Positions 1 to 64,000 of a DNA stretch of 64,000 nucleotides are shown one piece after another (the first letter of the stretch is position 1; every line of letters starts with the position of its first letter). The translations under genes were made by a program, and so were the position numbers. Source of the stretch: Methylococcus mesophilus (lineage in GTDB: Bacteria; Pseudomonadota; Gammaproteobacteria; Methylococcales; Methylococcaceae); contig NZ_CP110921.1 of NCBI RefSeq assembly GCF_026247885.1, positions 2,847,001 through 2,911,000 on the forward strand. The letters run 5' to 3'. The notes beneath the pieces are model-generated. The model did no database searches. It saw only the letters and a program-made list of their open reading frames with translations, and was not told the origin of the DNA.

Positions 1-328
1 CGCCGACATCGCTGGCGCCGCGGATGGCGCCGCGCTTGTTCAGGGTAATGCGCACCCACGGGATCGAGAATTCGTTCAGCAGAATGGCCGCGACCTTCTC
101 AGCCAAGGTTTCCACCAGAAAGAACTGGCTGCCCTCGACGAATTCGATAAGGCGTTTCGACACTGCCTTGTAGTCGAGAGCATGCACGATGTCGTCGGTA
201 GCTGCCGCCCTGCGGATATCGGTCGCCATTTCGAGATCGAACACCACGGTCTGTCTGATTTCCCGTTCCCAGTCGTAGATGCCTATGATCGTCTCGATCT
301 GCAGGCCCCGCAGAAATATAATGTCCAT
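1..328 (-). CDS. folB: Dihydroneopterin aldolase FolB (3' end cut off by window edge)
   Basis: Reading the minus strand from the ATG at 328 gives an open frame to the window edge, about 109 codons of a family usually 115-125 long, so only the C-terminus is missing. It opens MDIIFLRGLQIETIIGIYDW, the conserved FolB start with the GIYDWE motif. Later residues include ALDYKAVSKRL and the ETLAEKVA helix with the active-site Glu. FolB converts 7,8-dihydroneopterin to 6-hydroxymethyl-dihydropterin in folate synthesis. It is divergent from plsY, with about 80 bp between the starts, as in E. coli and relatives. Confidence is high from sequence plus synteny. Confidence 0.93.
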   Translation of the reverse strand, partial: MDIIFLRGLQIETIIGIYDWEREIRQTVVFDLEMATDIRRAAATDDIVHALDYKAVSKRLIEFVEGSQFFLVETLAEKVAAILLNEFSIPWVRITLNKRGAIRGASDVG

Positions 329-406
329 TCCGGCCTCTGTCGGTCACGCGTTCAAGACGGCCATTCGTAACATAGAATTCAAATTCATGACAACTGCGGA
401 GCGTTC

Positions 407-1003
407 ATGCTGATCGAATGGCTGCTGATTCCCTTTGCCTATCTGCTCGGCTCGGTTTCGAGCGCCGTCATCGTCAGCCGCGCGCTGGGATTGCCCGATC
501 CGCGCCAGGAAGGCTCGAAAAATCCCGGCGCCACCAACGTGCTGCGCCTGGGAGGCAAACAGGCCGCAATCCTGACCTTGCTGGGTGACGCCTCCAAGGG
601 GCTGATTCCCTTGCTCATCGCCAAAAGCATGGCGGTTTCTCCGCCGTTGATCGCCGCGGTCGGTTTCGCGGCGTTCGTCGGGCATCTCTACCCGGTCTTT
701 TTCCAGTTCAAGGGGGGGAAAGGCGTGGCAACCGCCCTGGGTGTGCTGCTGGGGTTCGCCTGGCCGGTGGGCGTCATGGCGCTTTTGACCTGGCTCGGCG
801 TGGCCGCACTGTTCCGGTTCTCGTCCCTGTCCGCGCTGGCGGCGGCAGTCCTGGCCCCGGTTTACGTCTGGTTCTGGCTGGGCTCCGCCGAGCTGGTGGT
901 CGCGACGATGTTCATGTCGACACTGCTCGTCTATCGCCACAAGGGCAATATCGAACGTCTGCTCAAAGCCGAAGAAACCCGGCTCGGCGCTAAGCGCCGG
1001 TGA
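407..1003 (+). CDS. plsY: Acyl-phosphate:glycerol-3-phosphate acyltransferase PlsY
   Basis: This 198-residue integral membrane protein makes lysophosphatidic acid from acyl-phosphate and glycerol-3-phosphate at the inner membrane, the first step of phospholipid synthesis. It shows the three PlsY signature regions: [12 protein letters not shown] near residue 35, FKGGKG near residue 102 and [11 protein letters not shown] near residue 175. Between them lie about five hydrophobic segments (for example [18 protein letters not shown] at the N-terminus). The length is typical for the family. Its 3' end overlaps the convergent tsaD gene by 14 bp. Confidence 0.95.
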
Positions 1004-2003
1004 GCGTATCCATCGGCCAGCGCGCCCTGGCTTCGATCGCGGACGCTTCGAACTGCCCCGCCAGCAGGCGCCGGCAACCGGCGAAGGCGATCATCGCCCC
1101 GTTGTCGGTGCAGAATTCCGGCCGCGGGAAGTAAACCCGGCAGCGCTCGCTTTCGGCCATCGCCTGGAGTTTCTTTCGCATGGTCCGGTTGGCGCTCACG
1201 CCCCCCGCCACCACCAGGCGCCCCAGCCCCGTTTCCCGCAGTGCCCTGCGGCATTTCAACACCAGCGTATCGACGACCGCTTCCTGAAATGCACAGGCTA
1301 TGTCCGCCTTGTCCTGCGGCGTGCCCTCCAGGGCGGCAAGCGCGTTCAATGCGTGGGTCTTGAGACCGCTGAAACTGAAATCCAGGCCCGGCCTGTCCGT
1401 CATCGGACGGGGAAAGTGGAATCGCCCCGCATCTCCTTCCTCCGCCAGCCGGGCCAAAGCCGGCCCGCCCGGATAGCCCAGCCCCAGCAGCTTAGCGGTT
1501 TTGTCGAAAGCTTCTCCAGCCGCATCGTCCAGCGACTCGCCCAGCACCTGGTAGGACCCGACTCCGCGCACATCGACCAGGAGTGTGTGGCCGCCCGAGA
1601 CGAGCAGGGCGACAAAGGGGAATTCAGGGGGCTCCGGCTCGAGCAGGGGAGCAAGCAGATGGCCTTCCATGTGATGGACCGCGACCGACGGAATGTTCCA
1701 GGCCCAGGCGAGGCTGCGCGCCACGGCGGCACCGACGAGGAGCGCCCCGATCAGACCCGGTCCCGCCGTGTAGGCGATCCCGCCGATCGCGGTCCGCTTA
1801 AGGCCTTCAGCATCGAGTACTTCCCGGATCAGCGGCAGGAGCTTGCGCAGATGATCGCGTGACGCGATCTCGGGCACCACGCCGCCGTATTCCGCATGCA
1901 CGTCGACCTGGCTGTAAAGCCGGTGCGCCAGCAGCCCCTTGCTCGAGTCGTAAAGCGCGACGGCGGTTTCGTCGCAGGAAGTTTCGATGCCTAAGACCAA
2001 CAC
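990..2003 (-). CDS. tsaD: tRNA N6-threonylcarbamoyladenosine transferase TsaD
   Basis: TsaD (formerly Gcp/YgjD) transfers the threonylcarbamoyl group to A37 of ANN-decoding tRNAs, working with TsaB and TsaE in the cytoplasm. Conserved family blocks are visible: [15 protein letters not shown] at the start, the metal-binding [33 protein letters not shown], and VAGGVSANR near the C-terminus. I chose the GTG at 2003, giving 337 residues, exactly the E. coli length. An upstream ATG at 2084 would add 27 non-conserved residues and run through the rpsU promoter and hairpin. It is divergent from rpsU. Confidence 0.95.
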
Positions 2004-2011
2004 GGCTCTTT

Positions 2012-2039
2012 TTGCGTTACCCGGTGGTCCGGGTATAAT
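2012..2039 (+). promoter_or_regulatory. Sigma-70 promoter of the rpsU-dnaG-rpoD operon
   Basis: A TTGCGT box at 2012-2017 is separated by 16 bp from a perfect TATAAT at 2034-2039. It sits about 75 bp upstream of rpsU and just beyond the tsaD GTG start, so tsaD and rpsU would be divided by a compact divergent control region. It is the only consensus-grade -10 in this gap. Confidence 0.7.
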
Positions 2040-2059
2040 GCGCCATTTATTCACGAGGC

Positions 2060-2080
2060 GGCCGGACTCCGGCCATTTTT
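2060..2080 (+). terminator. Terminator-like hairpin in the rpsU leader (possible attenuator)
   Basis: GGCCGG (2060-2065), a 3-nt loop and CCGGCC (2069-2074) form a perfect 6-bp GC stem followed by ATTTTT. It lies downstream of the TATAAT at 2034 and upstream of the rpsU ATG at 2113, so transcripts from that promoter would meet it about 15-20 nt after initiation. It could be an attenuator, a pause or RNA-stability element, or chance in GC-rich DNA. The structure is seen; the function is inferred. Confidence 0.4.
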
Positions 2081-2112
2081 CCAAGAATCCATTTGAACTG
2101 TTGGGATGCTAC

Positions 2113-2346
2113 ATGCCGTCAATCAAGATCCGCGAGAACGAACCGTTTGAAATTGCCATCCGCCGCTTCAAGCGCGCCTGCGAAAAAGCCGGCGTCCTGT
2201 CGGAAGTGCGCCGCCGCGAATATTACGAAAAGCCCACCGAAGAACGCAAACGTAAGGCGGCAGCGGCCATCAAACGGCATTTGAAAAAGCTCTCGCGCGA
2301 ACGGTTCGCCCTTCAGAATCTGCGCAAGGGCCGTCCCCAGCAGTAA
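2113..2346 (+). CDS. rpsU: 30S ribosomal protein bS21
   Basis: This 77-residue, strongly basic protein opens [20 protein letters not shown] and carries the family block [16 protein letters not shown]. bS21 joins the small subunit near the 3' end of 16S rRNA and helps initiation. It is six residues longer than the E. coli protein (71), with a C-terminal RKGRPQQ tail. It is first in the classical macromolecular-synthesis operon, here with a yqeY gene inserted before dnaG. Confidence 0.97.
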
Positions 2347-2367
2347 CCCGTCGGCTGGAGCGCGCCC

Positions 2368-2826
2368 ATGGTTGAGCAAAACGCGAGCCTGAAAGAACGC
2401 CTGCAGGGCGACATGAAGGCGGCGCTCAAGGCGGGCGAGAAAGATCGCCTGAGCACGATCCGCCTGATCCTCGCCGCGGTCAAGCAAAAGGAAGTTGACG
2501 AGCGCATCATGCTCGACGATGCGCAAGTCGTGGTGGTGCTCGACAAAATGGTGAAGCAGCGGCGCGAATCCATCGCCCAGTACGAAGCCGCCGGACGCAA
2601 CGATCTGGCGGGCATCGAGCAGGCAGAACTTGCGATCATCCAGGAATACCTTCCGCAGGCCCTGAGCGAAGAGGAGGTCGCGGCCATACTGCAGGCGGCC
2701 ATCCAGGAATCCGGAGCGAAGAGCATCGGGGACATGGGAAAGGTCATGGCCCTGGCCAGACCGCGGCTGCAGGGGCGGACAGACATGTCCGCAGCCAGCG
2801 CACGAGTCAAATCACTGTTGACCTGA
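2368..2826 (+). CDS. GatB/YqeY domain protein
   Basis: The 152-residue protein has the YqeY signature: an N-terminal helical region with LKERLQGDMKAALKAGEKDRLSTIRLI and a C-terminal region with IQEYLPQALSEEEV and GDMGKVMALARPRLQGRTD. It resembles the tail domain of the GatB subunit of Asp/Glu-tRNA amidotransferase and is thought to bind tRNA, but the free-standing form has no established reaction. It lies 21 bp after rpsU and 58 bp before dnaG, so it is almost certainly cotranscribed with them, an arrangement common in gammaproteobacteria. Confidence 0.9.
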   Translation: MVEQNASLKERLQGDMKAALKAGEKDRLSTIRLILAAVKQKEVDERIMLDDAQVVVVLDKMVKQRRESIAQYEAAGRNDLAGIEQAELAIIQEYLPQALSEEEVAAILQAAIQESGAKSIGDMGKVMALARPRLQGRTDMSAASARVKSLLT

Positions 2827-2884
2827 GTTCGCGCTTCCCGCCGATCGGGCAAGGACAAGCCGGTGGGAACCCACTTTCCCCCAA

Positions 2885-4600
2885 ATGGCCGGCCGACTCC
2901 CTCGCGAATTCATTGACGACCTCATAGCGCGCATCGATATCGTCGATCTCATCGACGCGCGCGTTCCCTTGAAGAAGTCGGGCTCCAGCTTCATGGCCCG
3001 ATGTCCCTTCCATTCCGAAAAGACTCCCAGCTTTTCCGTCAGCCGGGAAAAGCAGTTTTACCATTGCTTCGGGTGCGGCGCGCATGGCAACGCCGTCAGC
3101 TTTCTGATGGATTACGAGCACCAGAGCTTCCCGGAAGCCCTGGAAACACTGGCCGCTCTGGCGGGAATCGACCTGCCGAACGTCACATCCACCTCGGGAG
3201 CGAATCCGGCAGCGTCGCTCCAGCCGGTCTACGACATCCTGGAACGAGCGGCAGCCTTCTATACCCAGCAGCTCCGCGATCATCCCAGCGCGGAGCAGGC
3301 CAAAGCCTACCTGCTCAAACGCGGCTTGACTGGCGAGGTTGCCCGTCGATACCGGATCGGCTACGCCCCGCCTGGCTGGAATAGCCTCCCGACGGACTGG
3401 CCCAGAGCGCCTTTGATCCAGAGTGGTCTGGTCATCGAAAAAGACCGCTCCTGCTACGACCGCTTCCGCCAGCGCATCATGTTCCCTATCCGGGACCGGC
3501 GCGGCCGCGTCATCGGCTTTGGAGGTCGCACCTTGGGTGATGAAACTCCGAAATACCTGAACTCGCCGGAAACGGAGGCCTTCAAAAAAGGTAAGGAGCT
3601 TTACGGTCTGCATGAGCTGCTCGAATCCAATGCCAGGCCCCGGCGCATCCTTGTGGTCGAAGGGTATCTGGATGTCATAGCACTGGCTCAGCACGGAATC
3701 AACGACGCTGTCGCGACGCTGGGGACTTCCACATCGACCGACCATGTCCACCAACTGTTCCGCTTCACGAGGGAGATCGTTTTTTGTTTCGACGGCGATA
3801 CCGCCGGCTATAAGGCAGCCTGGCGCGCCCTCGAAGCCAGTCTTCCGCTCCTGCTGGAGGGGCGGGAAATACGCTTCATGCACCTGCCGGCAGGCGAAGA
3901 TCCGGATTCTCTGATCCGCAAGGAAGGGCGCGAGGCATTCGAGCGCCGCATCGGCCAAGCCTCCCCGTTCTCGGATTACCTGTTTCGAACCCTGCAAGCG
4001 GACCTGGATCTACGCAGCGTCGAAGGGCGCGCAGCGTTGCAGAAGCAGGCCCGCGAACTTCTGGACCGTCTGCCGGTCGGCGTATTCAAGGAGTTGATGG
4101 AGCAGCGGCTGAGCGATCTCACCGGATTGGTGAATACAACGTCCGTATCGAAACACCCCGAAAGCCGGGCGCGCAGCTCATCCGGGCAGGCGCGCGCGCC
4201 TTCCGCATGGCGCGATCTGGTCACCCTCCTACTGCATCGCCCGCAACTCGCAGAGCTAATCTCGTCGGAAATCCGAGCCCGGCTTACGGAAAACCCTCGC
4301 GCCGGCCCGCTCATTGCGCGCATTCTGGAATATACCGATCTGCGAGCCACGCCGACGCCGGGCATGTTGTTCGAATATCTGCGGGAAACGCCGGAAGGCG
4401 ACGTGGCCCGAAACCTCATGAGACGGGGGGTGCTGACGCCAGAGGAGGGCATGGAAAAGGAATTCGTCGATGCGCTCGATCGAGTGTGTGCGCTGGTTCG
4501 CGATGAGCGGTTGAACCAGCTGATCGATAAGTCGAAGCGTGCCCAACTCACTGATAGCGAACGGGAAGAACTGCGAAAATTGACAGGAGGAAAATCTTGA
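2885..4600 (+). CDS. dnaG: DNA primase DnaG
   Basis: This 571-residue protein synthesises the RNA primers for Okazaki fragments. The N-terminal CHC2 zinc finger has C40, H43, C61 and C64, the same positions as in E. coli. The central TOPRIM fold shows VVEGYLDVIAL near residue 259 and the metal-binding FDGDTAGYKA near residue 303. The C-terminal 150 residues form the less conserved helicase-binding region. The protein is slightly shorter than E. coli DnaG (581). It stands between yqeY and rpoD in the macromolecular-synthesis operon. Confidence 0.96.
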   Translation: MAGRLPREFIDDLIARIDIVDLIDARVPLKKSGSSFMARCPFHSEKTPSFSVSREKQFYHCFGCGAHGNAVSFLMDYEHQSFPEALETLAALAGIDLPNVTSTSGANPAASLQPVYDILERAAAFYTQQLRDHPSAEQAKAYLLKRGLTGEVARRYRIGYAPPGWNSLPTDWPRAPLIQSGLVIEKDRSCYDRFRQRIMFPIRDRRGRVIGFGGRTLGDETPKYLNSPETEAFKKGKELYGLHELLESNARPRRILVVEGYLDVIALAQHGINDAVATLGTSTSTDHVHQLFRFTREIVFCFDGDTAGYKAAWRALEASLPLLLEGREIRFMHLPAGEDPDSLIRKEGREAFERRIGQASPFSDYLFRTLQADLDLRSVEGRAALQKQARELLDRLPVGVFKELMEQRLSDLTGLVNTTSVSKHPESRARSSSGQARAPSAWRDLVTLLLHRPQLAELISSEIRARLTENPRAGPLIARILEYTDLRATPTPGMLFEYLRETPEGDVARNLMRRGVLTPEEGMEKEFVDALDRVCALVRDERLNQLIDKSKRAQLTDSEREELRKLTGGKS

Positions 4601-4678
4601 AACTCGACTAATGGCACCCCATCTTCTACAATGAAAAGTTCTTCAGTACCACTCCACCCCTCCAGCGCGAGTTCGTTA

Positions 4679-6478
<1,800 letters not shown>

Positions 6479-6493
6479 TGGACATCGAGTCTT

Positions 6494-6570
6494 GGGCCCT
6501 TAGCTCAGTTGGTTAGAGCGAGCGACTCATAATCGCCAGGTCGTAGGTTCAAGTCCTACAGGGCCCACCA
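6494..6570 (+). tRNA. ileX: tRNA-Ile2 (CAU anticodon, lysidine type)
   Basis: A 77-nt cloverleaf with GGGCCCT/AGGGCCC acceptor stem, loop CTCATAA and encoded CCA. The anticodon CAT could mean Met, but the body matches E. coli ileX (minor tRNA-Ile): TTAGCTCAG, GCGACTCATAATCGC, TTCAAGTCC. ileX is also just after rpoD in E. coli. The C34 would be modified to lysidine by TilS to read AUA. The outermost anticodon-stem pair is an A.C mismatch. Confidence 0.88.
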
Positions 6571-6703
6571 TTTAACACCGAACACATTGATAGATAAAGG
6601 CCTTTTCAAGGCTTCGTGTCGCAACCCGCCCGGTGGTCCATCAACCGGGCACAGCGACGTGAGCTAACGCAACCGGAAATCGAAGACGCAGGGGGCTGTA
6701 CGA

Positions 6704-7414
6704 TCAGATCCAACCTTGTTTTTTGAATGCTGTACGCATTTCCTCCGCGATGGCGTGCGCGGTCTCCGTTGCCCGACCATCGACAGTGGACGAACCCTTC
6801 GCCTCTCCCGCCAGTTTAGACGCACCGCTCACGATCAGTCCGATCGGATTTCCAGTGGCCGCCAGGGTAGCAACTCCTACAAGCGCACCCGGCGTCTTGC
6901 TGCCACCCGATTCCATTTCGCCACCTCCTACTCGGCGTAGCCCCTGATTTGTCATGAGGTAGCCCTCGACAGCGGTTTTCAGCTCTGCAGAACCGGAACC
7001 AAAACCGACCAACACTCGTTTACCCGCGCTGCCCTCGCTGACCGAAACGAAATACCCCCGGATTACCAGGTCACCGACTCTCGGCGGCGGCTGCCCCTCC
7101 GCTCGTACTGCCGGAAGCCCCATCGTTTTAATCTCTGCAACTAATTCACTGGCGACTTCCATTCCTAATTTGCGGCCCAGTTCGATCTGTTGGGGCGTCT
7201 GTTGCTGCCCGTCCCCAGTCGCCTGGCTAGCCAAGGGAGATTCCCGCGGAATGTCCGACGGGGTTGCACCGAAATCATAGACGATGATCCGGTCCGGCCG
7301 GGCGACCTTCGCGGTTCCCGTGTACGCTTGGCGCGAATTCACATGGGTAGACGAGCACCCCGCCAGAGTAATCAGGGCAAAGATGGAACATGCGGCACGG
7401 CTTAGCAGCTTCAT
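6704..7414 (-). CDS. Putative lipoprotein, DUF4410 family
   Basis: The 236-residue product begins with a type II signal peptide (ACSIFALITLAGCSST), with the lipobox LAGC and Cys19 as the predicted acylated residue. The rest resembles DUF4410 proteins: IIVYDFGATPSDIP near residue 44, ELVAEIKTMGLPAV, and a glycine-rich GVATLAATGNPIGLIVSG stretch. The function is unknown; a periplasmic outer-membrane-anchored location is predicted. It stands alone between tRNA-Ile2 and the integrative-element debris, so it may be cargo of that element. Confidence 0.72.
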   Translation of the reverse strand: MKLLSRAACSIFALITLAGCSSTHVNSRQAYTGTAKVARPDRIIVYDFGATPSDIPRESPLASQATGDGQQQTPQQIELGRKLGMEVASELVAEIKTMGLPAVRAEGQPPPRVGDLVIRGYFVSVSEGSAGKRVLVGFGSGSAELKTAVEGYLMTNQGLRRVGGGEMESGGSKTPGALVGVATLAATGNPIGLIVSGASKLAGEAKGSSTVDGRATETAHAIAEEMRTAFKKQGWI

Positions 7415-7660
7415 TGCAGGTTTCCCTCATTCATTAAATGGCACGACGACTTCGCAACTCATGCTGGCACAGGGGCGGGCGGCGGCCTGCCCTCAGGTGA
7501 GCCAGTTTCACCTTGATGCCGGGCACGCAAATGCGTGCAAACACAGCTCCGGCCCACCTAGCCAAACTAGGCCAATCATTATCAGTCGCGCTCGATTTAA
7601 CACGCAACACCGTCATGCTTGCCCCCAGCGACCAATCCTGAGGTCGCTTCGCTTTCCGGT

Positions 7661-7826
7661 CTAGCTTGTTCTGGTTTCGAGCAATGGCTTCTTCATCCAA
7701 TTCTTCAAGATGTGCACCCTGATGTTCAGCTCTTCCGCAACGGCCTGAACCATCCGGTCTCGACGGCTGAACACCTTCGACAGGGCTTGATCTTTTAAGC
7801 CCTCAGCATACGTCGCTTTCTTCACG
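7661..7826 (-). pseudogene. Transposase OrfA-type HTH fragment
   Basis: From a GTG at 7826 the minus strand encodes about 54 residues, including YAEGLKDQALSKVFSR, VQAVAEELNIRVHILKNWMKKP. This matches the N-terminal helix-turn-helix of IS transposases that usually read YSEEFKEQALSKV and VHTLKNWMKK. The frame ends at 7661 with no catalytic part, so it is a remnant rather than a working transposase. Exact IS boundaries could not be located. Confidence 0.5.
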
Positions 7827-7861
7827 CTCTCGGTATCCCCTAAATCTCGTCTGCTTTGAAA

Positions 7862-7987
7862 ATTGGAGGAGACAACTATTCTGACGCGGGGAGGGGGGGG
7901 CAGGCCAAGGACCAGGTGAAGCAGGATCTGAAGGACTTTATCCGAGAAGGGATATGGATGCGGCGAAAGCTCGGGAAGGCGGTGTGA
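7862..7987 (+). pseudogene. C-terminal fragment of an unidentified element protein
   Basis: An open frame without a clear start ends at TGA 7985-7987 with a charged, helix-like tail (AKDQVKQDLKDFIREGIWMR). It overlaps the next gene by four bases (GTGA), the usual coupling in phage and plasmid operons, which is why I think it is a real 3' end. Its upstream part is replaced by the transposase remnant. The family is not recognised. Confidence 0.3.
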
Positions 7988-8139
7988 CAGTAGTCCTTCT
8001 TCTCAATCTGGAAGAAGTTGCACAACGCCTTGGCGGTGTCTCAGCGCGCACCGTCTGGCGAATGATCGCAGCCGGAGACTTGAAAGCGGCACGTGTGCCG
8101 CGGCTGATCCGGGGTACCCGTCGAAAGTTTGTAGGCTGA
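7984..8139 (+). CDS. Small helix-turn-helix (excisionase-like) DNA-binding protein
   Basis: About 51 residues of a MerR/HTH_17-type fold: LNLEEVAQRLGGVSARTVWR is helix-turn-helix, followed by the wing MIAAGDLKAARVPR. Such proteins act as excisionases or small regulators beside phage integrases, and the next gene is an integrase. I prefer the GTG at 7984, coupled by 4 bp to the preceding frame; an in-frame ATG at 7954 is also possible. Confidence 0.55.
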   Translation: MTVVLLLNLEEVAQRLGGVSARTVWRMIAAGDLKAARVPRLIRGTRRKFVG

Positions 8140-8240
8140 AGTGGCCAAGGCCGTCCGCGCGCAATGGATTGTCGATGCCGCCGAGGAACGCCAGGCCGCG
8201 CCCGAATCGGAGCCGGTAACGTCAGAAGTGCTGACATTCA

Positions 8241-9146
8241 ATGTCCTGCTATCTGGAAGGGCCTAGCCGGGACAAGCGAAACCATCAGCGGGATCTGTTC
8301 AGTGCGAAACAGCTTTACCCGTACTTTACCGGGAAAGACCTGGCTGAAACCGCCGGTGCAGACGTGTGGAGCAATATCGCCAAACGTCAGGATGATGGGG
8401 TCAGCGCGGCGACGATTAACAAGGAAATGGGCCTGGTTCGAGCGGCCATCAATTGGGCACGGAAGGAACACGAATGGGATATTCCGAACCCATTTGAATG
8501 CCGCAAGCTGAAGGAACCCGCCGGTCGTTCCCGGTGGTTGAGCCAAACGGAAGCGGCCATGCTGATCCGGGCGGCCAAACAGGTGCCGAAGGCTGCTCAC
8601 TTGGCTGACTTCATCCGGTTGGGGCTTTATAGCGGGATGCGGCCGGGCGAAATGCTGGGGCTGGAATGGAGTCGGGTAGACCTTTCGCGAAACCTGGTCT
8701 AGCTGGGATCTGAAGACCAGAAGAACGGCAGGGAAGGGAGCGTACCGCTGAATAAACAGGCACGTGAAACGATCATTTCACGCGCAAGATTCCGGGCCAC
8801 CTACTGTCCGGGTTTGCCCTGGGTGTTCAGCAATCGGGAAGGCGAGAGGATCGCCAGAGTTCACAAGAGCTTTGCCTCGGCGGTCCGGGCTGCTGGATTG
8901 GGTGACGTTCATCCGCATGGCCTGCGGCGTACGTTTGGGAGCAGGTTGATGCAAGTCGGGGCGCCGATTCAGACGGTAAGCGCTTCACTGCGGCATTCCG
9001 ACATTCGAGTGACTGACCGGGTCTACGCACATCTTTCGCCGGCAACCTTAAGGGATGCGGTGGATGTGCTAAATGGAGTCGAGGTTTCACACTCCGGTTT
9101 CACGTTGGCGGAAAAGCCTGGAACCTGGAAAGACGTGAATTTGTAA
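8241..9146 (+). pseudogene. Tyrosine-family integrase interrupted by an in-frame TAG
   Basis: The same frame runs from before 8241 to 9146 with one stop, TAG at 8700-8702. Upstream are the SAM-like core-binding domain (DLFSAKQLYPYFTGKDL, ATINKEMGLVRAAINWA) and the first catalytic Arg in SGMRPGEMLGLEW. Downstream are HGLRRTFGSRLMQVG (H-x-x-R) and LRHSDIRVTDRVYAHLSP with the final His and the Tyr nucleophile. The peptide across the stop (NLV, stop, LGSEDQKNGREGSVPLN) is continuous with the family, so a single sense codon was lost. The N-terminus before 8241 also looks frameshifted. It ends 23 bp from the 3' end of tRNA-Pro, a typical integration site. Confidence 0.82.
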
Positions 9147-9169
9147 GGGATTGGATTTACGGGAATTTT

Positions 9170-9246
9170 TGGTCGGGGTGAGAGGATTCGAACCTCCGGC
9201 CACTGCCTCCCGAAAGCAGTGCTCTACCAGGCTGAGCTACACCCCG
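9170..9246 (-). tRNA. proK: tRNA-Pro (CGG anticodon)
   Basis: The minus strand folds as a 77-nt tRNA: acceptor CGGGGTG/CACCCCG, TAGCTCAG D arm, anticodon loop TTCGGGA, T loop TTCGAAT, discriminator A and encoded CCA at 9170-9172. The anticodon CGG reads CCG proline codons. Its 3' end faces the integrase remnant. Confidence 0.93.
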
Positions 9247-9268
9247 AAATCCGGCTGGACAGATTTTC

Positions 9269-10291
9269 TTAATAACCGCGATCAACCGCGAACCGTGCAA
9301 GAGCGATCAAGGCCTCCTTGTAATCACTCTCGGGAAGATGGGTAACCTGCTCGATAGCTTTGTTCGCAGCATCCCTGGCACGCCGCTCAGTATACGGGAT
9401 TGCGTCGGTCGACTCAATCACTGCGTAAACTTTTTTGAACTGCTCCCGTTCGCCTTGCTCTATCGCTTGCCGCAAGATGTTTGCATCCGCACCTGAGGAC
9501 TGAGACAGCGCGTAGATCAACGGCAAGGTCGGCTTGCCTTCGGCGAGGTCATCCCCGAGATTCTTGCCCCACTCTTCAGGATCGGCCTTGTAGTCCAATA
9601 CATCGTCTTTGAGCTGAAAGGCCATGCCGAGATATGTCCCATAATCCTTCAGGGACTCTTCGATTTCGGGAGATGACCCGGTAAGCACGGCGGCAAGTTG
9701 GGCAGCTGCGCTGAACAATATCGCCGTCTTGCGGGAGATTACATCCAGGTACTGTCCTTCATCGGTCGCCGGATTATTGCAATTGAGCAACTGCAACACT
9801 TCGCCCTCGGCGATGGCTGTGGTGGTGCGCGAGAGGATGTCCATCACTCGCATGTTCTGGACCCGCACCATAAGCTCGAACGAGCGCGAATAAAGATAAT
9901 CCCCTACCAATACGCTCGCGGAGTTGCCCCACAGCGCGTTGGCCGAATCCTGGCCCCGGCGTAACACGGATTCGTCAACGACGTCGTCGTGAAGCAGCGT
10001 TGCGGTGTGGATGAACTCGATGACTGCGGCCAGGGTGATATGGTGGTCGCCCGGATAGCCCAATGCCTTAGCCGAGAGCAGATGGAGCATCGGGCGCAGG
10101 CGCTTGCCTCCGCTGCCGACGATGTACTGCCCGATCTGATTGATGAGCACGACGTCGGAGTGCAGTTCGCGCAGGATCAAGCGATCGACTGCCGCCGCCT
10201 CGCCGTCGACGAGGCGGCGGATACTGGCAAAAACTTCGCGGGAATTGCGAAGATCAGCGGACCCTGGATCGGAGACAGCCTGACTATTCAT
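9269..10291 (-). CDS. ispB: Long-chain (octaprenyl-type) polyprenyl diphosphate synthase
   Basis: The 340-residue enzyme condenses isopentenyl diphosphate units to make the ubiquinone side chain. It shows the first aspartate-rich motif LLHDDVVDES near residue 97, the second QLKDDVLDY near residue 224, and the GSGGKRLRP substrate-binding block near residue 58. I start at ATG 10291 (MNSQAVSD), since the 14-residue extension from 10333 is not conserved. Product chain length cannot be read from sequence alone; octaprenyl is the usual gammaproteobacterial assignment. Confidence 0.9.
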   Translation of the reverse strand: MNSQAVSDPGSADLRNSREVFASIRRLVDGEAAAVDRLILRELHSDVVLINQIGQYIVGSGGKRLRPMLHLLSAKALGYPGDHHITLAAVIEFIHTATLLHDDVVDESVLRRGQDSANALWGNSASVLVGDYLYSRSFELMVRVQNMRVMDILSRTTTAIAEGEVLQLLNCNNPATDEGQYLDVISRKTAILFSAAAQLAAVLTGSSPEIEESLKDYGTYLGMAFQLKDDVLDYKADPEEWGKNLGDDLAEGKPTLPLIYALSQSSGADANILRQAIEQGEREQFKKVYAVIESTDAIPYTERRARDAANKAIEQVTHLPESDYKEALIALARFAVDRGY

Positions 10292-10427
10292 CGAGTTGTT
10301 ATGACGCGCCCGCCAACAAAAAAACCCATCCATGCTAGGTGCTTAGCCCTTGTGTGTCAAGGACTGGGCTGGCGCGCTTCTCTTGAGGCTTTGTTCTGCC
10401 AAGGCTGCATGGACAATCGCATGCGGA

Positions 10428-11600
10428 TCACCCGATGGCAGTGGCGGGGCAGTCGCCCAGAACTTTCGACAATAGGGCAATGCCAAGCTCGATCTTTTCC
10501 GGGCTCGCATGGCTGAAATTCAGCCGCAAGGCCGGATAGCTTTGATCCGCAACCGGGAAAAACGGCTCTCCCGGCATGAATGCCACGTCATGGTCCAGCG
10601 CAACTTTGAGCGCTGCCAGGGTGTCGATGTTCTCGATCAGTCGCAGCCAGAAGAACAGACCGCCGGCCGGTGCCGACCATTCCGCCAAGCCGCTGAAATG
10701 TCGTTCCAGGGCGGCCTGCATCGTATCCCGGCGCTCGGCGTAGACGTCGTTCATGTACGCCAGGTGCTTCCCGAAGTCGCTGGAGGCGAGGAAGCGCGCC
10801 AGCCAGGCCTGGCCGGTTCGGCCGGTGTGAAGGTCGCTCGATTGCTTGAGGCGGACGAGCCAGGGAAATAAGGCGGGGGACGATGCGAGGTAGCCGACGC
10901 GCAATCCCGGAGCCGTAATCTTGGAAAAGCTGCCCAGATATATCCAGGGCGCCCGCTCGAGATATGCGCAGACCGGCGTTCTGTCGCATGACGTATAGAC
11001 CAGATCCCTATAGGGATCGTCTTCCACCAGAGGCGTGCCGGTTTCATCCAGTACCGCCGCGACGGCGCGGCGTGCCGCATCGTTGTAGCAGCATCCCGAC
11101 GGGTTCTGGAAGCTGGGGATGAGATAGACGAAAGCGGGCCGGTGGCGGTCGATGGCCGTTTTCAGCGCATCCGGATCGATGCCTTCGGCTTGCAAGGGCA
11201 GGCCATGGAACTCCGCGCCGTAGACCCGGAAGCATTGGAGCGCGGCCAGGTAGGTCGGCGATTCCAGCAGCACCGGTGTTCCTTCGTCGATGAACAGTTT
11301 GCCGACCAGGTCGATACCCTGCTGGGAGCCGGTCGTTACCAGCACCTGTTCGGCTTGGCACCGAAGCCCGAGGTCCGAAAGCCCCTGGGCAATCAGCTTC
11401 CGTAACGCCGGCTCCCCTTCGCTGGGGCCGTATTGGCGGGAATTCGCGGCACAGGGGCTGAAATCCAGCTCCGGCATCAGTTCTTCCGCCGGCAGACCGC
11501 CGGCGAAAGAGATGACCCCGGGCCGCTGAGTGATCTGCAGAATGTCCCGGATGAGGGAGCTGGTAAGGCGTTCGGTTCGGCGGGAAAGTCGATGCGTCAT
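10428..11600 (-). CDS. PLP-dependent aminotransferase (fold type I, class I/II)
   Basis: This 390-residue protein has the GGLPAEELMP entrance, QQGIDLVGKLFIDEGTPVLLE, VYLIPSFQNPSG, DDPYRDLVY with the PLP-binding Asp, and the Schiff-base lysine in GSFSKITAPGLRVGY. It resembles the 2-aminoadipate/aspartate aminotransferase group also fused in MocR regulators, but lacks the wHTH domain. The substrate is unknown. The start is ATG 11600. A second gene at 39657-40858 is a recognisable but broken paralogue, so this is the working copy. Confidence 0.85.
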   Translation of the reverse strand: MTHRLSRRTERLTSSLIRDILQITQRPGVISFAGGLPAEELMPELDFSPCAANSRQYGPSEGEPALRKLIAQGLSDLGLRCQAEQVLVTTGSQQGIDLVGKLFIDEGTPVLLESPTYLAALQCFRVYGAEFHGLPLQAEGIDPDALKTAIDRHRPAFVYLIPSFQNPSGCCYNDAARRAVAAVLDETGTPLVEDDPYRDLVYTSCDRTPVCAYLERAPWIYLGSFSKITAPGLRVGYLASSPALFPWLVRLKQSSDLHTGRTGQAWLARFLASSDFGKHLAYMNDVYAERRDTMQAALERHFSGLAEWSAPAGGLFFWLRLIENIDTLAALKVALDHDVAFMPGEPFFPVADQSYPALRLNFSHASPEKIELGIALLSKVLGDCPATAIG

Positions 11601-12052
11601 GGGAATCCGGCTTGGTTGATTGAGCCAATTCGGCTGCATGGTTTCAAAAAATTTGAGCAAAGTTCGCCGCCGCTCCGGCCATAAAGACGAGAGGCCATTG
11701 GCGTGGCGCCGTTCGCAAGCTTTTGACTATACAACATCATGGCCGTGTGCCCCCGTGCTGTGTGGACAAGCAAACCTGAGGCGCCTTCCCCCCTCCATCT
11801 GCGTGGTGGTGGGCATACGGCGAGAAGATTTGCAACGACTTGCAAACTAAACATGGTCTTGACCGCAGAATTTGGTTAGTATTTCGGCCCGATTACGGAA
11901 GACGAGGCCGCTTGGCGTCGACTTCCGTCAGCGCCGCGTTGTAGCCGGGCAGGTACCGGCGGGTCGACGGGCAGAGGGATGCGACAGCAGTCACCCGGCT
12001 CCAGACTCAAAATTACAACGATAACTACGATACCCGAGGAGACTCAGTCGAT
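11601..12052. other. Intergenic region between divergent genes
   Basis: About 450 bp between the aminotransferase start and the small secreted protein start. I see no convincing open frame, RNA gene or repeat. It presumably holds the two divergent promoters. Confidence 0.5.
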
Positions 12053-12421
12053 ATGAAAATTCAGAATGCCCTGTCCAAATTCGCTGCTTTGCTGGTAGCC
12101 GGTTCCTTGAGCTTCGGCGCCTTCGCCGCGGAAGACGCTCACGGCGTGAAGAGAGCTACCGAAGAAGCCTTGAAGGCGTCTCAGGATGCCCTGGAACAGG
12201 CGAAAGCCGGTCAGACGGACGCTGCAATTGCAAGCTCCAAGCTGTACCGTCAGAAAGCGAAGGAAATCACCGGCGCTGCTGCCGGCATTTCGCTGCAGAA
12301 GGCCATGGGCTCTGCCAAGGGCGCTGCTACCGATCTCGAAGCCGGCAACAATGCAGCGGCCATTGAGAAACTGACCGATGTTGTGACCCGTATGACGGAC
12401 ATCAACGCTAACACGAAGTAA
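12053..12421 (+). CDS. Small secreted Ala-rich helical protein of unknown function
   Basis: 122 residues with a Sec signal peptide (SKFAALLVAGSLSFGAFAAED, cleavage likely after AFA). The mature part is almost entirely alpha-helical and Ala-rich: three amphipathic stretches such as VKRATEEALKASQDALEQAK and AAAIEKLTDVVTRM. No family is recognised; it could be a periplasmic metal-responsive or scaffold helix bundle. The start is supported by GAGGAGAC about 10 nt upstream, and a strong terminator follows, so it is a single-gene unit. Confidence 0.7.
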   Translation: MKIQNALSKFAALLVAGSLSFGAFAAEDAHGVKRATEEALKASQDALEQAKAGQTDAAIASSKLYRQKAKEITGAAAGISLQKAMGSAKGAATDLEAGNNAAAIEKLTDVVTRMTDINANTK

Positions 12422-12472
12422 CTTCACTTCGTCGATCGTCTGCCGGCCGAACCGCCGACAGGTGATGAAAGG

Positions 12473-12500
12473 GCGGGGCGCGATGCGCCCCGCTTTTTTT
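12473..12500 (+). terminator. Rho-independent terminator
   Basis: GCGGGGCG (12473-12480), a 5-nt loop and CGCCCCGC (12486-12493) form a perfect 8-bp stem followed by seven T. It ends the transcript of the small helical secreted protein. Confidence 0.92.
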
Positions 12501-12529
12501 CATGCTAGCCGCGGCCGTATCCGAGGTGC

Positions 12530-12886
12530 TTACGGCGCGTGCCGCACGCCGGCACCGGCAATGTATTCAGGCGTGCTTGGTTCGGGGTTTGCCTCCATGT
12601 AGGCACGGAAACCGGCGAATACCGGCCAGGTGACCGTCTCCATGCCGCTCGCGGCCAATAAGCCGATACCTGCAAAGGCGCGCTCCACCCAGTTCGGACG
12701 GGTTTTCATCCGGAAATCCCGCTGCAGGGTCTCCTCATCATCAGTCATCAACGCATAAGTCAGCCGCGTATTGTGGAACGCCATGGGCTGAGCCGGCCGG
12801 TCCGGCGTCGCGGGCTCCGCGCCGCAGCCAGCCAGAAGGCACATCAGTGCTGAAATCGCCAATTTTGAAGGCTTTTCCGCGATCAT
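12530..12886 (-). CDS. Small lipoprotein of unknown function
   Basis: 118 residues with a type II signal peptide and lipobox LLAGC (Cys21). The mature protein has a hydrophobic stretch near residues 68-90 (VERAFAGIGLLAASG) that may be membrane-associated. No family recognised. It is convergent with the terminator of the preceding secreted gene and divergent from thiE. Confidence 0.6.
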   Translation of the reverse strand: MIAEKPSKLAISALMCLLAGCGAEPATPDRPAQPMAFHNTRLTYALMTDDEETLQRDFRMKTRPNWVERAFAGIGLLAASGMETVTWPVFAGFRAYMEANPEPSTPEYIAGAGVRHAP

Positions 12887-13017
12887 CTTCTGATTAAAAC
12901 ATTCACAATATCCGGAAGCCTACCATGAATGGCATGGTACGAGGCAGGCGCCCGCCGGCTTCCGACGATCGATAACACTCTGGCGCTTTCGGCAAACACT
13001 CAGTGGTGGAAGATTCG

Positions 13018-13680
13018 ATGCACCTGCCGTTTCCCTCGAAGGGACTCTATGCGATCACGCCCGATCGGCTGCGAGGCGATGCGCTGCTTGCCGCAGTGGA
13101 ACTCGCCCTCCTCGGGGGCGCGGCGGTACTGCAATACCGGCCCAAGTCGGGATCGGCGAAAGATCACCTGGCCGAAGGGAGCCGGCTACTCGGTGTTTGT
13201 CGCGCCGCCGGCGTTCCCCTCATCATCAACGACAGTCCGCGGCTGGTGGCTGAGATAGGTGCGGACGGAGTACACCTGGGCAGGGACGATGGCGGGGTGG
13301 CGGCAGCGCGGAGCTTAATCGGCGCCCAGGCGATCGTCGGCGTTTCCTGTTATGACTCGCTGGATCGGGCGCTCCGAGCGGAAGCCGAGGGAGCCGCGTA
13401 CGTAGCCTTCGGGGCGTTTTTCCCGTCCGCCACCAAGCCCGGCGCACCGCGGGCCCGGCTGGAGACTTTACGGGAGGCGAAAATCCGCTTGAGCGTTCCC
13501 ATCGTCGCCATCGGCGGCCTGGACGCCGCCAACGCCAGTCAAGTCGTCGATGCCGGCGCGGACCTGGTCGCGGTCGTCGAGGCGGTATTCGGGGCGTCGG
13601 ATGTCGCGCGTGCAGCATCCGAACTGCGCGGCCTTGTTCACTCTCCGCCGAGCCGGCGACCGCTCCTTGACGGCGGCTGA
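13018..13680 (+). CDS. thiE: Thiamine-phosphate synthase ThiE
   Basis: About 220 residues of a TIM barrel that couples the HMP-pyrophosphate and thiazole-phosphate moieties to thiamine phosphate. Seen motifs are LYAITPDRL, VLQYRPK (usually QYRDK/E), PLIINDSPRL, DGVHLGRDD, GVSCYDS, FFPSATKPGAP and VAIGGLDAANA. The ATG at 13018 has GGAAG about 7 nt upstream, so I prefer it to the ATG at 13003. It lies directly upstream of the thiamine-diphosphate enzyme aceE, on the same strand with a 94-bp gap; a metabolic link is plausible but not shown. Confidence 0.9.
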   Translation: MHLPFPSKGLYAITPDRLRGDALLAAVELALLGGAAVLQYRPKSGSAKDHLAEGSRLLGVCRAAGVPLIINDSPRLVAEIGADGVHLGRDDGGVAAARSLIGAQAIVGVSCYDSLDRALRAEAEGAAYVAFGAFFPSATKPGAPRARLETLREAKIRLSVPIVAIGGLDAANASQVVDAGADLVAVVEAVFGASDVARAASELRGLVHSPPSRRPLLDGG

Positions 13681-13774
13681 AACAACCGTTTGGTATGATC
13701 CCATTGTCCTCGCGATGGAACGGCGGCATCATATTCGGTTAACGCTTTAATCAACCGAAGGGTCGAGAATCGCC

Positions 13775-16462
13775 ATGATCGCAAGCAATCCATCCCTGAA
13801 CTCCCAGTCCGCGGCCAACACGGATACCGATCCGGAGGAAACCAGGGAGTGGCTGGACGCGCTTGCAGCCGTCATCGAAGCGGAAGGCGTCGAGCGCGCG
13901 CATTTCCTGATAGAAAAGCTTGTCGACAAGGCACGCCGCTCCGGTGCGAACCTGCCTTACAAGGCACACACCGCCTACATCAATACGATTCCGCCACACG
14001 CCGAGGCGCGCAGCCCAGGCGATGCCGGCTTCGAACACCGCATCCGCTGCTATCTGCGCTGGAACGCCATGGCGATGGTGGTGCGCGCGAATCAGAAATC
14101 CACCGAGTACGGCGGACACATTTCCAGCTTCGCCTCCTCGGCCACACTCTACGACGTCGGCTTCAACCATTTCTTCCACGCCCCTGATCGCGACCACGGC
14201 GGCGACCTGGTGTTTTTCCAGGGCCATTCCGCGCCCGGCATCTATGCCCGGGCCTTCCTGGAGGGGCGGCTGACGGAAGAGCATCTGGACCGGTTCCGCG
14301 CCGAAGTCGGCGGCGGCGGGCTTTCGTCCTACCCCCACCCCTGGCTGATGCCGGATTTCTGGCAGTTCCCGACTGTCTCCATGGGCCTCGGGCCGCTGAT
14401 GGCGATCTATCAGGCCCGGTTCATGAAATACCTGGTCGACCGCAAGATCCTGCCGAACACCGAAGACCGCAAGGTCTGGTGCTTCTGCGGCGACGGCGAG
14501 ATGGACGAACCGGAATCCATGGGCGCCATCGGCCTCGCCGGCCGGGAAAGACTGGACAACCTGATCTTCGTGGTCAACTGCAATCTGCAGCGCCTGGATG
14601 GGCCGGTGCGGGGCGACGGCAAGATCATCCAGGACCTGGAGGCGGAATTCCGCGGCGCCGGCTGGAACGTCATCAAGGTGATCTGGGGCTCGCATTGGGA
14701 CGCACTGCTGGCGCGCGATACCAAGGGACTGTTGCAGCAGCGCATGGAAGAGGTGGTCGACGGCGAATACCAGACCTACAAGGCCAAGGACGGCGCCTAT
14801 GTCCGGAAGCATTTCTTCGGCAAATATCCCGAACTGCTGGAAATGGTCGCCAACATGTCCGACGAGGATATCTGGCACCTGAACCGGGGCGGCCACGACC
14901 CGCACAAGGTGTACGCTGCCTACGCGGCCGCAGTGGCGCACAAAGGGCAGCCCACGGTGATCCTGGCCAAAACCATCAAGGGCTACGGCATGGGCCGGGC
15001 CGGCGAAGGCCAGATGGGCGCGCATCAGCAGAAGAAGCTGGATGCCGAAGCGCTCAAGGCATTCCGCGACCGTTTCAGCATTCCGATCCCGGACGACAAG
15101 GTGCACGAGGCGCCGTTCTACAAGCCGGCCGAAGACAGCCCCGAAATGATCTATCTGCAGGAGCGCCGCAAGGCTCTGGGCGGCTACCTGCCGCAAAGGC
15201 GGAAGGAGGCGCCCCATCTGCAGGTGCCCGAGCTGAGCATCTTCGAGACGATGCTGAAGAGCTCGGAAGACCGTGAAATGTCCACGACGATGGCCTTCGT
15301 CCGGCTGCTCTCCTCCCTGCTGCGCGACAAGGCGCTGGGCCGCTACGTGGTGCCGATCGTGCCCGACGAAGCTCGCACCTTCGGCATGGAAGGCCTGTTC
15401 CGGCAATACGGCATCTATTCCTCGGTCGGCCAGCTCTACGAGCCCCAGGACGCCGACACCGTGATGTTCTACCGCGAGGATAAATCCGGCCAAATCCTGG
15501 AAGAAGGGATCTGCGAAGCGGGCGGCATGTGCGATTGGATCGCAGCCGGCACGGCGTTCAGCAATCACAACGTGCAGATGATCCCGTTCTACATCTACTA
15601 CTCCATGTTCGGCTTCCAGCGCGTCGGCGACCTGATGTGGGCGGCGGGTGACATGCAGGCCCGCGGTTTCCTCATGGGCGGCACCGCGGGACGCACCACC
15701 CTGGCCGGTGAAGGCCTGCAGCACCAGGACGGCCACAGCCACCTGATCATGGGCGCGATTCCCAACTGCATCACCTACGACCCGACCTTCGCCTACGAAC
15801 TGGCGATCATCGTGCACGACGGCCTGCGCCGGATGTACCAGGAAGATGAGAGCGTCTTCTACTACATCACGGTGATGAACGAGAACTACTGCCATCCCGC
15901 CCTGCCGGAGGGCGCGGAGGAAGGCATCGTCAAGGGGCTGTACAAGTTCCGCGATGCCGGTAAGGACGAGGCCGTGCAGTTGATAGGCAGCGGCACGATC
16001 CTGCGCGAAGTGCTGAAGGCGGCCGATTTGCTCGAAGCGGATTACGGCATCGAGGCCGGCGTCTGGAGCGCCACCAGCTTCAACCAGTTGCGCCGCGATG
16101 GCTCGGAGGTTTCGCGCTGGAACCTGCTGCATCCGGAACAGCCAAATAAGATCAGCTATGTCGAACAGTGCCTGGCGGCGAGCAAAGGTCCGATCATCGC
16201 GGCGTCGGACTATGTCAAGGCCTATCCGGACCTGATCCGGGAATTCGTGCCCCGGAGCTACACCGTGCTCGGGACCGACGGCTTCGGCCGCAGCGACCGC
16301 CGTTCGGCGCTGCGCCAGTTTTTCGAGGTCGATAGCTACCACATTGCGTTCGCGGCCCTGAAGTCCCTGGCCGACGAAGGCGGAATCGAAAAATCCAAGC
16401 TGGCGGATGCGATGGCCCGCTGGAACATCGACCCGGACAAGGCCAACCCGGTCGGCTGCTGA
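13775..16462 (+). CDS. aceE: Pyruvate dehydrogenase E1 component, homodimeric type
   Basis: The 895-residue enzyme decarboxylates pyruvate using thiamine diphosphate and acetylates the lipoyl group of E2. It is of the single-chain alpha2 type usual in gammaproteobacteria. The TPP motif reads CGDGEMDEPES near residue 240 and continues to NCNLQRLDGPV. YGGHISSFASSATLYDVG and HDGLRRMYQEDESVFYY are also family blocks. The length matches E. coli AceE (887). It is first gene of aceE-aceF-lpd, 15 bp before aceF, with no PdhR-like regulator nearby. Confidence 0.97.
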   Translation: MIASNPSLNSQSAANTDTDPEETREWLDALAAVIEAEGVERAHFLIEKLVDKARRSGANLPYKAHTAYINTIPPHAEARSPGDAGFEHRIRCYLRWNAMAMVVRANQKSTEYGGHISSFASSATLYDVGFNHFFHAPDRDHGGDLVFFQGHSAPGIYARAFLEGRLTEEHLDRFRAEVGGGGLSSYPHPWLMPDFWQFPTVSMGLGPLMAIYQARFMKYLVDRKILPNTEDRKVWCFCGDGEMDEPESMGAIGLAGRERLDNLIFVVNCNLQRLDGPVRGDGKIIQDLEAEFRGAGWNVIKVIWGSHWDALLARDTKGLLQQRMEEVVDGEYQTYKAKDGAYVRKHFFGKYPELLEMVANMSDEDIWHLNRGGHDPHKVYAAYAAAVAHKGQPTVILAKTIKGYGMGRAGEGQMGAHQQKKLDAEALKAFRDRFSIPIPDDKVHEAPFYKPAEDSPEMIYLQERRKALGGYLPQRRKEAPHLQVPELSIFETMLKSSEDREMSTTMAFVRLLSSLLRDKALGRYVVPIVPDEARTFGMEGLFRQYGIYSSVGQLYEPQDADTVMFYREDKSGQILEEGICEAGGMCDWIAAGTAFSNHNVQMIPFYIYYSMFGFQRVGDLMWAAGDMQARGFLMGGTAGRTTLAGEGLQHQDGHSHLIMGAIPNCITYDPTFAYELAIIVHDGLRRMYQEDESVFYYITVMNENYCHPALPEGAEEGIVKGLYKFRDAGKDEAVQLIGSGTILREVLKAADLLEADYGIEAGVWSATSFNQLRRDGSEVSRWNLLHPEQPNKISYVEQCLAASKGPIIAASDYVKAYPDLIREFVPRSYTVLGTDGFGRSDRRSALRQFFEVDSYHIAFAALKSLADEGGIEKSKLADAMARWNIDPDKANPVGC

Positions 16463-16477
16463 GGAGGATAAAAAGAA

Positions 16478-17782
16478 ATGGCACAAGAGCAAACCGTCGT
16501 CGTCCCCGATATCGGCGACTTCAAGGACGTCGAGATCATCGAGGTGCTGGTCAAGCCGGGCGACAAGATCGCGGCGAACGACTCGCTGATCACCCTGGAG
16601 AGCGACAAGGCGGCGATGGAGATCCCCTCGCCCTATGCCGGCATCGTGGCCGAACTCCATGTCGGCGTGGGCACCAAGGTCAGCATGGGGACGCCGATCC
16701 TGCTGCTGCGGGCGGACGAGAGTGCGGAAACGCCCGTAGCGGTCGCCGCTCCTGCCGAACCGGCACCAGCCGCTGCGCCGACGCCGATCGAGCCTGCCCC
16801 GGTTCTACGGGCCGAAGCGCCGGCCGCTCCCGTCTCTCCGCCCGCTCCCCCTACGCCGACTCCGGTTGCCGAGGAAGGTTCGGGGCCGGCCCATGCCAGC
16901 CCCGCCGTCCGCCGCTTCGCCCGCGAACTCGGCGTCAACGTGGCGAAAGTCCGCGGCACCGGCCCCAAGGGCCGCATCCTGAAAACGGACATCCAGACCT
17001 TCGTGAAGGACGCCGTAGCGAAGGCGGAACGGCCCGCCGGCGGTTTCGCCTTGCCGGAGCTGCCGGAAATCGATTTCGCCCAGTTCGGCCCGATCGAGCG
17101 CCAGCCGCTGTCGCGGATCCAGAAGCTTTCGGCGGCCAATCTCCACCGGACTTGGATCACGGTCCCGCATGTTACCCAGCACGACGAGGCCGACATCACC
17201 GAGCTGGAAGCTTTCCGCAACGCACTCAAGGCCGAATCCGCCAAGCGCGGCGTCAAGCTGACCCCGCTGCCGTTCATCATCAAGGCCGTGGTCGCCGCCC
17301 TGAAAGCCTTCCCGCGCTTCAATGCATCGCTTGCGCCCAACGGCGAAGAACTGATCCTGAAGAGCTACTGCCACATCGGGTTCGCGGTGGACACGCCGGA
17401 CGGCCTGGTGGTGCCGGTGATCCGCGATGCCGACAGCAAGGGGATCTGGGACATCGCCGCCGAACTCGCCGCCATCGGCGACAAGGCCCGCGGCAAGAAG
17501 CTGCGCACGGCCGACCTGCAGGGCGGCACCTTCACCGTTTCCAGCTTAGGGGGAATCGGCGGCACGGCCTTTACGCCGATCATCAACGCCCCCGAGGTCG
17601 CCATCCTGGGCGTCTCCAAGGCGCAGATGCGGCCGGTGTTCCAAGACGGCCAGTTCGTCCCGCGGCTGATGCTGCCCTTGTCGCTGTCCTACGACCACCG
17701 CGTGATCGACGGCGCCGACGGCGTCCGCTTCGTCACCTATGTCAGCGGCCTGCTCGCCGACATGCGGCGCGTCCTGCTCTAA
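16478..17782 (+). CDS. aceF: Pyruvate dehydrogenase E2, dihydrolipoamide acetyltransferase
   Basis: 434 residues in the order: one lipoyl domain (residues 1-75, lipoyl Lys in LESDKAAMEIPSP), an Ala/Pro-rich linker (about 85-135), the E3-binding domain (ASPAVRRFARELG, GTGPKGRILKTDI), and the acyltransferase domain ending with the catalytic SYDHRVIDGADG. E. coli AceF has three lipoyl domains; a single one is common elsewhere. A Shine-Dalgarno GAGGAG stands just upstream. Confidence 0.96.
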   Translation: MAQEQTVVVPDIGDFKDVEIIEVLVKPGDKIAANDSLITLESDKAAMEIPSPYAGIVAELHVGVGTKVSMGTPILLLRADESAETPVAVAAPAEPAPAAAPTPIEPAPVLRAEAPAAPVSPPAPPTPTPVAEEGSGPAHASPAVRRFARELGVNVAKVRGTGPKGRILKTDIQTFVKDAVAKAERPAGGFALPELPEIDFAQFGPIERQPLSRIQKLSAANLHRTWITVPHVTQHDEADITELEAFRNALKAESAKRGVKLTPLPFIIKAVVAALKAFPRFNASLAPNGEELILKSYCHIGFAVDTPDGLVVPVIRDADSKGIWDIAAELAAIGDKARGKKLRTADLQGGTFTVSSLGGIGGTAFTPIINAPEVAILGVSKAQMRPVFQDGQFVPRLMLPLSLSYDHRVIDGADGVRFVTYVSGLLADMRRVLL

Positions 17783-17801
17783 TTGAAGAAGGATATTCCC
17801 G

Positions 17802-19223
17802 ATGGCTGAACCCAAGACGATTCACGCCGAGGTCCTGGTGCTGGGCGGGGGCCCCGGCGGTTACACCGCCGCTTTCCGCGCGGCGGACCTGGGCAAGCAG
17901 GTGGTCCTGGTCGAACGCTACCCGACCCTGGGCGGCGTCTGCCTTAACGTGGGCTGCATCCCGTCCAAGGCTTTGCTGCACACCGCGCAGATCATCCACG
18001 AAGCCAAGGAAGCCAGCGAGTTCGGCGTCCGCTTTGGCGCACCGGAAATCGATCTGGACCAGATCCGCGGCTTCAAGGACAAGGTGGTCAAGACCCTGAC
18101 CGGCGGGCTCGAGGCCCTCGCCAAGCAGCGCAAGGTGACGGTGGTGCAGGGCACCGGCCAGTTCGCCGGCGATCACAGTTTGAACGTGGAAACGGCCGAT
18201 GGCCCGGTCACGGTGAGTTTCGACCAGGCCATCATCGCCGCCGGTTCGCGGGCGGTGAAGATTCCGGGCTTCCCCAACGACGATCCGCGCCTGATGGATT
18301 CGACCGACGCCCTGGCGCTGCAGGAAGTGCCCAAGCGCCTCCTGATCGTCGGCGGCGGCATCATCGGCCTGGAAATGGCCACGGTGTATCACGCCCTGGG
18401 CGCCGGCATCACCGTGGTGGAACTGATGGACCAGCTGATCCCCGGCTGCGATGCCGATCTGGTGCGCCCGCTCCACCAGCACATCAAGAAGCAGTACGAG
18501 AACATCTATCTCAAGACCCGCGTTGCCCGGATCGAACCCGAAGCGGCCGGTCTCAAGGTGTTCTTCGAAGGGGAAGGTGCGCCCGAGTCCGATGTGTTCG
18601 ACCGGGTGCTGGTCGCGGTGGGGCGCGCCCCGAACGGCGCCCTGATCGGTGCGGAAAACGCAGGTGTCCACGTCGATGCCAAGGGCTTCATTCCGGTCGA
18701 CGAGCGCCAGCGCACCAATGTCCCGCATATCTATGCCATCGGCGACATCGTCGGCAACCCCATGCTGGCCCACAAGGCCACCCACGAGGCCAAGGTCGCC
18801 GCCGAAGTCATCGCCGGCCATCCTTCGGCGTTCCAGGCCCTGACCATTCCGTCGGTGGCTTACACCGATCCGGAAGTCGCCTGGATGGGCGTCACCGAAA
18901 CTCAGGCGAAAGCCCAGGGCATCGAATACGAAAAAGCCGTGTTCCCCTGGGCCGCGAGCGGACGCGCCTTGGGCATCGGCCGCAAGGAAGGCGCCACCAA
19001 ACTGTTGTGCGACAAGGCTACCAAGCGGGTGATCGGCGCCGGCATCGTCGGTCCCCACGCGGGTGAACTCATCGCCGAAGCCGTGCTGGCGCTGGAAATG
19101 GGCGCCGACGCCGAGGACATCGGCCTCACCGTCCATGCCCACCCGACCTTGTCGGAGACCTTCGCCTTCGCCGCGGAAATGATCGAAGGCACGATCACTG
19201 ATCTCTATATCCGCAAGCGCTGA
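17802..19223 (+). CDS. lpdA: Dihydrolipoyl dehydrogenase (E3)
   Basis: The 473-residue flavoprotein reoxidises the dihydrolipoyl groups of E2. It shows the FAD-binding GGGPGGYTAAFRAADLG, redox disulfide GGVCLNVGCIPSKAL, NAD-binding IVGGGIIGLEMA, a second FAD motif (YAIGDIVG) and the catalytic HAHPTLSE near the C-terminus. It lies 19 bp after aceF and completes the PDH operon. Confidence 0.97.
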   Translation: MAEPKTIHAEVLVLGGGPGGYTAAFRAADLGKQVVLVERYPTLGGVCLNVGCIPSKALLHTAQIIHEAKEASEFGVRFGAPEIDLDQIRGFKDKVVKTLTGGLEALAKQRKVTVVQGTGQFAGDHSLNVETADGPVTVSFDQAIIAAGSRAVKIPGFPNDDPRLMDSTDALALQEVPKRLLIVGGGIIGLEMATVYHALGAGITVVELMDQLIPGCDADLVRPLHQHIKKQYENIYLKTRVARIEPEAAGLKVFFEGEGAPESDVFDRVLVAVGRAPNGALIGAENAGVHVDAKGFIPVDERQRTNVPHIYAIGDIVGNPMLAHKATHEAKVAAEVIAGHPSAFQALTIPSVAYTDPEVAWMGVTETQAKAQGIEYEKAVFPWAASGRALGIGRKEGATKLLCDKATKRVIGAGIVGPHAGELIAEAVLALEMGADAEDIGLTVHAHPTLSETFAFAAEMIEGTITDLYIRKR

Positions 19224-19370
19224 CCGAGCCGGACCGCACTCGAAGAGACGGCGAATTCCATATTTTCTCCACATTTCCATCAAAGTTGGGGACCAAGCTA
19301 TGGGCAGGTATCCGATCAGGGTGCCTGCTTCCCTCAACCTTGAACTCGACTCGATCGAAGGAGAAACGCC

Positions 19371-19883
19371 ATGTTCGTTCGCAACTTGATGACCGCCGGC
19401 TTGCTGCTGGCATTGTCGGCCCCCGCGGTTCTTGCCAAGCCCGACAAAGGGCCGCATTTCCCGCCGGAATACGATCTCAACGGCGATGGAACCGTCACGT
19501 CCGATGAGGTGACGACCGCACGCACCGCCGAGTTCACCGCCATGGATACCGATGCCAGCGGATACGCCAGCATCGCCGAAATCGAGGCTTGGCTGACGGC
19601 CAAGCAAACGGAACGCTTTACGGCGCTGGATAGCGACGAGAGCAGCGCCCTGAGCCAGGCCGAATTCGTCGGCAGCGCTACGGGCAGGCAGGCGCGGCGG
19701 GCGGCCAAGGCCTTCAAGATAGGCGATACCGATCAGAACGGCGAGCTTTCCTCGGCCGAGTTCGCAGCGCTCCGTCCCGTCAGCCAGGACCTCATCAGAT
19801 TGCTCACCGCCGTGGATACTGATGACGATGATCAGATCTCCCTGGCCGAATACCTCGCCGAGCCTGCGAAACCCGGCCGCTGA
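19371..19883 (+). CDS. Secreted EF-hand calcium-binding protein
   Basis: 170 residues with a Sec signal peptide (MTAGLLLALSAPAVLAKPD). I count five EF-hand-type loops: DLNGDGTVTSDE, DTDASGYASIAE, DSDESSALSQAE, DTDQNGELSSAE and DTDDDDQISLAE. Most keep acidic residues at positions 1, 3, 5 and 12; the third is the weakest. A periplasmic calcium-binding or sensing role is expected but the partner is unknown. A GAAGGAG Shine-Dalgarno precedes the ATG. It lies upstream of a histidine kinase gene on the same strand with a gap of about 120 bp, so a functional link is possible. Confidence 0.85.
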   Translation: MFVRNLMTAGLLLALSAPAVLAKPDKGPHFPPEYDLNGDGTVTSDEVTTARTAEFTAMDTDASGYASIAEIEAWLTAKQTERFTALDSDESSALSQAEFVGSATGRQARRAAKAFKIGDTDQNGELSSAEFAALRPVSQDLIRLLTAVDTDDDDQISLAEYLAEPAKPGR

Positions 19884-20000
19884 AGCCGTCTCTCCGTCCC
19901 GTGGCGGCGGCCGGTTCCTGAGGCCGCCGGCCGCCGGGAGAGGCCAGCCCGGAATCATCCCGTCCCGCCGAAGGCGTGGCATCGGCAGCCGGCGGGCGCG

Positions 20001-21470
20001 ATGAAATTCAATATCTTCGGGAAGTTGTTTCTCGGTGCCTTCCTGAGCACGCTGATCCTCACGGTTACCGTCATGGCTTCGGTCCGCTGGAGTTTTCTGC
20101 GCGGTTTCGAGGAGTATCTGTTCCAGGTCCAGGAAGAACGCCTGGACCGCTTTGCAGCGTTGCTGGCGCAGCAGCACCGGCAGTATGGCGGCTGGGATTT
20201 CCTGAGGGGCAACGAGGGCTATTGGCGTGAACTCTTGCAGCAAGGCGCCGGTTTCGATCCCGAGGACCTCCTGCCGCCGCCGGACGCCGGCTTCGATGCG
20301 GGGCCGGACGCTTTGTCTCCACCGCCGGAGCACCTCCGCCCGCCGCCACCGGAAGGGCTGCTGCGGGAGGGGCACGTCTGGGTACTGGACGCGGATCGCC
20401 AGCAGGTCAGCGGTCCGCCGTTCCCGCTGAGGGACGCGAGCGAGGGAAATCTTCGCCCCATCGTTTGGGGCGGCGCCACCGTTGGATGGCTCGGCTTCAA
20501 GCCGCACCCCCACGCCCTGCCGTTCAGGGACGATCGCCTTCAGGCGGCCTTCATCGAGCAGCAGGCCCGGACCGGCTATGTCATCATGGCCCTTGCCTTG
20601 CTGATTTCCCTGGTGGGATCGCTGATCCTTGCGCGCCAGTTCCTGCTGCCGATCAAGCGCCTGGCCGTAGGCGCGAATGCCCTCAGATCGGGCCGTTATG
20701 AGACGGAGATAACGGTGACGGGCGACGACGAGCTCGGCCGTCTGGCGGCCGATTTCAACTTGCTGGCCCGCACCCTGGCCCACAACGAACAATGCCGCCG
20801 GCAATGGGTCGCCGATACTTCCCACGAACTGCGGACGCCGCTGGCGGTCCTGCGGTCGGAGGTCGAGGCGCTATTGGACGGGGTCCGCGAGCCTACGCCT
20901 GAACGCCTGCGTTCGCTGCACGGGGAGATCATGGCCTTGAGCAAGCTGGTGGACGATCTCTTCGAGCTGTCACTCTATGATCTCGGAAACCTCAAGTACC
21001 GCATGGAGCCGCTGAACCCGGTGGGCATCCTGGTTGAAGTGGTTTCCAGTTTCCGGAGCCGGTTCGAAGCGAAAAATATCGCTTTGAAGCCGTTTAACCA
21101 GCACATTGCCAAGATCACCGTCCTGGGCGATGCGCAAAGGCTGCGTCAGTTGTTCGGGAATCTGCTCGAAAACAGTCTTCGCTATACCGATGCCGGCGGC
21201 GCCTGCGAAATCGCCGTGCGTCAGGCCGAGACCATGGCAATACTGGAGGTTTCGGATTCCGCTCCGACCGTTCCCGAGGACGCCTGTACGCGGTTGTTCG
21301 AACGGTTTTACCGGGTCGATGCATCGCGCAGCCGGAGTCTGGGCGGCGCGGGTTTGGGCCTTGCGATCTGCCGAAACATCGTGGAAGCCCACGGCGGCGG
21401 GATCCGGGCGCAAGGCTCGCATCTCGGCGGGCTCAGCGTGCGCGTGGAACTGCCCTTGCTTCCGTCCTGA
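20001..21470 (+). CDS. Two-component sensor histidine kinase (BaeS-like)
   Basis: 489 residues: TM1 at about 8-28, a periplasmic domain rich in Pro (DLLPPPDAGF, LSPPPEHLRPPPPEG), TM2 at about 192-212, a HAMP domain (LPIKRLAVGANALRSGRYE), the H box DTSHELRTPLAVLRSE with H275, the N box LLENSLRYTDAGG and the GLGLAICRNIVEAHGG ATP lid. The architecture matches BaeS/envelope-stress kinases. It is cotranscribed with the response regulator 17 bp downstream. The stimulus is unknown; the secreted EF-hand gene upstream is a candidate regulon member. Confidence 0.9.
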   Translation: MKFNIFGKLFLGAFLSTLILTVTVMASVRWSFLRGFEEYLFQVQEERLDRFAALLAQQHRQYGGWDFLRGNEGYWRELLQQGAGFDPEDLLPPPDAGFDAGPDALSPPPEHLRPPPPEGLLREGHVWVLDADRQQVSGPPFPLRDASEGNLRPIVWGGATVGWLGFKPHPHALPFRDDRLQAAFIEQQARTGYVIMALALLISLVGSLILARQFLLPIKRLAVGANALRSGRYETEITVTGDDELGRLAADFNLLARTLAHNEQCRRQWVADTSHELRTPLAVLRSEVEALLDGVREPTPERLRSLHGEIMALSKLVDDLFELSLYDLGNLKYRMEPLNPVGILVEVVSSFRSRFEAKNIALKPFNQHIAKITVLGDAQRLRQLFGNLLENSLRYTDAGGACEIAVRQAETMAILEVSDSAPTVPEDACTRLFERFYRVDASRSRSLGGAGLGLAICRNIVEAHGGGIRAQGSHLGGLSVRVELPLLPS

Positions 21471-21487
21471 ACCGAAGGCTTACGCCG

Positions 21488-22168
21488 ATGCCGGATTCAA
21501 AGTCGATATTGCTTGTGGAAGACGAACCCAAGCTCGCGGAAGTACTCAAGGAATACTTGGAGCGCGCGGGCTTTTCGGTCCACTGGCTGGCGGAGGGGAT
21601 GCCGGCGGCGTCCTGGGTAAGGCAGCACGAACCGGATCTGGTTCTGCTGGACCTGATGCTGCCCGGCCGGGACGGCATGGATGTCTGCCGCGATATCCGA
21701 AAGTTTTCCAACGTGCCGGTCTTCATGATCACCGCCAGGGTCGAAGAAATCGACCGTTTGCTGGGTCTGGAACTCGGCGCCGACGACTATATCTGCAAGC
21801 CCTACAGTCCCAGGGAGGTCGTTGCCAGGGTGCGGGCCGTGTTCCGCCGGATCGAATATTGCGGTTCCGGGCGTCCGCCGGAAGCGGAATTCAGGGTGGA
21901 TCACGAGCGTATGACCATCGAGTTCCAGAGCCGCGCGCTGGACTTGACTGGGGTGGAGTTCAGGCTGCTTGCCGCCTTGATGGAGAAACCCGGCAGGATT
22001 TTGTCGCGGGAGCGATTGCTCGGCCGTCTGTACGAAGACAACCGGATCGTCACCGACCGCACGGTGGACAGCCACGTCAAGAACATCCGGAAGAAACTGG
22101 CCGCGGTGCTGCCGGAACGCGAGGTGCTGGTGTCGGTTTACGGGGTGGGGTACAAATTTGAATGGTGA
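21488..22168 (+). CDS. OmpR-family response regulator (BaeR-like)
   Basis: 226 residues with a CheY-like receiver (acidic pair VEDEP, phospho-acceptor Asp55 in LLDLMLPGRDG, K in YICKPYSPRE) and a C-terminal winged helix (ALDLTGVEFRLLAALMEKPG, TVDSHVKNIRKKL). It would be phosphorylated by the adjacent kinase and bind direct repeats in target promoters. Its stop overlaps the frame of the next open reading frame. Confidence 0.92.
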   Translation: MPDSKSILLVEDEPKLAEVLKEYLERAGFSVHWLAEGMPAASWVRQHEPDLVLLDLMLPGRDGMDVCRDIRKFSNVPVFMITARVEEIDRLLGLELGADDYICKPYSPREVVARVRAVFRRIEYCGSGRPPEAEFRVDHERMTIEFQSRALDLTGVEFRLLAALMEKPGRILSRERLLGRLYEDNRIVTDRTVDSHVKNIRKKLAAVLPEREVLVSVYGVGYKFEW

Positions 22169-22206
22169 CTCCCTTGGAATCCAGTCGGGGCACAGAGCCG
22201 CCCGTG

Positions 22207-22743
22207 ATGCCTAGGCATGAGCGGAAAATGGCGCAGCGTCCGGCCTTTGCCTTCCTCGCCACGCTGATCGCGTCAGTCGTTGTGGCTCCGGCCGTGGCGG
22301 CGGCCGGGTTTCCGGATTTTCCCGGCGAACCGCTGTTCCAGGGAGCGCCAGTGAAACCGCGGCTGAGCACACCGAAGGCTCGTCTTTACCGGTCGGCGCT
22401 GCGCCGAGAGAGCGCCCAAGGGCCGAACTTCAATGGCCATTATCGGCTTGCCACCTGGGGCTGCGGCTCAAGTTGTCTCGAGCTGGCCGTGGTCGACCTG
22501 ACCAATGGCAGAGTCTGGTTCGCAGCCACCGAATATTGCGCCGCCGCGCGCAGCGAGGGCCAGGGAAAACCCGTTTGGATCGACGCCCGCATCGACAGCA
22601 GGCTTTTCTACCGGTACGACTGCCAGATGACCAAGGAAACCGCCTGTCCGGACGACGCACCGAACCGCCGCCACGCCTACGTCTGGACACGCGAAGGGGT
22701 CAAATCCCTGGGAGCCGAATGTGTCCCCGAAACAGGCCCGTGA
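22207..22743 (+). CDS. Secreted protein of unknown function
   Basis: About 178 residues with an export signal (AFAFLATLIASVVVAPAVAAA). The mature domain contains RRESAQGPNFNGHYRLATWGCGSSC, a pattern seen in a family of uncharacterised exported proteins, plus an FAATEYCAAA segment. Six cysteines suggest disulfides. The frame opens at 22162, overlapping the response-regulator stop; ATGs at 22207 and 22228 fit a normal signal peptide better. It probably belongs to the regulator operon. Function unknown. Confidence 0.65.
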   Translation: MPRHERKMAQRPAFAFLATLIASVVVAPAVAAAGFPDFPGEPLFQGAPVKPRLSTPKARLYRSALRRESAQGPNFNGHYRLATWGCGSSCLELAVVDLTNGRVWFAATEYCAAARSEGQGKPVWIDARIDSRLFYRYDCQMTKETACPDDAPNRRHAYVWTREGVKSLGAECVPETGP

Positions 22744-22953
22744 AGAAAGCCAGAGCGCGCCATTCCGCAGACAAGGACCGTTGCAAGTGAAGCGGGGCGG
22801 TTGCCCGGAGACCATGGCGGCTGTTCCGCACGACGAACCGGCCGGGCATGGCGGTCGGCTCAACGCTCGGTTGACAAGGCCTGGCGGCGAGGGCATTGTT
22901 CGGCGGAAAATCTTTGACCTTAGGCCCCATTTTGTCAGTTTGTCGGAAGTGGC

Positions 22954-23505
22954 ATGACGACATTACGTATCGCCCTCGCTTTCGCCATCGCCACGGTCGT
23001 CGGTGGCTGTTCCGGCCCCCACCGGGGCCTTTCCGACTGGTTCGGCGGATCTTCGCCCTCGGCCGTGCCCGAAACCGGCCAGACCTATTATTCCGGGGTT
23101 GCAAACCTGGTGGTACATGCCGGCGCCTCCGGCAGCTCGGCAATCGTCGGACGGTTGCCGCTGCACGAAAAAGTTGCCCGCACGCGGACCGAACACGGCT
23201 ATGCCTACATCCTCGCGTCCCGGACCGGGCTTGAGGGATGGGTAGACAACGCAAAGCTCATCTGGCGGCTGCCTGCGCAAGGCGGCGGTCCTGTTCAACA
23301 TCCGCAACCCGCAGAGGAAATGCCCCCGGTCGAACCGCCGAAGCCGGATGACGCGACAGCGGCACGGCCCGCGCAGCCAGCCGTCGAACTTGCAGACCTG
23401 CCGGCCTCACCCGTCCAGCCGTCCGAACCGGCGGCGCCGGCGGTTCCTGCTCCCGAGCCGTCGAGTACGCCGCGTCCGATTCCCAAGGCCTTCGATCCAT
23501 TCTGA
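22954..23505 (+). CDS. SH3-domain lipoprotein with Pro/Ala-rich tail
   Basis: 183 residues. The N-terminal signal has a lipobox (VVGGC, Cys19). Residues 42-105 look like a bacterial SH3 domain (YYSGVANLVVHAGAS, VGRLPLHEKVARTRTEHGYAYI, GLEGWVDNAKLIW). The remaining 75 residues are a low-complexity Pro/Ala/Glu linker, perhaps spanning the periplasm or wall. Such proteins often bind peptidoglycan; no enzymatic domain is present. Confidence 0.7.
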   Translation: MTTLRIALAFAIATVVGGCSGPHRGLSDWFGGSSPSAVPETGQTYYSGVANLVVHAGASGSSAIVGRLPLHEKVARTRTEHGYAYILASRTGLEGWVDNAKLIWRLPAQGGGPVQHPQPAEEMPPVEPPKPDDATAARPAQPAVELADLPASPVQPSEPAAPAVPAPEPSSTPRPIPKAFDPF

Positions 23506-23603
23506 ACGGGCGAACCCGCCTCGTTCCCGAGCTTTGGGGGCCGGGTCCGACGGCGCCCTGACAAAGTTATCGGTACGACCCACCACTTCCGGAAATCATT
23601 CAG

Positions 23604-24797
23604 ATGCCCGCCGCCCATCCACACGCGCTTCTTGTCATCCTGTTCGTTGCAGCCATGGCGCCGCTGTTCAACGAACTGCCCATTCGGTTGCGCCTGCCGC
23701 TGGTCGTGCTGGAGATATTGTTCGGCATCGTCGTCGGGCCGCAGGTCCTTGACCTGATTTCCGTCGAGGGCGCTATCAGGACATTGTCTGCCCTGGGCAT
23801 GTCGTTCCTTTTCTTCCTGGCCGGGATGGAGATCGATTTCGCCTCGCTGCGCGGTCCTCCGCTCAATTTGGGTGCCATCGGATGGCTGTTCTCCATCATG
23901 TTGGCATTGCTGTTGACGTTTTCGCTTCATGCGGCCGGGATCGTTTCCGATCCGCTGTTGGTCGCGGTTGCCCTCAGCACCACGGCAATCGGCACCTTGC
24001 TCCCCATCCTGCGGGATGCCGGCGAACTCGACACCGAATTCGGCCGATTTCTGCTGGGCGCTGGAGCGATCGGAGAGTTCGGGCCGATCATCCTGTTTTC
24101 GCTGATTTTGACCGGGGAGCAGAGCGTCGCTCTGCGCTCCGGCATGCTGGTTTCCTTCGTGCTCATTGCTATCGCCTGCGCCGCGTTGGCGTTGCAACTG
24201 CGTCCGCCGCGAGTTGTCGCGCTGCTCTCGCGCAGCCTGCACAGCACGAGCCAGTTGCCCGTGCGTCTCTCGATGTTCCTATTGGGCGGTTCGGTCGTAC
24301 TCGCCGACAGCTTCGGCCTCGACTTGTTGCTGGGCGCGTTTGCCGCAGGGAGCCTGGTCGGCCTGGTCGCCCGCTCGCCCGAAGCCGAGCCCTTCCGCCA
24401 CAAGCTCGACGCTCTCGGGTTCGGCTTTCTGATTCCCATCTTCTTCGTCACCAGCGGTGCCCAAATGGATGTCGTCGGCCTGTTCTCCAACCCCAATGCC
24501 CTGATGCGGGTGCCGTTGTTTCTCCTGCTCCTTCTGGTCATTCGCGGGCTCCCCGCGTGGCTTTACCGGCGGAGTCTTCCAACCGCCGAGCGATACGCCC
24601 TGGCGTTTTATTCGGCCACTGGTTTGCCTTTGATCGTCGTCATCACGGAGATTGGAAAAGCTACCGGCCGCATGCTTCCCGAAAACGCCACGGCGCTGGT
24701 CGGAGCTGGAATTCTTTCTGTACTGGTTTTTCCGCTTGCGGCCATGACACTGAGGCAGCGAAAGCGGGAGCGGTCTGAAAGTTTGCTGTCGAGCTGA
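23604..24797 (+). CDS. Cation:proton antiporter (CPA2/KefB type)
   Basis: 397 residues with about 11-12 hydrophobic segments and family blocks LGMSFLFFLAGMEIDF, VALSTTAIGTLLPILRDAGELDTEFGR and ADSFGLDLLLGAFAAGSLVGL. It lacks the C-terminal RCK/TrkA-N domain of KefB/KefC, so it is a membrane-only exchanger of Na+ or K+ for H+. The ion cannot be told from sequence. It is the last apparently ancestral gene before the tRNA-Thr-bounded accessory region. Confidence 0.85.
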   Translation: MPAAHPHALLVILFVAAMAPLFNELPIRLRLPLVVLEILFGIVVGPQVLDLISVEGAIRTLSALGMSFLFFLAGMEIDFASLRGPPLNLGAIGWLFSIMLALLLTFSLHAAGIVSDPLLVAVALSTTAIGTLLPILRDAGELDTEFGRFLLGAGAIGEFGPIILFSLILTGEQSVALRSGMLVSFVLIAIACAALALQLRPPRVVALLSRSLHSTSQLPVRLSMFLLGGSVVLADSFGLDLLLGAFAAGSLVGLVARSPEAEPFRHKLDALGFGFLIPIFFVTSGAQMDVVGLFSNPNALMRVPLFLLLLLVIRGLPAWLYRRSLPTAERYALAFYSATGLPLIVVITEIGKATGRMLPENATALVGAGILSVLVFPLAAMTLRQRKRERSESLLSS

Positions 24798-25060
24798 AGG
24801 AAAATCGGCCGGGAAAAACACGGGATCAGGAGTCGGGCGCCTGGAATTTAAACTGAAAGGCGCTCAACTTTGCTCGCGCCTCCCTTTGGGAGAGAGTCAT
24901 GATCGTGAGTGGAGATGGTGCGGAGGGGCGCGGCTTGAGCAGAATTCTCGGGGGGCTATGTCAAGAGCCTGTACCGTCGCCTCATGAAGGCGGTAGCGAA
25001 CACAGATGGGGTCCGGCGAGCCGAAGGCGAGGGGGGGAAGTGAAATCAATCCTTGACCTA
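24798..25060. other. Intergenic DNA before the accessory region
   Basis: About 260 bp with no credible gene, terminator or RNA. It joins the antiporter gene to the first tRNA-Thr-like repeat and is therefore the probable left host flank. Confidence 0.4.
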
Positions 25061-25106
25061 ATGGAGCTGGTGACAGGATTCGAACCCGCGACCGGCTGAT
25101 CACAAA
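25061..25106. repeat. tRNA-Thr 3'-half repeat, copy 1 (putative att site)
   Basis: Forty bases from 25061 are identical to 60447-60486, the 3' half and CCA end of the intact tRNA-Thr, in the same orientation. One mismatch follows, then five more matching bases up to the anticodon region. No 5' half follows, so it is not a gene. This is the signature of a tRNA-targeted integrative element. Confidence 0.85.
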
Positions 25107-25184
25107 AACTAAGCCATGGGATTTGGGGCTGTTTTGAACCGCCCCGGGTTTGGTGGAGGCTCCACCCGTTGAGAATATGGAGCC

Positions 25185-25508
25185 ATGAAAAAGTCTACGA
25201 AGTTTTCCCCCGAGGTGCGCGAGCGCGCCGTTCGTCCGGTGTTGGAGCGCCGCAACGAGCACCCCTCGCAATGGGCCGCCGTTGAATCCATTGCCGGCAA
25301 GATGGGCTGCACGCCCCAGACGCTGCTGGAGTGGGTGCGACGGCATGAACGCGACGCCGGGCAACGAGAGGGTGCGACCTCCGCTGAGCAGCAACGCCTC
25401 AAGGAGCTGGAGCGCGAGGCGAAGGCACTGCGCAAGGCCAATGAGATCCTCAAGCTCGCCAGCGCTTTTTTCGCCCAAACGGAGCTCGACCGCCGATTCA
25501 AATCCTAA
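25185..25508 (+). CDS. IS3-family transposase OrfA
   Basis: 107 residues with an N-terminal HTH_Tnp_1 fold ([37 protein letters not shown]) and a C-terminal leucine-zipper helix ([25 protein letters not shown]). OrfA binds IS ends and is normally fused to OrfB by frameshifting. It is intact here, but its partner is not. Confidence 0.85.
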
Positions 25509-25510
25509 GG

Positions 25511-26279
25511 GCCTTTGTCGATCGGTATCGCGACCGGCACGGGGTCGAGCCGATCTGCAAGGTGTTGCAGATCGCCCCGTCGGGCTACAGGCGCGATGCG
25601 GCACAGCAGCGCAACCCTGACCTGCGCTGTGCACGTGCCCACCGCAACGCGGCCCTGACCCCGCAGATCGAATGCGTCTGGCAAGCCAACCTGCAGGTCT
25701 ATGGTGCCGACAAGGTTTGGCGGCAGCTGAACCGAGAAGGTATCGCGGTGGCTCGCTGTACGGTTGAGCGGCTCAGGCGACGTCAGGGTCTACGCGGCGT
25801 CATCCGTGGCAAGTCGGTGCGCACTACGATCAGCGCCCCTGAGGCGCTCTGCCCGCTGGACCGGGTCAACCGGCAGTTCAAGGCCGACCATCCTAACCGG
25901 CTTTGGGTGGCGGACTACACCCATGTCTCGACCTGGCAAGGTTGGCTGTACGTGGCGTTCGTCGTCGACGTGTTTGCCCGGCGCATCGTCGGCTGGCGGG
26001 TGAGCGCTTCCATGCACACCGATTTCGTGCTGGATGCACTGGAGCAAGCGCTGTACGCCCGCCAACCAGGCCGAGACGATCAACGGACGGTACAAGGCCG
26101 AGTTGATCCACCGGCGGGCGCCTTGGAAGACCCGGGAATCCGTCGAACTGGCCACGCTCGAATGGGTGTCCTGGTTCAACCACTCCAGGCTGCTTGAACC
26201 CATCGGGTATATCCCGCCCGCAGACGCTGAGGCAAACTACTACCGGCAACTCGCCACTCAGGCCGCCATTCCAGCCTGA
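25511..26279 (+). pseudogene. IS3-family transposase OrfB with internal deletion and frameshift
   Basis: The integrase-like domain begins normally ([52 protein letters not shown] with the first catalytic Asp). After LEQALYARQ near 26060 the frame jumps. The tail [20 protein letters not shown] to YRQLATQAA is in another frame. The segment that normally contains HHSDRGSQY and the second catalytic Asp is missing (about 50 residues by memory of the family). The enzyme cannot be active. Confidence 0.82.
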
Positions 26280-26453
26280 CTTAAACCAACCCGCCTCCAC
26301 GATTCCCGGGGCGGTTCACCCCCCATATTTCAAGATATTTAATCGCCCGGTCTATAACTTTCTCGAAAGTAGCGTCACATAGTGATGTATTGGTGACCTG
26401 CTCCCCGAGATTAGTCCGGTCGTGATGTAGAGTCTGCCTCGATAGGAGGCAGC

Positions 26454-26717
26454 ATGAAGAAGCGTTTCACCGAAGAACAGATCATTGGCATCCTGAAGGA
26501 AGCCGAAGCCGGCCTAAAAGTAGCGGAGCTGTGCCGCAAGCACGGGCTCAGCGAGGCGACGTACTACAACTGGAAAGCGAAATACGGCGGCCTGACAGTG
26601 TCGGATGCGCAGCGGCTCAAGGCACTGGAGACCGAGAATGCCCGGCTCAAGCGCCTGCTGGCGGAGGCGATGCTGGACAATGCTGCGTTGAAAGAGGTTG
26701 TAGGCCGAAAGTGGTAA
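26454..26717 (+). CDS. IS407-like transposase OrfA (copy 1)
   Basis: 87 residues: KKRFTEEQIIGILKEAEAG and VAELCRKHGLSEATYYNWK form the helix-turn-helix, followed by a leucine-zipper helix (RLKALETENARLKRLLAEAM). It overlaps the orfB frame by a few bases. Confidence 0.93.
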   Translation: MKKRFTEEQIIGILKEAEAGLKVAELCRKHGLSEATYYNWKAKYGGLTVSDAQRLKALETENARLKRLLAEAMLDNAALKEVVGRKW

Positions 26718-27559
26718 GCCCACAAGCCAAGAGGGTGGCGGTCTCCCATCTGATGACAAAGCACCAGATGGGCGTCACGCGGGCTTGTGGGCTGATCGGT
26801 ATTTCTCGGTCGCTGTATCGCTACGAAGCTAAGCGGCCAGTAGACCAGGAGCTCAAGGAACGACTGTGCGAATTGGCAGCGCAGAAGCGGCGCTATGGGT
26901 ATCGCCGGCTGCACGTGCTACTTTGCCGAGAGGGTTGGGAAATCAACCGAAAGCGCACCTATCGCGTGTATCACGAGGCCGGCCTGATGGTCCGCAAACG
27001 AAAGCGGAAGCGCATTGCCGGCGTGGAGCGCCAAATCAAGGTCGCGCCATCGGCGCCTAACGAGAGTTGGTCTATGGACTATGTTTCGGACGGTTTGGCC
27101 GATGGTCGGCGGCTGCGGTGCCTGAATATCGTCGATGACTTCACGAAGCAGTGCTTGGCCATCGAAGTCGATACTTCGCTGCCTGGCAGACGTGTAGTCG
27201 GTGTGCTGCAACGGCTGGCAGAGATCCGCGGATTGCCCAAATCAGTCACCGTCGACAACGGCCCCGAGTTTGCCGGCAAGGCTTTGGATGAATGGGCCGA
27301 TAGCCAAGGACTGTGCTTGAGCTTCATCCAGCCAGGTAAGCCACAGCAGAACGCCTACATCGAAAGCTTCAACGGCAAATTCCGGGATGAATGCCTGAAC
27401 GAGCATTGGTTCGTCTCGATGCGCCATGCTCGCCAAGTCATTGAGGAGTGGCGTCGGGAATACAATGAGCAACGCCCCCACAGTTCGTTGGCTTACCTGA
27501 CGCCAGATCAGTTTGCAGACACATTTTTAACCGCAGACTCTATGTCCGTTTCGGACTAA
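26711..27559 (+). CDS. IS407-like transposase OrfB (copy 1)
   Basis: About 282 residues from a GTG at 26711, although the frame is open upstream to 26531. HTH_21 region (KHQMGVTRACGLIGISRSLYR) then the rve integrase core with the DDE triad: Asp in SWSMDYVSDGL, Asp in VTVDNGPEFAG, Glu in AYIESFNGKFRDECL. Normally produced as an OrfAB fusion by -1 frameshifting. Confidence 0.93.
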   Translation: MVSPQAKRVAVSHLMTKHQMGVTRACGLIGISRSLYRYEAKRPVDQELKERLCELAAQKRRYGYRRLHVLLCREGWEINRKRTYRVYHEAGLMVRKRKRKRIAGVERQIKVAPSAPNESWSMDYVSDGLADGRRLRCLNIVDDFTKQCLAIEVDTSLPGRRVVGVLQRLAEIRGLPKSVTVDNGPEFAGKALDEWADSQGLCLSFIQPGKPQQNAYIESFNGKFRDECLNEHWFVSMRHARQVIEEWRREYNEQRPHSSLAYLTPDQFADTFLTADSMSVSD

Positions 27560-27642
27560 ATCGGGGAGCAGGTCATTGGCATTCAGGCTGCCGGAAAAGT
27601 GACTTCACCAACTCGGGTAATCTTTGAATGCGGCGTATAGGG

Positions 27643-28218
27643 TCATGGTTTGACAGCCAAAGTGCAGAAGCCCGGTTCCGCCACCACCACGCGCGACTCC
27701 ACAAAGCCGGCTAACGTCAGCATTTCCGACAATCCGCGGTTCACCTGACCCGAATAGGGCGTAAACGCCACGGCAATCTTGCCGCCCGGCTTGAGGGTGC
27801 GCCGCATTTCCGCAAGTCCAGCCGTAACATCGGGCCAAACCTGCAAGGTATTGATCGCCAGTGCCTTATCGAAGCGGCTGTCTTCGAATGGGAGACGCTC
27901 CACAAAGCCGTGCCGCAAGTCGACTCGGCCGATTGCGACATTTGTCCAATTTCGAGCGATGGCCTGCGCGACCATTTCCCCGGAAGAGTCCAGTCCCGCT
28001 ATATAGCCTTCCGGAGCCAACCGGGCCAGAAGCTGAATGCCGACGCCGGGACCGAATCCCACTTCAAGGGCGCTGTCATTAGGTTGGATGTCCAGGAGTT
28101 CGACCACCCAGGCAGCGGCGTTCCGGTTCGTGCGCGCCATGATGGAGCCGCCCATCCGCCCCATAAACCCTTGGGGTCGCCCAAACAGGCGCATCAAGAT
28201 GCTGTTTTCTTGGCTCAT
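27643..28218 (-). CDS. Class I SAM-dependent methyltransferase
   Basis: 191 residues of the Methyltransf_11 type: SAM-binding ALEVGFGPGVGIQLLARL, acidic loop GLDSSGEMV, then RVDLRHG, LPFEDSRFDKALAINTLQVWPD and the post-I motif LKPGGKIAVAF. The N-terminus MRLFGRPQGFMGRMGG is typical of small membrane-associated members. The substrate is not deducible. It stands alone next to the IS. Confidence 0.82.
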   Translation of the reverse strand: MSQENSILMRLFGRPQGFMGRMGGSIMARTNRNAAAWVVELLDIQPNDSALEVGFGPGVGIQLLARLAPEGYIAGLDSSGEMVAQAIARNWTNVAIGRVDLRHGFVERLPFEDSRFDKALAINTLQVWPDVTAGLAEMRRTLKPGGKIAVAFTPYSGQVNRGLSEMLTLAGFVESRVVVAEPGFCTLAVKP

Positions 28219-28551
28219 CGCGGCCTCTCTCCATAGTACGCAAAAAAATAGGTCGCCAGAGAGTTGAGAGCGGGGCTGCGGGTCGTCAAGAGACGGTGCA
28301 GAAGGAGCCGGGCAAGCCAGGCCCTAGGCATCAGCCATCTTGGCAGGAGACTGAGCGGGTCCAATATGAGCATCGCGGTCATGGTTTTCGCTTTTTCCGT
28401 TATCGATGCAGCGGATGGTCGTCCTCGCGGGTAACCGAACGATTTCACCGCGAACCGGTTTTGGTAACGCACGGTTTCCGTATTCGCCTTTGCAATCTTC
28501 CGTTACAAAACTCACCCTTAAGCAGGGCGGACTATTCAGCATAATGCCTTC
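28219..28551. promoter_or_regulatory. Region upstream of the degenerate regulator pseudogene
   Basis: 333 bp without a gene. Its last 60 bp (CCGTTACAAAAC and GCATAATGCC just before the start) resemble the region before the intact paralogue at 45716 (CTGTTACAAAAT, GCATAATGCC), so the duplication included the promoter. CATAAT is a plausible -10. Confidence 0.5.
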
Positions 28552-29272
28552 ATGACGCGATCTCCCCACATCCTCATCGTCGACGACGACCGCGGACTTC
28601 GACAACTCTTGACCGGCTTCCTCGCCCGGCACGGCTTTCGGGTGGATGCGGCCACGGATGGCAAGGGCATGGCCAAATTGTTGGAAACGGGCCGTTTCGA
28701 CCTCATCGTCCTCTATGTGATGCTGCCCGGCGAAGGTGGCCTCGCGCTGTGCTGGAGCCTACGGGCGGCTTCGAGTCTTCCGGTCATCATGCTGAGGGCG
28801 CTGGCCGATGAGACCGAACGTCTCGTGGGTCTGGACATGGGTGCCGACGACTATGTCGTGAAGCCCTTCAACCCGCGTGGACTGTTGGCCCGCATCAAGG
28901 CGGTGTTGCGGCGCAGCGACAGCGTTCCGGGCAGCCGGGAGGAGACGGGGGGCGACCTTGGTGTTCGACGGCTGGCGGCTCGATCTCGCCAAGCGCGAAC
29001 TGCATTCCCCCGAAGGCGTGCTGATGCCGCTGACCGGTGGCGAGTTCGACCTGCTGGCGGCCTTTGCGCAGCATGCCCAGCGCGTCTTGAACCGCGATCA
29101 GTTGCTGGACTTGACGCGGGGACGCGCGGCCTCCGCCTATGACCGCAGCGTGGACGTCCAACTCAGCCAATTGCGCCCCAAAGTCGAGGCCGATCCCAAC
29201 GGTCCAGCGCTGATCAAGACCGTGCGCGGCGGCGGCTATTTGTTCACACCGCGCGTCGAACGCGAACGGTGA
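28552..29272 (+). pseudogene. OmpR-family response regulator, degenerate paralogue
   Basis: This is a decayed relative of the regulator at 45716-46435. The receiver reads ILIVDDDRGLRQLL, but the phospho-acceptor Asp55 has become Tyr (TAT at 28714-28716, LIVLYVMLPGE versus LIVLDLMLPGE). One extra base near 28950 shifts the frame, so the DNA-binding domain (LVFDGWRLDLAKREL to GGGYLFTPRVERER) is in the next frame from about 28955. Both lesions would abolish function. Confidence 0.9.
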
Positions 29273-30001
29273 TCGCTATGAGATCCTGGCCCGACAGCAT
29301 TGCCGGCCGAACCGTCGGGCTGCTCTTTGCGGGCCTGGTGTTCACGGCGACGGTCAGCCTCTCCGTGTTCCAATTGGATTTTTTTCACGGCAAAGGCTGG
29401 GACGAGACTTGTCGGAACCTGCACCGCGTCGCCATCATCGCTTCGATCATGAATCGGGTGCTGCCGGATACCCGTCCCGTGCTGCTTCCCGCATTGAACG
29501 AGCGTGGTCTTGCGGTAGTCTGGGAGCCTCGCGCCACGCCCCCGCCGCTGCGCCAGGACGGCATGACCCATCATCTGGCGCGAGACATTCGCGTCCTCGT
29601 CGAAGCGCACGGGCTGGAGCGCGTTGCGGCGGGCTATCCGTCCGGTGTTTCCGGAGCCGCTGGATGGCTGACGCCGGAGCCGGGACCGGCGGAGGTCTGG
29701 ATCGCGCTTTCGGACGATCCTTGGCTCCGATTCGTCATCGCCAGCGAAGAGGAAGGCCGGAGCCGACCTGGACGACATGCAGGCCATGTTGCAGTCGACC
29801 CTGTCCTTCGCTGGCGATGATGTGGGAGCGGAAGCCACCAATCCGGTCGATCTAGCCATGCTGCTACAAAGCCTGTGCGACAATCTTCACGATGCCGGAA
29901 AAGAGGCTTCTTATTCGGGGCCTTTGCACCTGACCTATGAGGGGCGGCCGGTTTCGCTGCGCCGAGCCTTCACCAATCTCGTCGACAACGCCCTGAAATA
30001 A
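29269..30001 (+). pseudogene. Sensor histidine kinase, degenerate paralogue with internal deletion
   Basis: Related to the kinase at 46432-47847. The N-terminal membrane and sensor part is kept (FQLDFFHGKGWDETCRNLHR). After FVIASEE near 29752 about 340 bp are missing compared with the intact copy, removing TM2, HAMP and the H box. The remainder (DDMQAMLQSTLSFA, RRAFTNLVDNALK) is in another frame and stops before the ATP lid. It overlaps the regulator by 4 bp as in the intact pair. Confidence 0.88.
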
Positions 30002-30170
30002 GGCCTCGATTTTTTCTTCTTCGAAATAGACCATACATAAATATTTCATGGTTTCCAAAAACCTCAATATTTATATGGTATGGTATCAGGTAGTCGAACT
30101 GGTCAATCCCGTCTCAACACTTTGTGGCACATTGAAACGTAAAACTCTCTGGCGACATTCGCGGAAATAA

Positions 30171-30779
30171 CTACTCATTGTCTACACAAGACTGCAATGC
30201 TTTGACGTCTCCCGATACGATCTTATCCAAGTGATGCGTAATCTTTTCGATCGACCAGTTCCACCAAGCAATCGATTCCAATATATCGATTTCACTCGGC
30301 GGAAAGCGTTGTTTCAAAGGCTTTGCGGGATTGCCACCAACGATGGTATAGGCTGGTACGTCGCAGACCACTACGGCACGAGCGGCCACGACCGCACCAT
30401 TCCCGATTTTTACTCCTGGCATAATCATCGCCTCATAGCCAATCCAGACATCGTTGGCAATCACGGTGTCGCCCCTGTACGGCAGATCGCACGGGCCAGG
30501 CATAACCTTTTCCCAGCCGTTTCCGAAAATCTGGAATGGATATGTCGATATCCCTGACAGTTTGTGGTTGGCGCCGTTCATGACAAATTTCACTCCACGG
30601 GCAATCGCACAGAATTTGCCGATAATCAGTTTATCTCCGATAAACGGAAAGTGGTAAAGTACATTTCTCTCGAACCCCTCGGAATCTTCCGGGTCATCGA
30701 AATAGGTATAATCGCCTATCACGATATTTGGATTTTTGACGACATTCTTGATGAAACAAACTTGAGGGAAGCCTGCCAT
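30171..30779 (-). CDS. Vat/CatB-family xenobiotic acetyltransferase
   Basis: About 202 residues of left-handed beta-helix (hexapeptide) acetyltransferase. Blocks match streptogramin A acetyltransferases: [82 protein letters not shown] and WWNWSIEKI. The conserved His in NGANH is the catalytic base in the family. The frame is open to 30902, but homology starts near ATG 30779. Base composition is clearly lower in GC than the neighbours, a sign of transfer. The substrate is not proven. Confidence 0.82.
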
Positions 30780-30962
30780 CGGATGCTTTTCCTGTGAGCT
30801 TGGGCCGTTCAAAATCAGCTCCTTGTAATATAACCAGGCCCGACTTTCCGTATGCCAGATCGGCAACGGCCCGGGCTTCACGGACATGGTCTGTACGCTC
30901 AAAATAGGACAGGATCAATAGCCAGTGTCGGAAATCCACAAAGCCATACGCTCGAACGTCGA

Positions 30963-31592
30963 TCAAGGGGCGTGTTCGAGCTCTTGTTTCCCAACGACGG
31001 ACGCCTTCGCCAAGTCGATAGCGTGCTCTCTTACATCGGTAGACCAGCTCGCCACTGTCTGGCTTAATCGGTCGTAATCGCCAGCAAATAAGGCTCGTGT
31101 GGCCTCTTCAAAACCCGGTTCGTTTCCTGCCATAGCATGCATAAATCTATAAGCGGCCTCTCGGGCCTGGCGTACCCGGTCGTCTTCTTTATTGGCGCGC
31201 ATGGCATGCTCGACGAGTTTTCGCAGGGCTACAGAAGCCCCGCTAGGCTGAGACGCGAGCCAATCCCAATGTCTGGGGAGCAATGTGACTTCACGAGCCG
31301 TGACCCCCAACTTCGGACGCCCGGCTGATCGCCGCACATTCAGCGGTGGGTATGGCGCCTGCCCCTCTTCTGGCGGGGCGATGGCCAGTAGTCGATCCAG
31401 GACCACTGACATCGAACCGCGAAAATCGAGTTCTACAGGATGGCTCGTAACCGCATCAAAAATCAGGATCGAATCCTGACTTTCCGAGTCAATAAAAGAC
31501 TTCACTGTTCGAGCCACATCTCGTGGTCTGCCGAAGGCAATGCGCTTGGTATCTGCGAAGGCAATCCAGGTGGGTTGTGTGTCAGTATTCAT
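30963..31592 (-). CDS. DUF2239 family protein
   Basis: About 209 residues. The middle block GRPKLGVTAREVTLLPRHWDWLASQP and ASVALRKLVEHAMR is diagnostic of DUF2239, with the N-terminal ILIFDAVTSHPVELDFRG. The function is unknown; the basic C-terminal half suggests nucleic acid binding. I use ATG 31592 (MNTDTQPTW). A near-perfect inverted repeat lies 33-77 bp upstream and may be its operator. Confidence 0.8.
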   Translation of the reverse strand: MNTDTQPTWIAFADTKRIAFGRPRDVARTVKSFIDSESQDSILIFDAVTSHPVELDFRGSMSVVLDRLLAIAPPEEGQAPYPPLNVRRSAGRPKLGVTAREVTLLPRHWDWLASQPSGASVALRKLVEHAMRANKEDDRVRQAREAAYRFMHAMAGNEPGFEEATRALFAGDYDRLSQTVASWSTDVREHAIDLAKASVVGKQELEHAP

Positions 31593-31624
31593 GGTGGTTG
31601 GACTCAAATCAACGGGAGGCTCTT

Positions 31625-31669
31625 ATTTTACCCGGATGAAATAAAGGATCAATATCACCCGGGTAAAAT
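31625..31669. promoter_or_regulatory. Inverted repeat, probable operator upstream of the DUF2239 gene
   Basis: ATTTTACCCGGATGA (31625-31639) and TCACCCGGGTAAAAT (31655-31669) are complementary at 14 of 15 positions, separated by 15 AT-rich bases (ATAAAGGAT). This is the form of a dimeric repressor site overlapping a promoter. Confidence 0.55.
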
Positions 31670-31949
31670 TTAGACATCCGTCCCCGGCCCATCTGGCTCG
31701 GCGGGGTCTGGTAGAGGCAATGTCCACTAATTAGCGGGGGAGGGCGTTGCCCAGATCGCCTTTACATCTAGCGTTGGCAGGTTGTCCAACAATCTTGAGG
31801 CCAGGCGCGGACTAAACCGGCCAATCATAGCGGAGCTGCGGCACCGGCTGCGTGCGATACAGCTCAAGCACCTGGGTCGGGACACGATGACGTATCGGGA
31901 GTTGAAAGTGGTGGGCGCTGCGGAAACGGCCGCCTGCCAGGTGGCCGCG

Positions 31950-32131
31950 AGCAGTCGCGGCTGGTGGCGCAATGGCCACCGAACTCCGGCACGGACATCG
32001 ACGAGAGACTGCTGCCGCTCCCTTTATCTCTGGGCTGGGAACTCATCAATCTGGCCGGCGACTACATCTGGCGGCAGAGCAAGTCCATCGAACAAGGCAA
32101 ATTCCGACCGCTTCGCACGATCGAGGCCTAG
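31950..32131 (+). pseudogene. Tn3-family transposase C-terminal remnant
   Basis: A frame ending at TAG 32129-32131 encodes GTDIDERLLPLPLSLGWELI and NLAGDYIWRQSK then GKFRPLRTIEA, matching the C-terminus of Tn3-type TnpA (usually SPLGWEHINLTGDYIW). Nothing of the large upstream part is left. No 38-bp terminal repeat was found. Confidence 0.65.
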
Positions 32132-32185
32132 CCTACGATTTTTCCGTTTCACGAGCGAACCCCGGAAGCGGCGCGGCGCCAGAAT

Positions 32186-32938
32186 CTAGCCAAGTTGTCG
32201 ATATTGCCGCCGGTAGCCATTCGGCGAACAGCCGAAGCGCAGTTTGAACGCCCGACTGAAATGCGACAAGTCGTTGAATCCCCAGCGGAATGCGATCTCG
32301 GATAGACTGCAGCCTGAGCGGACAGGATCCATCAGGTCGCGGCGACATTGCTCCAGTCGGCGCTGCCAAACATGGCGCATCAGGGACGTCCCTTCCGCCT
32401 GGAACAACTCGTTGACGTAACGGGAAGACAAGCCCACGCCGCTGGCCACGGCGCCGATACCTTGTCTCCCCGAAATAGGCCGCGCCGTACAGTGTTCCAT
32501 ACCGGCGATCCGCTCTCGCAGCGTCATCCGCGGAATGGAGACAATCAGCTTCGAAAAACGTCCTGGGCAGTGGATACGATGGGGACGCGTGGCATCGTAG
32601 AACGTGATATCACCGGGCTTGAGAAAAACCTCCCGTCCCTGCTGTTCCAGCGCGTATCGGCCCGAGAGCAGGATAACCGCGAAGTAGGCATCCTGGCTGG
32701 CCTGGTATGGTTCACCGGCGAGCCGTTCGATGGCGATGGCACTCGATCGGATGACGGGCAACCGCAGGTTCTCCCAGGGGGGGATCGTCATTTCGCTGAA
32801 GAGGTTCCCCTCAGAGGGCGGGCTGATTTCGACCTTGACATACTCCCGGGCGATCACCTCGCGCAGCCAACCGAGCCTTTCCCGCTTGGGCACCCCGGTT
32901 GTCGACAGCGTGACTGCCGTCGGAGTCGGTAGGCCCAT
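32186..32938 (-). CDS. AraC-family transcriptional regulator (shortened)
   Basis: 250 residues: N-terminal AraC_binding_2-type sensor (AYFAVILLSGRYALEQQGREVFLKPGDITFYDATRPHRI) and C-terminal AraC HTH (GLSSRYVNELFQAEGTSLMRHVWQRRL, SEIAFRWGFNDLSHFSRAFK). Homologues are about 320 residues. Here ISGRQGIGAVASG passes directly into VGLSSRY, so the linker and first HTH helices seem to be deleted in frame. It is divergent from the pyridoxamine-oxidase-like gene, probably its ancestral target. DNA binding may be impaired. Confidence 0.78.
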   Translation of the reverse strand: MGLPTPTAVTLSTTGVPKRERLGWLREVIAREYVKVEISPPSEGNLFSEMTIPPWENLRLPVIRSSAIAIERLAGEPYQASQDAYFAVILLSGRYALEQQGREVFLKPGDITFYDATRPHRIHCPGRFSKLIVSIPRMTLRERIAGMEHCTARPISGRQGIGAVASGVGLSSRYVNELFQAEGTSLMRHVWQRRLEQCRRDLMDPVRSGCSLSEIAFRWGFNDLSHFSRAFKLRFGCSPNGYRRQYRQLG

Positions 32939-33147
32939 TGATCATAGCTCCCCATCGCCGTAAAAATCGGTCCCCGATAGTAGAAGTGCAACGGCTGGAT
33001 GTAAACGAAGAAGCCGCCGTTCCAGTCAAGTTTTCGTTCCGTCTCAGGCCAGCGGACAGAAACGGAACCGCGCATACTGTTCCGCATCGATCCATTACGG
33101 AAATCGCGCTGGTTTAGCGCAGCCTTTTTACTCGTCCCGGAGTTACC

Positions 33148-33804
33148 ATGAGCGAAATTTACGGCAGCCAGCATCTTGCCCTGCAACAGTCCTTCGATAC
33201 CGCCAGCATGGCAGGCAGGGTCAAAGACATCATCGTCCAGCCGGAAATCAGCGCAGAGCACCGGGGCTTCATCGAAAGTCGGGATATGTTTTTCCTTACC
33301 ACCGTAGACCATCGCGGCTACCCCACCTGCTCTTACAAGGGCGGCTTGCCGGGTTTTGTGCGCGTGGTGGACGGCAAGACCATTGCGTTCCCGAGCTACG
33401 ACGGCAACGGCATGTTCCTGTCCACGGGTAACATTACCGCCAACAGCAAGGTCGGCATGCTGTTCATCGACTTTGAGATTCCGCACCGCATACGCGTACA
33501 CGGCGAAGCAAACATAGACCGCAACGACCCGCTGCTCCAGGCGTTCCACGAGGCCGAGATGGTGGTGCGGGTGAAAGTTACCGAGGTTTTCATCAATTGC
33601 CCGCGCTATATACACTCATACCGGCGTGTGGCGACTTCCAAATACGCGCCGCAAGCCGGATGCGAAACACCGGGGCCGCAATGGAAGCGTATCGATGCCT
33701 TGCAGGATACCTTGCCGGCACGTGACAGGGGTATTGCTGAAAAGCTGGGCGGAACGATTACACCGGAAGAATACGGCGTAATGGTGATGCGCGGCGAAGG
33801 CTAA
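33148..33804 (+). CDS. Pyridoxamine 5'-phosphate oxidase-like flavoprotein
   Basis: 218 residues of split-barrel FMN-binding fold: AEHRGFIESRDMFFLTTVDHRGYPTCSYKGG at 38-68, TIAFPSYDGNGMFLSTGNI and NSKVGMLFIDFEIPHRIRVHGEA. CPRYIHSY near residue 151 is typical of this group. It is not canonical PdxH; the real substrate is unknown, perhaps an F420/FMN reductive detoxification. The divergent AraC gene is the likely regulator. Confidence 0.8.
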   Translation: MSEIYGSQHLALQQSFDTASMAGRVKDIIVQPEISAEHRGFIESRDMFFLTTVDHRGYPTCSYKGGLPGFVRVVDGKTIAFPSYDGNGMFLSTGNITANSKVGMLFIDFEIPHRIRVHGEANIDRNDPLLQAFHEAEMVVRVKVTEVFINCPRYIHSYRRVATSKYAPQAGCETPGPQWKRIDALQDTLPARDRGIAEKLGGTITPEEYGVMVMRGEG

Positions 33805-33964
33805 GATGGTATCAAATCACCCTGATTCATTTGGGCGCCGGATTCAACGATGTAGAAATGGATGCACATCACTCGCCCACGGGCAGATGCTCAACGATAT
33901 CGAAGTCTATGGCTCGGTAAACACGAGCGGTTCACGGTGACGCTGAAGCACCGGAAGCAATCTA

Positions 33965-34504
33965 TCAACGGCGGCGCTTTGCAAACATCTCTTGTTCAAG
34001 CCGCCACGTCTTTCCTCCATCCGTTGACGTAATTGCGCGCCAGTAGAATGAGTCCGGCTCAATCTTGCTGAATATCCACCGGCTAAGGCTTTCATCTTCT
34101 CGGGTCCGATCCAGGACCATCTCTTCACCGACCTGACGCGCGATGAAGGGCCAAACGATGCCGTTCACAGGGCCGTGCCAAGTTGACCGCCAAGCATCAA
34201 TCCGAGGGTCGTAGAATCTCAATGTAACACCGTACTCCCCAGAAGCCTGACCTTCAGACGGTCGCAGCGAGCGTGGTGGGACTATCCAGACATCCTCGAT
34301 AACCCGGCCTTCAAGTGCCCAGCCGAAGTGCCACTCTCCTGGTGTTCGGCGCTGTACCTTCCCCGATTCGTCGTAGTAAATCACATCGAGGTCCCAACTG
34401 CCGACCAGGCGGCCGAACTGCATGAGCTTATCTCGATACTCGACATTCGGGCCCTTCGCATGAAGCGCTTCGGTCATCGGGCTTGCGGTCGATGGGTTGG
34501 ACAT
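33965..34504 (-). CDS. DUF1579-like hypothetical protein
   Basis: About 179 residues from ATG 34504. Features include FGRLVGSWDLDVIYYDESGK, GEWHFGWALEGRVIEDVWIVPP, LRFYDPRIDAWRSTWHGP and a C-terminal TSTDGGKTWRLEQEMFAKRR. This beta-rich calycin-like pattern is seen in DUF1579 and related proteins. The function is unknown. Its ATG overlaps the stop of the SnoaL-like gene (TGATG), so the two are translationally coupled. Confidence 0.7.
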   Translation of the reverse strand: MSNPSTASPMTEALHAKGPNVEYRDKLMQFGRLVGSWDLDVIYYDESGKVQRRTPGEWHFGWALEGRVIEDVWIVPPRSLRPSEGQASGEYGVTLRFYDPRIDAWRSTWHGPVNGIVWPFIARQVGEEMVLDRTREDESLSRWIFSKIEPDSFYWRAITSTDGGKTWRLEQEMFAKRRR

Positions 34505-34896
34505 CACGTTACCACGGCCAATAGGTTGACATCGCGAACCACCAGCCACGAACCATCGGTCTGCTTACGGAGAATGGATACGGCACTGCCTGACCGAACT
34601 ACCGGACGACCGCCAACCTTTGGTATGACCCGAACGTTGAGCACGCTCCAGCAATAGGCCAGATGTCCCGAGACTTCTATTTCCTGGATTTCACTCGTGG
34701 TTTCAATGCGGTTCAAAGCCAGCAACCCGCGCAGCCCTTGTTCGAAAGCGCTGCGACCTTTCATTGGCGGGTGACCCGCAACAAGAAACACAACATCCTC
34801 GTCCATAAGGCGCAGGACTGCTTCTACATCCCCTGCCTCGGAAGCACTGTGCCAGCGGGCAACGAGATTTCGGATGGCTAGTTCATCCGCGTTCAT
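34504..34896 (-). CDS. SnoaL-like/SgcJ-family protein
   Basis: 130 residues of the DUF4440/SgcJ cone-shaped fold: IRNLVARWHSASEAGDVEAVLRLMDEDVVFL, HPPMKGRSAFEQGLRGLL and GSWLVVRDVNLL. Such proteins serve as isomerases, cyclases or unknown small-molecule enzymes. It forms a coupled pair with the downstream DUF1579-like gene. Confidence 0.8.
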   Translation of the reverse strand: MNADELAIRNLVARWHSASEAGDVEAVLRLMDEDVVFLVAGHPPMKGRSAFEQGLRGLLALNRIETTSEIQEIEVSGHLAYCWSVLNVRVIPKVGGRPVVRSGSAVSILRKQTDGSWLVVRDVNLLAVVT

Positions 34897-34924
34897 GATT
34901 CCTCCTCACATGAAAAGCGACGCT

Positions 34925-35341
34925 TCACGCTGCCACAACTACCATCCACAGCACGCCGAAGCGATCGACGACCATCCCGAAGAGGGGGGAAAAGAAAGTC
35001 TTGCCCAACGGCATCTGTACCTGTCCGCCCTCCGTTAAGGCGTTGAACGTCTGCTCGGCCGAAGCCTCATCGGGGACCGAAAGTAACAAACCAAAGCCCT
35101 GGAAGCTCGGCTGCCCTTGACAGCGGCCGTCGGAAGCCCGCACTGCGGTCTCGCCGATGCGGAACTCACAATGCATGATCTTGTCCTCGGAACCGGACGT
35201 AGGTGCGCCATATTCCTCGGAGGCATCGGGCTTTTCCTTGAAACGTTTCAGCATGGTTACTTCGGCATCCAGCGCCTTGCGGTAGAAGTCCAGCGCTTCT
35301 TCGCAGCGGCCGTCGAAAAATAGATAGGACTTAACTTGCAT
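34925..35341 (-). CDS. VOC-family (PhnB-like) protein
   Basis: 138 residues of the glyoxalase/VOC fold: YLFFDGRCEEALDFYRKALDAEVTML, KIMHCEFRIGETAVRASDG and MPLGKTFFSPLFGMVVDRFGVLWMV. PhnB-like members often lack metal ligands and have unknown function. It lies in a minus-strand run with the SnoaL and DUF1579 genes. Confidence 0.82.
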   Translation of the reverse strand: MQVKSYLFFDGRCEEALDFYRKALDAEVTMLKRFKEKPDASEEYGAPTSGSEDKIMHCEFRIGETAVRASDGRCQGQPSFQGFGLLLSVPDEASAEQTFNALTEGGQVQMPLGKTFFSPLFGMVVDRFGVLWMVVVAA

Positions 35342-35381
35342 GTACCTCTCCTGGTTTGGATTGGGAAATTCGTTTCAGGCG

Positions 35382-36848
<1,467 letters not shown>

Positions 36849-36937
36849 GAGATGCTCCTTTGCCGGATAGTGAGGGAAGGTGCCGGCACAATAGGGCGGC
36901 GAGCGACCGCGAAAAAGGACCACAAATCGCAAAAATC

Positions 36938-38386
36938 ATGGAGCCACTTTTCGAACTGCCCATCGTCCTGCCGCCCAAAGGCTCCCGGGCGCTGCTGCGT
37001 TCCGTGTACGGACAGCTGCGGGATGCGATCCTCGACGGCCGGCTCCAGCCCGATACGCGGCTGCCTTCGACACGGGCCTTCGCCGCCGCCGTCGGTGTGT
37101 CCCGCAACACCGCGATGGCGGCGTACGAGCTGTTGTTGAGCGAGGGCTATCTGGCCGTTCGGCCGGGTTCCGGAACCTACGTGGCCGCCATCTCACCGCG
37201 CCCGGCTCGCCGACCGCCCGGCGAGCCGGGCTCGGACAGCCGTTTGAATGAGGCCTGGCGCCGGCTGCCGGCGCTTCCCGGGGTGGACGATGAGTGCTTT
37301 CCCTTCGACTTCCGGCTCGGCCTCCCTGACAAATCGGCGTTTCCCTTTCCGGTCTGGCGGCGCCTCTCCGCCAGGGCCCTCAGAGCCTGGTCGAAAACAC
37401 CGGCAGTCTACGGCCAGCCACAGGGGCGGCCGGCGCTGCGGGCGGCGATCGCCAAGCACGTCTCCTTTGCCCGGGCGGTTTCCTGTTCGCCGGAACACAT
37501 CGTGGTCACGGCGGGCGCCCAGCAGGCTTTCGACCTGCTGGCCCGCATCCTGGTCACGCGGGGCCGAACGGTGGTCGCGGTCGAAGACCCCGGTTATCCG
37601 CCACTCCGGGATGCCTTCACCGCCGCCGGCGCGAGACTCGCCGCCATCCCGGTCGATGACGAAGGCCTGAGGGTCGATCGCCTGCCCGACGAGGCCCGGG
37701 TGATCTGCGTCACTCCCTCTCACCAGTTTCCCCTGGGCGTCACTCTTTCCGCGAAGCGCCGGGTCGCCCTGCTCGAATTCGCGCAGGAACGGGGGGCCGT
37801 GGTGGTGGAAGACGATTACGACGGCGAGTTCCGCCTCGGAGGCCGCCCCTTGGACGCGCTGCAGACGCTGGATCGGACCGGCTCGGTCTGCTACGTCGGA
37901 ACCTTCTCCAAGAGCCTGTTCCCGGAGCTGCGTCTGGGCTTCGTGGTGGCGCCGCCCTGGGCGCTGGAGGCACTTGTCGCCGCCAAGGCGTGCGCCGACT
38001 GGCACTGCCAGACGCCGTCCCAGGACACCCTGGCCGCCTTCATCGGCGAGGGCCATCTGGCCCGCCACGTGCGCAAGATGGGCAGGGTGTACGCCGGGCG
38101 GCGCGCGGCCCTGCTCCGGGCGGTGTCGCGGCATGGCGGCGATTGGATGCATCCCGTGGGGGACGCGGTGGGCCTCCACCTGGCGGCGGTGCTGAGCCCG
38201 GAGATTCCGGCTGGGGAGTTGGGGTCGGCGGCGGCGGTAGATGGCATTCGCCTTCATGCCCTAGAGCGATACTCCGCCGAAAAGCCGGCGCCCAACGGCG
38301 TGGTTCTGGGTTACGGAATGATCCGCTCGGACCGGATCGATGCCGCAATCGAGCGACTGGCAAAGATTATCAGCCGCTTTGAATGA
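36938..38386 (+). CDS. MocR/GntR-family regulator with aminotransferase domain
   Basis: About 482 residues: an N-terminal GntR winged helix (SVYGQLRDAILDGRLQPDTRLPSTRAFAAAVGVSRNTAMAAYE) joined to a fold-type-I PLP domain (QAFDLLARILVTRG, DDYDGEFRLGG, and the lysine in VGTFSKSLFPELRLGF). MocR proteins such as PdxR and GabR sense PLP or amino compounds. The upstream divergent cupin gene is a candidate target. The start is ATG 36938. Confidence 0.88.
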   Translation: MEPLFELPIVLPPKGSRALLRSVYGQLRDAILDGRLQPDTRLPSTRAFAAAVGVSRNTAMAAYELLLSEGYLAVRPGSGTYVAAISPRPARRPPGEPGSDSRLNEAWRRLPALPGVDDECFPFDFRLGLPDKSAFPFPVWRRLSARALRAWSKTPAVYGQPQGRPALRAAIAKHVSFARAVSCSPEHIVVTAGAQQAFDLLARILVTRGRTVVAVEDPGYPPLRDAFTAAGARLAAIPVDDEGLRVDRLPDEARVICVTPSHQFPLGVTLSAKRRVALLEFAQERGAVVVEDDYDGEFRLGGRPLDALQTLDRTGSVCYVGTFSKSLFPELRLGFVVAPPWALEALVAAKACADWHCQTPSQDTLAAFIGEGHLARHVRKMGRVYAGRRAALLRAVSRHGGDWMHPVGDAVGLHLAAVLSPEIPAGELGSAAAVDGIRLHALERYSAEKPAPNGVVLGYGMIRSDRIDAAIERLAKIISRFE

Positions 38387-38462
38387 GCACTTGGTCATGT
38401 CATCCCTGCTTTTAGCCGGATCCCGTCCAAAGACAGTTAGGCTCTTCTGGTGTCCTGGCCCA

Positions 38463-39383
38463 TCACTCGCTCTCGGCCGGCGCCGCAGCTCTTTGGACCC
38501 GAGATCGGTGCGCCGAGTTGATGAATACCACCGCCCCGATGATGATCGCCGACGCGGCCAGGATGCGCGGCGTCAGCGGCTCCTGTGCGAACCAGTTGCC
38601 CAGAAACACCGCCACCAGCGGATTCACATAGGCGTAGGTCGCGACCAGGGGGATGGGCGCATTCTGCAACAGCCAGATGTAGCAGGCGAAGCCCACCATG
38701 GAGCCGAAGGCGATGAGATACGCCAATGCCAGCCAGGAGTGAGTGGAGACCTGGGCAAAGCTGAATCCCGTCCATTCATCGCTGAGACCGCTGGCGAGCA
38801 TCAGGGACAAACCGCCGGCAAGCATTTCCGCCCCCGTGGTCATCAAGGCAGACTTCGGCAGATCTGCAGTCTTGCTGTAGACCGAGCCGATGGCCCAAAG
38901 CATACCGGCAAGCAGAAGTGCCGCTACGCCGAATACGTTCAACAGCAATCCGTCGGAAAACTCCGAAGGGCTGACCAGCAGGTAAATCCCACAGAAACCG
39001 ACGGCCAAGCCGGCGAGCACGCGGCCCGTCGGTTTGACGCCATTGGGCCTGAGGGTATCGGCTAAAACCAAGAACATCGGCACCGCGCCGATCATCAGCG
39101 CCGCTACCCCCGAAGGAACGGTCTGCTCGGCCCAGCAGACCAAGCCGTTGCCGCCGAGCAACAGCAGGGTACCGACGATCGCGGCCGACCGCCATTGACT
39201 CAGTGTCGGCAGCGCATCGCCGGCTGGGTATCGCCACGCCAGCAGGAGCAGACCCGAAACGAGGAAGCGAAGTCCCGCCGACAGGAATGGCGGTAGGGTC
39301 TCCACCGCAAAGCGGATCACCAGGTAGGTCGAACCCCAAACCAGATAAACCGCCAGCAACGCAATCCAGATCCTCGTCTTCAT
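38463..39383 (-). CDS. EamA/DMT-family transporter (YedA-like)
   Basis: 307 residues with ten predicted membrane helices in two EamA repeats. It starts MKTRIWIALLAVYLVWGSTY, typical of YedA; LLLLGGNGLVCWAEQTVPSG and ATYAYVNPLVAVFLG are conserved. It probably exports amino acids or other metabolites; the substrate is unknown. The ATG overlaps the stop of the preceding GST fragment (ATGA). Confidence 0.85.
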   Translation of the reverse strand: MKTRIWIALLAVYLVWGSTYLVIRFAVETLPPFLSAGLRFLVSGLLLLAWRYPAGDALPTLSQWRSAAIVGTLLLLGGNGLVCWAEQTVPSGVAALMIGAVPMFLVLADTLRPNGVKPTGRVLAGLAVGFCGIYLLVSPSEFSDGLLLNVFGVAALLLAGMLWAIGSVYSKTADLPKSALMTTGAEMLAGGLSLMLASGLSDEWTGFSFAQVSTHSWLALAYLIAFGSMVGFACYIWLLQNAPIPLVATYAYVNPLVAVFLGNWFAQEPLTPRILAASAIIIGAVVFINSAHRSRVQRAAAPAESE

Positions 39384-39637
39384 TTCTCGAATGCCTGAAT
39401 AACCGCGGCTTGCGCCTTGCCTGCCGCAATCCATTCTGCTACGGCCGGATGGCCGAGCACCGTGTCCACGTATTCCCGCACCGCAGGCTCCGCCTCGATC
39501 TGATAAGTATGAAAGCGCAAAGCCACCGGCGGGTACATTGCGTCAAGGATGCCGAACTGGCCGAACAGCCAGGGCCGCAGAGCACGGGACGAGTAGTTCT
39601 TGTGGCCGAGGATCGAGGTCGGAGTCATGGGAGGCAT
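39380..39637 (-). pseudogene. Glutathione S-transferase with the middle deleted
   Basis: 85 residues. The first 25 (LGHKNYSSRALRPWL) are the beta1 and start of helix 1 of a GST, and the rest (FGQFGILDAMYPPVALRFHTY to the C-terminus) is the end of the alpha-helical domain. About 120 residues of a normal 210-220-residue protein are missing. The join lies at PWL, a tripeptide found at both ancestral positions (LRPWL and RPWLFG), consistent with deletion by microhomology. It is followed by the coupled EamA gene. Confidence 0.75.
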
Positions 39638-39656
39638 CCAGCGTGCGGAAATAGGT

Positions 39657-40858
39657 TCAAACGGATACCGCGGCTCGGCTGTGCCGGCTTGGAACGCCTT
39701 CGGCGAGCCCGCTCAAGAGTTCGCCGAGCACGGCGATCCCCTGTTCGATCGGTTCCGGCGCCGCGTGGCTGAAATTCAGCCGGACGGCAGGGTAGGGGAG
39801 GCTCCATAAGGGAAAGAACGGCTCTCCCGGCATGAACGCCACATCCCGCGCCAAGGCCGCCTGGAGCGCGGCCAGCGTATCGCAGTCTGCGCTCAGGCGC
39901 AGCCAGAAGAACAGCCCTCCGACAGGCACCTGCCATTCGGCGAGTTCTGCGAAATGATGCAGCAGCGCGGTCTGCATCGCATCACGCCGCTCCCGGTAGA
40001 CGCCGATCATGCGCGCCCTGTGCGCTTCGAACTCATCCGAGTTCAGAAACCGTGCGAGCCAGACTTGACCGAGCCGGTTGGTGTGCAGATCGCTGGCTTG
40101 CTTCAGCCGCACCAGCCCTCGAAACAGCGTGGGCGATGCAGCAAGATAGCCGACTCGAAGGCCTGGCGCAGTGATCTTGGAGAAGCTCCCCAGATACACC
40201 CAGGGCGCCCGACGCAGATAGGCGCAGATCGGCGTCCGGTCTGCGGGCTGATAGACCAGGTCGCGGTAGGGATCGTCTTGGATCAAAGGCACCCCGGTTT
40301 CGTCGAGAGCCCCGGCCACGGCACGCCGGACTTCGCCCGTATAGCAACAGGCGGAGGGGTTCTGGAAGGTCGGTATGAGATAGACGAACGCAGGGCGGTT
40401 GTGGGCGATGGCCCTGCGCAGCGCGTCCGGGTCGATGCACTCGGCAGATAAAGGAAGCCCCCCCGGAATTCCGCCCCGTACACGTCCAGCGCCTGAATCG
40501 TGGCTAGGCAGGTGGGCGCTTCCAGCAACACCGGGGAGCCTTCATCGACGAAAAGCTAACCCAGCAGGTCGATGCCCTGCTGGGAGCCGGAAGTCACCAG
40601 AAGCTGATCGGCACCGCAAGTCAGACCCAGCGAGGAGAGGTTTAGCGCAGTCAGGCTGCGCAAGGCGGGTTCGCCTTCGCTGGGGCCATATTGCCGGCAG
40701 TCTTCAGTCAGGCCGGTGAAATCCGGGGCCGGCATCAGTTCCTGCGCGGGCAACCCGCCTGCGAAGGAGATCACCCCCGGCCGTTGAGTCACTTGCAAGA
40801 TGTCGCGTATCAGGGAACTGGTAAGCCGCGCGGCGCGGCGGGATAGTCGCGGGTTCAT
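39657..40858 (-). pseudogene. PLP-dependent aminotransferase, broken paralogue
   Basis: Clearly related to the intact gene at 10428-11600. From ATG 40858 it runs MNPRLSRRAARLTSSLIRDILQ to QQGIDLLG, where a TAG replaces the Lys codon of the intact protein. A run of C at about 40460-40466 then gives a frameshift after YGAEFRGG. The rest (DETGVPLIQDDPYRDLVY to SRAAVSV) is in another frame. The Schiff-base segment GSFSKITAPGLRVGY is intact in DNA. At least two lesions make it non-functional. Confidence 0.9.
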
Positions 40859-40860
40859 GG

Positions 40861-41454
40861 TCACAGTCCCGGCATGCCCACGTAGCCGGGCAAGGCTTGC
40901 ACCCGTGCGATCCACTGTCCGACGGAGGGAAAACCGTCCAGGGTCACGCCGCCTTCCGGCGCCAGCGCCACATAGGGATAACAGGCGATATCGGCGAGGG
41001 TCGGATGGTCGGCGGCCAGCCAGGGCTTGTGCCGCAAATGATCTTCCAGGACGGCCAAACCGCTTCTACCCAACGCCTGGCAGGCCGCCAAGTCCCAGGG
41101 ACGGTTGAATCTGGCCACTGCCCGCGCCCGTGCCAGTCCATAGAGGATCTCGTTTTCGGATACCGCAAGCCATTGCATGACGCGGGCCAAGGGCTCGGGC
41201 TCCGTTGGAAGCCACTGTTCGTTTCCATATTTTCTCGCCAGGTACACCAGTATGGCCATGGAGTCCCACACGATGCTGCCGGCATCGTCCAGCACCGGCA
41301 CCTGCCCACGCGGATTCATGGCGAGAAAGGACGCCGTCTTATGTTCCCCCTTCAACAGGTCCACGGGGACGGTTTCATAGCTCAGTTCCAGCAACGCACA
41401 AAACAGCCTGATTTTGTAGCAGTTGCCGGAAAATTCCATGTCGTACAGCTTCAT
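40861..41454 (-). CDS. Glutathione S-transferase family protein
   Basis: 197 residues: thioredoxin-like N-domain (MKLYDMEFSGNCYKIRLFCALLELSYE, RGQVPVLDDAGSIVWDSMAILVYLA) and helical C-domain (LADHPTLADIACYPYVALA). The first serine/cysteine-type residue for activating glutathione would be near S9/N11/C12. Substrate unknown; detoxification is likely. It ends two bases before the start of the broken aminotransferase, so they were an operon. Confidence 0.85.
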   Translation of the reverse strand: MKLYDMEFSGNCYKIRLFCALLELSYETVPVDLLKGEHKTASFLAMNPRGQVPVLDDAGSIVWDSMAILVYLARKYGNEQWLPTEPEPLARVMQWLAVSENEILYGLARARAVARFNRPWDLAACQALGRSGLAVLEDHLRHKPWLAADHPTLADIACYPYVALAPEGGVTLDGFPSVGQWIARVQALPGYVGMPGL

Positions 41455-41924
41455 TAGCGCTCCTCATTGGCCAGGTGTTGATCCATCCCGTCAGCCGTAC
41501 AATAAGGCGCCGGACCCAGGCAATACAGATACAACTGGCTCTCTCTCCGGCCGACCTGTACCGGTCGCGGAGGCAATACAGTCACGAATTCTCTCGATAT
41601 TGAACGATACAACGCTCTAGGTGACGCGTTCTTGAACTGCGATAGCCGGCAGCAGACGACGCCGATCATCGCGATAGTCGTCCAGGGCCGTAAGCGGCCT
41701 ATTGAAGTTGCGGAGGTTTATGCGGCGCACGCCATGATCTCGCAACTGCGCATGGAAAGCGGTCGCGCAACTGGCACGCGTCTCCGCCTTCGTCTTTCGC
41801 AATCAACTCGAACTCCGCGCTGTCCATTAAGACGTCTATGGAGTCCCCACGTTGGCACCGATTTCCGTGTGTCCTTGCCGTAAGTATTTACGTCAAATTA
41901 CGCCAAAGATGGCGAAATTTTGCG
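41455..41924. other. Gene-free region
   Basis: About 470 bp between the GST start and the groEL fragment. No frame here resembles a protein I recognise, and there is no RNA gene. It probably carries the GST promoter and decayed DNA. Confidence 0.35.
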
Positions 41925-42307
41925 CCGCCCTACGATTGGCCGAACTCGGGGCGCGCAGCGCGGACGAAGCGCGCGGCATCGGCATCGTCCGCTCCGCGCT
42001 GGCGGAGCCGCTGCGGGTCATCGGGGAAAACTCGGGGCTGTCGGGGGAGGCCGTCGTCGCCAAGGTCATGGACCACCCGAATCCCGGCTGGGGCTGCGAC
42101 CAGGAAAGCGGAAGTTTCGGCGACCTGCACGCCAAGGGCATCTGGGATGCCGCCAAGGTGCTCAGGCTGGCCCTGGAGAAAGCCGCATCGGTCGCCGGCA
42201 CCTTCCTCACCACCGAAGCGGTGGTGCTGGAAGTCCCCGACGCGGATGCGTTCGCCGGCTTCAGTGCGGAATGGGCCGCCGCGACCCGGGAAGATCCGAG
42301 GGTCTGA
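41925..42307 (+). pseudogene. Chaperonin GroEL, C-terminal fragment
   Basis: The encoded peptide has DEARGIGIVRSALAEPLRVI, GENSGLSGEAVVAKV, SGSFGDLHAKGIWDAAKVLRLAL and EKAASVAGTFLTTEAVVLEVP. These align with GroEL residues about 395 to 525 (compare AKVTRSALQNAASVAGLLLTTE). The apical and intermediate domains are absent, and the usual glycine/methionine tail is replaced by DADAFAGFSAEWAA. About 120 of 545 residues remain. It is a remnant of a divergent extra groEL, not the housekeeping copy. The left boundary is approximate. Confidence 0.8.
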
Positions 42308-42409
42308 ATCCGCTTACCGGACCGGTGCCGGCGGCCTGCAGGCCTTTCGAGCTGGCACCGCGTCGCCGATCCGGCGAGCGGTGCGAGGCGACGGCCTCCA
42401 CCCTTGTCA

Positions 42410-42826
42410 TCAAGGCACGATCTCGCGGGAAAGCCTGGAAGACCACGGACACCAAAAGCCTCCGGGCAGTAGGCTGCCGCCGACCTCGCTGAGATGCTCT
42501 TCCACGTAGACGGCATTGGCGTCACAGACTTCCGCCTGCATCTGGAAAAAGCTCACCGAGTCCGGGACGAGGTGGTACGACCATCCGGGGTTGTACCCTG
42601 CCGGCTTCGGGACGATCTTGCCGGACACGTGATTCCCGCGCGAAGCCGGGTCGGCCAAAAGGGCTCGGGCCTGGGCGATCCGGATTTCGTCGTAAAGCCC
42701 GAAGACGATTTCGAGCGGCCGTCCGCTCGGACTCGTCTGCTCGAAGGCGAAGTACGCGGCCATCGGCTCGTTTTTGGGAATCTGCATCCGGGCACGCTTC
42801 CAGTATCCGATGAGGCTGAAGGGCAA
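42410..42826 (-). CDS. BP74-domain-like protein (start uncertain)
   Basis: Up to 138 residues: AYFAFEQTSPSGRPLEIVFGLYDEIRIAQARALL, HVSGKIVPKPAGYNPGWSYHL, SVSFFQMQAEVCDA and a C-terminal FWCPWSSRL. The pattern HVSGKI-YNPGWSFH-EVCDA is that of small BP74-type domains found in secreted proteins. The start is doubtful: TTG 42826 or ATG 42787. Just upstream, in another frame, sits a secretion-like N-terminus (LCACSTPSQAAKGSVFVAS), so a frameshift may have split an exported precursor. Confidence 0.55.
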   Translation of the reverse strand: MPFSLIGYWKRARMQIPKNEPMAAYFAFEQTSPSGRPLEIVFGLYDEIRIAQARALLADPASRGNHVSGKIVPKPAGYNPGWSYHLVPDSVSFFQMQAEVCDANAVYVEEHLSEVGGSLLPGGFWCPWSSRLSREIVP

Positions 42827-43052
42827 CGGCTTGCGGTTCGCCGTTGACCAGGACCGCGTAAGGATCGCTGGCGACGAATACGCTGCCCTTCGCCGCTTGA
42901 GATGGCGTGGAGCAAGCGCAGAGGCAGGAACCTATCCGGACGACGGTCCGCTAAATCGGCGGCAAGGTTCGTAGTCTTTGCATCAGAATTTTCCCGAACC
43001 ATGAACAGGCGTGGCGATGCCCTAGCCTATATCGCCCGGATAAAGATATACA

Positions 43053-43640
43053 TCAATGGCACGCGTTGAATCCTTTTCCGTACGCAACGGCATAGGGCTG
43101 TTCGAAGTACTCGATCAAGCGGTCGACCGCATCCAGGTTTGGCACGACACCCTGAAGCATCGGTCCGCGGGCGATCTCCTCACGGAGCTCGCTCAGCTTG
43201 CTCCGGTCCCGCTCCGGGAAGGCTATGGTCGCGCGGACGTAGGCGTTCCACCAAACCGGCGAGTCGGGGGGCTCCCGCTCGTAAAGGGCCGACTTCAAAC
43301 GCGCCTAGGCCACGTCCTTTTCCCCCGCCGCGGAATGGAGCTGGCCGGCATGGAACCGCAAGCTCATCCGCTGCCACGTTTCCAGCGCCGCCGATTCCGT
43401 TTCGTAGCGGTCGATGAGCCGGGCTGCGGTACCGCGCCGTCCCGCATCGGCGAGTTTCCGCCAGCCGCCTGCGGGGATCTGGTCAAAGGCCTGGTAATCG
43501 AGCATCAACTCCGCGGGCCGATCCTGGCCGAAGCCAGCCCAAGGCCACAGCGTGGCGGTGAGCAGCACCGCCAGGCAGACGCACTGCTGTCTCGCAGGCC
43601 TCCCATCCTGGTTGGTACCGGCAGGACTGTGAGGCGTCAT
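43053..43640 (-). pseudogene. Secreted protein of unknown function, interrupted by an in-frame TAG
   Basis: Two frames in phase are separated only by TAG at 43305-43307. Upstream: a signal peptide (VCLAVLLTATLWPWAGFGQ) and a helical domain (WRKLADAGRRGTAARLIDRYETESAALETWQ, FHAGQLHSAAGEKDVA). Downstream: ARLKSALYEREP, PVWWNAYVRATIAFPERDRSKL and DAVDRLIEYFEQPYAVAY. The structure suggests TPR-like helices, and both halves clearly belong together. No family was recognised. Confidence 0.7.
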
Positions 43641-43713
43641 AGCGAGTCCCCTAGTTCGCTCACCACCGTGGGTCCGCCGTCGCGCTCCTTCGGCCGGCCG
43701 CCGTCGCCGGGCC

Positions 43714-44682
43714 CTAAGGGATCGGACGACGGCGGAGCCTTTCCGCCACCTCTTCGTCCAGGCTCGCCAGGAAAGACTCGACCTGCCGGGTGTAGCGCCG
43801 GTCGGCGCCCAGCCGCTCGTTGACCTCGAGGTGGGAATAGTCTTTCTTCTTCAGCGCCGCCGAGCGCACGCCCAGGTCATCGCCTTTGCCGGAAAACTGC
43901 CGGGCTTGCTTGCAGAAATAGCCGATCTGGCCGGAACACACGGCGAGGATGGGGCGAGCCGCCTCCGTCAGCGCGTGGTAGGGGGAGATCGATTTCCAGT
44001 AATCCGGGTCGCTCCCGAAAGCCTCGTCGAACAGTTGGGGATGGCGGTTTTCCATGGTGCCGACCACATCGAAGGCCGCGCTGTCCAGGGCCACGGTTCC
44101 CAGCCACGGGGTTACGCCCATGTCCGCGGCGATCCCTTGCGCCGTGGCCAGCAGTGAAACCAGATGGCCGCCCGCCGAATGTCCCATGAGGATGAACTTG
44201 CGGCGGTCTCCGCCCCAGGATTCCGCCTGTTCCTGGGCGGCGGCCAGGGCGCGGGCGACATCCTTGGCCTGTTCTAGGGGATCGGCTTCGGGCAGTACGC
44301 GGTAGTCGGCCGAGATCACGATGAAGCCCATCGGCACCCAGCGGGTCACCTTGTTTTCATAGGTGCCGCGATGGGCCTTGGTGCCCCTCCGCCAGCCACC
44401 GCCGTGGACCAGGAATATCACCGGCGCGTCGTGAGCGTGTTCGGGGCTGTAGACATCGAAGCGCTGCCGCCGGTCGGTGCCGTAAGGGACATCCCTCAGG
44501 ATGTGGATGCCCGCCGGCAAGGGAACTGGAACGGCACTGTCGGACGGGGTCGCCGCCTTGGCAAGCGGGCCGGACCGGGCCGGGTCCGCCAGCGCCGTGG
44601 CGCAGGCGGACTGCGCCATGGCCACGAGGAGCAGGGCATGTGAAAGAGTAGGGGTCGACCAAAGCTTTCTTAACCGGATCAT
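43714..44682 (-). CDS. Exported alpha/beta hydrolase (carboxylesterase-like)
   Basis: About 322 residues from ATG 44682, which has GGAGA 9 nt upstream. A signal peptide (LSHALLLVAMAQSACATALA) precedes an esterase domain with the oxyanion motif FLVHGGGWRRG, nucleophile FILMGHSAGGHL, and a late SHLEVNE with the likely catalytic His. It resembles BD-FAE/kynurenine formamidase-like lipases. Substrate unknown. It forms a minus-strand group with the two genes upstream, divergent from a two-component system. Confidence 0.85.
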   Translation of the reverse strand: MIRLRKLWSTPTLSHALLLVAMAQSACATALADPARSGPLAKAATPSDSAVPVPLPAGIHILRDVPYGTDRRQRFDVYSPEHAHDAPVIFLVHGGGWRRGTKAHRGTYENKVTRWVPMGFIVISADYRVLPEADPLEQAKDVARALAAAQEQAESWGGDRRKFILMGHSAGGHLVSLLATAQGIAADMGVTPWLGTVALDSAAFDVVGTMENRHPQLFDEAFGSDPDYWKSISPYHALTEAARPILAVCSGQIGYFCKQARQFSGKGDDLGVRSAALKKKDYSHLEVNERLGADRRYTRQVESFLASLDEEVAERLRRRPIP

Positions 44683-44812
44683 GATGAGTGTCTCCATTAA
44701 GGATCATAGGTTTTCGGATGGTTGTGCTACCAGCGCTGCGGAACCGGGACGGTGCGCAGGGCGGATGCAGTCGTGATATCCCGGGCGGATAGGGCCGGGA
44801 GCCTCGACCGGG

Positions 44813-45229
44813 TCAGGGCCCATCCGCCACGCCCTCGAGGTCGTTGAGAATCTGCCCTCCCTCGCCGTTGCCGAGAACGTTAGGATGGACATTCTTCGGC
44901 AGGTGGACGATCGTGCCGGTCCCGGACAGCCGTACGGCATGCACCGAGGCACCGGCCGCCACGGTGATCTCGTGGTTAGCGCCGGTGACCCGGAGCATGC
45001 GCACGCTGCTGGAGGCCGGTACGCGGACCGCGTTGCCGTCGCCCGAGACCTGCAGGTCGAACCAGCCGGAATGGGAGGCCAAGACCTGTTGGCCGGTTCC
45101 CGATACCTGGACGGTCTCGACCCCGCCCGCTCCCGGCCCACCGGGCCGGCGGCCCCGACCGGCACAGCCGGAAGCCAGCGCAATCAGCGCCGCCGCGGCC
45201 AGCAGGGTAGTGAGAGTTCGCTGATTCAT
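44813..45229 (-). CDS. DUF3060-family lipoprotein
   Basis: 138 residues: lipobox LASGC (Cys22), a Gly-rich linker, and a beta-repeat domain (VQVSGTGQQVLA, LQVSGDGNAVRVPA, LRVTGANHEITVAAGA, VRLSGTGTIVHLPK), the pattern of DUF3060 beta-helix proteins. Function unknown. It follows the 85-residue membrane gene by 8 bp. Confidence 0.8.
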   Translation of the reverse strand: MNQRTLTTLLAAAALIALASGCAGRGRRPGGPGAGGVETVQVSGTGQQVLASHSGWFDLQVSGDGNAVRVPASSSVRMLRVTGANHEITVAAGASVHAVRLSGTGTIVHLPKNVHPNVLGNGEGGQILNDLEGVADGP

Positions 45230-45237
45230 GGTGCCTC

Positions 45238-45495
45238 CTAGAACAAAGGGGTGGGGATGTCACCCCACGGTACGTGGGCCGGCGGCGTTTCGAGGTTGGT
45301 AACCATGCCCGCAGCCAGGTCCACCCTGGCCGGCAGGAAGAAACGGGGCACCCAGGAGGTCGCCGGGCTGATCACAAATAGGACCTCCAGGCCGATGGCC
45401 GGATAAAACAGCCAGACCGCACGTCTCAGCCATTTCGCCGACGTCTCGCCCGGCGTGTTATCCGGGCCGGTTTCCGGCAGGGTGGAGGAAGCCAT
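45238..45495 (-). CDS. Small protein with one membrane segment
   Basis: 85 residues with a hydrophobic segment at about 26-45 (AVWLFYPAIGLEVLFVISPA) and a C-terminal ETPPAHVPWGDIPTPLF. No family recognised. It is 8 bp upstream of the DUF3060 lipoprotein gene and divergent from the response regulator at 45716, so it may be in that regulon. Confidence 0.5.
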   Translation of the reverse strand: MASSTLPETGPDNTPGETSAKWLRRAVWLFYPAIGLEVLFVISPATSWVPRFFLPARVDLAAGMVTNLETPPAHVPWGDIPTPLF

Positions 45496-45715
45496 GGGGG
45501 TCTTCAGTTGCCGGGAGATCGGCAGCTAGGATGGGGGCAGGGTATTCATCGCTTAGGTCCTCCGTTTTGCGGTGGAGAAACGATAGCGTCCGCCGATTGC
45601 GCAAGGATTTCGCGAGGTGTCGCTTTTGGTAACGGAGGATTTCCGTCCCCGGCGCTGTAACGGACTGTTACAAAATCGCCACAAGCGGTTTTGGACGATG
45701 AGGCATAATGCCGCC

Positions 45716-46435
45716 ATGAGCGCGACTCCCCATCTCCTCATCGTCGACGACGACCGCGAACTGCGGCAACTGCTGCCACAGTACCTAAGCGGGCACGGCT
45801 TCCGGGTCGATGCGGTGGCCGACGGCAAGGCCATGAGCCGGATTCTGGAAACCGGCCGCTTCGACCTGATCGTGCTGGACCTGATGCTGCCCGGCGAGGA
45901 TGGCCTGGCCCTGTGCCGGCGGCTGCGGGCGAGTTCCCGGCTGCCGGTCATCATGCTCACAGCGTTGGCGGAGGAGACCGACCGCATCGTGGGACTGGAG
46001 ATGGGCGCCGACGACTATGTGGCGAAACCGTTCAGCCCCCGCGAGCTGTTGGCGCGCATCAAGGCGGTGCTGCGCCGCACGACGGATCTGACGGACCGAC
46101 CGGAAGGGGATGGGCATACCCTGGTCTTCGAAGGCTGGAGGCTCGATCTGGCGCGGCGGGAGCTCCATTCCCCCGAGGGCGTGCTGATGCCCCTGACGGG
46201 GGGCGAATTCGACCTGCTGGCGGCCTTCGCCGAGCATCCCCGCCGGGTACTGAGCCGCGACCAGCTGCTGGACCTGACGCGGGGACGTTCGGCCTCCGCC
46301 TACGACCGCAGCGTCGACGTGCAGTTAAGCCGGCTGCGCCGCAAGATCGAGGCCGATCCCAACGACCCGGTGCTGATCAAGACCGTGCGCGGCGGTGGCT
46401 ATCTGTTCGCGGCACAAGTGGACCGGCAGCGATGA
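45716..46435 (+). CDS. OmpR-family response regulator (intact copy)
   Basis: 239 residues: receiver with LLIVDDDRELRQLL, phospho-acceptor Asp55 (LIVLDLMLPGEDG), switch Thr in MLTALAEE and Lys in VAKPFSPRE; then a winged helix (LMPLTGGEFDLLAAFAEHPRRVLSRDQLLDLTRG, TVRGGGYLFAA). I chose ATG 45716 because an extension from 45617 is not conserved. It overlaps the kinase by 4 bp (ATGA). A broken paralogue is at 28552. Confidence 0.93.
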   Translation: MSATPHLLIVDDDRELRQLLPQYLSGHGFRVDAVADGKAMSRILETGRFDLIVLDLMLPGEDGLALCRRLRASSRLPVIMLTALAEETDRIVGLEMGADDYVAKPFSPRELLARIKAVLRRTTDLTDRPEGDGHTLVFEGWRLDLARRELHSPEGVLMPLTGGEFDLLAAFAEHPRRVLSRDQLLDLTRGRSASAYDRSVDVQLSRLRRKIEADPNDPVLIKTVRGGGYLFAAQVDRQR

Positions 46436-47847
46436 TCGCCATGCGACTGTGGCCCGACAGCATGGCCGGCCGGACCATGATCCTCTTGTTCGCCGGCCTG
46501 GCGGTCACGGTAACCGGCAGCCTGTCAGTGTTCCAGTTGGACTTCTTTCACGGCAAGGGATGGGGCGAGACCTTCCGCAACCTCCACCGCATCGCCGTGA
46601 TCGCCACTATCGTCGAGCGGGTCCCGGCCGAGCAGCGTCCCGCCCTGCTCCCCGCCCTGAACGACAGCCGCCTGACCGTGGCCTGGGAACCGCACGCAAC
46701 CCCGGCGGCGCTGCGCCAGAGCGGCATGACCCGGCACCTGGCGCGAGACATTCGGGTTCTGGCGGAGACACGCGGGCTGGAACGGGTCGAGGCCGGCTAT
46801 CCGGCAGGCACGGCGGCGCCGCGCTGGTTCCGGCCGGGGCCGTCTGAGGTATGGGTCGGGCTGTCAGACCGGACCTGGCTGCGCTTCGTCATCGGCGGGG
46901 AGGAGATTGGGGGCCTTTGGCCCCTCCGATTGGCGGTGTCGGCGGGCCTGATGCTCATCGGCATCGCGGCGCTGGGCGTCTGGGCCGCCCGCAAGGTGAC
47001 CGCCCCGCTGGGCCGCTTCGCCCTGGCGGCCGAGCGCCTGGGCGCCAACGTGGACGCCCCGCCCCTGCGCGAACAGGGGCCCGGCGAAATCCGACAGGCG
47101 GCCAAGGCCTTCAACGGCATGCAGGCGCGCATCCGCCGGCTGATCGACGACCGCACCCTGATGCTGGCCGCGCTGTCCCATGACCTGCGCACCGCTCTCA
47201 CCCGGCTGCGCTTCCGCACCGAATTCATCACCGACCCGGAACAGCGGAGCAAGGCCGACATCGACCTGGACCAGATGCAGGCCATGCTCCAGTCCGCCCT
47301 TACCTTCGCCCGCGACGACGCCGCCAGCGAGCCCACGACCCGGATCGATCTGGCCATGCTCTTGCAAAGCCTCTGCGACGACCTGCAGGATGCCGGGAAA
47401 ACGATCTCCTATGCCGGGCCGGTGCACCTGAACTACCAGGGCCGTCCGGTGTCCCTGCGCCGCGCCTTCGTCAACCTCCTCGACAATGCCCTGGCTTATG
47501 GACGCGAGGTGGAAGTAACTCTGGGGGAAAGCGGCGAGGCCGTCGAGATCACCGTCTGCGACCGCGGTCCGGGCATCCCCGCGGCGATGCGGGAGCAGGT
47601 ATTCGTGCCATTCTTCCGACTGGAAGCCTCCCGGAATCGTGAAACCGGCGGGGTAGGCCTGGGGCTGACGGTAGCCCGCACGGTCGTCCGCCGCCACGGC
47701 GGCGAGATCATTCTGGATGACCGTCCCGGCGGCGGTCTCCTGGTCCACATCCAGCTTCCCCTTGCCCCGAAGCCGAGTGGGTTTGGTCCGGATTGGTCAG
47801 CTTATGGTGATTGTGGTCCGGGGCCGGGAAATGGCTGTGATCAGTAA
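46432..47847 (+). CDS. Sensor histidine kinase (intact copy)
   Basis: 471 residues: TM1 about 15-35, periplasmic sensor, TM2 about 160-182, HAMP (APLGRFALAAERLGANVDAP), H box LSHDLRTALTRLR with H250 (the usual P after RT is A here), N box VNLLDNALAYGREV, GPGIPAAM, and the lid GGVGLGLTVARTVVRRHGG. The last ~25 residues (GPDWSAYGDC) run into flanking transposase debris, so the native stop may have been lost. Confidence 0.9.
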   Translation: MIAMRLWPDSMAGRTMILLFAGLAVTVTGSLSVFQLDFFHGKGWGETFRNLHRIAVIATIVERVPAEQRPALLPALNDSRLTVAWEPHATPAALRQSGMTRHLARDIRVLAETRGLERVEAGYPAGTAAPRWFRPGPSEVWVGLSDRTWLRFVIGGEEIGGLWPLRLAVSAGLMLIGIAALGVWAARKVTAPLGRFALAAERLGANVDAPPLREQGPGEIRQAAKAFNGMQARIRRLIDDRTLMLAALSHDLRTALTRLRFRTEFITDPEQRSKADIDLDQMQAMLQSALTFARDDAASEPTTRIDLAMLLQSLCDDLQDAGKTISYAGPVHLNYQGRPVSLRRAFVNLLDNALAYGREVEVTLGESGEAVEITVCDRGPGIPAAMREQVFVPFFRLEASRNRETGGVGLGLTVARTVVRRHGGEIILDDRPGGGLLVHIQLPLAPKPSGFGPDWSAYGDCGPGPGNGCDQ

Positions 47848-48240
47848 GATGACGACTGCTTCGTCATAATTGTGGTTTGGGCGCCGTCTTTTTAGCGCAC
47901 CGGTGCCGTCGCGGTGGACCTTGATAATCGTACTATCGAGGCACATGGCTTCGATCTTGATCCGGATGATCTGCTGTTACTAAAGTGCTTCGATCAGCCG
48001 GTCCAAGACGCCGTTCTTCGCCTAGCGCATCACGCGGGTGTATACGGTATGCCACGGGCTGAACCGGCAGGCCGCGCCACTTACACCCATGCTCCGCCAC
48101 GTAGAGGATGGGGTTGAGCACTTGAGGATTCGACAGTCGCACGTTGCCGCGCTAACGCGGCAACCCCCCGCAGAAGTCTTTCAGTGGGATATCCTCAGCT
48201 CAATAAACGGCGTTGCACTTCAGACTTGAAACCGCCCTGA
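47848..48240 (-). pseudogene. IS5-family transposase remnant
   Basis: Minus-strand frames contain RLSNPQVLNPILYVAEHGCKWRGLP, then in shifted frames AKNGVLDRLIEAL and QQIIRIKIEAMCLDSTI and KVHRDGTGALK. These are the N-terminal and central blocks of an IS5-type DDE transposase. Several shifts and stops break it. It adjoins the 3' end of the kinase gene. Confidence 0.75.
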
Positions 48241-48391
48241 TTGGGTTCGGTCCCATTGTGGTTGTTTCCATCTTGGTGACCCTTCCTTGCTTGTTTGTCC
48301 TGGGGTGAAAGCTATCCAATCTCTTTCGGAAGATCAGGTTTTAAATACGCTCGATTTTGAGCCGCAACCCTCAAAAACACTAGGATGGAAA

Positions 48392-49000
48392 ATGATCTAC
48401 ACCTTGCTGAAATTCGTCCATGTCTTGGGCGCCATCCTGATCGGCGGCGGACTCATTGGCGTGTGGATCTCCGATCTGCGCTCGCGGCAGGTGCGCGAAC
48501 TCCCCCAGATTGCCGAAGCCGTCCGCAGCATCGCGGTGTTCTACGACGGCGTCGTGGTTCCCGGTGCGCTCCTATTGCTGGCGTCGGGAACGTGGCTGAT
48601 CGTCCGTTTCTTCGGCGGCTGGGATTTCGCCGGCACGCCGTGGCTGGCCGGGATGGTAGCCTTGTTCGTCTTCGAGTTCGTGGAAGGCAACACAGTCACC
48701 CGGCTCTATTTCATACGCTTGCGCCGGCTGACTCGGGAGGCACTGTCGGCTGGCGTCATCACGCCCGAGTTGGAGAAGGCGCGGGCGGAACATCTGCCGA
48801 CTTTTACGCATTTTCTGGATTTGCCTATGCTGTTCGTCATCGTTGCCTTGGGGGTGATCAAGCCGACGACCTGGATGCTGTTTATCTTCGGCACCGTGGT
48901 GGCCATCGTATCGGCAGGCTTTCTGACTCTCCTCGTACCTCGTCTTCATCCGTGGAACTCAAAGACCGTTAACCGGTCGCCGCAGACGACAGGACCTTAA
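48392..49000 (+). CDS. DUF2269-family integral membrane protein
   Basis: About 202 residues from ATG 48392 with four membrane helices: IYTLLKFVHVLGAILIGGG, VVVPGALLLLASGTWLIV, FLDLPMLFVIVALGVIKP and WMLFIFGTVVAIVSAGFLTLL. The pattern is DUF2269 (predicted integral membrane, often near cytochrome or respiratory genes). Function unknown. Confidence 0.78.
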   Translation: MIYTLLKFVHVLGAILIGGGLIGVWISDLRSRQVRELPQIAEAVRSIAVFYDGVVVPGALLLLASGTWLIVRFFGGWDFAGTPWLAGMVALFVFEFVEGNTVTRLYFIRLRRLTREALSAGVITPELEKARAEHLPTFTHFLDLPMLFVIVALGVIKPTTWMLFIFGTVVAIVSAGFLTLLVPRLHPWNSKTVNRSPQTTGP

Positions 49001-49010
49001 ACATCATGAC

Positions 49011-49481
49011 TTGGCCGAAATCGTGAGGATTCGGGCTGCGACTCCGAACGATGCGTCCGCGATCAGTACCCTGATCCGTGCCCTGGCAGTTCGATACATA
49101 GCCCAGGAGTTTCCCGCCGATGCGGCGAATCGTCTGCTCGGCTCTATGGAAGAGTCGGCGATTCAGGGCTATATGGCCTCCGCTTACCGCTACCACGTGG
49201 CCGAGGAGAGGCACCAATTGGCCGGTGTCGTCGCGGTTCGGGACAACCGCCATCTTTATCATCTGTTCGTGTCCGAACATTTTCAGGGCAGGGGCTTGGC
49301 CCGGGAACTGTGGGAGGTGGCCAAGGCCGCCAGCCTCGACGCCGGCAATTCCGGCGTGTTCACCGTGAATTCTTCGCGCTACGCCGTCGGCATGTACGAG
49401 AAGTTCGGCTTCGTCAGGCAAGCTGAGGTGGTGGATGCGGCCGGTGTCATCTGTATCCCCATGAAACTGGAACCGACCTGA
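49011..49481 (+). CDS. GNAT-family N-acetyltransferase
   Basis: 156 residues from a TTG start (IRAATPNDASAISTLIRAL). The acetyl-CoA site is HLYHLFVSEHFQGRGLARELWEVA, followed by VNSSRYAVGMYEKFGFVRQAE. Substrate unknown. The stop is one base before the next gene's GTG. Confidence 0.85.
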   Translation: MAEIVRIRAATPNDASAISTLIRALAVRYIAQEFPADAANRLLGSMEESAIQGYMASAYRYHVAEERHQLAGVVAVRDNRHLYHLFVSEHFQGRGLARELWEVAKAASLDAGNSGVFTVNSSRYAVGMYEKFGFVRQAEVVDAAGVICIPMKLEPT

Positions 49482-49482
49482 G

Positions 49483-50313
49483 GTGCAATTTGCCTTGACA
49501 AATCGGCAATTCGGTTCGGACCAAGGCCGGCTTGTGGTCTATTTCCACGGCGCTCCCGGTGCTCCCGGCGAAGCTGCGCTGTTTGATCGCTTGGGAAAGG
49601 CGCATGGCCTGCGCTTCCTCAGCTTCGACCGTTTCGCCTTCGACCGGTCGCTGACAGGCGAGGCGTATTTTCGCGCCTTGGCCGAGGCGATTTCCGGGGA
49701 AGCCGGCGGCGCATCGGTCGACCTGATCGGTTTTTCCATCGGTGCCTTCGTGGCTTTGCAGACCTGCCGCCATCTCGGAGCGGGTGTCCGCAGCCTCCAT
49801 CTGGTATCGGCGGCGGCGCCGCTGGAAGCGGGCGACTTTCTCGGCACCATGGCCGGTGGCGGGGTTTTCAGGGTGGCGCGGACTGCCCCGGCGCTGTTCG
49901 AATGCCTATCGTGGGGACAAGGATTGCTCGCCCGAGCGTTTCCGGCAGCGTTATTCAGCCTGCTCTTTGCGAGTGCCGCCGGCGAAGACCGGGTACTGGC
50001 AGCCGACCCGGCGTTTCAGGTGAGGATGAAGGAAACGCTGCGGGACTGTTTCGTCGAGCGGATGCCTGGCTATATCAGGGACATCGAGGCTTATGTGCAG
50101 CCCTGGGGAGCCATGCTGTCCGGTGTCGAGGCCGAAACCCATGTCTGGCACGGCAGGCAGGACAGTTGGTCGCCCGTGGGAATGGCCGATTATCTGGCCT
50201 CGGAGATTCCCGGTTGTTCCCAGGTCGAGATCATGGAAGGCTTGTCGCATTATTCCTGCCTCCATCATGCGGCGGAACGCATCTGCCGCCGGCTCGCCCG
50301 GCCCGAGGGCTGA
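49483..50313 (+). CDS. Alpha/beta hydrolase
   Basis: 276 residues from GTG 49483. Features are VVYFHGAPGAPGEAALFDRL (oxyanion), LIGFSIGAFVALQTCRHLG (nucleophile Ser in GFSIG), an Asp in WHGRQDSWSP, and EGLSHYSCLHH with the likely His. Substrate unknown. Adjacent to and probably cotranscribed with the GNAT gene. Confidence 0.82.
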   Translation: MQFALTNRQFGSDQGRLVVYFHGAPGAPGEAALFDRLGKAHGLRFLSFDRFAFDRSLTGEAYFRALAEAISGEAGGASVDLIGFSIGAFVALQTCRHLGAGVRSLHLVSAAAPLEAGDFLGTMAGGGVFRVARTAPALFECLSWGQGLLARAFPAALFSLLFASAAGEDRVLAADPAFQVRMKETLRDCFVERMPGYIRDIEAYVQPWGAMLSGVEAETHVWHGRQDSWSPVGMADYLASEIPGCSQVEIMEGLSHYSCLHHAAERICRRLARPEG

Positions 50314-50335
50314 TCGGGCCATTGAGAAGTTTCCC

Positions 50336-50694
50336 ATGCCCAAATCCACCATCACCTCGGAACCCGCTGCTCCCTGAGCACGGCGGAAAATGGCAGCCCA
50401 TCGCCGGATTGGAAGGCATGGCCGAGGAAATCACCCTGAGCCTGGATGAGAAGACCGGCGAATATACCCGCCTGACTCGCTTTTTTCCGTGTGCCGAAAC
50501 CCAAGCCTTCGGCGGCAAGCGCCACGCCTCCCCGGAGGAAACCTTCATCGTCAACGGTCGTCTGTACGACGAGGCTTTCGGTATTTGGCTGCAACCGGGG
50601 TATTGCGCCAGCCGCCCCCGGCGAAATGCACGGGCCGTTCCGGACGGACGCGGGCTGCTTGGTGTTGGAGGTCTCGTTTCCCAATCGAACAGAG
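50336..50694 (+). pseudogene. ChrR-type cupin protein, frameshifted
   Basis: From ATG 50336 the reading is broken within 15 codons. The core (ITLSLDEKTGEYTRLTRFFP, GGKRHASPEETFIVNGRLYDEAFGIW) is in one frame, and its end (PPGEMHGPFRTDAGCLVLEVSFPNRT) in another. The blocks fit a ChrR-like cupin of about 115 residues. At least two shifts are needed, so the gene is dead. Confidence 0.65.
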
Positions 50695-51465
50695 TTGGAA
50701 ACCGCACGTCTGAAGTTGCGCCAGTGGCAGACCTCTGACCTGGAGCTTTTCGCGAAGATGAACGCGGACCTGCGGGTCATGGAATTTTTCCCCGCCGTCC
50801 TGAGCCGGGCGGAGAGCGATGTCATGGCTGAGCGCATGCGCTCCTTCATCGCCCAACGCGGCTTTGGATTCTGGGCGGTAGAACTCCATGAATCGCAGGC
50901 GTTCATCGGCTTCGTCGGGCTGCACGTCCCTACCGCCGAGTTGCCCTTTTCACCTTGCGTGGAAATCGGCTGGCGGCTGGGTTTTCCCTACTGGGGCCAG
51001 GGCTACGCCACCGAAGCGGCCCAGGAGGCACTGCGTTTCGCTTTTGCCGAATTGAAGCTGCCGGAGATCGTCTCCTTCACGGCCATCGGCAATCGGCGCT
51101 CCCAGGCCGTGATGCGGCGGTTGAACATGCAACCCGAACCCGAAACCTTTCAGCATCCGGACATTCCGCCCGGACATCCGTTGCGCGAGCACTGCTGGTA
51201 CCGGTTGAGCCGCGAGGAGCGGGCAATGGGGCGATGCCTACGACTGAAGCGGTATCGACTCCACCCAGCGACTCGCGCTTCGACCTCAAAGCCGGGTGAT
51301 CGAGCTCGCCCCACCATACCGCAAGGAGAAGCCAAGAAAATCACGGGTTCGTTGTTAGGCACCGGACCGTGTCATGAAGGCACCCCGGATGATAAACGGA
51401 AACCCTTCAATCACATGCCGTGCTTCATCGAAGCGACGGCTAAAAGCCGTGTCGAAATTGAATAG
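50695..51465 (+). CDS. GNAT-family acetyltransferase (RimJ/RimL type) with odd C-terminal extension
   Basis: From a TTG at 50695: LETARLKLRQWQTSDLELFAKMN, FGFWAVELHESQAFIGFVGL, and the acetyl-CoA site EIGWRLGFPYWGQGYATEAAQEALRFAF, IGNRRSQAVMRRLNM. The family normally ends near SREERA (about 180 residues). Here the frame continues another ~75 residues of non-conserved sequence, past a GTTAGGC box at 51354. The true stop was probably lost, or the 3' end replaced. Confidence 0.8.
   Translation: METARLKLRQWQTSDLELFAKMNADLRVMEFFPAVLSRAESDVMAERMRSFIAQRGFGFWAVELHESQAFIGFVGLHVPTAELPFSPCVEIGWRLGFPYWGQGYATEAAQEALRFAFAELKLPEIVSFTAIGNRRSQAVMRRLNMQPEPETFQHPDIPPGHPLREHCWYRLSREERAMGRCLRLKRYRLHPATRASTSKPGDRARPTIPQGEAKKITGSLLGTGPCHEGTPDDKRKPFNHMPCFIEATAKSRVEIE
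51233..51360 (+). other. Possible degenerate attC recombination site
   Basis: The 3' end GTTCGTTGTTAGGC has a perfect GTTRRRY box (51354-51360). The matching left box is only approximate (GCCTACGAC at 51237). It lies between the GNAT gene and the DHFR-like cassette gene, where the first attC of the cluster would be expected. Weak. Confidence 0.3.
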
Positions 51466-51512
51466 CGCCGTTCGACTGCTTAAAGAGCATTTCGCTTGAT
51501 TAGGAGATCACG

Positions 51513-52160
51513 ATGAGTCAGTTGCGCATGGCGTGTTTCAGTCTGTCCCTTGATGGATTCGCCGCCGGGCCGGAACAGAGCCTGGAAAATCCCATGGGTT
51601 TCGGGGGAATGGATCTGCACGAGTGGGTCTTGCCGACCGCGACGTGTCAGCAGCAGTTGTACGGCAAGGAAGCGGGCGCCACCGGAACAGACAACGATTT
51701 CGCCGCGCGCGGACTCCGGAACATCGGCGCGTGGATCCTGGGCCGCAATATGTTCGGTCCGATTCGCGGCCCTTGGCCGGACGAGCACTGGAAAGGCTGG
51801 TGGGGCGACAACTCGCCGTACCATACGCCGGTCTTCGTGTTGACACATCATCCGCGTGCGCCCATCGCGATGGCAGGCGGCACGACTTTTCACTTCGTCA
51901 CGGAAGGAATCCATGCGGCGCTGGAGCGCGCCAGAGCGGCGGCAGGCGGCATGGATGTGCGCCTGGGTGGTGGAGTGGCAACGGCCCGGCAGTACTTGCG
52001 GGCTGGCTTGGTCGACGAACTCCATCTCGCCTACGCGCCGGTTCTGCTCGGTTCAGGGGAGAGTCTGTTCTCGGGTATCAACATGCGCTCGCTCGGCTAT
52101 CAATGCGTAGAACATGCGGCTACCGACAAGGCAACTCACGTTGTCCTCAGAAAAATATGA
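51513..52160 (+). CDS. Dihydrofolate reductase-like (RibD C-terminal domain) protein
   Basis: 215 residues: MACFSLSLDGFAAGPEQSLENP, LGRNMFGPIRGPWP, HHPRAPIAMAGGTTFHFVTEG, and GGGVATARQYLRAGLVDELHLAYAPVLLGSGESLF. This is the RibD_C/DHFR-like fold, an NADPH reductase of unknown substrate. GGAG lies upstream of the ATG. The attC-type site starts 17 bp after its stop, so it is a probable integron cassette. Confidence 0.88.
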   Translation: MSQLRMACFSLSLDGFAAGPEQSLENPMGFGGMDLHEWVLPTATCQQQLYGKEAGATGTDNDFAARGLRNIGAWILGRNMFGPIRGPWPDEHWKGWWGDNSPYHTPVFVLTHHPRAPIAMAGGTTFHFVTEGIHAALERARAAAGGMDVRLGGGVATARQYLRAGLVDELHLAYAPVLLGSGESLFSGINMRSLGYQCVEHAATDKATHVVLRKI

Positions 52161-52176
52161 GTATCGAGATCATGCC

Positions 52177-52254
52177 GCCCAACAAGGCGCTCCAGCCGAC
52201 ACCCTTGCCGTCGCTGCGCGGCCTCAGGACAGCGGCTGGGCTTGGGCGTTGGGC
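52177..52254 (+). other. attC integron recombination site 1
   Basis: Starts GCCCAAC (RYYYAAC) at 52177 and ends GTTGGGC (GTTRRRY) at 52254. The inner arms AGGCGCTCCAGCCG and CGGCTGGGCTTGGGC are imperfectly complementary with unpaired bases, as in folded attC sites. About 78 nt, positioned between two cassette genes in the same orientation. Confidence 0.8.
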
Positions 52255-52303
52255 CGCACACTCGCTGCACGACCGACATCAATCTCCAAAAGGAAATAGC
52301 ACC

Positions 52304-52645
52304 ATGGCCAAGTACCTGATCTCCTTTCCCAGCGCTGCGATGGTCGTGCCCGACGGCGAGTGGGAGGCGGTAAGCCGGGACGCGCACGCCGTAATCGACG
52401 AGGCGAAAGCCGCCGGCGTCTACGTCTTCGGCGGAGGCATCGACGAAGATGTGCCGCCCGTGCTCGTCGCGGCCGACGGCGCGGTCGCCGAGGGCGGCTA
52501 CCCGTGGGCGCCCCCGCTCGACGGCGGCTTCACCGTGCTCGAACTGCCCTCGCGCAAGGAGGCCGTCGCGTGGGCTGCGCGCATCGCGAAGTCCTGCCGC
52601 TGCGACCAGGAGCTGCGCGTCTTCCAGTTCGACCCGCAGTCCTGA
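52304..52645 (+). CDS. YCII-domain protein, cassette gene 2
   Basis: 113 residues of the YCII-related fold: KYLISFPSAAMVVPDGEWEAV, DEAKAAGVYVFGGGIDEDV, GGYPWAPPLDGGFTVLELPSRKEAVAWAARIA and QELRVFQFDP. Function unknown; some members are small-molecule-binding or redox enzymes. AAGGA stands before the ATG. It lies between attC sites 1 and 2. Confidence 0.85.
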   Translation: MAKYLISFPSAAMVVPDGEWEAVSRDAHAVIDEAKAAGVYVFGGGIDEDVPPVLVAADGAVAEGGYPWAPPLDGGFTVLELPSRKEAVAWAARIAKSCRCDQELRVFQFDPQS

Positions 52646-52675
52646 GGGCGGCATAGAAATGGCGCAGAAAGTGCT

Positions 52676-52738
52676 GCCTAACGAACAAGGTTAGATCGTG
52701 AGAGCGAAGCGAACCACGATCTGAACCGGTTGTTGAGC
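52676..52738 (+). other. attC integron recombination site 2
   Basis: Begins GCCTAAC (52676-52682), ends GTTGAGC (52732-52738). The arms AGATCGTG and CACGATCT are exact complements, continued by GAACAAGGTT opposite AACCGGTTGTT. Length 63 nt. It lies 30 bp after the YCII gene stop. Confidence 0.8.
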
Positions 52739-52794
52739 ATTGCGCTCAAGCGGGACGGTCGCTATCGCGACCGCCCTTTAGCTCTACGTTCGGT
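52739..52794 (+). other. attC-like site 3 (outer boxes degenerate)
   Basis: The inner arms GCTCAAGCGGGACGGTCGC and GCGACCGCCCTTTAGC form the classic attC inner stem, but the right outer box is GTTCGGT (normally GTTAGGC), and the left one merges with the end of site 2. It suggests an attC hybrid or a cassette lost between sites. Confidence 0.55.
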
Positions 52795-52807
52795 TACAGG
52801 AGAAGTC

Positions 52808-53149
52808 ATGACCCAATATTTTGTTGCTATTCACCACCCCGACGACTACGACCCGTCGGTCGCAGAGGACGAAGCGATGTCCCGCGATATTGACGCGCTC
52901 AACGATGAAATGAAGGCTGCGGGCGTCAGGGTCTTCGTAGGCGGCCTGCGACCGGCAAGCAGCGCGAAGTCTCTGCGGACGCAGCCTAATGGTCAGGTGC
53001 TCATCAGCGACGGACCCTATCTGGAGACCACGGAGCATGTCGGCGGTTTTTGGGTGCTGGAAGCCGGTGACCTGGACGAGGCGCTGACGTGGGGGCGCAA
53101 GGCCGCCGTCGCCTGTCGGGCGCCGGTAGAGGTGCGCCCGTTTAACTGA
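52808..53149 (+). CDS. YCII-domain protein, cassette gene 3
   Basis: 113 residues: QYFVAIHHPDDYDPSVAEDEAM, DEMKAAGVRVFVGGLRPASSAK, LISDGPYLETTEHVGGFWVLEAGDLDEALTWGRKAA and APVEVRPF. Same fold as the preceding cassette but only distantly similar. AGGAGAAG precedes the ATG. No clear attC follows it. Confidence 0.85.
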   Translation: MTQYFVAIHHPDDYDPSVAEDEAMSRDIDALNDEMKAAGVRVFVGGLRPASSAKSLRTQPNGQVLISDGPYLETTEHVGGFWVLEAGDLDEALTWGRKAAVACRAPVEVRPFN

Positions 53150-53277
53150 CGAAGAACTCAAGGCGGTTTCCCCGTAACCAAAATTTAAACCGCCGAACCA
53201 GGCGCTAGAGCGAATGCGACTGCGTGCACACCGTTGACCCCGGCTTCGGCCGGCTCATCACGATGAAGGAGTGACCT

Positions 53278-53763
53278 ATGAGTAAGCCAGCAAAGAATAC
53301 GATTTGCCTCTGGTACGATGGCGATGCCGAGGACGCGGCGCGGTTTTATGCCAGGACCTTTCCCGATTCATCCGTCGGCGCGGTGCACCGCGCACCGGGA
53401 GACTTTCCGTCCGGGACGAAAGGAGATGTGTTGACGGTCGAGTTCACCGTGATGGGCATTCCCTGCCTCGGGCTCAATGGCGGACCCGCATTCAGGCACA
53501 ACGAAGCGTTCTCGTTTCAGGTCGCAACCGCCGACCAAGCCGAAACGGATCGCTACTGGAACGCGATCATCGGCAACGGCGGCCAGGAGAGCGGGTGCGG
53601 CTGGTGCAAGGATAAATGGGGTTTGTCCTGGCAGATTACGCCGATAGTCCTGACGAAAGCGGTCACCGATCCCGATCGCGCTGCTGCCAAGCGCGCATTC
53701 GATGCGATGATGCAGATGAAGAAGATCGACATCGCTGCAATCGAGGCGGCGCGCTGCGGTTGA
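53278..53763 (+). CDS. VOC-family protein (3-demethylubiquinone methyltransferase-like domain)
   Basis: 161 residues: NTICLWYDGDAEDAARFYARTFPDSSVG, HRAPGDFPSGTKGDVLTVEFTVMGIPCLGLNGGPAF and SGCGWCKDKWGLSWQITP. This is the DUF1312/3-dmu-9_3-mt VOC subgroup; the name is historical and does not imply a methyltransferase. A GAAGGAG Shine-Dalgarno is at 7 nt. It follows the cassettes in the same direction. Confidence 0.87.
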   Translation: MSKPAKNTICLWYDGDAEDAARFYARTFPDSSVGAVHRAPGDFPSGTKGDVLTVEFTVMGIPCLGLNGGPAFRHNEAFSFQVATADQAETDRYWNAIIGNGGQESGCGWCKDKWGLSWQITPIVLTKAVTDPDRAAAKRAFDAMMQMKKIDIAAIEAARCG

Positions 53764-53816
53764 GGTTGCATCTTCGACGCGTGCATCTCGGAAGCACAAG
53801 TGGCACATGGCGTGCG

Positions 53817-53860
53817 TGGTACAGTATTCCTGGTACAGCTATTCCATGTACAGCAATTCC
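53817..53860. repeat. Three tandem 15-bp imperfect repeats
   Basis: TGGTACAGTATTCC (53817), TGGTACAGCTATTCC (53831) and ATGTACAGCAATTCC (53846) follow head to tail after the VOC stop. Function not known; possibly slipped-strand expansion or a protein site. Confidence 0.5.
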
Positions 53861-53919
53861 AGAACGGCGCCGATCCGATCCGCTATTCAATGAAAACCTC
53901 GCCGGCCAACGGGCTGTTG

Positions 53920-54104
53920 CTATGCGTCTGGCGGCAAGCGTGCCGAAGTCTGCAGATTGCTCTTGCGCTCGAATCGCTCCATCGCCAAGGCGATGAGACG
54001 CTCGACCAACTGACTGTAGGGGATACCGCTGGCTTCCCAGAGTTTCGGGTACAAGCTGATTTTAGTGAAGCCGGGGATGGTGTTGATTTCGTTGACGAGC
54101 ACTT
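53920..54104 (-). pseudogene. D-alanine--D-alanine ligase C-terminal fragment
   Basis: About 61 residues read from the IS edge: [37 protein letters not shown]. This is the conserved metal/ATP-binding EINTIPGFT and end of Ddl. The IS at 54105 replaces the rest of the gene. It cannot be functional; the chromosomal ddl must be elsewhere. Confidence 0.88.
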
Positions 54105-55475
<1,371 letters not shown>

Positions 55476-55521
55476 ATGGAGCTGGTGACAGGATTCGAAC
55501 CCGCGACCGGCTGACTACAAA
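55476..55521. repeat. tRNA-Thr 3'-half repeat, copy 2 (putative internal att site)
   Basis: The first 39 bases match 60447-60485 exactly, then one mismatch and six more matches. Same orientation as copy 1 and the intact gene. It would mark the junction between the two tandem elements. Confidence 0.85.
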
Positions 55522-55702
55522 CCAAAGCAGGATTTTCTGATTTCAATAGAAACAATCGCTTGCGGAGCTTGCCCATTTCAATCCGCAGTTGAGTTATCAG
55601 TCAATTGAGCCATATCGTGATTAATTGGCCTAGCCCGGCATGTGGTACCGGTGTGACGACCGCCGGTTTGGAACTTTTGGCGGGTGTCTGCCCACAAGCC
55701 GA
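55522..55702. other. Gap with no gene recognised
   Basis: 180 bp between the second att-like site and the FIST fragment; no gene or RNA recognised. Confidence 0.3.
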
Positions 55703-55870
55703 TCATACGGCTTCGGTGTAAACAGTAAGAACGCCGGTATAGCCATACAGGTGATGGCGGACGATTTCACCGCCGGCGAAGAACCTGACCAGCGGCACAT
55801 CGTTACCCAGCTCGCGGCTGACCAGTTCGAACTCTGCATGCGGCGCGCCGAAATGCGGACCACCCCGGCC
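55703..55870 (-). pseudogene. FIST-domain protein C-terminal fragment
   Basis: The minus strand from the IS edge encodes 55 residues (GRGGPHFGAPHAEFELVSRE, LGNDVPLVRFFAGGEI, LYGYTGVLTVYTEAV). It matches the C-terminus of FIST sensory domains (pattern VPLVGFFAGGEI and LYGYTGVLT). The remainder of the gene, which would have lain to the right, is cut by the IS. Confidence 0.62.
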
Positions 55871-55886
55871 TGACCTGCTCCCCGAT

Positions 55887-56735
55887 TTAGTCCGAAACGG
55901 ACATAGAGTCTGCGGTTAAAAATGTGTCTGCAAACTGATCTGGCGTCAGGTAAGCCAACGAACTGTGGGGGCGTTGCTCATTGTATTCCCGACGCCACTC
56001 CTCAATGACTTGGCGAGCATGGCGCATCGAGACGAACCAATGCTCGTTCAGGCATTCATCCCGGAATTTGCCGTTGAAGCTTTCGATGTAGGCGTTCTGC
56101 TGTGGCTTACCTGGCTGGATGAAGCTCAAGCACAGTCCTTGGCTATCGGCCCATTCATCCAAAGCCTTGCCGGCAAACTCGGGGCCGTTGTCGACGGTGA
56201 CTGATTTGGGCAATCCGCGGATCTCTGCCAGCCGTTGCAGCACACCGACTACACGTCTGCCAGGCAGCGAAGTATCGACTTCGATGGCCAAGCACTGCTT
56301 CGTGAAGTCATCGACGATATTCAGGCACCGCAGCCGCCGACCATCGGCCAAACCGTCCGAAACATAGTCCATAGACCAACTCTCGTTAGGCGCCGATGGC
56401 GCGACCTTGATTTGGCGCTCCACGCCGGCAATGCGCTTCCGCTTTCGTTTGCGGACCATCAGGCCGGCCTCGTGATACACGCGATAGGTGCGCTTTCGGT
56501 TGATTTCCCAACCCTCTCGGCAAAGTAGCACGTGCAGCCGGCGATACCCATAGCGCCGCTTCTGCGCTGCCAATTCGCACAGTCGTTCCTTGAGCTCCTG
56601 GTCTACTGGCCGCTTAGCTTCGTAGCGATACAGCGACCGAGAAATACCGATCAGCCCACAAGCCCGCGTGACGCCCATCTGGTGCTTTGTCATCAGATGG
56701 GAGACCGCCACCCTCTTGGCTTGTGGGCTTACCAC
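55887..56735 (-). CDS. IS407-like transposase OrfB (copy 2)
   Basis: Identical in protein to copy 1 (DDE residues in MDYVSDG, VDNGPEF, IESFNGKF). GTG start at 56735 overlapping orfA. Confidence 0.92.
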   Translation of the reverse strand: MVSPQAKRVAVSHLMTKHQMGVTRACGLIGISRSLYRYEAKRPVDQELKERLCELAAQKRRYGYRRLHVLLCREGWEINRKRTYRVYHEAGLMVRKRKRKRIAGVERQIKVAPSAPNESWSMDYVSDGLADGRRLRCLNIVDDFTKQCLAIEVDTSLPGRRVVGVLQRLAEIRGLPKSVTVDNGPEFAGKALDEWADSQGLCLSFIQPGKPQQNAYIESFNGKFRDECLNEHWFVSMRHARQVIEEWRREYNEQRPHSSLAYLTPDQFADTFLTADSMSVSD

Positions 56736-56992
56736 TTTCGGCCTACAACCTCTTTCAACGCAGCATTGTCCAGCATCGCCTCCGCCAGCAGGCGCTTGAG
56801 CCGGGCATTCTCGGTCTCCAGTGCCTTGAGCCGCTGCGCATCCGACACTGTCAGGCCGCCGTATTTCGCTTTCCAGTTGTAGTACGTCGCCTCGCTGAGC
56901 CCGTGCTTGCGGCACAGCTCCGCTACTTTTAGGCCGGCTTCGGCTTCCTTCAGGATGCCAATGATCTGTTCTTCGGTGAAACGCTTCTTCAT
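56729..56992 (-). CDS. IS407-like transposase OrfA (copy 2)
   Basis: 87 residues identical to copy 1 OrfA: HTH then leucine-zipper helix. Confidence 0.92.
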   Translation of the reverse strand: MKKRFTEEQIIGILKEAEAGLKVAELCRKHGLSEATYYNWKAKYGGLTVSDAQRLKALETENARLKRLLAEAMLDNAALKEVVGRKW

Positions 56993-57052
56993 GCTGCCTC
57001 CTATCGAGGCAGACTCTACATCACGACCGGACTAATCTCGGGGAGCAGGTCA

Positions 57053-57532
57053 AAAGGTGTCGAAAAATTCCTGATTTTTCGCAGTGACCGATCGTTCCGT
57101 TTCGGGCTGGATGGCCGAATCGTTGAGTGGGGTGGAACCTATATTTCCGGATCGACGTTGAAATCACTCGCCGGGGTTGAGCCGATGACCCATGACGTGT
57201 GGCTGGAAGTGCCGCACGGCGAAGATCGGTTGATTGATGATGCCGAGTTATTTGACCTGTCTGCACCTGGGGTAGAGAAATTCATCACAGGTATTAAGAC
57301 GATCACGATCATCGTTAATGGCAGGCCAAGACAGGTTCACAAGGTCGAGCTTTCTTTCCTTGAGGTTGTCCGGTTGGCATTTCCCGATGCCGTAATCAAT
57401 GAAACTACGGCCTATACCGTTACATTCAAGCGAGGACCTGCTGACAGACCTGAAGGCAGCTTGGTTGAGGGGGAATCTGTGCGCCTTAAGAATGGGATGG
57501 TGTTCAATGTCACGGCAACTGATAAATCGTAG
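57053..57532 (+). pseudogene. Multi-ubiquitin-domain protein, 5' truncated by IS
   Basis: Open from the IS edge to TAG 57530-57532, 159 residues of beta-grasp modules. Residues 1-8 (KGVEKFLI) look like the end of one module. Next is a complete module (FRFGLDGRIVEWGG to DLSAPGVEKFITGIK). The last is a typical multi-ubiquitin unit (TIIVNGRPRQVHKVELSFLEV, YTVTFKRGPADRPEGSLVEG, VFNVTATDKS). In the family, similar tandem ubiquitin-like repeats are substrates or tags for the E1-like partner. The real N-terminus is missing, and no start is near the IS edge except ATG 57158. It overlaps the ThiF gene by 26 bp. Confidence 0.82.
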
Positions 57533-58600
57533 TCCTGATCTGAAACGGCTGCGCGACGAGGGTTATGAGGTTGAGCTCCGCTCCAACCATCTGCTGGTTC
57601 ACTCAGTGCCTTATGTGAACGCACGTTGTGAGATAGCAAGAGGAACTCTCGTCTCGGACCTCACCTTGGCTGGAGAGGTCACGACTCGGCCGGGAAACCA
57701 CATCGCATACTTCATTGGGGATCATCCATGCCGTGTCGATGGCGTAGAAATTCCTCAGATCAAGCATGGTAGTTCCGTCACCGCTCTAGCGCCAGACATT
57801 ACAGTCAGTCATTCGTTTTCCAATAAGCCGTCTAGCGGATACCAGGACTACTACGAGAAGATGATCCGCTATATCGAGATTATCGTCGCCCATGCTGTGT
57901 CTATCGATCCGAGTGTGACGGCACGTACGTTCAGGGTCATCGAGTCCTTGGAGGAGGATTCGCCCTTCGTATACCTAGACACCGCCTCAAGTAGGGCAGG
58001 AATCGGCGCACTTTCGGAGCGGCTTGCTGCACCGAAAGTGGCGATCGTAGGGCTTGGTGGCACTGGATCATACGTACTGGACCTGCTCGCGAAGACGCCG
58101 GTGAGGGAAATCCATCTGTTCGATGGCGACTTGTTCCTTCAACACAACGCCTTCCGGTCACCGGGGGCTGCGCCGCTGGACGTTCTTAAGCATCAGCCCA
58201 GCAAAGTCGCGTACTTTAGGGATGTTTATTCAAAGATGCACAGAGGCATCGTTGTGCACGAGGGTTATGTGTCGGAGGCTGATGTGCAAGAACTACAGGG
58301 CTTTGATTTCGTGTTCCTGTGTATCGATAAGGGGAGCGTAAAAAAGCCGATCATTGAAGGCCTGCAGGCAAGCAGTACCCCATTCATTGATGTCGGCATG
58401 GGTATCCATGTCGTGGAAGGCTCGGGTGAGCTTCTGGGTGTGTGTCGTGTTACCACCAGCTCAGAGGCGAAAATGGACCATGTCAGTCGGCGCATTTCGT
58501 TCTCTGAGGAACAATTGGATGATGCCTACGCTCGTAACATCCAGATTGCTGACCTTAACGCTCTCAATGCAGCGTTGGCCGTGATGACCTGCTCCCCGAT

Positions 58601-59449
58601 TTAGTCCGAAACGGACATAGAGTCTGCGGTTAAAAATGTGTCTGCAAACTGATCTGGCGTCAGGTAAGCCAACGAACTGTGGGGGCGTTGCTCATTGTAT
58701 TCTCGACGCCACTCCTCAATGACTTGGCGAGCATGGCACATCGAGACGAACCAATGCTCGTTCAGGCATTCATCCCGGAATTTGCCGTTGAAGCTTTCGA
58801 TGTAGGCGTTCTGCTGTGGCTTACCTGGCTGGATGAAGCTCAAGCACAGTCCTTGGCTATCGGCCCATTCATCCAAAGCCTTGCCGGCAAACTCGGGGCC
58901 GTTGTCGACGGTGACTGATTTGGGCAATCCGCGGATCTCTGCCAGCCGTTGCAGCACACCGACTACACGTCTGCCAGGCAGCGAAGTATCGACTTCGATG
59001 GCCAAGCACTGCTTCGTGAAGTCATCGACGATATTCAGGCACCGCAGCCGCCGACCATCGGCCAAACCGTCCGAAACATAGTCCATAGACCAACTCTCGT
59101 TAGGCGCCGATGGCGCGACCTTGATTTGGCGCTCCACGCCGGCAATGCGCTTCCGCTTTCGTTTGCGGACCATCAGGCCGGCCTCGTGATACACGCGATA
59201 GGTGCGCTTTCGGTTGATTTCCCAACCCTCTCGGCAAAGTAGCACGTGCAGCCGGCGATACCCATAGCGCCGCTTCTGCGCTGCCAATTCGCACAGTCGT
59301 TCCTTGAGCTCCTGGTCTGCTGGCCGCTTAGCTTCGTAGCGATACAGCGACCGAGAAATACCGATCAGCCCACAAGCCCGCGTGACGCCCATCTGGTGCT
59401 TTGTCATCAGATGGGAGACCGCCACCCTCTTGGCTTGTGGGCTTACCAC
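58601..59449 (-). CDS. IS407-like transposase OrfB (copy 3)
   Basis: Same as copy 1 with two amino-acid changes; the DDE residues are kept (MDYVSDG, VDNGPEF, IESFNGKF). Confidence 0.92.
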   Translation of the reverse strand: MVSPQAKRVAVSHLMTKHQMGVTRACGLIGISRSLYRYEAKRPADQELKERLCELAAQKRRYGYRRLHVLLCREGWEINRKRTYRVYHEAGLMVRKRKRKRIAGVERQIKVAPSAPNESWSMDYVSDGLADGRRLRCLNIVDDFTKQCLAIEVDTSLPGRRVVGVLQRLAEIRGLPKSVTVDNGPEFAGKALDEWADSQGLCLSFIQPGKPQQNAYIESFNGKFRDECLNEHWFVSMCHARQVIEEWRREYNEQRPHSSLAYLTPDQFADTFLTADSMSVSD

Positions 59450-59706
59450 TTTCGGCCTACAACCTCTTTCAACGCAGCATTGTCCAGCATCGCCTCCGCC
59501 AGCAGGCGCTTGAGCCGGGCATTCTCGGTCTCCAGTGCCTTGAGCCGCTGCGCATCCGACACTGTCAGGCCGCCGTATTTCGCTTTCCAGTTGTAGTACG
59601 TCGCCTCGCTGAGCCCGTGCTTGCGGCACAGCTCCGCTACTTTTAGGCCGGCTTCGGCTTCCTTCAGGATGCCAATGATCTGTTCTTCGGTGAAACGCTT
59701 CTTCAT
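59443..59706 (-). CDS. IS407-like transposase OrfA (copy 3)
   Basis: 87 residues identical to OrfA of copies 1 and 2. Confidence 0.92.
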   Translation of the reverse strand: MKKRFTEEQIIGILKEAEAGLKVAELCRKHGLSEATYYNWKAKYGGLTVSDAQRLKALETENARLKRLLAEAMLDNAALKEVVGRKW

Positions 59707-59870
59707 GCTGCCTCCTATCGAGGCAGACTCTACATCACGACCGGACTAATCTCGGGGAGCAGGTCAGTGATCAAGTGGAAGAAACTCTGCGGGTTCTATC
59801 AGGACATGGAGCGTGAGCACAACTCGACTTATTCGATCAATGTCAACCAGTTAACGAGCGATGAACTGGT

Positions 59871-60335
59871 ATGAAGAAGAGCGCCTTGTCTCATCAGTTC
59901 GTGGAGTACGTACCAGAAAGGCTTCAGGAAGGTATCCTTTATATCTCGATACCGTATGCCACAGCAGCACACTCGTGCTGCTGTGGGTGCGGCAAAGAGG
60001 TCGCGACCCCATTATCACCAACGGATTGGAGACTAACTTTCGATGGTGAAACAGTCTCTTTGGAGCCATCCATTGGGAATTGGAGCTTTCCCTGTCGTTC
60101 GCACTATTGGATCAAACGAAGCAAAGTGGCATGGGCGGCAGAGTGGTCGCAGCAGGCGGTTGAAGCTGGGCGTGCATGTGATCGTGCCGCTAAGCTCAGG
60201 TATTACGATAGCAAGGATAGTTCCGTCGATGTGGTTTCAGATTCGCAGTTAACGCTGGGTACGCGCCCTACGTCCTCTACGCCAAGGTCAGGAGAAGGCT
60301 TTTTGACCATGTTCAAGCGGTGGCTATTAGGGTGA
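59871..60335 (+). CDS. DUF6527-type Cys/His-rich protein of the ubiquitin-like operon
   Basis: 154 residues: FVEYVPERLQEGILYISIPY, then H34, C36-C37-C38 and C40 in HSCCCGCGKEV, PLSPTDWRLTFDGETVSLEPSIG, and C75/H78 in NWSFPCRSHYWI. The Cys/His spacing suggests a zinc-binding treble-clef-like site. Members of this family accompany multi-ubiquitin and ThiF genes in bacterial operons; the role (E2/E3-like, or zinc adaptor) is not established. ATG overlaps the ThiF stop by 4 bp (ATGA), so the pair was translationally coupled before the IS arrived. It is the last gene before tRNA-Thr. Confidence 0.78.
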   Translation: MKKSALSHQFVEYVPERLQEGILYISIPYATAAHSCCCGCGKEVATPLSPTDWRLTFDGETVSLEPSIGNWSFPCRSHYWIKRSKVAWAAEWSQQAVEAGRACDRAAKLRYYDSKDSSVDVVSDSQLTLGTRPTSSTPRSGEGFLTMFKRWLLG

Positions 60336-60447
60336 GATTGCTGCTAACTTCCGAGAACCAAAACGGCGTGACGACATATATGCTGTCTACACTGAGTCTA
60401 CTCGAAATATTGGCCTCGGCGGAATATTTTATAAGATATTGATTTTA

Positions 60448-60523
60448 TGGAGCTGGTGACAGGATTCGAACCCGCGACCGGCTGATTACAAATCAGCTGC
60501 TCTACCGACTGAGCTACACCAGC
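60448..60523 (-). tRNA. thrU: tRNA-Thr (TGT anticodon), putative integration site
   Basis: Minus-strand 76-nt tRNA: acceptor GCTGGTG/CACCAGC, D arm TAGCTCAG, anticodon loop TTTGTAA, T loop TTCGAAT, discriminator T and encoded CCA (60448-60450). The 3' half is repeated at 25061 and 55476, so this gene is the right-hand boundary of the accessory region and is itself complete. Confidence 0.94.
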
Positions 60524-60628
60524 ATGAGGAGGGCATGACGCCTGGCAGGAGTCGGGAGGATGGGCGCCTGCTCGGGGTTCGGATTATACCGCCTGGGGCC
60601 TCGGCGTGAAACTGCGCCGGACGAGTCT

Positions 60629-61270
60629 TTACTCGGGGGCTTGCGTCTTGTCCGGATACTCGCACAGGTCGGCGATGGGGCACTGCGGGCATTTGGGCTT
60701 GCGGGCGGTGCAGATGTAGCGGCCGTGGAGGATGAGGAGGTGGTGGGCATCCTTCAGGAATTCGCGGGGGGTGTGCTTCTCCAGCCCTCTTTCCACTGCA
60801 AGCACCGTCTTGCCCGGCGCCAGGCGGGTGCGGTTGGCGACGCGGAAGATGTGGGTGTCGACGGCGATGGTGTGCTGGCCGAAGGCGGTGTTGAGAATCA
60901 CGTTGGCGGTCTTGCGGCCCACGCCGGGCAGGGCTTCCAGCGCGTCGCGGTCGTGCGGCACTTCTCCGCCGTGGCGCTCGATCAGACGTTCGCAGAGGCC
61001 GATGATGTTCTTGGCCTTGCTGTTGAACAGTCCGATGGTCTTGATGTATTCGCGCAGGCCGTCTTCCCCCAGGGCGAGGATGGCCTCCGGCGTATTGGCG
61101 ATGGGGAAGAGCTTTGTGGTGGCCTTGTTGACGCCCTTGTCCGTGGCTTGGGCCGAGAGGACGACGGCGACCAGCAGTTCGAAGGGTGTGCCGTAGCACA
61201 GTTCGGTGGTCGGCTCGGGGATGGCGGCGGCGAGGCGTTCGAAGATCTGCCGCCGCTTGTTCGCGTTCAT
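60629..61270 (-). CDS. nth: Endonuclease III
   Basis: 213 residues of the HhH-GPD DNA glycosylase/AP lyase family that removes oxidised pyrimidines. Features: FELLVAVVLSAQATDKGVN, LPGVGRKTANVIL (helix-hairpin-helix with the catalytic Lys), DTHIFRVANR (catalytic Asp) and the iron-sulfur cluster Cys in CTARKPKCPQCPIADLC. It overlaps the end of rnfE by 4 bp, the same order as E. coli rsxE-nth. Confidence 0.96.
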   Translation of the reverse strand: MNANKRRQIFERLAAAIPEPTTELCYGTPFELLVAVVLSAQATDKGVNKATTKLFPIANTPEAILALGEDGLREYIKTIGLFNSKAKNIIGLCERLIERHGGEVPHDRDALEALPGVGRKTANVILNTAFGQHTIAVDTHIFRVANRTRLAPGKTVLAVERGLEKHTPREFLKDAHHLLILHGRYICTARKPKCPQCPIADLCEYPDKTQAPE

Positions 61271-61971
61271 GCTTTCCGGGCGGCGGCGGGTTCGAACGCT
61301 ACGGGCTGGCTTACTGCGACTTGGGCTCGCGCCTTGGCGCGGGCGTCGAGCAGGTTTTTCAGCGCAATGATGAGTCCCAGTCCAATGAAGGCGCCGGGCG
61401 GCAGGATGGCCAGCAGGAAGCCGTCGTAGTTCTCCACGATCCGCACGCTCCAATTGCGGGCGGCTTCGCCGAACATCAGTTCGGCTCGGTTCAGCAGGGC
61501 GCCGGTGCCGACGATTTCGCGGAAGGCGCCGAGCGCGACCAGTGCCGCGGTGAATCCCAATCCCATGAACAAGCCGTCCAGGACGGCGCGGTCGACCGTG
61601 TTCTTCGAGGCGAAGGCTTCGGCGCGGCCGATGATGGCACAGTTGGTGACGATCAGCGGGATAAAGATGCCGAGGATCTTGTACAGGTCGTGGAAGAACG
61701 CGCTCATCAGCAGCTCGATGACGGTGACGTTGGCGGCGATGACCAGCACGAACACCGGCAGGCGCACTTCCGTGGTGATGCGGTTGCGGATCAGCGAAAC
61801 CACGCCGTTGGAGAATACCAGGGCGACGGTGGTGGCCAGTCCCAGCCCCAAGCTGTTGACCACGGTGCTGCTGACCGCGAGCAGCGGGCACAGGCCGAGC
61901 AGGGCGACCAGGGCTTGGTTGTTGTGCCAGAGCCCGTCCAGGATGATCTTGCGGTAGGGGCCGAGATTCAT
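61267..61971 (-). CDS. rnfE: Rnf electron-transport complex subunit E
   Basis: 234 residues with about six membrane helices (NNQALVALLGLCPLLAVSSTVVNSLGLG, FIPLIVTNCAIIGRAEAFASKN, GLFMGLGFTAALVALGAFREI). RnfE is an integral subunit of the ferredoxin:NAD(H) ion-pumping complex, also called Rsx in E. coli. Overlaps rnfG and nth by 4 bp. Confidence 0.95.
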   Translation of the reverse strand: MNLGPYRKIILDGLWHNNQALVALLGLCPLLAVSSTVVNSLGLGLATTVALVFSNGVVSLIRNRITTEVRLPVFVLVIAANVTVIELLMSAFFHDLYKILGIFIPLIVTNCAIIGRAEAFASKNTVDRAVLDGLFMGLGFTAALVALGAFREIVGTGALLNRAELMFGEAARNWSVRIVENYDGFLLAILPPGAFIGLGLIIALKNLLDARAKARAQVAVSQPVAFEPAAARKA

Positions 61972-62609
61972 GGGGTGTCCTCCTGTTGCGGCGCCGGGGC
62001 GAACAGTATTTCACGGTTGTCGCGGAAGAATTGCAGCGTCTTGCGCACGGCTTTGACGACGGCGCGGGGCGTGATGGTGGCGCCGGTGAACTGGTCGAAG
62101 TCGCCGCCGTCCTTCTTCACGCCCCAGCGGATCTCGGGCGGATCGATCAGCGAGAGGCCTGCGAATTGGTGGATCCAGTCCGATTTGTTTTCGTCGATGG
62201 GATCGCCGAGGCCGGGGGTTTCCTTGTGGCTCAGCACCCGTACGCCGCCCAGGCTGCCGTCATAGCGGACGGCGACCAGCAGGCGGATGGCGCCGTTGTA
62301 GCCGTCCGGCGCGATGGGCGAGAGCACGGCGGTGACCGGCTGCCCGGACTTGCGGGCTCGGTAGACCGGTACGGCCTGGCTGGTGCCGAGCAGCGGATCG
62401 GCGATTTCGATGGCATCCGCCAGCGGGTCGTTGTCGAAGGCTTCCGGCGGCACCAGCGATTCGATGGAATGCAGCAGGGTGGCGCGCTCGTTGGCCTCGA
62501 TCAGCGGTTCGGTGTGGCGGTAGACCGTGGATACCAGGCCGGTGCCGGCAACCGAAAATACGCCGAGGATGAGGGCGGCGACGATGACGGGGTGCTGTTT
62601 CAGGTTCAT
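61968..62609 (-). CDS. rnfG: Rnf electron-transport complex subunit G
   Basis: 213 residues: one N-terminal membrane anchor (VIVAALILGVFSVAGTGLVSTVY) and a periplasmic FMN-binding domain with LSHKETPGLGDPIDENKSDW and the covalent flavin motif FTGATITPRAVV (FMN on the last Thr of the TGAT[IV]T motif). Length as in E. coli RsxG. Confidence 0.95.
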   Translation of the reverse strand: MNLKQHPVIVAALILGVFSVAGTGLVSTVYRHTEPLIEANERATLLHSIESLVPPEAFDNDPLADAIEIADPLLGTSQAVPVYRARKSGQPVTAVLSPIAPDGYNGAIRLLVAVRYDGSLGGVRVLSHKETPGLGDPIDENKSDWIHQFAGLSLIDPPEIRWGVKKDGGDFDQFTGATITPRAVVKAVRKTLQFFRDNREILFAPAPQQEDTP

Positions 62610-63637
62610 CCGGGATGCCCGTAAACCCTGGGGCGGGTGTAATGGTCGATGGTCGGGGCCGCCAGGTTGAGCAGCAGCACCGCGAAGGCCACGCCGTCCG
62701 GGTAGCCGCCCCAGGAGCGGATCACGAAGATCAAGCTGCCGATCAGTGCGCCATAGATCAGCCGGCCTTTCGGCGTGGTCGAGGCGGTGACCGGGTCGGT
62801 GGCGATGAAGAAGGCGCCGAGCATGGTGGCGCCGCCGAACAGATGGAACAGCGGGGTCGGATAGGTTTGGGGTTCCAGCAGGAAGAAGCCCAGGCTCAAT
62901 CCCCCCAGCGCCGCCAGGAAGCCTGCCGGGATCTGCCAGGCGATCAGCCCGCGGCGCAGCAGCCAAAGGCCGCCGGCGAGATAGCCCAGGTTCACCCATT
63001 GCCAGCCCTTGCCGGCCAGCGCGCCGAACAGGGCGGCGGATTGGATCTCGTCCATCGTCCGGCCCAGGCCGAGCTGGGTCTTGAGGGTGTCCAGCGGCGT
63101 CGCCATCGCCAGCGCGTCGAACCCTAAGCCTTCCGGCCCCGCGCGATGGGCGATTGTGTTCCAGGCCTCCAGCAGGCCCAGTGAGGCTGCTCCGAGGTCG
63201 GTCGGCGGCAGCCAGGCGGTCATCGCTTTCGGGAAGGAGATGAGCAAGACGGCATAGCCGACCATGGCCGGGTTGAACGGGTTGTAGCCCAGGCCGCCGT
63301 AGAGCTGCTTGCCGATGACGATGGCGAACAACGCTCCGAACACGGCGATCCACCAAGGCGCGATGGGTGGCAGGGATACCGCCAGAAGAGCGGCGGTGAG
63401 TACGGCGCTCCAGTCGGACAGGCCGGCGCGGCTGGGCTGGGCGCGCAGGCGCAGCATGGCGGATTCGGCCAGCAGGGCGGTGGCGATCGCCAGAGCGAGG
63501 TTGATCAGCACGCCGGGGCCGAACTGCCAGAGCTGGGCGGCGATGCCGGGCAGCATGGCCACCAGCACCCATTGCATGATGCGGCGGGTGCTGGCGGTAG
63601 GCGCGAGGTGGGGCGCGGGAGCGGTATTGAAGCGCAT
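62606..63637 (-). CDS. rnfD: Rnf electron-transport complex subunit D
   Basis: 343 residues with about nine or ten membrane helices (IMQWVLVAMLPGIAAQLWQFG, PFNPAMVGYAVLLISFP, GATMLGAFFIATDPVTASTTPKGR). The TASTTP region is near the covalent FMN threonine of RnfD. It overlaps rnfG by 4 bp and follows rnfC by 3 bp. Confidence 0.95.
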   Translation of the reverse strand: MRFNTAPAPHLAPTASTRRIMQWVLVAMLPGIAAQLWQFGPGVLINLALAIATALLAESAMLRLRAQPSRAGLSDWSAVLTAALLAVSLPPIAPWWIAVFGALFAIVIGKQLYGGLGYNPFNPAMVGYAVLLISFPKAMTAWLPPTDLGAASLGLLEAWNTIAHRAGPEGLGFDALAMATPLDTLKTQLGLGRTMDEIQSAALFGALAGKGWQWVNLGYLAGGLWLLRRGLIAWQIPAGFLAALGGLSLGFFLLEPQTYPTPLFHLFGGATMLGAFFIATDPVTASTTPKGRLIYGALIGSLIFVIRSWGGYPDGVAFAVLLLNLAAPTIDHYTRPRVYGHPG

Positions 63638-63640
63638 GGT

Positions 63641-64000
63641 CTAGTTCTCGGCCGGTTCCTGTGCCGGCGGCGATTGGTCCGGTGCGGCATCCGTCGTTGG
63701 CGCGGATTCGGGCATGCGCTTGCGTGCCTTGGCGCGGGCGATGGCATCCTGGATCTCGGAAGCATCCGGCTTGGCCAGGGCGGCTTTCTTGCGCTGAGCG
63801 GCCTCGGCGCGTTCCTGCTTCTCGCGTTCCTTGCGGGCTTGCCGGGCCTCGAAGCGCTCGCGGGCATGATCCGCCTTCGATCGTTCGCGCTGCCTGGCCA
63901 CGAGTTCGCTCTTCGCGGCGCGGAAATATTGCACCAGCGGAATGTGGCTGGGGCAGACGTAGTCGCAGCAGCCGCATTCTATGCAGTCCGGAAGCTGGTA
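63641..64000 (-). CDS. rnfC: Rnf electron-transport complex subunit C (5' part outside window)
   Basis: 120 codons to the window edge, the C-terminal part of RnfC: a 4Fe-4S motif CIECGCCDYVCP, HIPLVQYFRAAK, then a long charged coiled-coil tail (ERFEARQARKEREKQERAEAAQ) ending in an Ala/Pro tail. RnfC is the peripheral NADH/FMN-binding subunit; the long Ala/Lys/Glu tail is usual in gammaproteobacteria. Confidence 0.93.
   Translation of the reverse strand, partial: YQLPDCIECGCCDYVCPSHIPLVQYFRAAKSELVARQRERSKADHARERFEARQARKEREKQERAEAAQRKKAALAKPDASEIQDAIARAKARKRMPESAPTTDAAPDQSPPAQEPAEN

What the first reader, a model, noticed from the sequence alone, without database searches (positions are those of the whole stretch)
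57053..60335. Ubiquitin-like conjugation operon (multi-ubiquitin, E1-like ThiF, DUF6527) in a tRNA-Thr element
Three overlapping genes encode tandem beta-grasp modules, an E1-like adenylyltransferase with an uncharacterised N-terminal domain, and a Cys/His-rich protein. Multi-ubiquitin and ThiF operons were predicted by Iyer, Burroughs and Aravind, and related E1/E2-type bacterial systems (Bil) act in phage defence. This version has no visible E2 or JAB protease, so either the 5' part was lost or the DUF6527 protein takes an E2/E3-like role. The N-terminal domain of the ThiF protein is worth a structural check.
Basis: partly seen in the sequence, partly recalled or inferred. Interest (0 to 1): 0.85.

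Follow-up and report, generated by a model that had tools for sequence, protein, structure and literature searches.

The report
Broken bacterial ubiquitin-like tagging operon
This is a damaged copy of a widespread bacterial three-gene set that resembles ubiquitin tagging but seems to do without the usual helper enzymes and without a shared reactive cysteine in its activating enzyme, and whose tag protein ends in serine instead of glycine; intact copies could show whether a much simpler tagging chemistry exists.

Summary
Window 57053-60335 carries a multi-ubiquitin gene, an E1-like gene (DUF6791 + ThiF) and a DUF6527 gene inside a tRNA-Thr island. But it is a wreck: one IS copy has removed the start of the ubiquitin-like gene and what lay upstream, and a second cuts off the last 34 codons of the E1 gene.

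All 80 loci fetched, from many phyla, have the same three genes, and no ORF in them matches my Prok-E2_E or JAB profiles; so the missing E2 and protease look native, not lost. DUF6527 also sits in at least 8 sister operons that do have E2 and JAB, so it is unlikely to replace E2; DUF6791 is what differs.

This is the subset of Iyer's 2006 operon type 6e with an unknown domain in place of JAB, a sister of "Bub". New, as far as I could search: the tag protein ends in serine in 91 of 92 loci (not forced by gene overlap), while free-standing tags of JAB-type operons end in or near glycine (6 of 6); no E1 cysteine is universal, but a tyrosine aligned with Bub E1 Tyr370 is.

Best reading: a stress-regulated, E2-less, possibly cysteine-free tagging system, dead in this genome.

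The parts
57053..57532 (+). Multi-ubiquitin (Ubl) protein gene, 5' truncated; two Multi_ubiq stretches; natural C-terminus ...FNVTATDKS
   Evidence: Pfam Multi_ubiq 5.7e-36, two stretches; covers residues 64-222 of the 222-residue PDB chain 9cd2_A, 145.6 bits
57507..58584 (+). E1-like gene, main piece (DUF6791 + ThiF); ATG 57507 gives a 26-nt overlap with the Ubl gene
   Evidence: DUF6791 2.6e-58, ThiF 1.1e-12; PRK06153.1-4 534 bits; an in-frame start codon at this exact offset in 80 of 80 fetched relatives, 79 ATG and 1 GTG
59767..59874 (+). E1-like gene, last codons and stop, separated from the rest by IS copy 2
   Evidence: matches positions 357-389 of 392 of PRK06153.1-4, 6.6e-12; holds the residues that are W361 and K362, 75 of 75, in the relatives' alignment
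59871..60335 (+). DUF6527 protein gene (conserved C36, C40, C75, H78, probable zinc site)
   Evidence: Pfam DUF6527 4e-26; conservation; predicted strands followed by C-terminal helices, pLDDT 87.6
55871..57052 (-). IS copy 1 (IS3-type transposase genes), abuts the truncated Ubl gene; no target duplication, so a flank was probably lost
   Evidence: transposase domains; ends TGACCTGC...GCAGGTCA, flanks GGCC / AAAG; one of 23 full-length copies in the genome
58585..59766 (-). IS copy 2 inside the E1 gene, flanked by GTGA at 58581-58584 and 59767-59770
   Evidence: 3 differences from copy 1 over 1182 bases
60448..60523 (-). tRNA-Thr (TGT), island boundary
   Evidence: ARAGORN
55468..55524 (+). 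copy of the tRNA-Thr 3' half: inner boundary of the 5-kb element with the operon
   Evidence: 95% identical to 60439-60495
25061..25106 (+). further copy of the tRNA-Thr end: outer boundary of the whole 35-kb island
   Evidence: window 20739-25106 runs straight into tRNA-Thr in a same-genus genome, L099

Best explanation
A decayed copy of a mobile ubiquitin-like conjugation operon of the DUF6791 type, sister to the JAB/E2-bearing Bub operons. In intact copies I infer: stress relieves repression by a divergently encoded HTH + ImmA/IrrE pair; the Ubl needs no protease because its gene already ends at the reactive residue; the ThiF domain adenylates the C-terminal serine carboxylate; the activated Ubl is passed on by the same E1 protein, without a separate E2 and without an obligatory cysteine, possibly through the conserved tyrosine that aligns with BubCD Tyr370; DUF6791 positions the Ubl tail or the target; the zinc-type DUF6527 protein binds targets or partners (E3-like). 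Shown: gene content, overlap, conservation, the serine tail, domain families, regulator association, IS damage. Inferred: adenylation, conjugation, targets, defence or stress role. In this genome the system is most likely dead: both upstream genes are broken and no other copy was found.
For: Three genes in 80 of 80 relatives, 79 in the plain order and one (L055) only reordered by stop-to-stop ORF ends. GxGGTG glycines, D206, D208, R217, K233 80 of 80; D206, D208, R217, K233 also in six of six divergent plasmid loci (N214 is Thr in four, D274 Ala in one). No JAB or Prok-E2_E ORF in the 80 loci; the same profiles hit 23 and 21 ORFs in the loci they were built from, a check that the search works, duplicates included. 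C-terminal Ser in 91 of 92 loci, with five Ser codons and 13 different residue pairs in the overlapping E1 frame. Gly last or within two residues of the end in 6 of 6 free-standing JAB/E2-type Ubls. Tyr341 80 of 80 and 6 of 6, aligned with the JAB-type Tyr (hhalign E 2.2e-18). M78-type peptidase divergent upstream in 50 of 80 loci (four of four tested named by Pfam). Sparse and mobile: 8 of 398 genomes of the phylum, own included; 130 plasmid records.
Against: I saw no conjugate, activity or phage phenotype for this subtype. One Cys (C75, DUF6791) is present in 75 of 80 close relatives and could be used by those; it is absent in 4 of 6 divergent ones. DUF6527 Cys are conserved, though they look like zinc ligands. 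The Ser is not absolute: L062 ends in Ala. No E2-like match for DUF6791 reached significance. An E2 or protease of another family, or encoded elsewhere, cannot be excluded: only Prok-E2_E and JAB profiles were tried in the 80 loci, and only Prok-E2_E in the window's genome (absent). No phage record carries the E1.
Confidence: 0.6

Rival explanations
1. DUF6791 is a diverged E2/RWD-like domain, so the protein is an E2-E1 fusion and chemistry follows the E1-E2 route with the E2 fused in front, as in CBASS Cap2 (Cap2 layout recalled).
For: Predicted order: helices, strands 20-25, 28-37, 43-51, 66-70, a long loop with short strands, long helix 115-133. By eye its HSFSNKP...GY.DYYEKM resembles the WSRHN..WRPG.DG motif before the last helix of Prok-E2_E. 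hhalign pairs the N-terminal 28 columns in that register, but only at E 0.056, probability 1%. Prok-E2_E is missing where DUF6791 is present.
Against: Not significant: local hhalign 0.29 and 0.056, global 0.44. No Pfam E2 family among the 25 families listed for 75 members. The best-placed Cys is not universal. The N-terminal domain was not fold-searched on its own.
Confidence: 0.35
2. Sulfur-carrier or small-molecule pathway: the ThiF domain activates the Ubl as ThiF/MoeB activate ThiS/MoaD, or the C-terminal residue is chemically modified as by MccB; no protein conjugation.
For: MoeB, ThiF, TcdA and MccB are among the structural or profile neighbours. No Prok-E2_E or JAB. MccB acts on a C-terminal non-Gly residue (recalled).
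Against: ThiS/MoaD-type carriers have a highly conserved C-terminal Gly (PMC1779556 section 6). By eye, no metabolic gene stood out among the largest neighbour-ORF clusters. Nearest E1 is BubCD. ImmA/HTH control fits stress or immunity.
Confidence: 0.15
3. The window copy is still functional: the split E1 works, or its truncated product suffices.
For: The Ubl and DUF6527 reading frames after the breaks have no stops. The IS copies are nearly identical (3 of 1182 differences), so damage may be recent.
Against: E1 loses its last 34 codons, including residues that are W361 and K362, 75 of 75, in relatives. The Ubl gene lacks about 63 residues against 9cd2 and its upstream region. No other copy in the genome.
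Confidence: 0.07

Closest known systems
Operon type 6e of Iyer, Burroughs and Aravind 2006 (PMC1779556, sections 6, 14 and 16 read)
   Same: One to three beta-grasp repeats, an E1-like protein, a small protein with a Cys/His metal signature; [quoted passage not shown] That description fits this operon.
   Different: Of its remaining new Ubl families, which I take to include this one, the paper says they lack a conserved C-terminal Gly or any other highly conserved C-terminal residue; here Ser is last in 91 of 92. The sections read do not say that the subset lacks E2, and do not mention the fixed gene overlap.
Bub (bacterial ubiquitination-like) operons; Citrobacter BubCD structures 9ea4, 9ea5, 9ea8, 9eae, 9eav
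   Same: Best structural neighbour of the E1 (E 4.6e-13); shared ThiF core; aligned Tyr; DUF6527-type gene in Bub-like loci; CapH/CapP (HTH + peptidase) and CapW (WYL) regulators reported for Bub (PMC13373217, passages read), with HTH + M78 and one WYL found here.
   Different: Bub-like loci have JAB fused to E1 and a Prok-E2_E protein or domain; here neither, with DUF6791 instead; Ser tail instead of Gly tail. The primary Bub papers (PMC12885553, PMC12145246) are not held and were not read.
PDB 9cd2, 'ZDHYS365 multi-ubiquitin domain protein'
   Same: Full-length relative of this very Ubl: 145.6 bits over all 159 residues, ending VTQTDKS.
   Different: Intact, 222 residues. Sequence searches found no DUF6791- or DUF6527-type chain in the PDB.
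Bil (BilABCD) and CBASS type II (Cap2)
   Same: E1-like activation of a C-terminus in defence operons; BilA (8u38) shares one Ubl repeat (58.4 bits).
   Different: No Prok-E2_E or JAB here; one ThiF domain, where BilD has two adenylation domains plus a Cys domain (PMC11354881, passages read). CD-NTase was not searched for.

Membership tests
Iyer 2006 operon type 6e, non-JAB subset | protein with 1-3 beta-grasp repeats | tested here: met
   Multi_ubiq, two stretches; 9cd2
Iyer 2006 operon type 6e, non-JAB subset | E1-like protein with an uncharacterised N-terminal domain in place of JAB | tested here: met
   DUF6791 + ThiF
Iyer 2006 operon type 6e, non-JAB subset | small protein with paired Cys ... 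Cys/His signature | tested here: inconclusive
   C36-x3-C40 ... C75-x2-H78. The paper prints C-x(3)-C-x(35-38)-H-x(2)-C, last pair in the other order; that its example sll6052 is DUF6527 was not verified
Bub as typified by Citrobacter BubCD | E1 fused to an N-terminal JAB (BubCD) | tested here: not met
   DUF6791 instead; JAB profile hits 0 ORFs in 80 loci
Bub as typified by Citrobacter BubCD | E2-like BubB partner | tested here: not met
   no Prok-E2_E in 80 loci nor in the window's genome. That BubB is Prok-E2_E is inferred; a Prok-E2_E query found no PDB chain
Bub as typified by Citrobacter BubCD | homologous E1 adenylation domain | tested here: met
   profile E 4.1e-10; Foldseek 4.6e-13; hhalign 2.2e-18 to JAB-type E1s
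Bil | BilA/B/C/D with E2 and JAB | tested here: inconclusive
   no JAB match in 80 loci, so the JAB part is not met; the Bil-type E2 family itself was not searched
Housekeeping ThiF/MoeB | score above the curated ThiF or MoeB cut-offs | tested here: not met
   29.3 against 275 bits (ThiF), 12.9 against 376 bits (MoeB)
Known anti-phage system | specific match to a PADLOC model for the three proteins | tested here: not met
   only weak E1-E2 hits over the ThiF core, best 32 bits; none for Ubl or DUF6527
Ubiquitin-like conjugation system | covalent Ubl-target products | not testable with these tools
   needs biochemistry

The most novel reading that the evidence does not exclude
A minimal ubiquitin-like conjugation system in which one DUF6791-ThiF enzyme both activates and transfers the tag without any E2, processing protease or catalytic cysteine, using a Ubl that ends in serine. 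Boldest form (speculation): the near-invariant Ser side chain and the conserved Tyr take part in an ester-type transfer, so the chemistry is a third kind beside the Gly-thioester relay of ubiquitin and the Gly-thiocarboxylate of ThiS/MoaD.
Probability: 0.4. Interest if true: 0.82.

Novelty: new variant of a known kind. Interest (0 to 1): 0.55.

Why it matters
Bil, the best described bacterial relative of ubiquitination, keeps recognisable E1, E2 and protease and a Gly-tailed tag. A widespread three-gene version that appears to lack the last three would show how little machinery tagging needs, and where the route to ubiquitin could have started. It also makes a prediction of 2006 testable: what the domain in place of JAB does. 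The serine tail gives a one-residue experiment. The window copy itself matters little: it is a relic that shows the operon moves with islands and can be discarded.

Tried and rejected
E2/JAB lost with the 5' end: judged unlikely from 80 relatives. DUF6527 as E2 stand-in: judged unlikely, because it coexists with Prok-E2_E and JAB in at least 8 of 15 distinct loci. C75 of DUF6791 as the catalytic Cys: weakened (Ser in L036, L058, L074, His in L038, Tyr in L049; L, H, F, H in four of six divergent loci). Ser tail as a by-product of the gene overlap: rejected. DUF6791 = E2 fold by hhalign: not significant. DUF6527 against the PDB by profile (none) and fold (177 matches with E <= 10, 0 with E <= 0.001). 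PADLOC: nothing specific. Literature: DUF6527 and DUF6791 each in 0 papers of the held library; further term searches; the primary Bub papers are not held, so I cannot exclude that they discuss this subtype. 9cd2 shows that someone has worked on its Ubl.

Limits: the 80 loci are the best 80 of 198 candidates, many of them MAG contigs, and hold near-duplicates (for example L042/L043/L045, L012/L013/L046, L056/L059, L057/L060). L166 and L172 share one Ubl tail as printed. For the 75-row alignments exact duplicates were dropped by script (78 left each); I then also left out L045, L046 and L059, and for DUF6527 also L014, whose ORF start was misjudged (43 residues), adding the window protein. One search took 92 loci: the 80, six plasmid loci, and six of the seven genome loci L160-L166 (L166 left out). 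JAB-type tails were read by eye in 13 distinct loci that have both JAB and Prok-E2_E: six free-standing Ubls (L112, L114, L115, L155, L118, L119) and seven fused to the E2 domain (L110, L111, L116, L117, L152, L153, L154), the latter with Gly in the linker, four as TTEG or TTAG, which is weaker evidence. L122 and L156 had no readable Ubl; L121 (JAB, no Prok-E2_E hit) ends GGASS. L112 and L114 come from one genus. The upstream M78 count has no measured background.
Full report
What is in the window. Three genes on the + strand between 57053 and 60335: a multi-ubiquitin protein (two Multi_ubiq stretches, E 5.7e-36), an E1-like protein made of DUF6791 (2.6e-58) and ThiF (1.1e-12), and a DUF6527 protein (4e-26). 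The E1 piece scores 534 bits with NCBIfam PRK06153.1-4 and far under the cut-offs of ThiF and MoeB. The Ubl piece aligns along its whole length with residues 64-222 of PDB chain 9cd2_A, a 222-residue 'multi-ubiquitin domain protein'.

It is broken. Two nearly identical IS copies (1182 bases, 3 differences; 23 full-length copies in this 4.34-Mb genome) flank and split it. Copy 2 carries GTGA on both sides and sits in the E1 gene, so the protein made from the main piece ends early and lacks the residues that are W361 and K362 in relatives, 75 of 75. Copy 1 has unlike flanks (GGCC / AAAG), so DNA next to it was probably lost: about 63 Ubl residues compared with 9cd2, and whatever lay upstream. 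Left of it I found only a minus-strand scrap with a weak FIST_C match under the Pfam cut-off (E 0.0038, 17.8 against 28.5 bits). No second copy of Multi_ubiq or DUF6791 was found in the genome. I searched the E1 pieces apart and joined nothing.

The island. tRNA-Thr (60448-60523) has its 3' half repeated at 55468-55524 and at 25061-25106. In one same-genus genome (G002, locus L099) window 20739-25106 runs straight into tRNA-Thr, with no island; three other same-genus stretches of about 19 kb (L098, L100, L101) share only the tRNA and its right side with the window. The 35-kb stretch is therefore best read as two adjoining insertions, 30.4 kb and 5.0 kb. DUF6791 is found in 1 of 61 genomes searched around this one, the window's own.

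Intact relatives. One scan with the E1 piece gave 198 candidate loci, of which the best 80 were kept; record titles name Pseudomonadota, Acidobacteria, Nitrospira, Bacteroidetes, cyanobacteria, Actinobacteria, Chloroflexi, Paenibacillus and a Nitrosopumilus MAG, among others. All 80 have Ubl, E1 and DUF6527 on one strand; in one (L014) DUF6527 lies 1.3 kb further on. An in-frame start codon for E1 (79 ATG, 1 GTG) lies at the same distance inside the end of the Ubl gene in 80 of 80, a 26-base overlap. Six more divergent plasmid loci (32-40% E1 identity) keep the three genes, though in one (L170) DUF6527 is unannotated and was read from the DNA; four of the six lack a start codon at that exact point and are annotated with a longer overlap.

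No Prok-E2_E, no JAB. Profiles built from JAB-type operons (Prok-E2_E domains and JAB regions) hit 0 ORFs in the 80 loci; they hit 21 and 23 ORFs in the loci they were built from, duplicates included, which only shows that the search works. Other E2 families were not searched in the 80 loci, but outside the three genes no + strand ORF cluster recurs in more than 17 of them, and the largest of those overlap the three genes in other frames (positions; reading mine). Prok-E2_E is absent from the window's genome. JAB-type operons occur in genomes of the same order (L110, L111, L112, L114): all four have a Prok-E2_E domain or gene, and in the two E1s scanned (L110, L112) ThiF follows a Prok-JAB domain, with Pfam DUF6527 in the same two loci. 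Of 15 distinct loci with both JAB and Prok-E2_E, 8 show a DUF6527-type gene in the stretch at hand; the remaining stretches are mostly too short to tell. Thus DUF6527 is common to both types, and the swap is JAB + E2 for DUF6791.

Tail chemistry. In the DUF6791 type the Ubl ends F-[ND]-V-x-x-[TS]-x-[KRQE]-S: Ser is last in 91 of 92 loci, Thr or Ser at -4 in 91 of 92. The last codon is TCG 44, TCA 26, TCT 17, TCC 3, AGC 1, and once GCG (Ala, L062), while the overlapping E1 codons of the Ser loci encode 13 different residue pairs. So the Ser is kept for the Ubl's sake and not for E1's. In JAB-type loci, six of six free-standing Ubls end in or within two residues of Gly (ATFG|ML twice, ATFG|A, ATFG|L, QQG, TEG), and seven of seven Ubls fused to the E2 domain have a Gly in the linker, four as TTEG or TTAG (by eye, and a linker Gly is weak evidence). 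A protease would be needed to expose most of these and none is needed for the Ser type. Iyer et al. wrote that their remaining new Ubl families, which I take to include this one, lack a highly conserved C-terminal residue (PMC1779556, section 6); with today's sequences that no longer holds for this subset.

Enzyme. The adenylation residues are invariant in the 80. No Cys is universal: only two columns hold Cys in 30% or more of 81 sequences, C75 of DUF6791 (75 of 80 relatives) and C272 of ThiF (65 of 81, window included), and both are replaced in most of the six divergent loci (C75 in 4, C272 in 5). Tyr341 (window numbering; Tyr340 in L005) is 80 of 80 and 6 of 6 and aligns with a Tyr of JAB-type E1s (hhalign probability 99, E 2.2e-18). 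That Tyr is the BubCD residue depositors changed to Phe in entry 9eav (title), if the chain carries a two-residue tag, which fits D104 of the JAB motif (counted on the alignment; inference). The predicted structure of the intact L005 E1 (pLDDT 93.2) has BubCD chains as its eight best PDB neighbours.

DUF6791. Predicted order in L005: helices 3-8 and 10-17, strands 20-25, 28-37, 43-51, 66-70, a long loop with short strands 86-88 and 102-105, helix 115-133. This recalls an E2/RWD fold, and motifs near the last helix look alike by eye, but profile comparison gives E 0.29 and 0.056, probability 1% at best. I keep it as a hypothesis. H65 and S105 are invariant, 80 of 80 and 6 of 6.

DUF6527. C36, C40, C75 and H78 are each 79 of 80 in the first alignment, which includes the misjudged L014 start, and invariant in the 75 rows without it. 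In the two Pfam-confirmed DUF6527 proteins of JAB-type loci C-x3-C and C-x2-H recur (L110, L112, sequences). The model (pLDDT 87.6) has no PDB neighbour with E <= 0.001.

Regulation and mobility. A gene of three M78-like (HExxH) clusters lies divergently upstream in 50 of 80 loci, 43 of the 68 with more than 3 kb of upstream sequence. Pfam named M78 in four of four tested, with an HTH gene beside it in the two loci where both were tested (L005, L011); L015 has a WYL regulator instead. Four of six plasmid loci are annotated ImmA/IrrE + HTH. No background rate was measured. PMC13373217 (passages read) reports that 219 of 544 Bub operons are associated with CapW (WYL) or CapH+CapP (HTH + peptidase), which act on DNA damage, and that Bub has not been shown to protect against phage. 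The E1 has matches in 130 plasmid records, 109 covering at least 80%, none in phages, and DUF6791 in 8 of 398 genomes of the phylum, own included.

Verdict. The window copy is a relic. The kind is known as a prediction since 2006 and is a sister of Bub; what stands out is the E2-less, JAB-less, Ser-tailed, probably Cys-free design, which the library I could search does not describe under the terms used but which unread Bub papers might.

Noticed in passing
window 25061-60448: 35-kb island at tRNA-Thr made of two adjoining insertions (30.4 + 5.0 kb). No phage-type integrase was seen among the 20 proteins of this stretch scanned with Pfam, which are not all its ORFs; transposases are at 26531-27556 and 54225-55166.
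   Followed up: partly
window 55871-57052, 58585-59766, 26531-27559: One IS3-type element with 23 full-length, nearly identical copies in a 4.34-Mb genome: recent IS expansion.
   Followed up: partly
window 55706-55870: Minus-strand scrap with a sub-threshold FIST_C match next to IS copy 1: perhaps another gene cut by the same deletion.
   Followed up: partly
L110 7061-7285, L007 7472-7705, L069 6593-7003: Small genes recur near these operons: a basic protein (MAKN..GDG.R.G.V.DR.Q..NP.T..W.KR) in both JAB-type and DUF6791-type loci, and DUF2188 in the latter. They may be unrecognised accessory parts.
   Followed up: no
L112 7614-9200, L114 7418-8971: A protein between the JAB-E1 and DUF6527 genes in two JAB-type operons of one genus; in L112 it has weak TCAD9, APH and kinase matches.
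   Followed up: no
L042 / L043: Two genomes filed as different organisms (Pontibacter, Amaricoccus) carry contigs of the same length (92,608 bases) with the operon at the same place: likely cross-contamination in public assemblies.
   Followed up: no
L100 (G005) near 2495-2541: A second tRNA-Thr end copy about 1.7 kb from the tRNA in another same-genus genome: the site looks like a repeated integration target.
   Followed up: no
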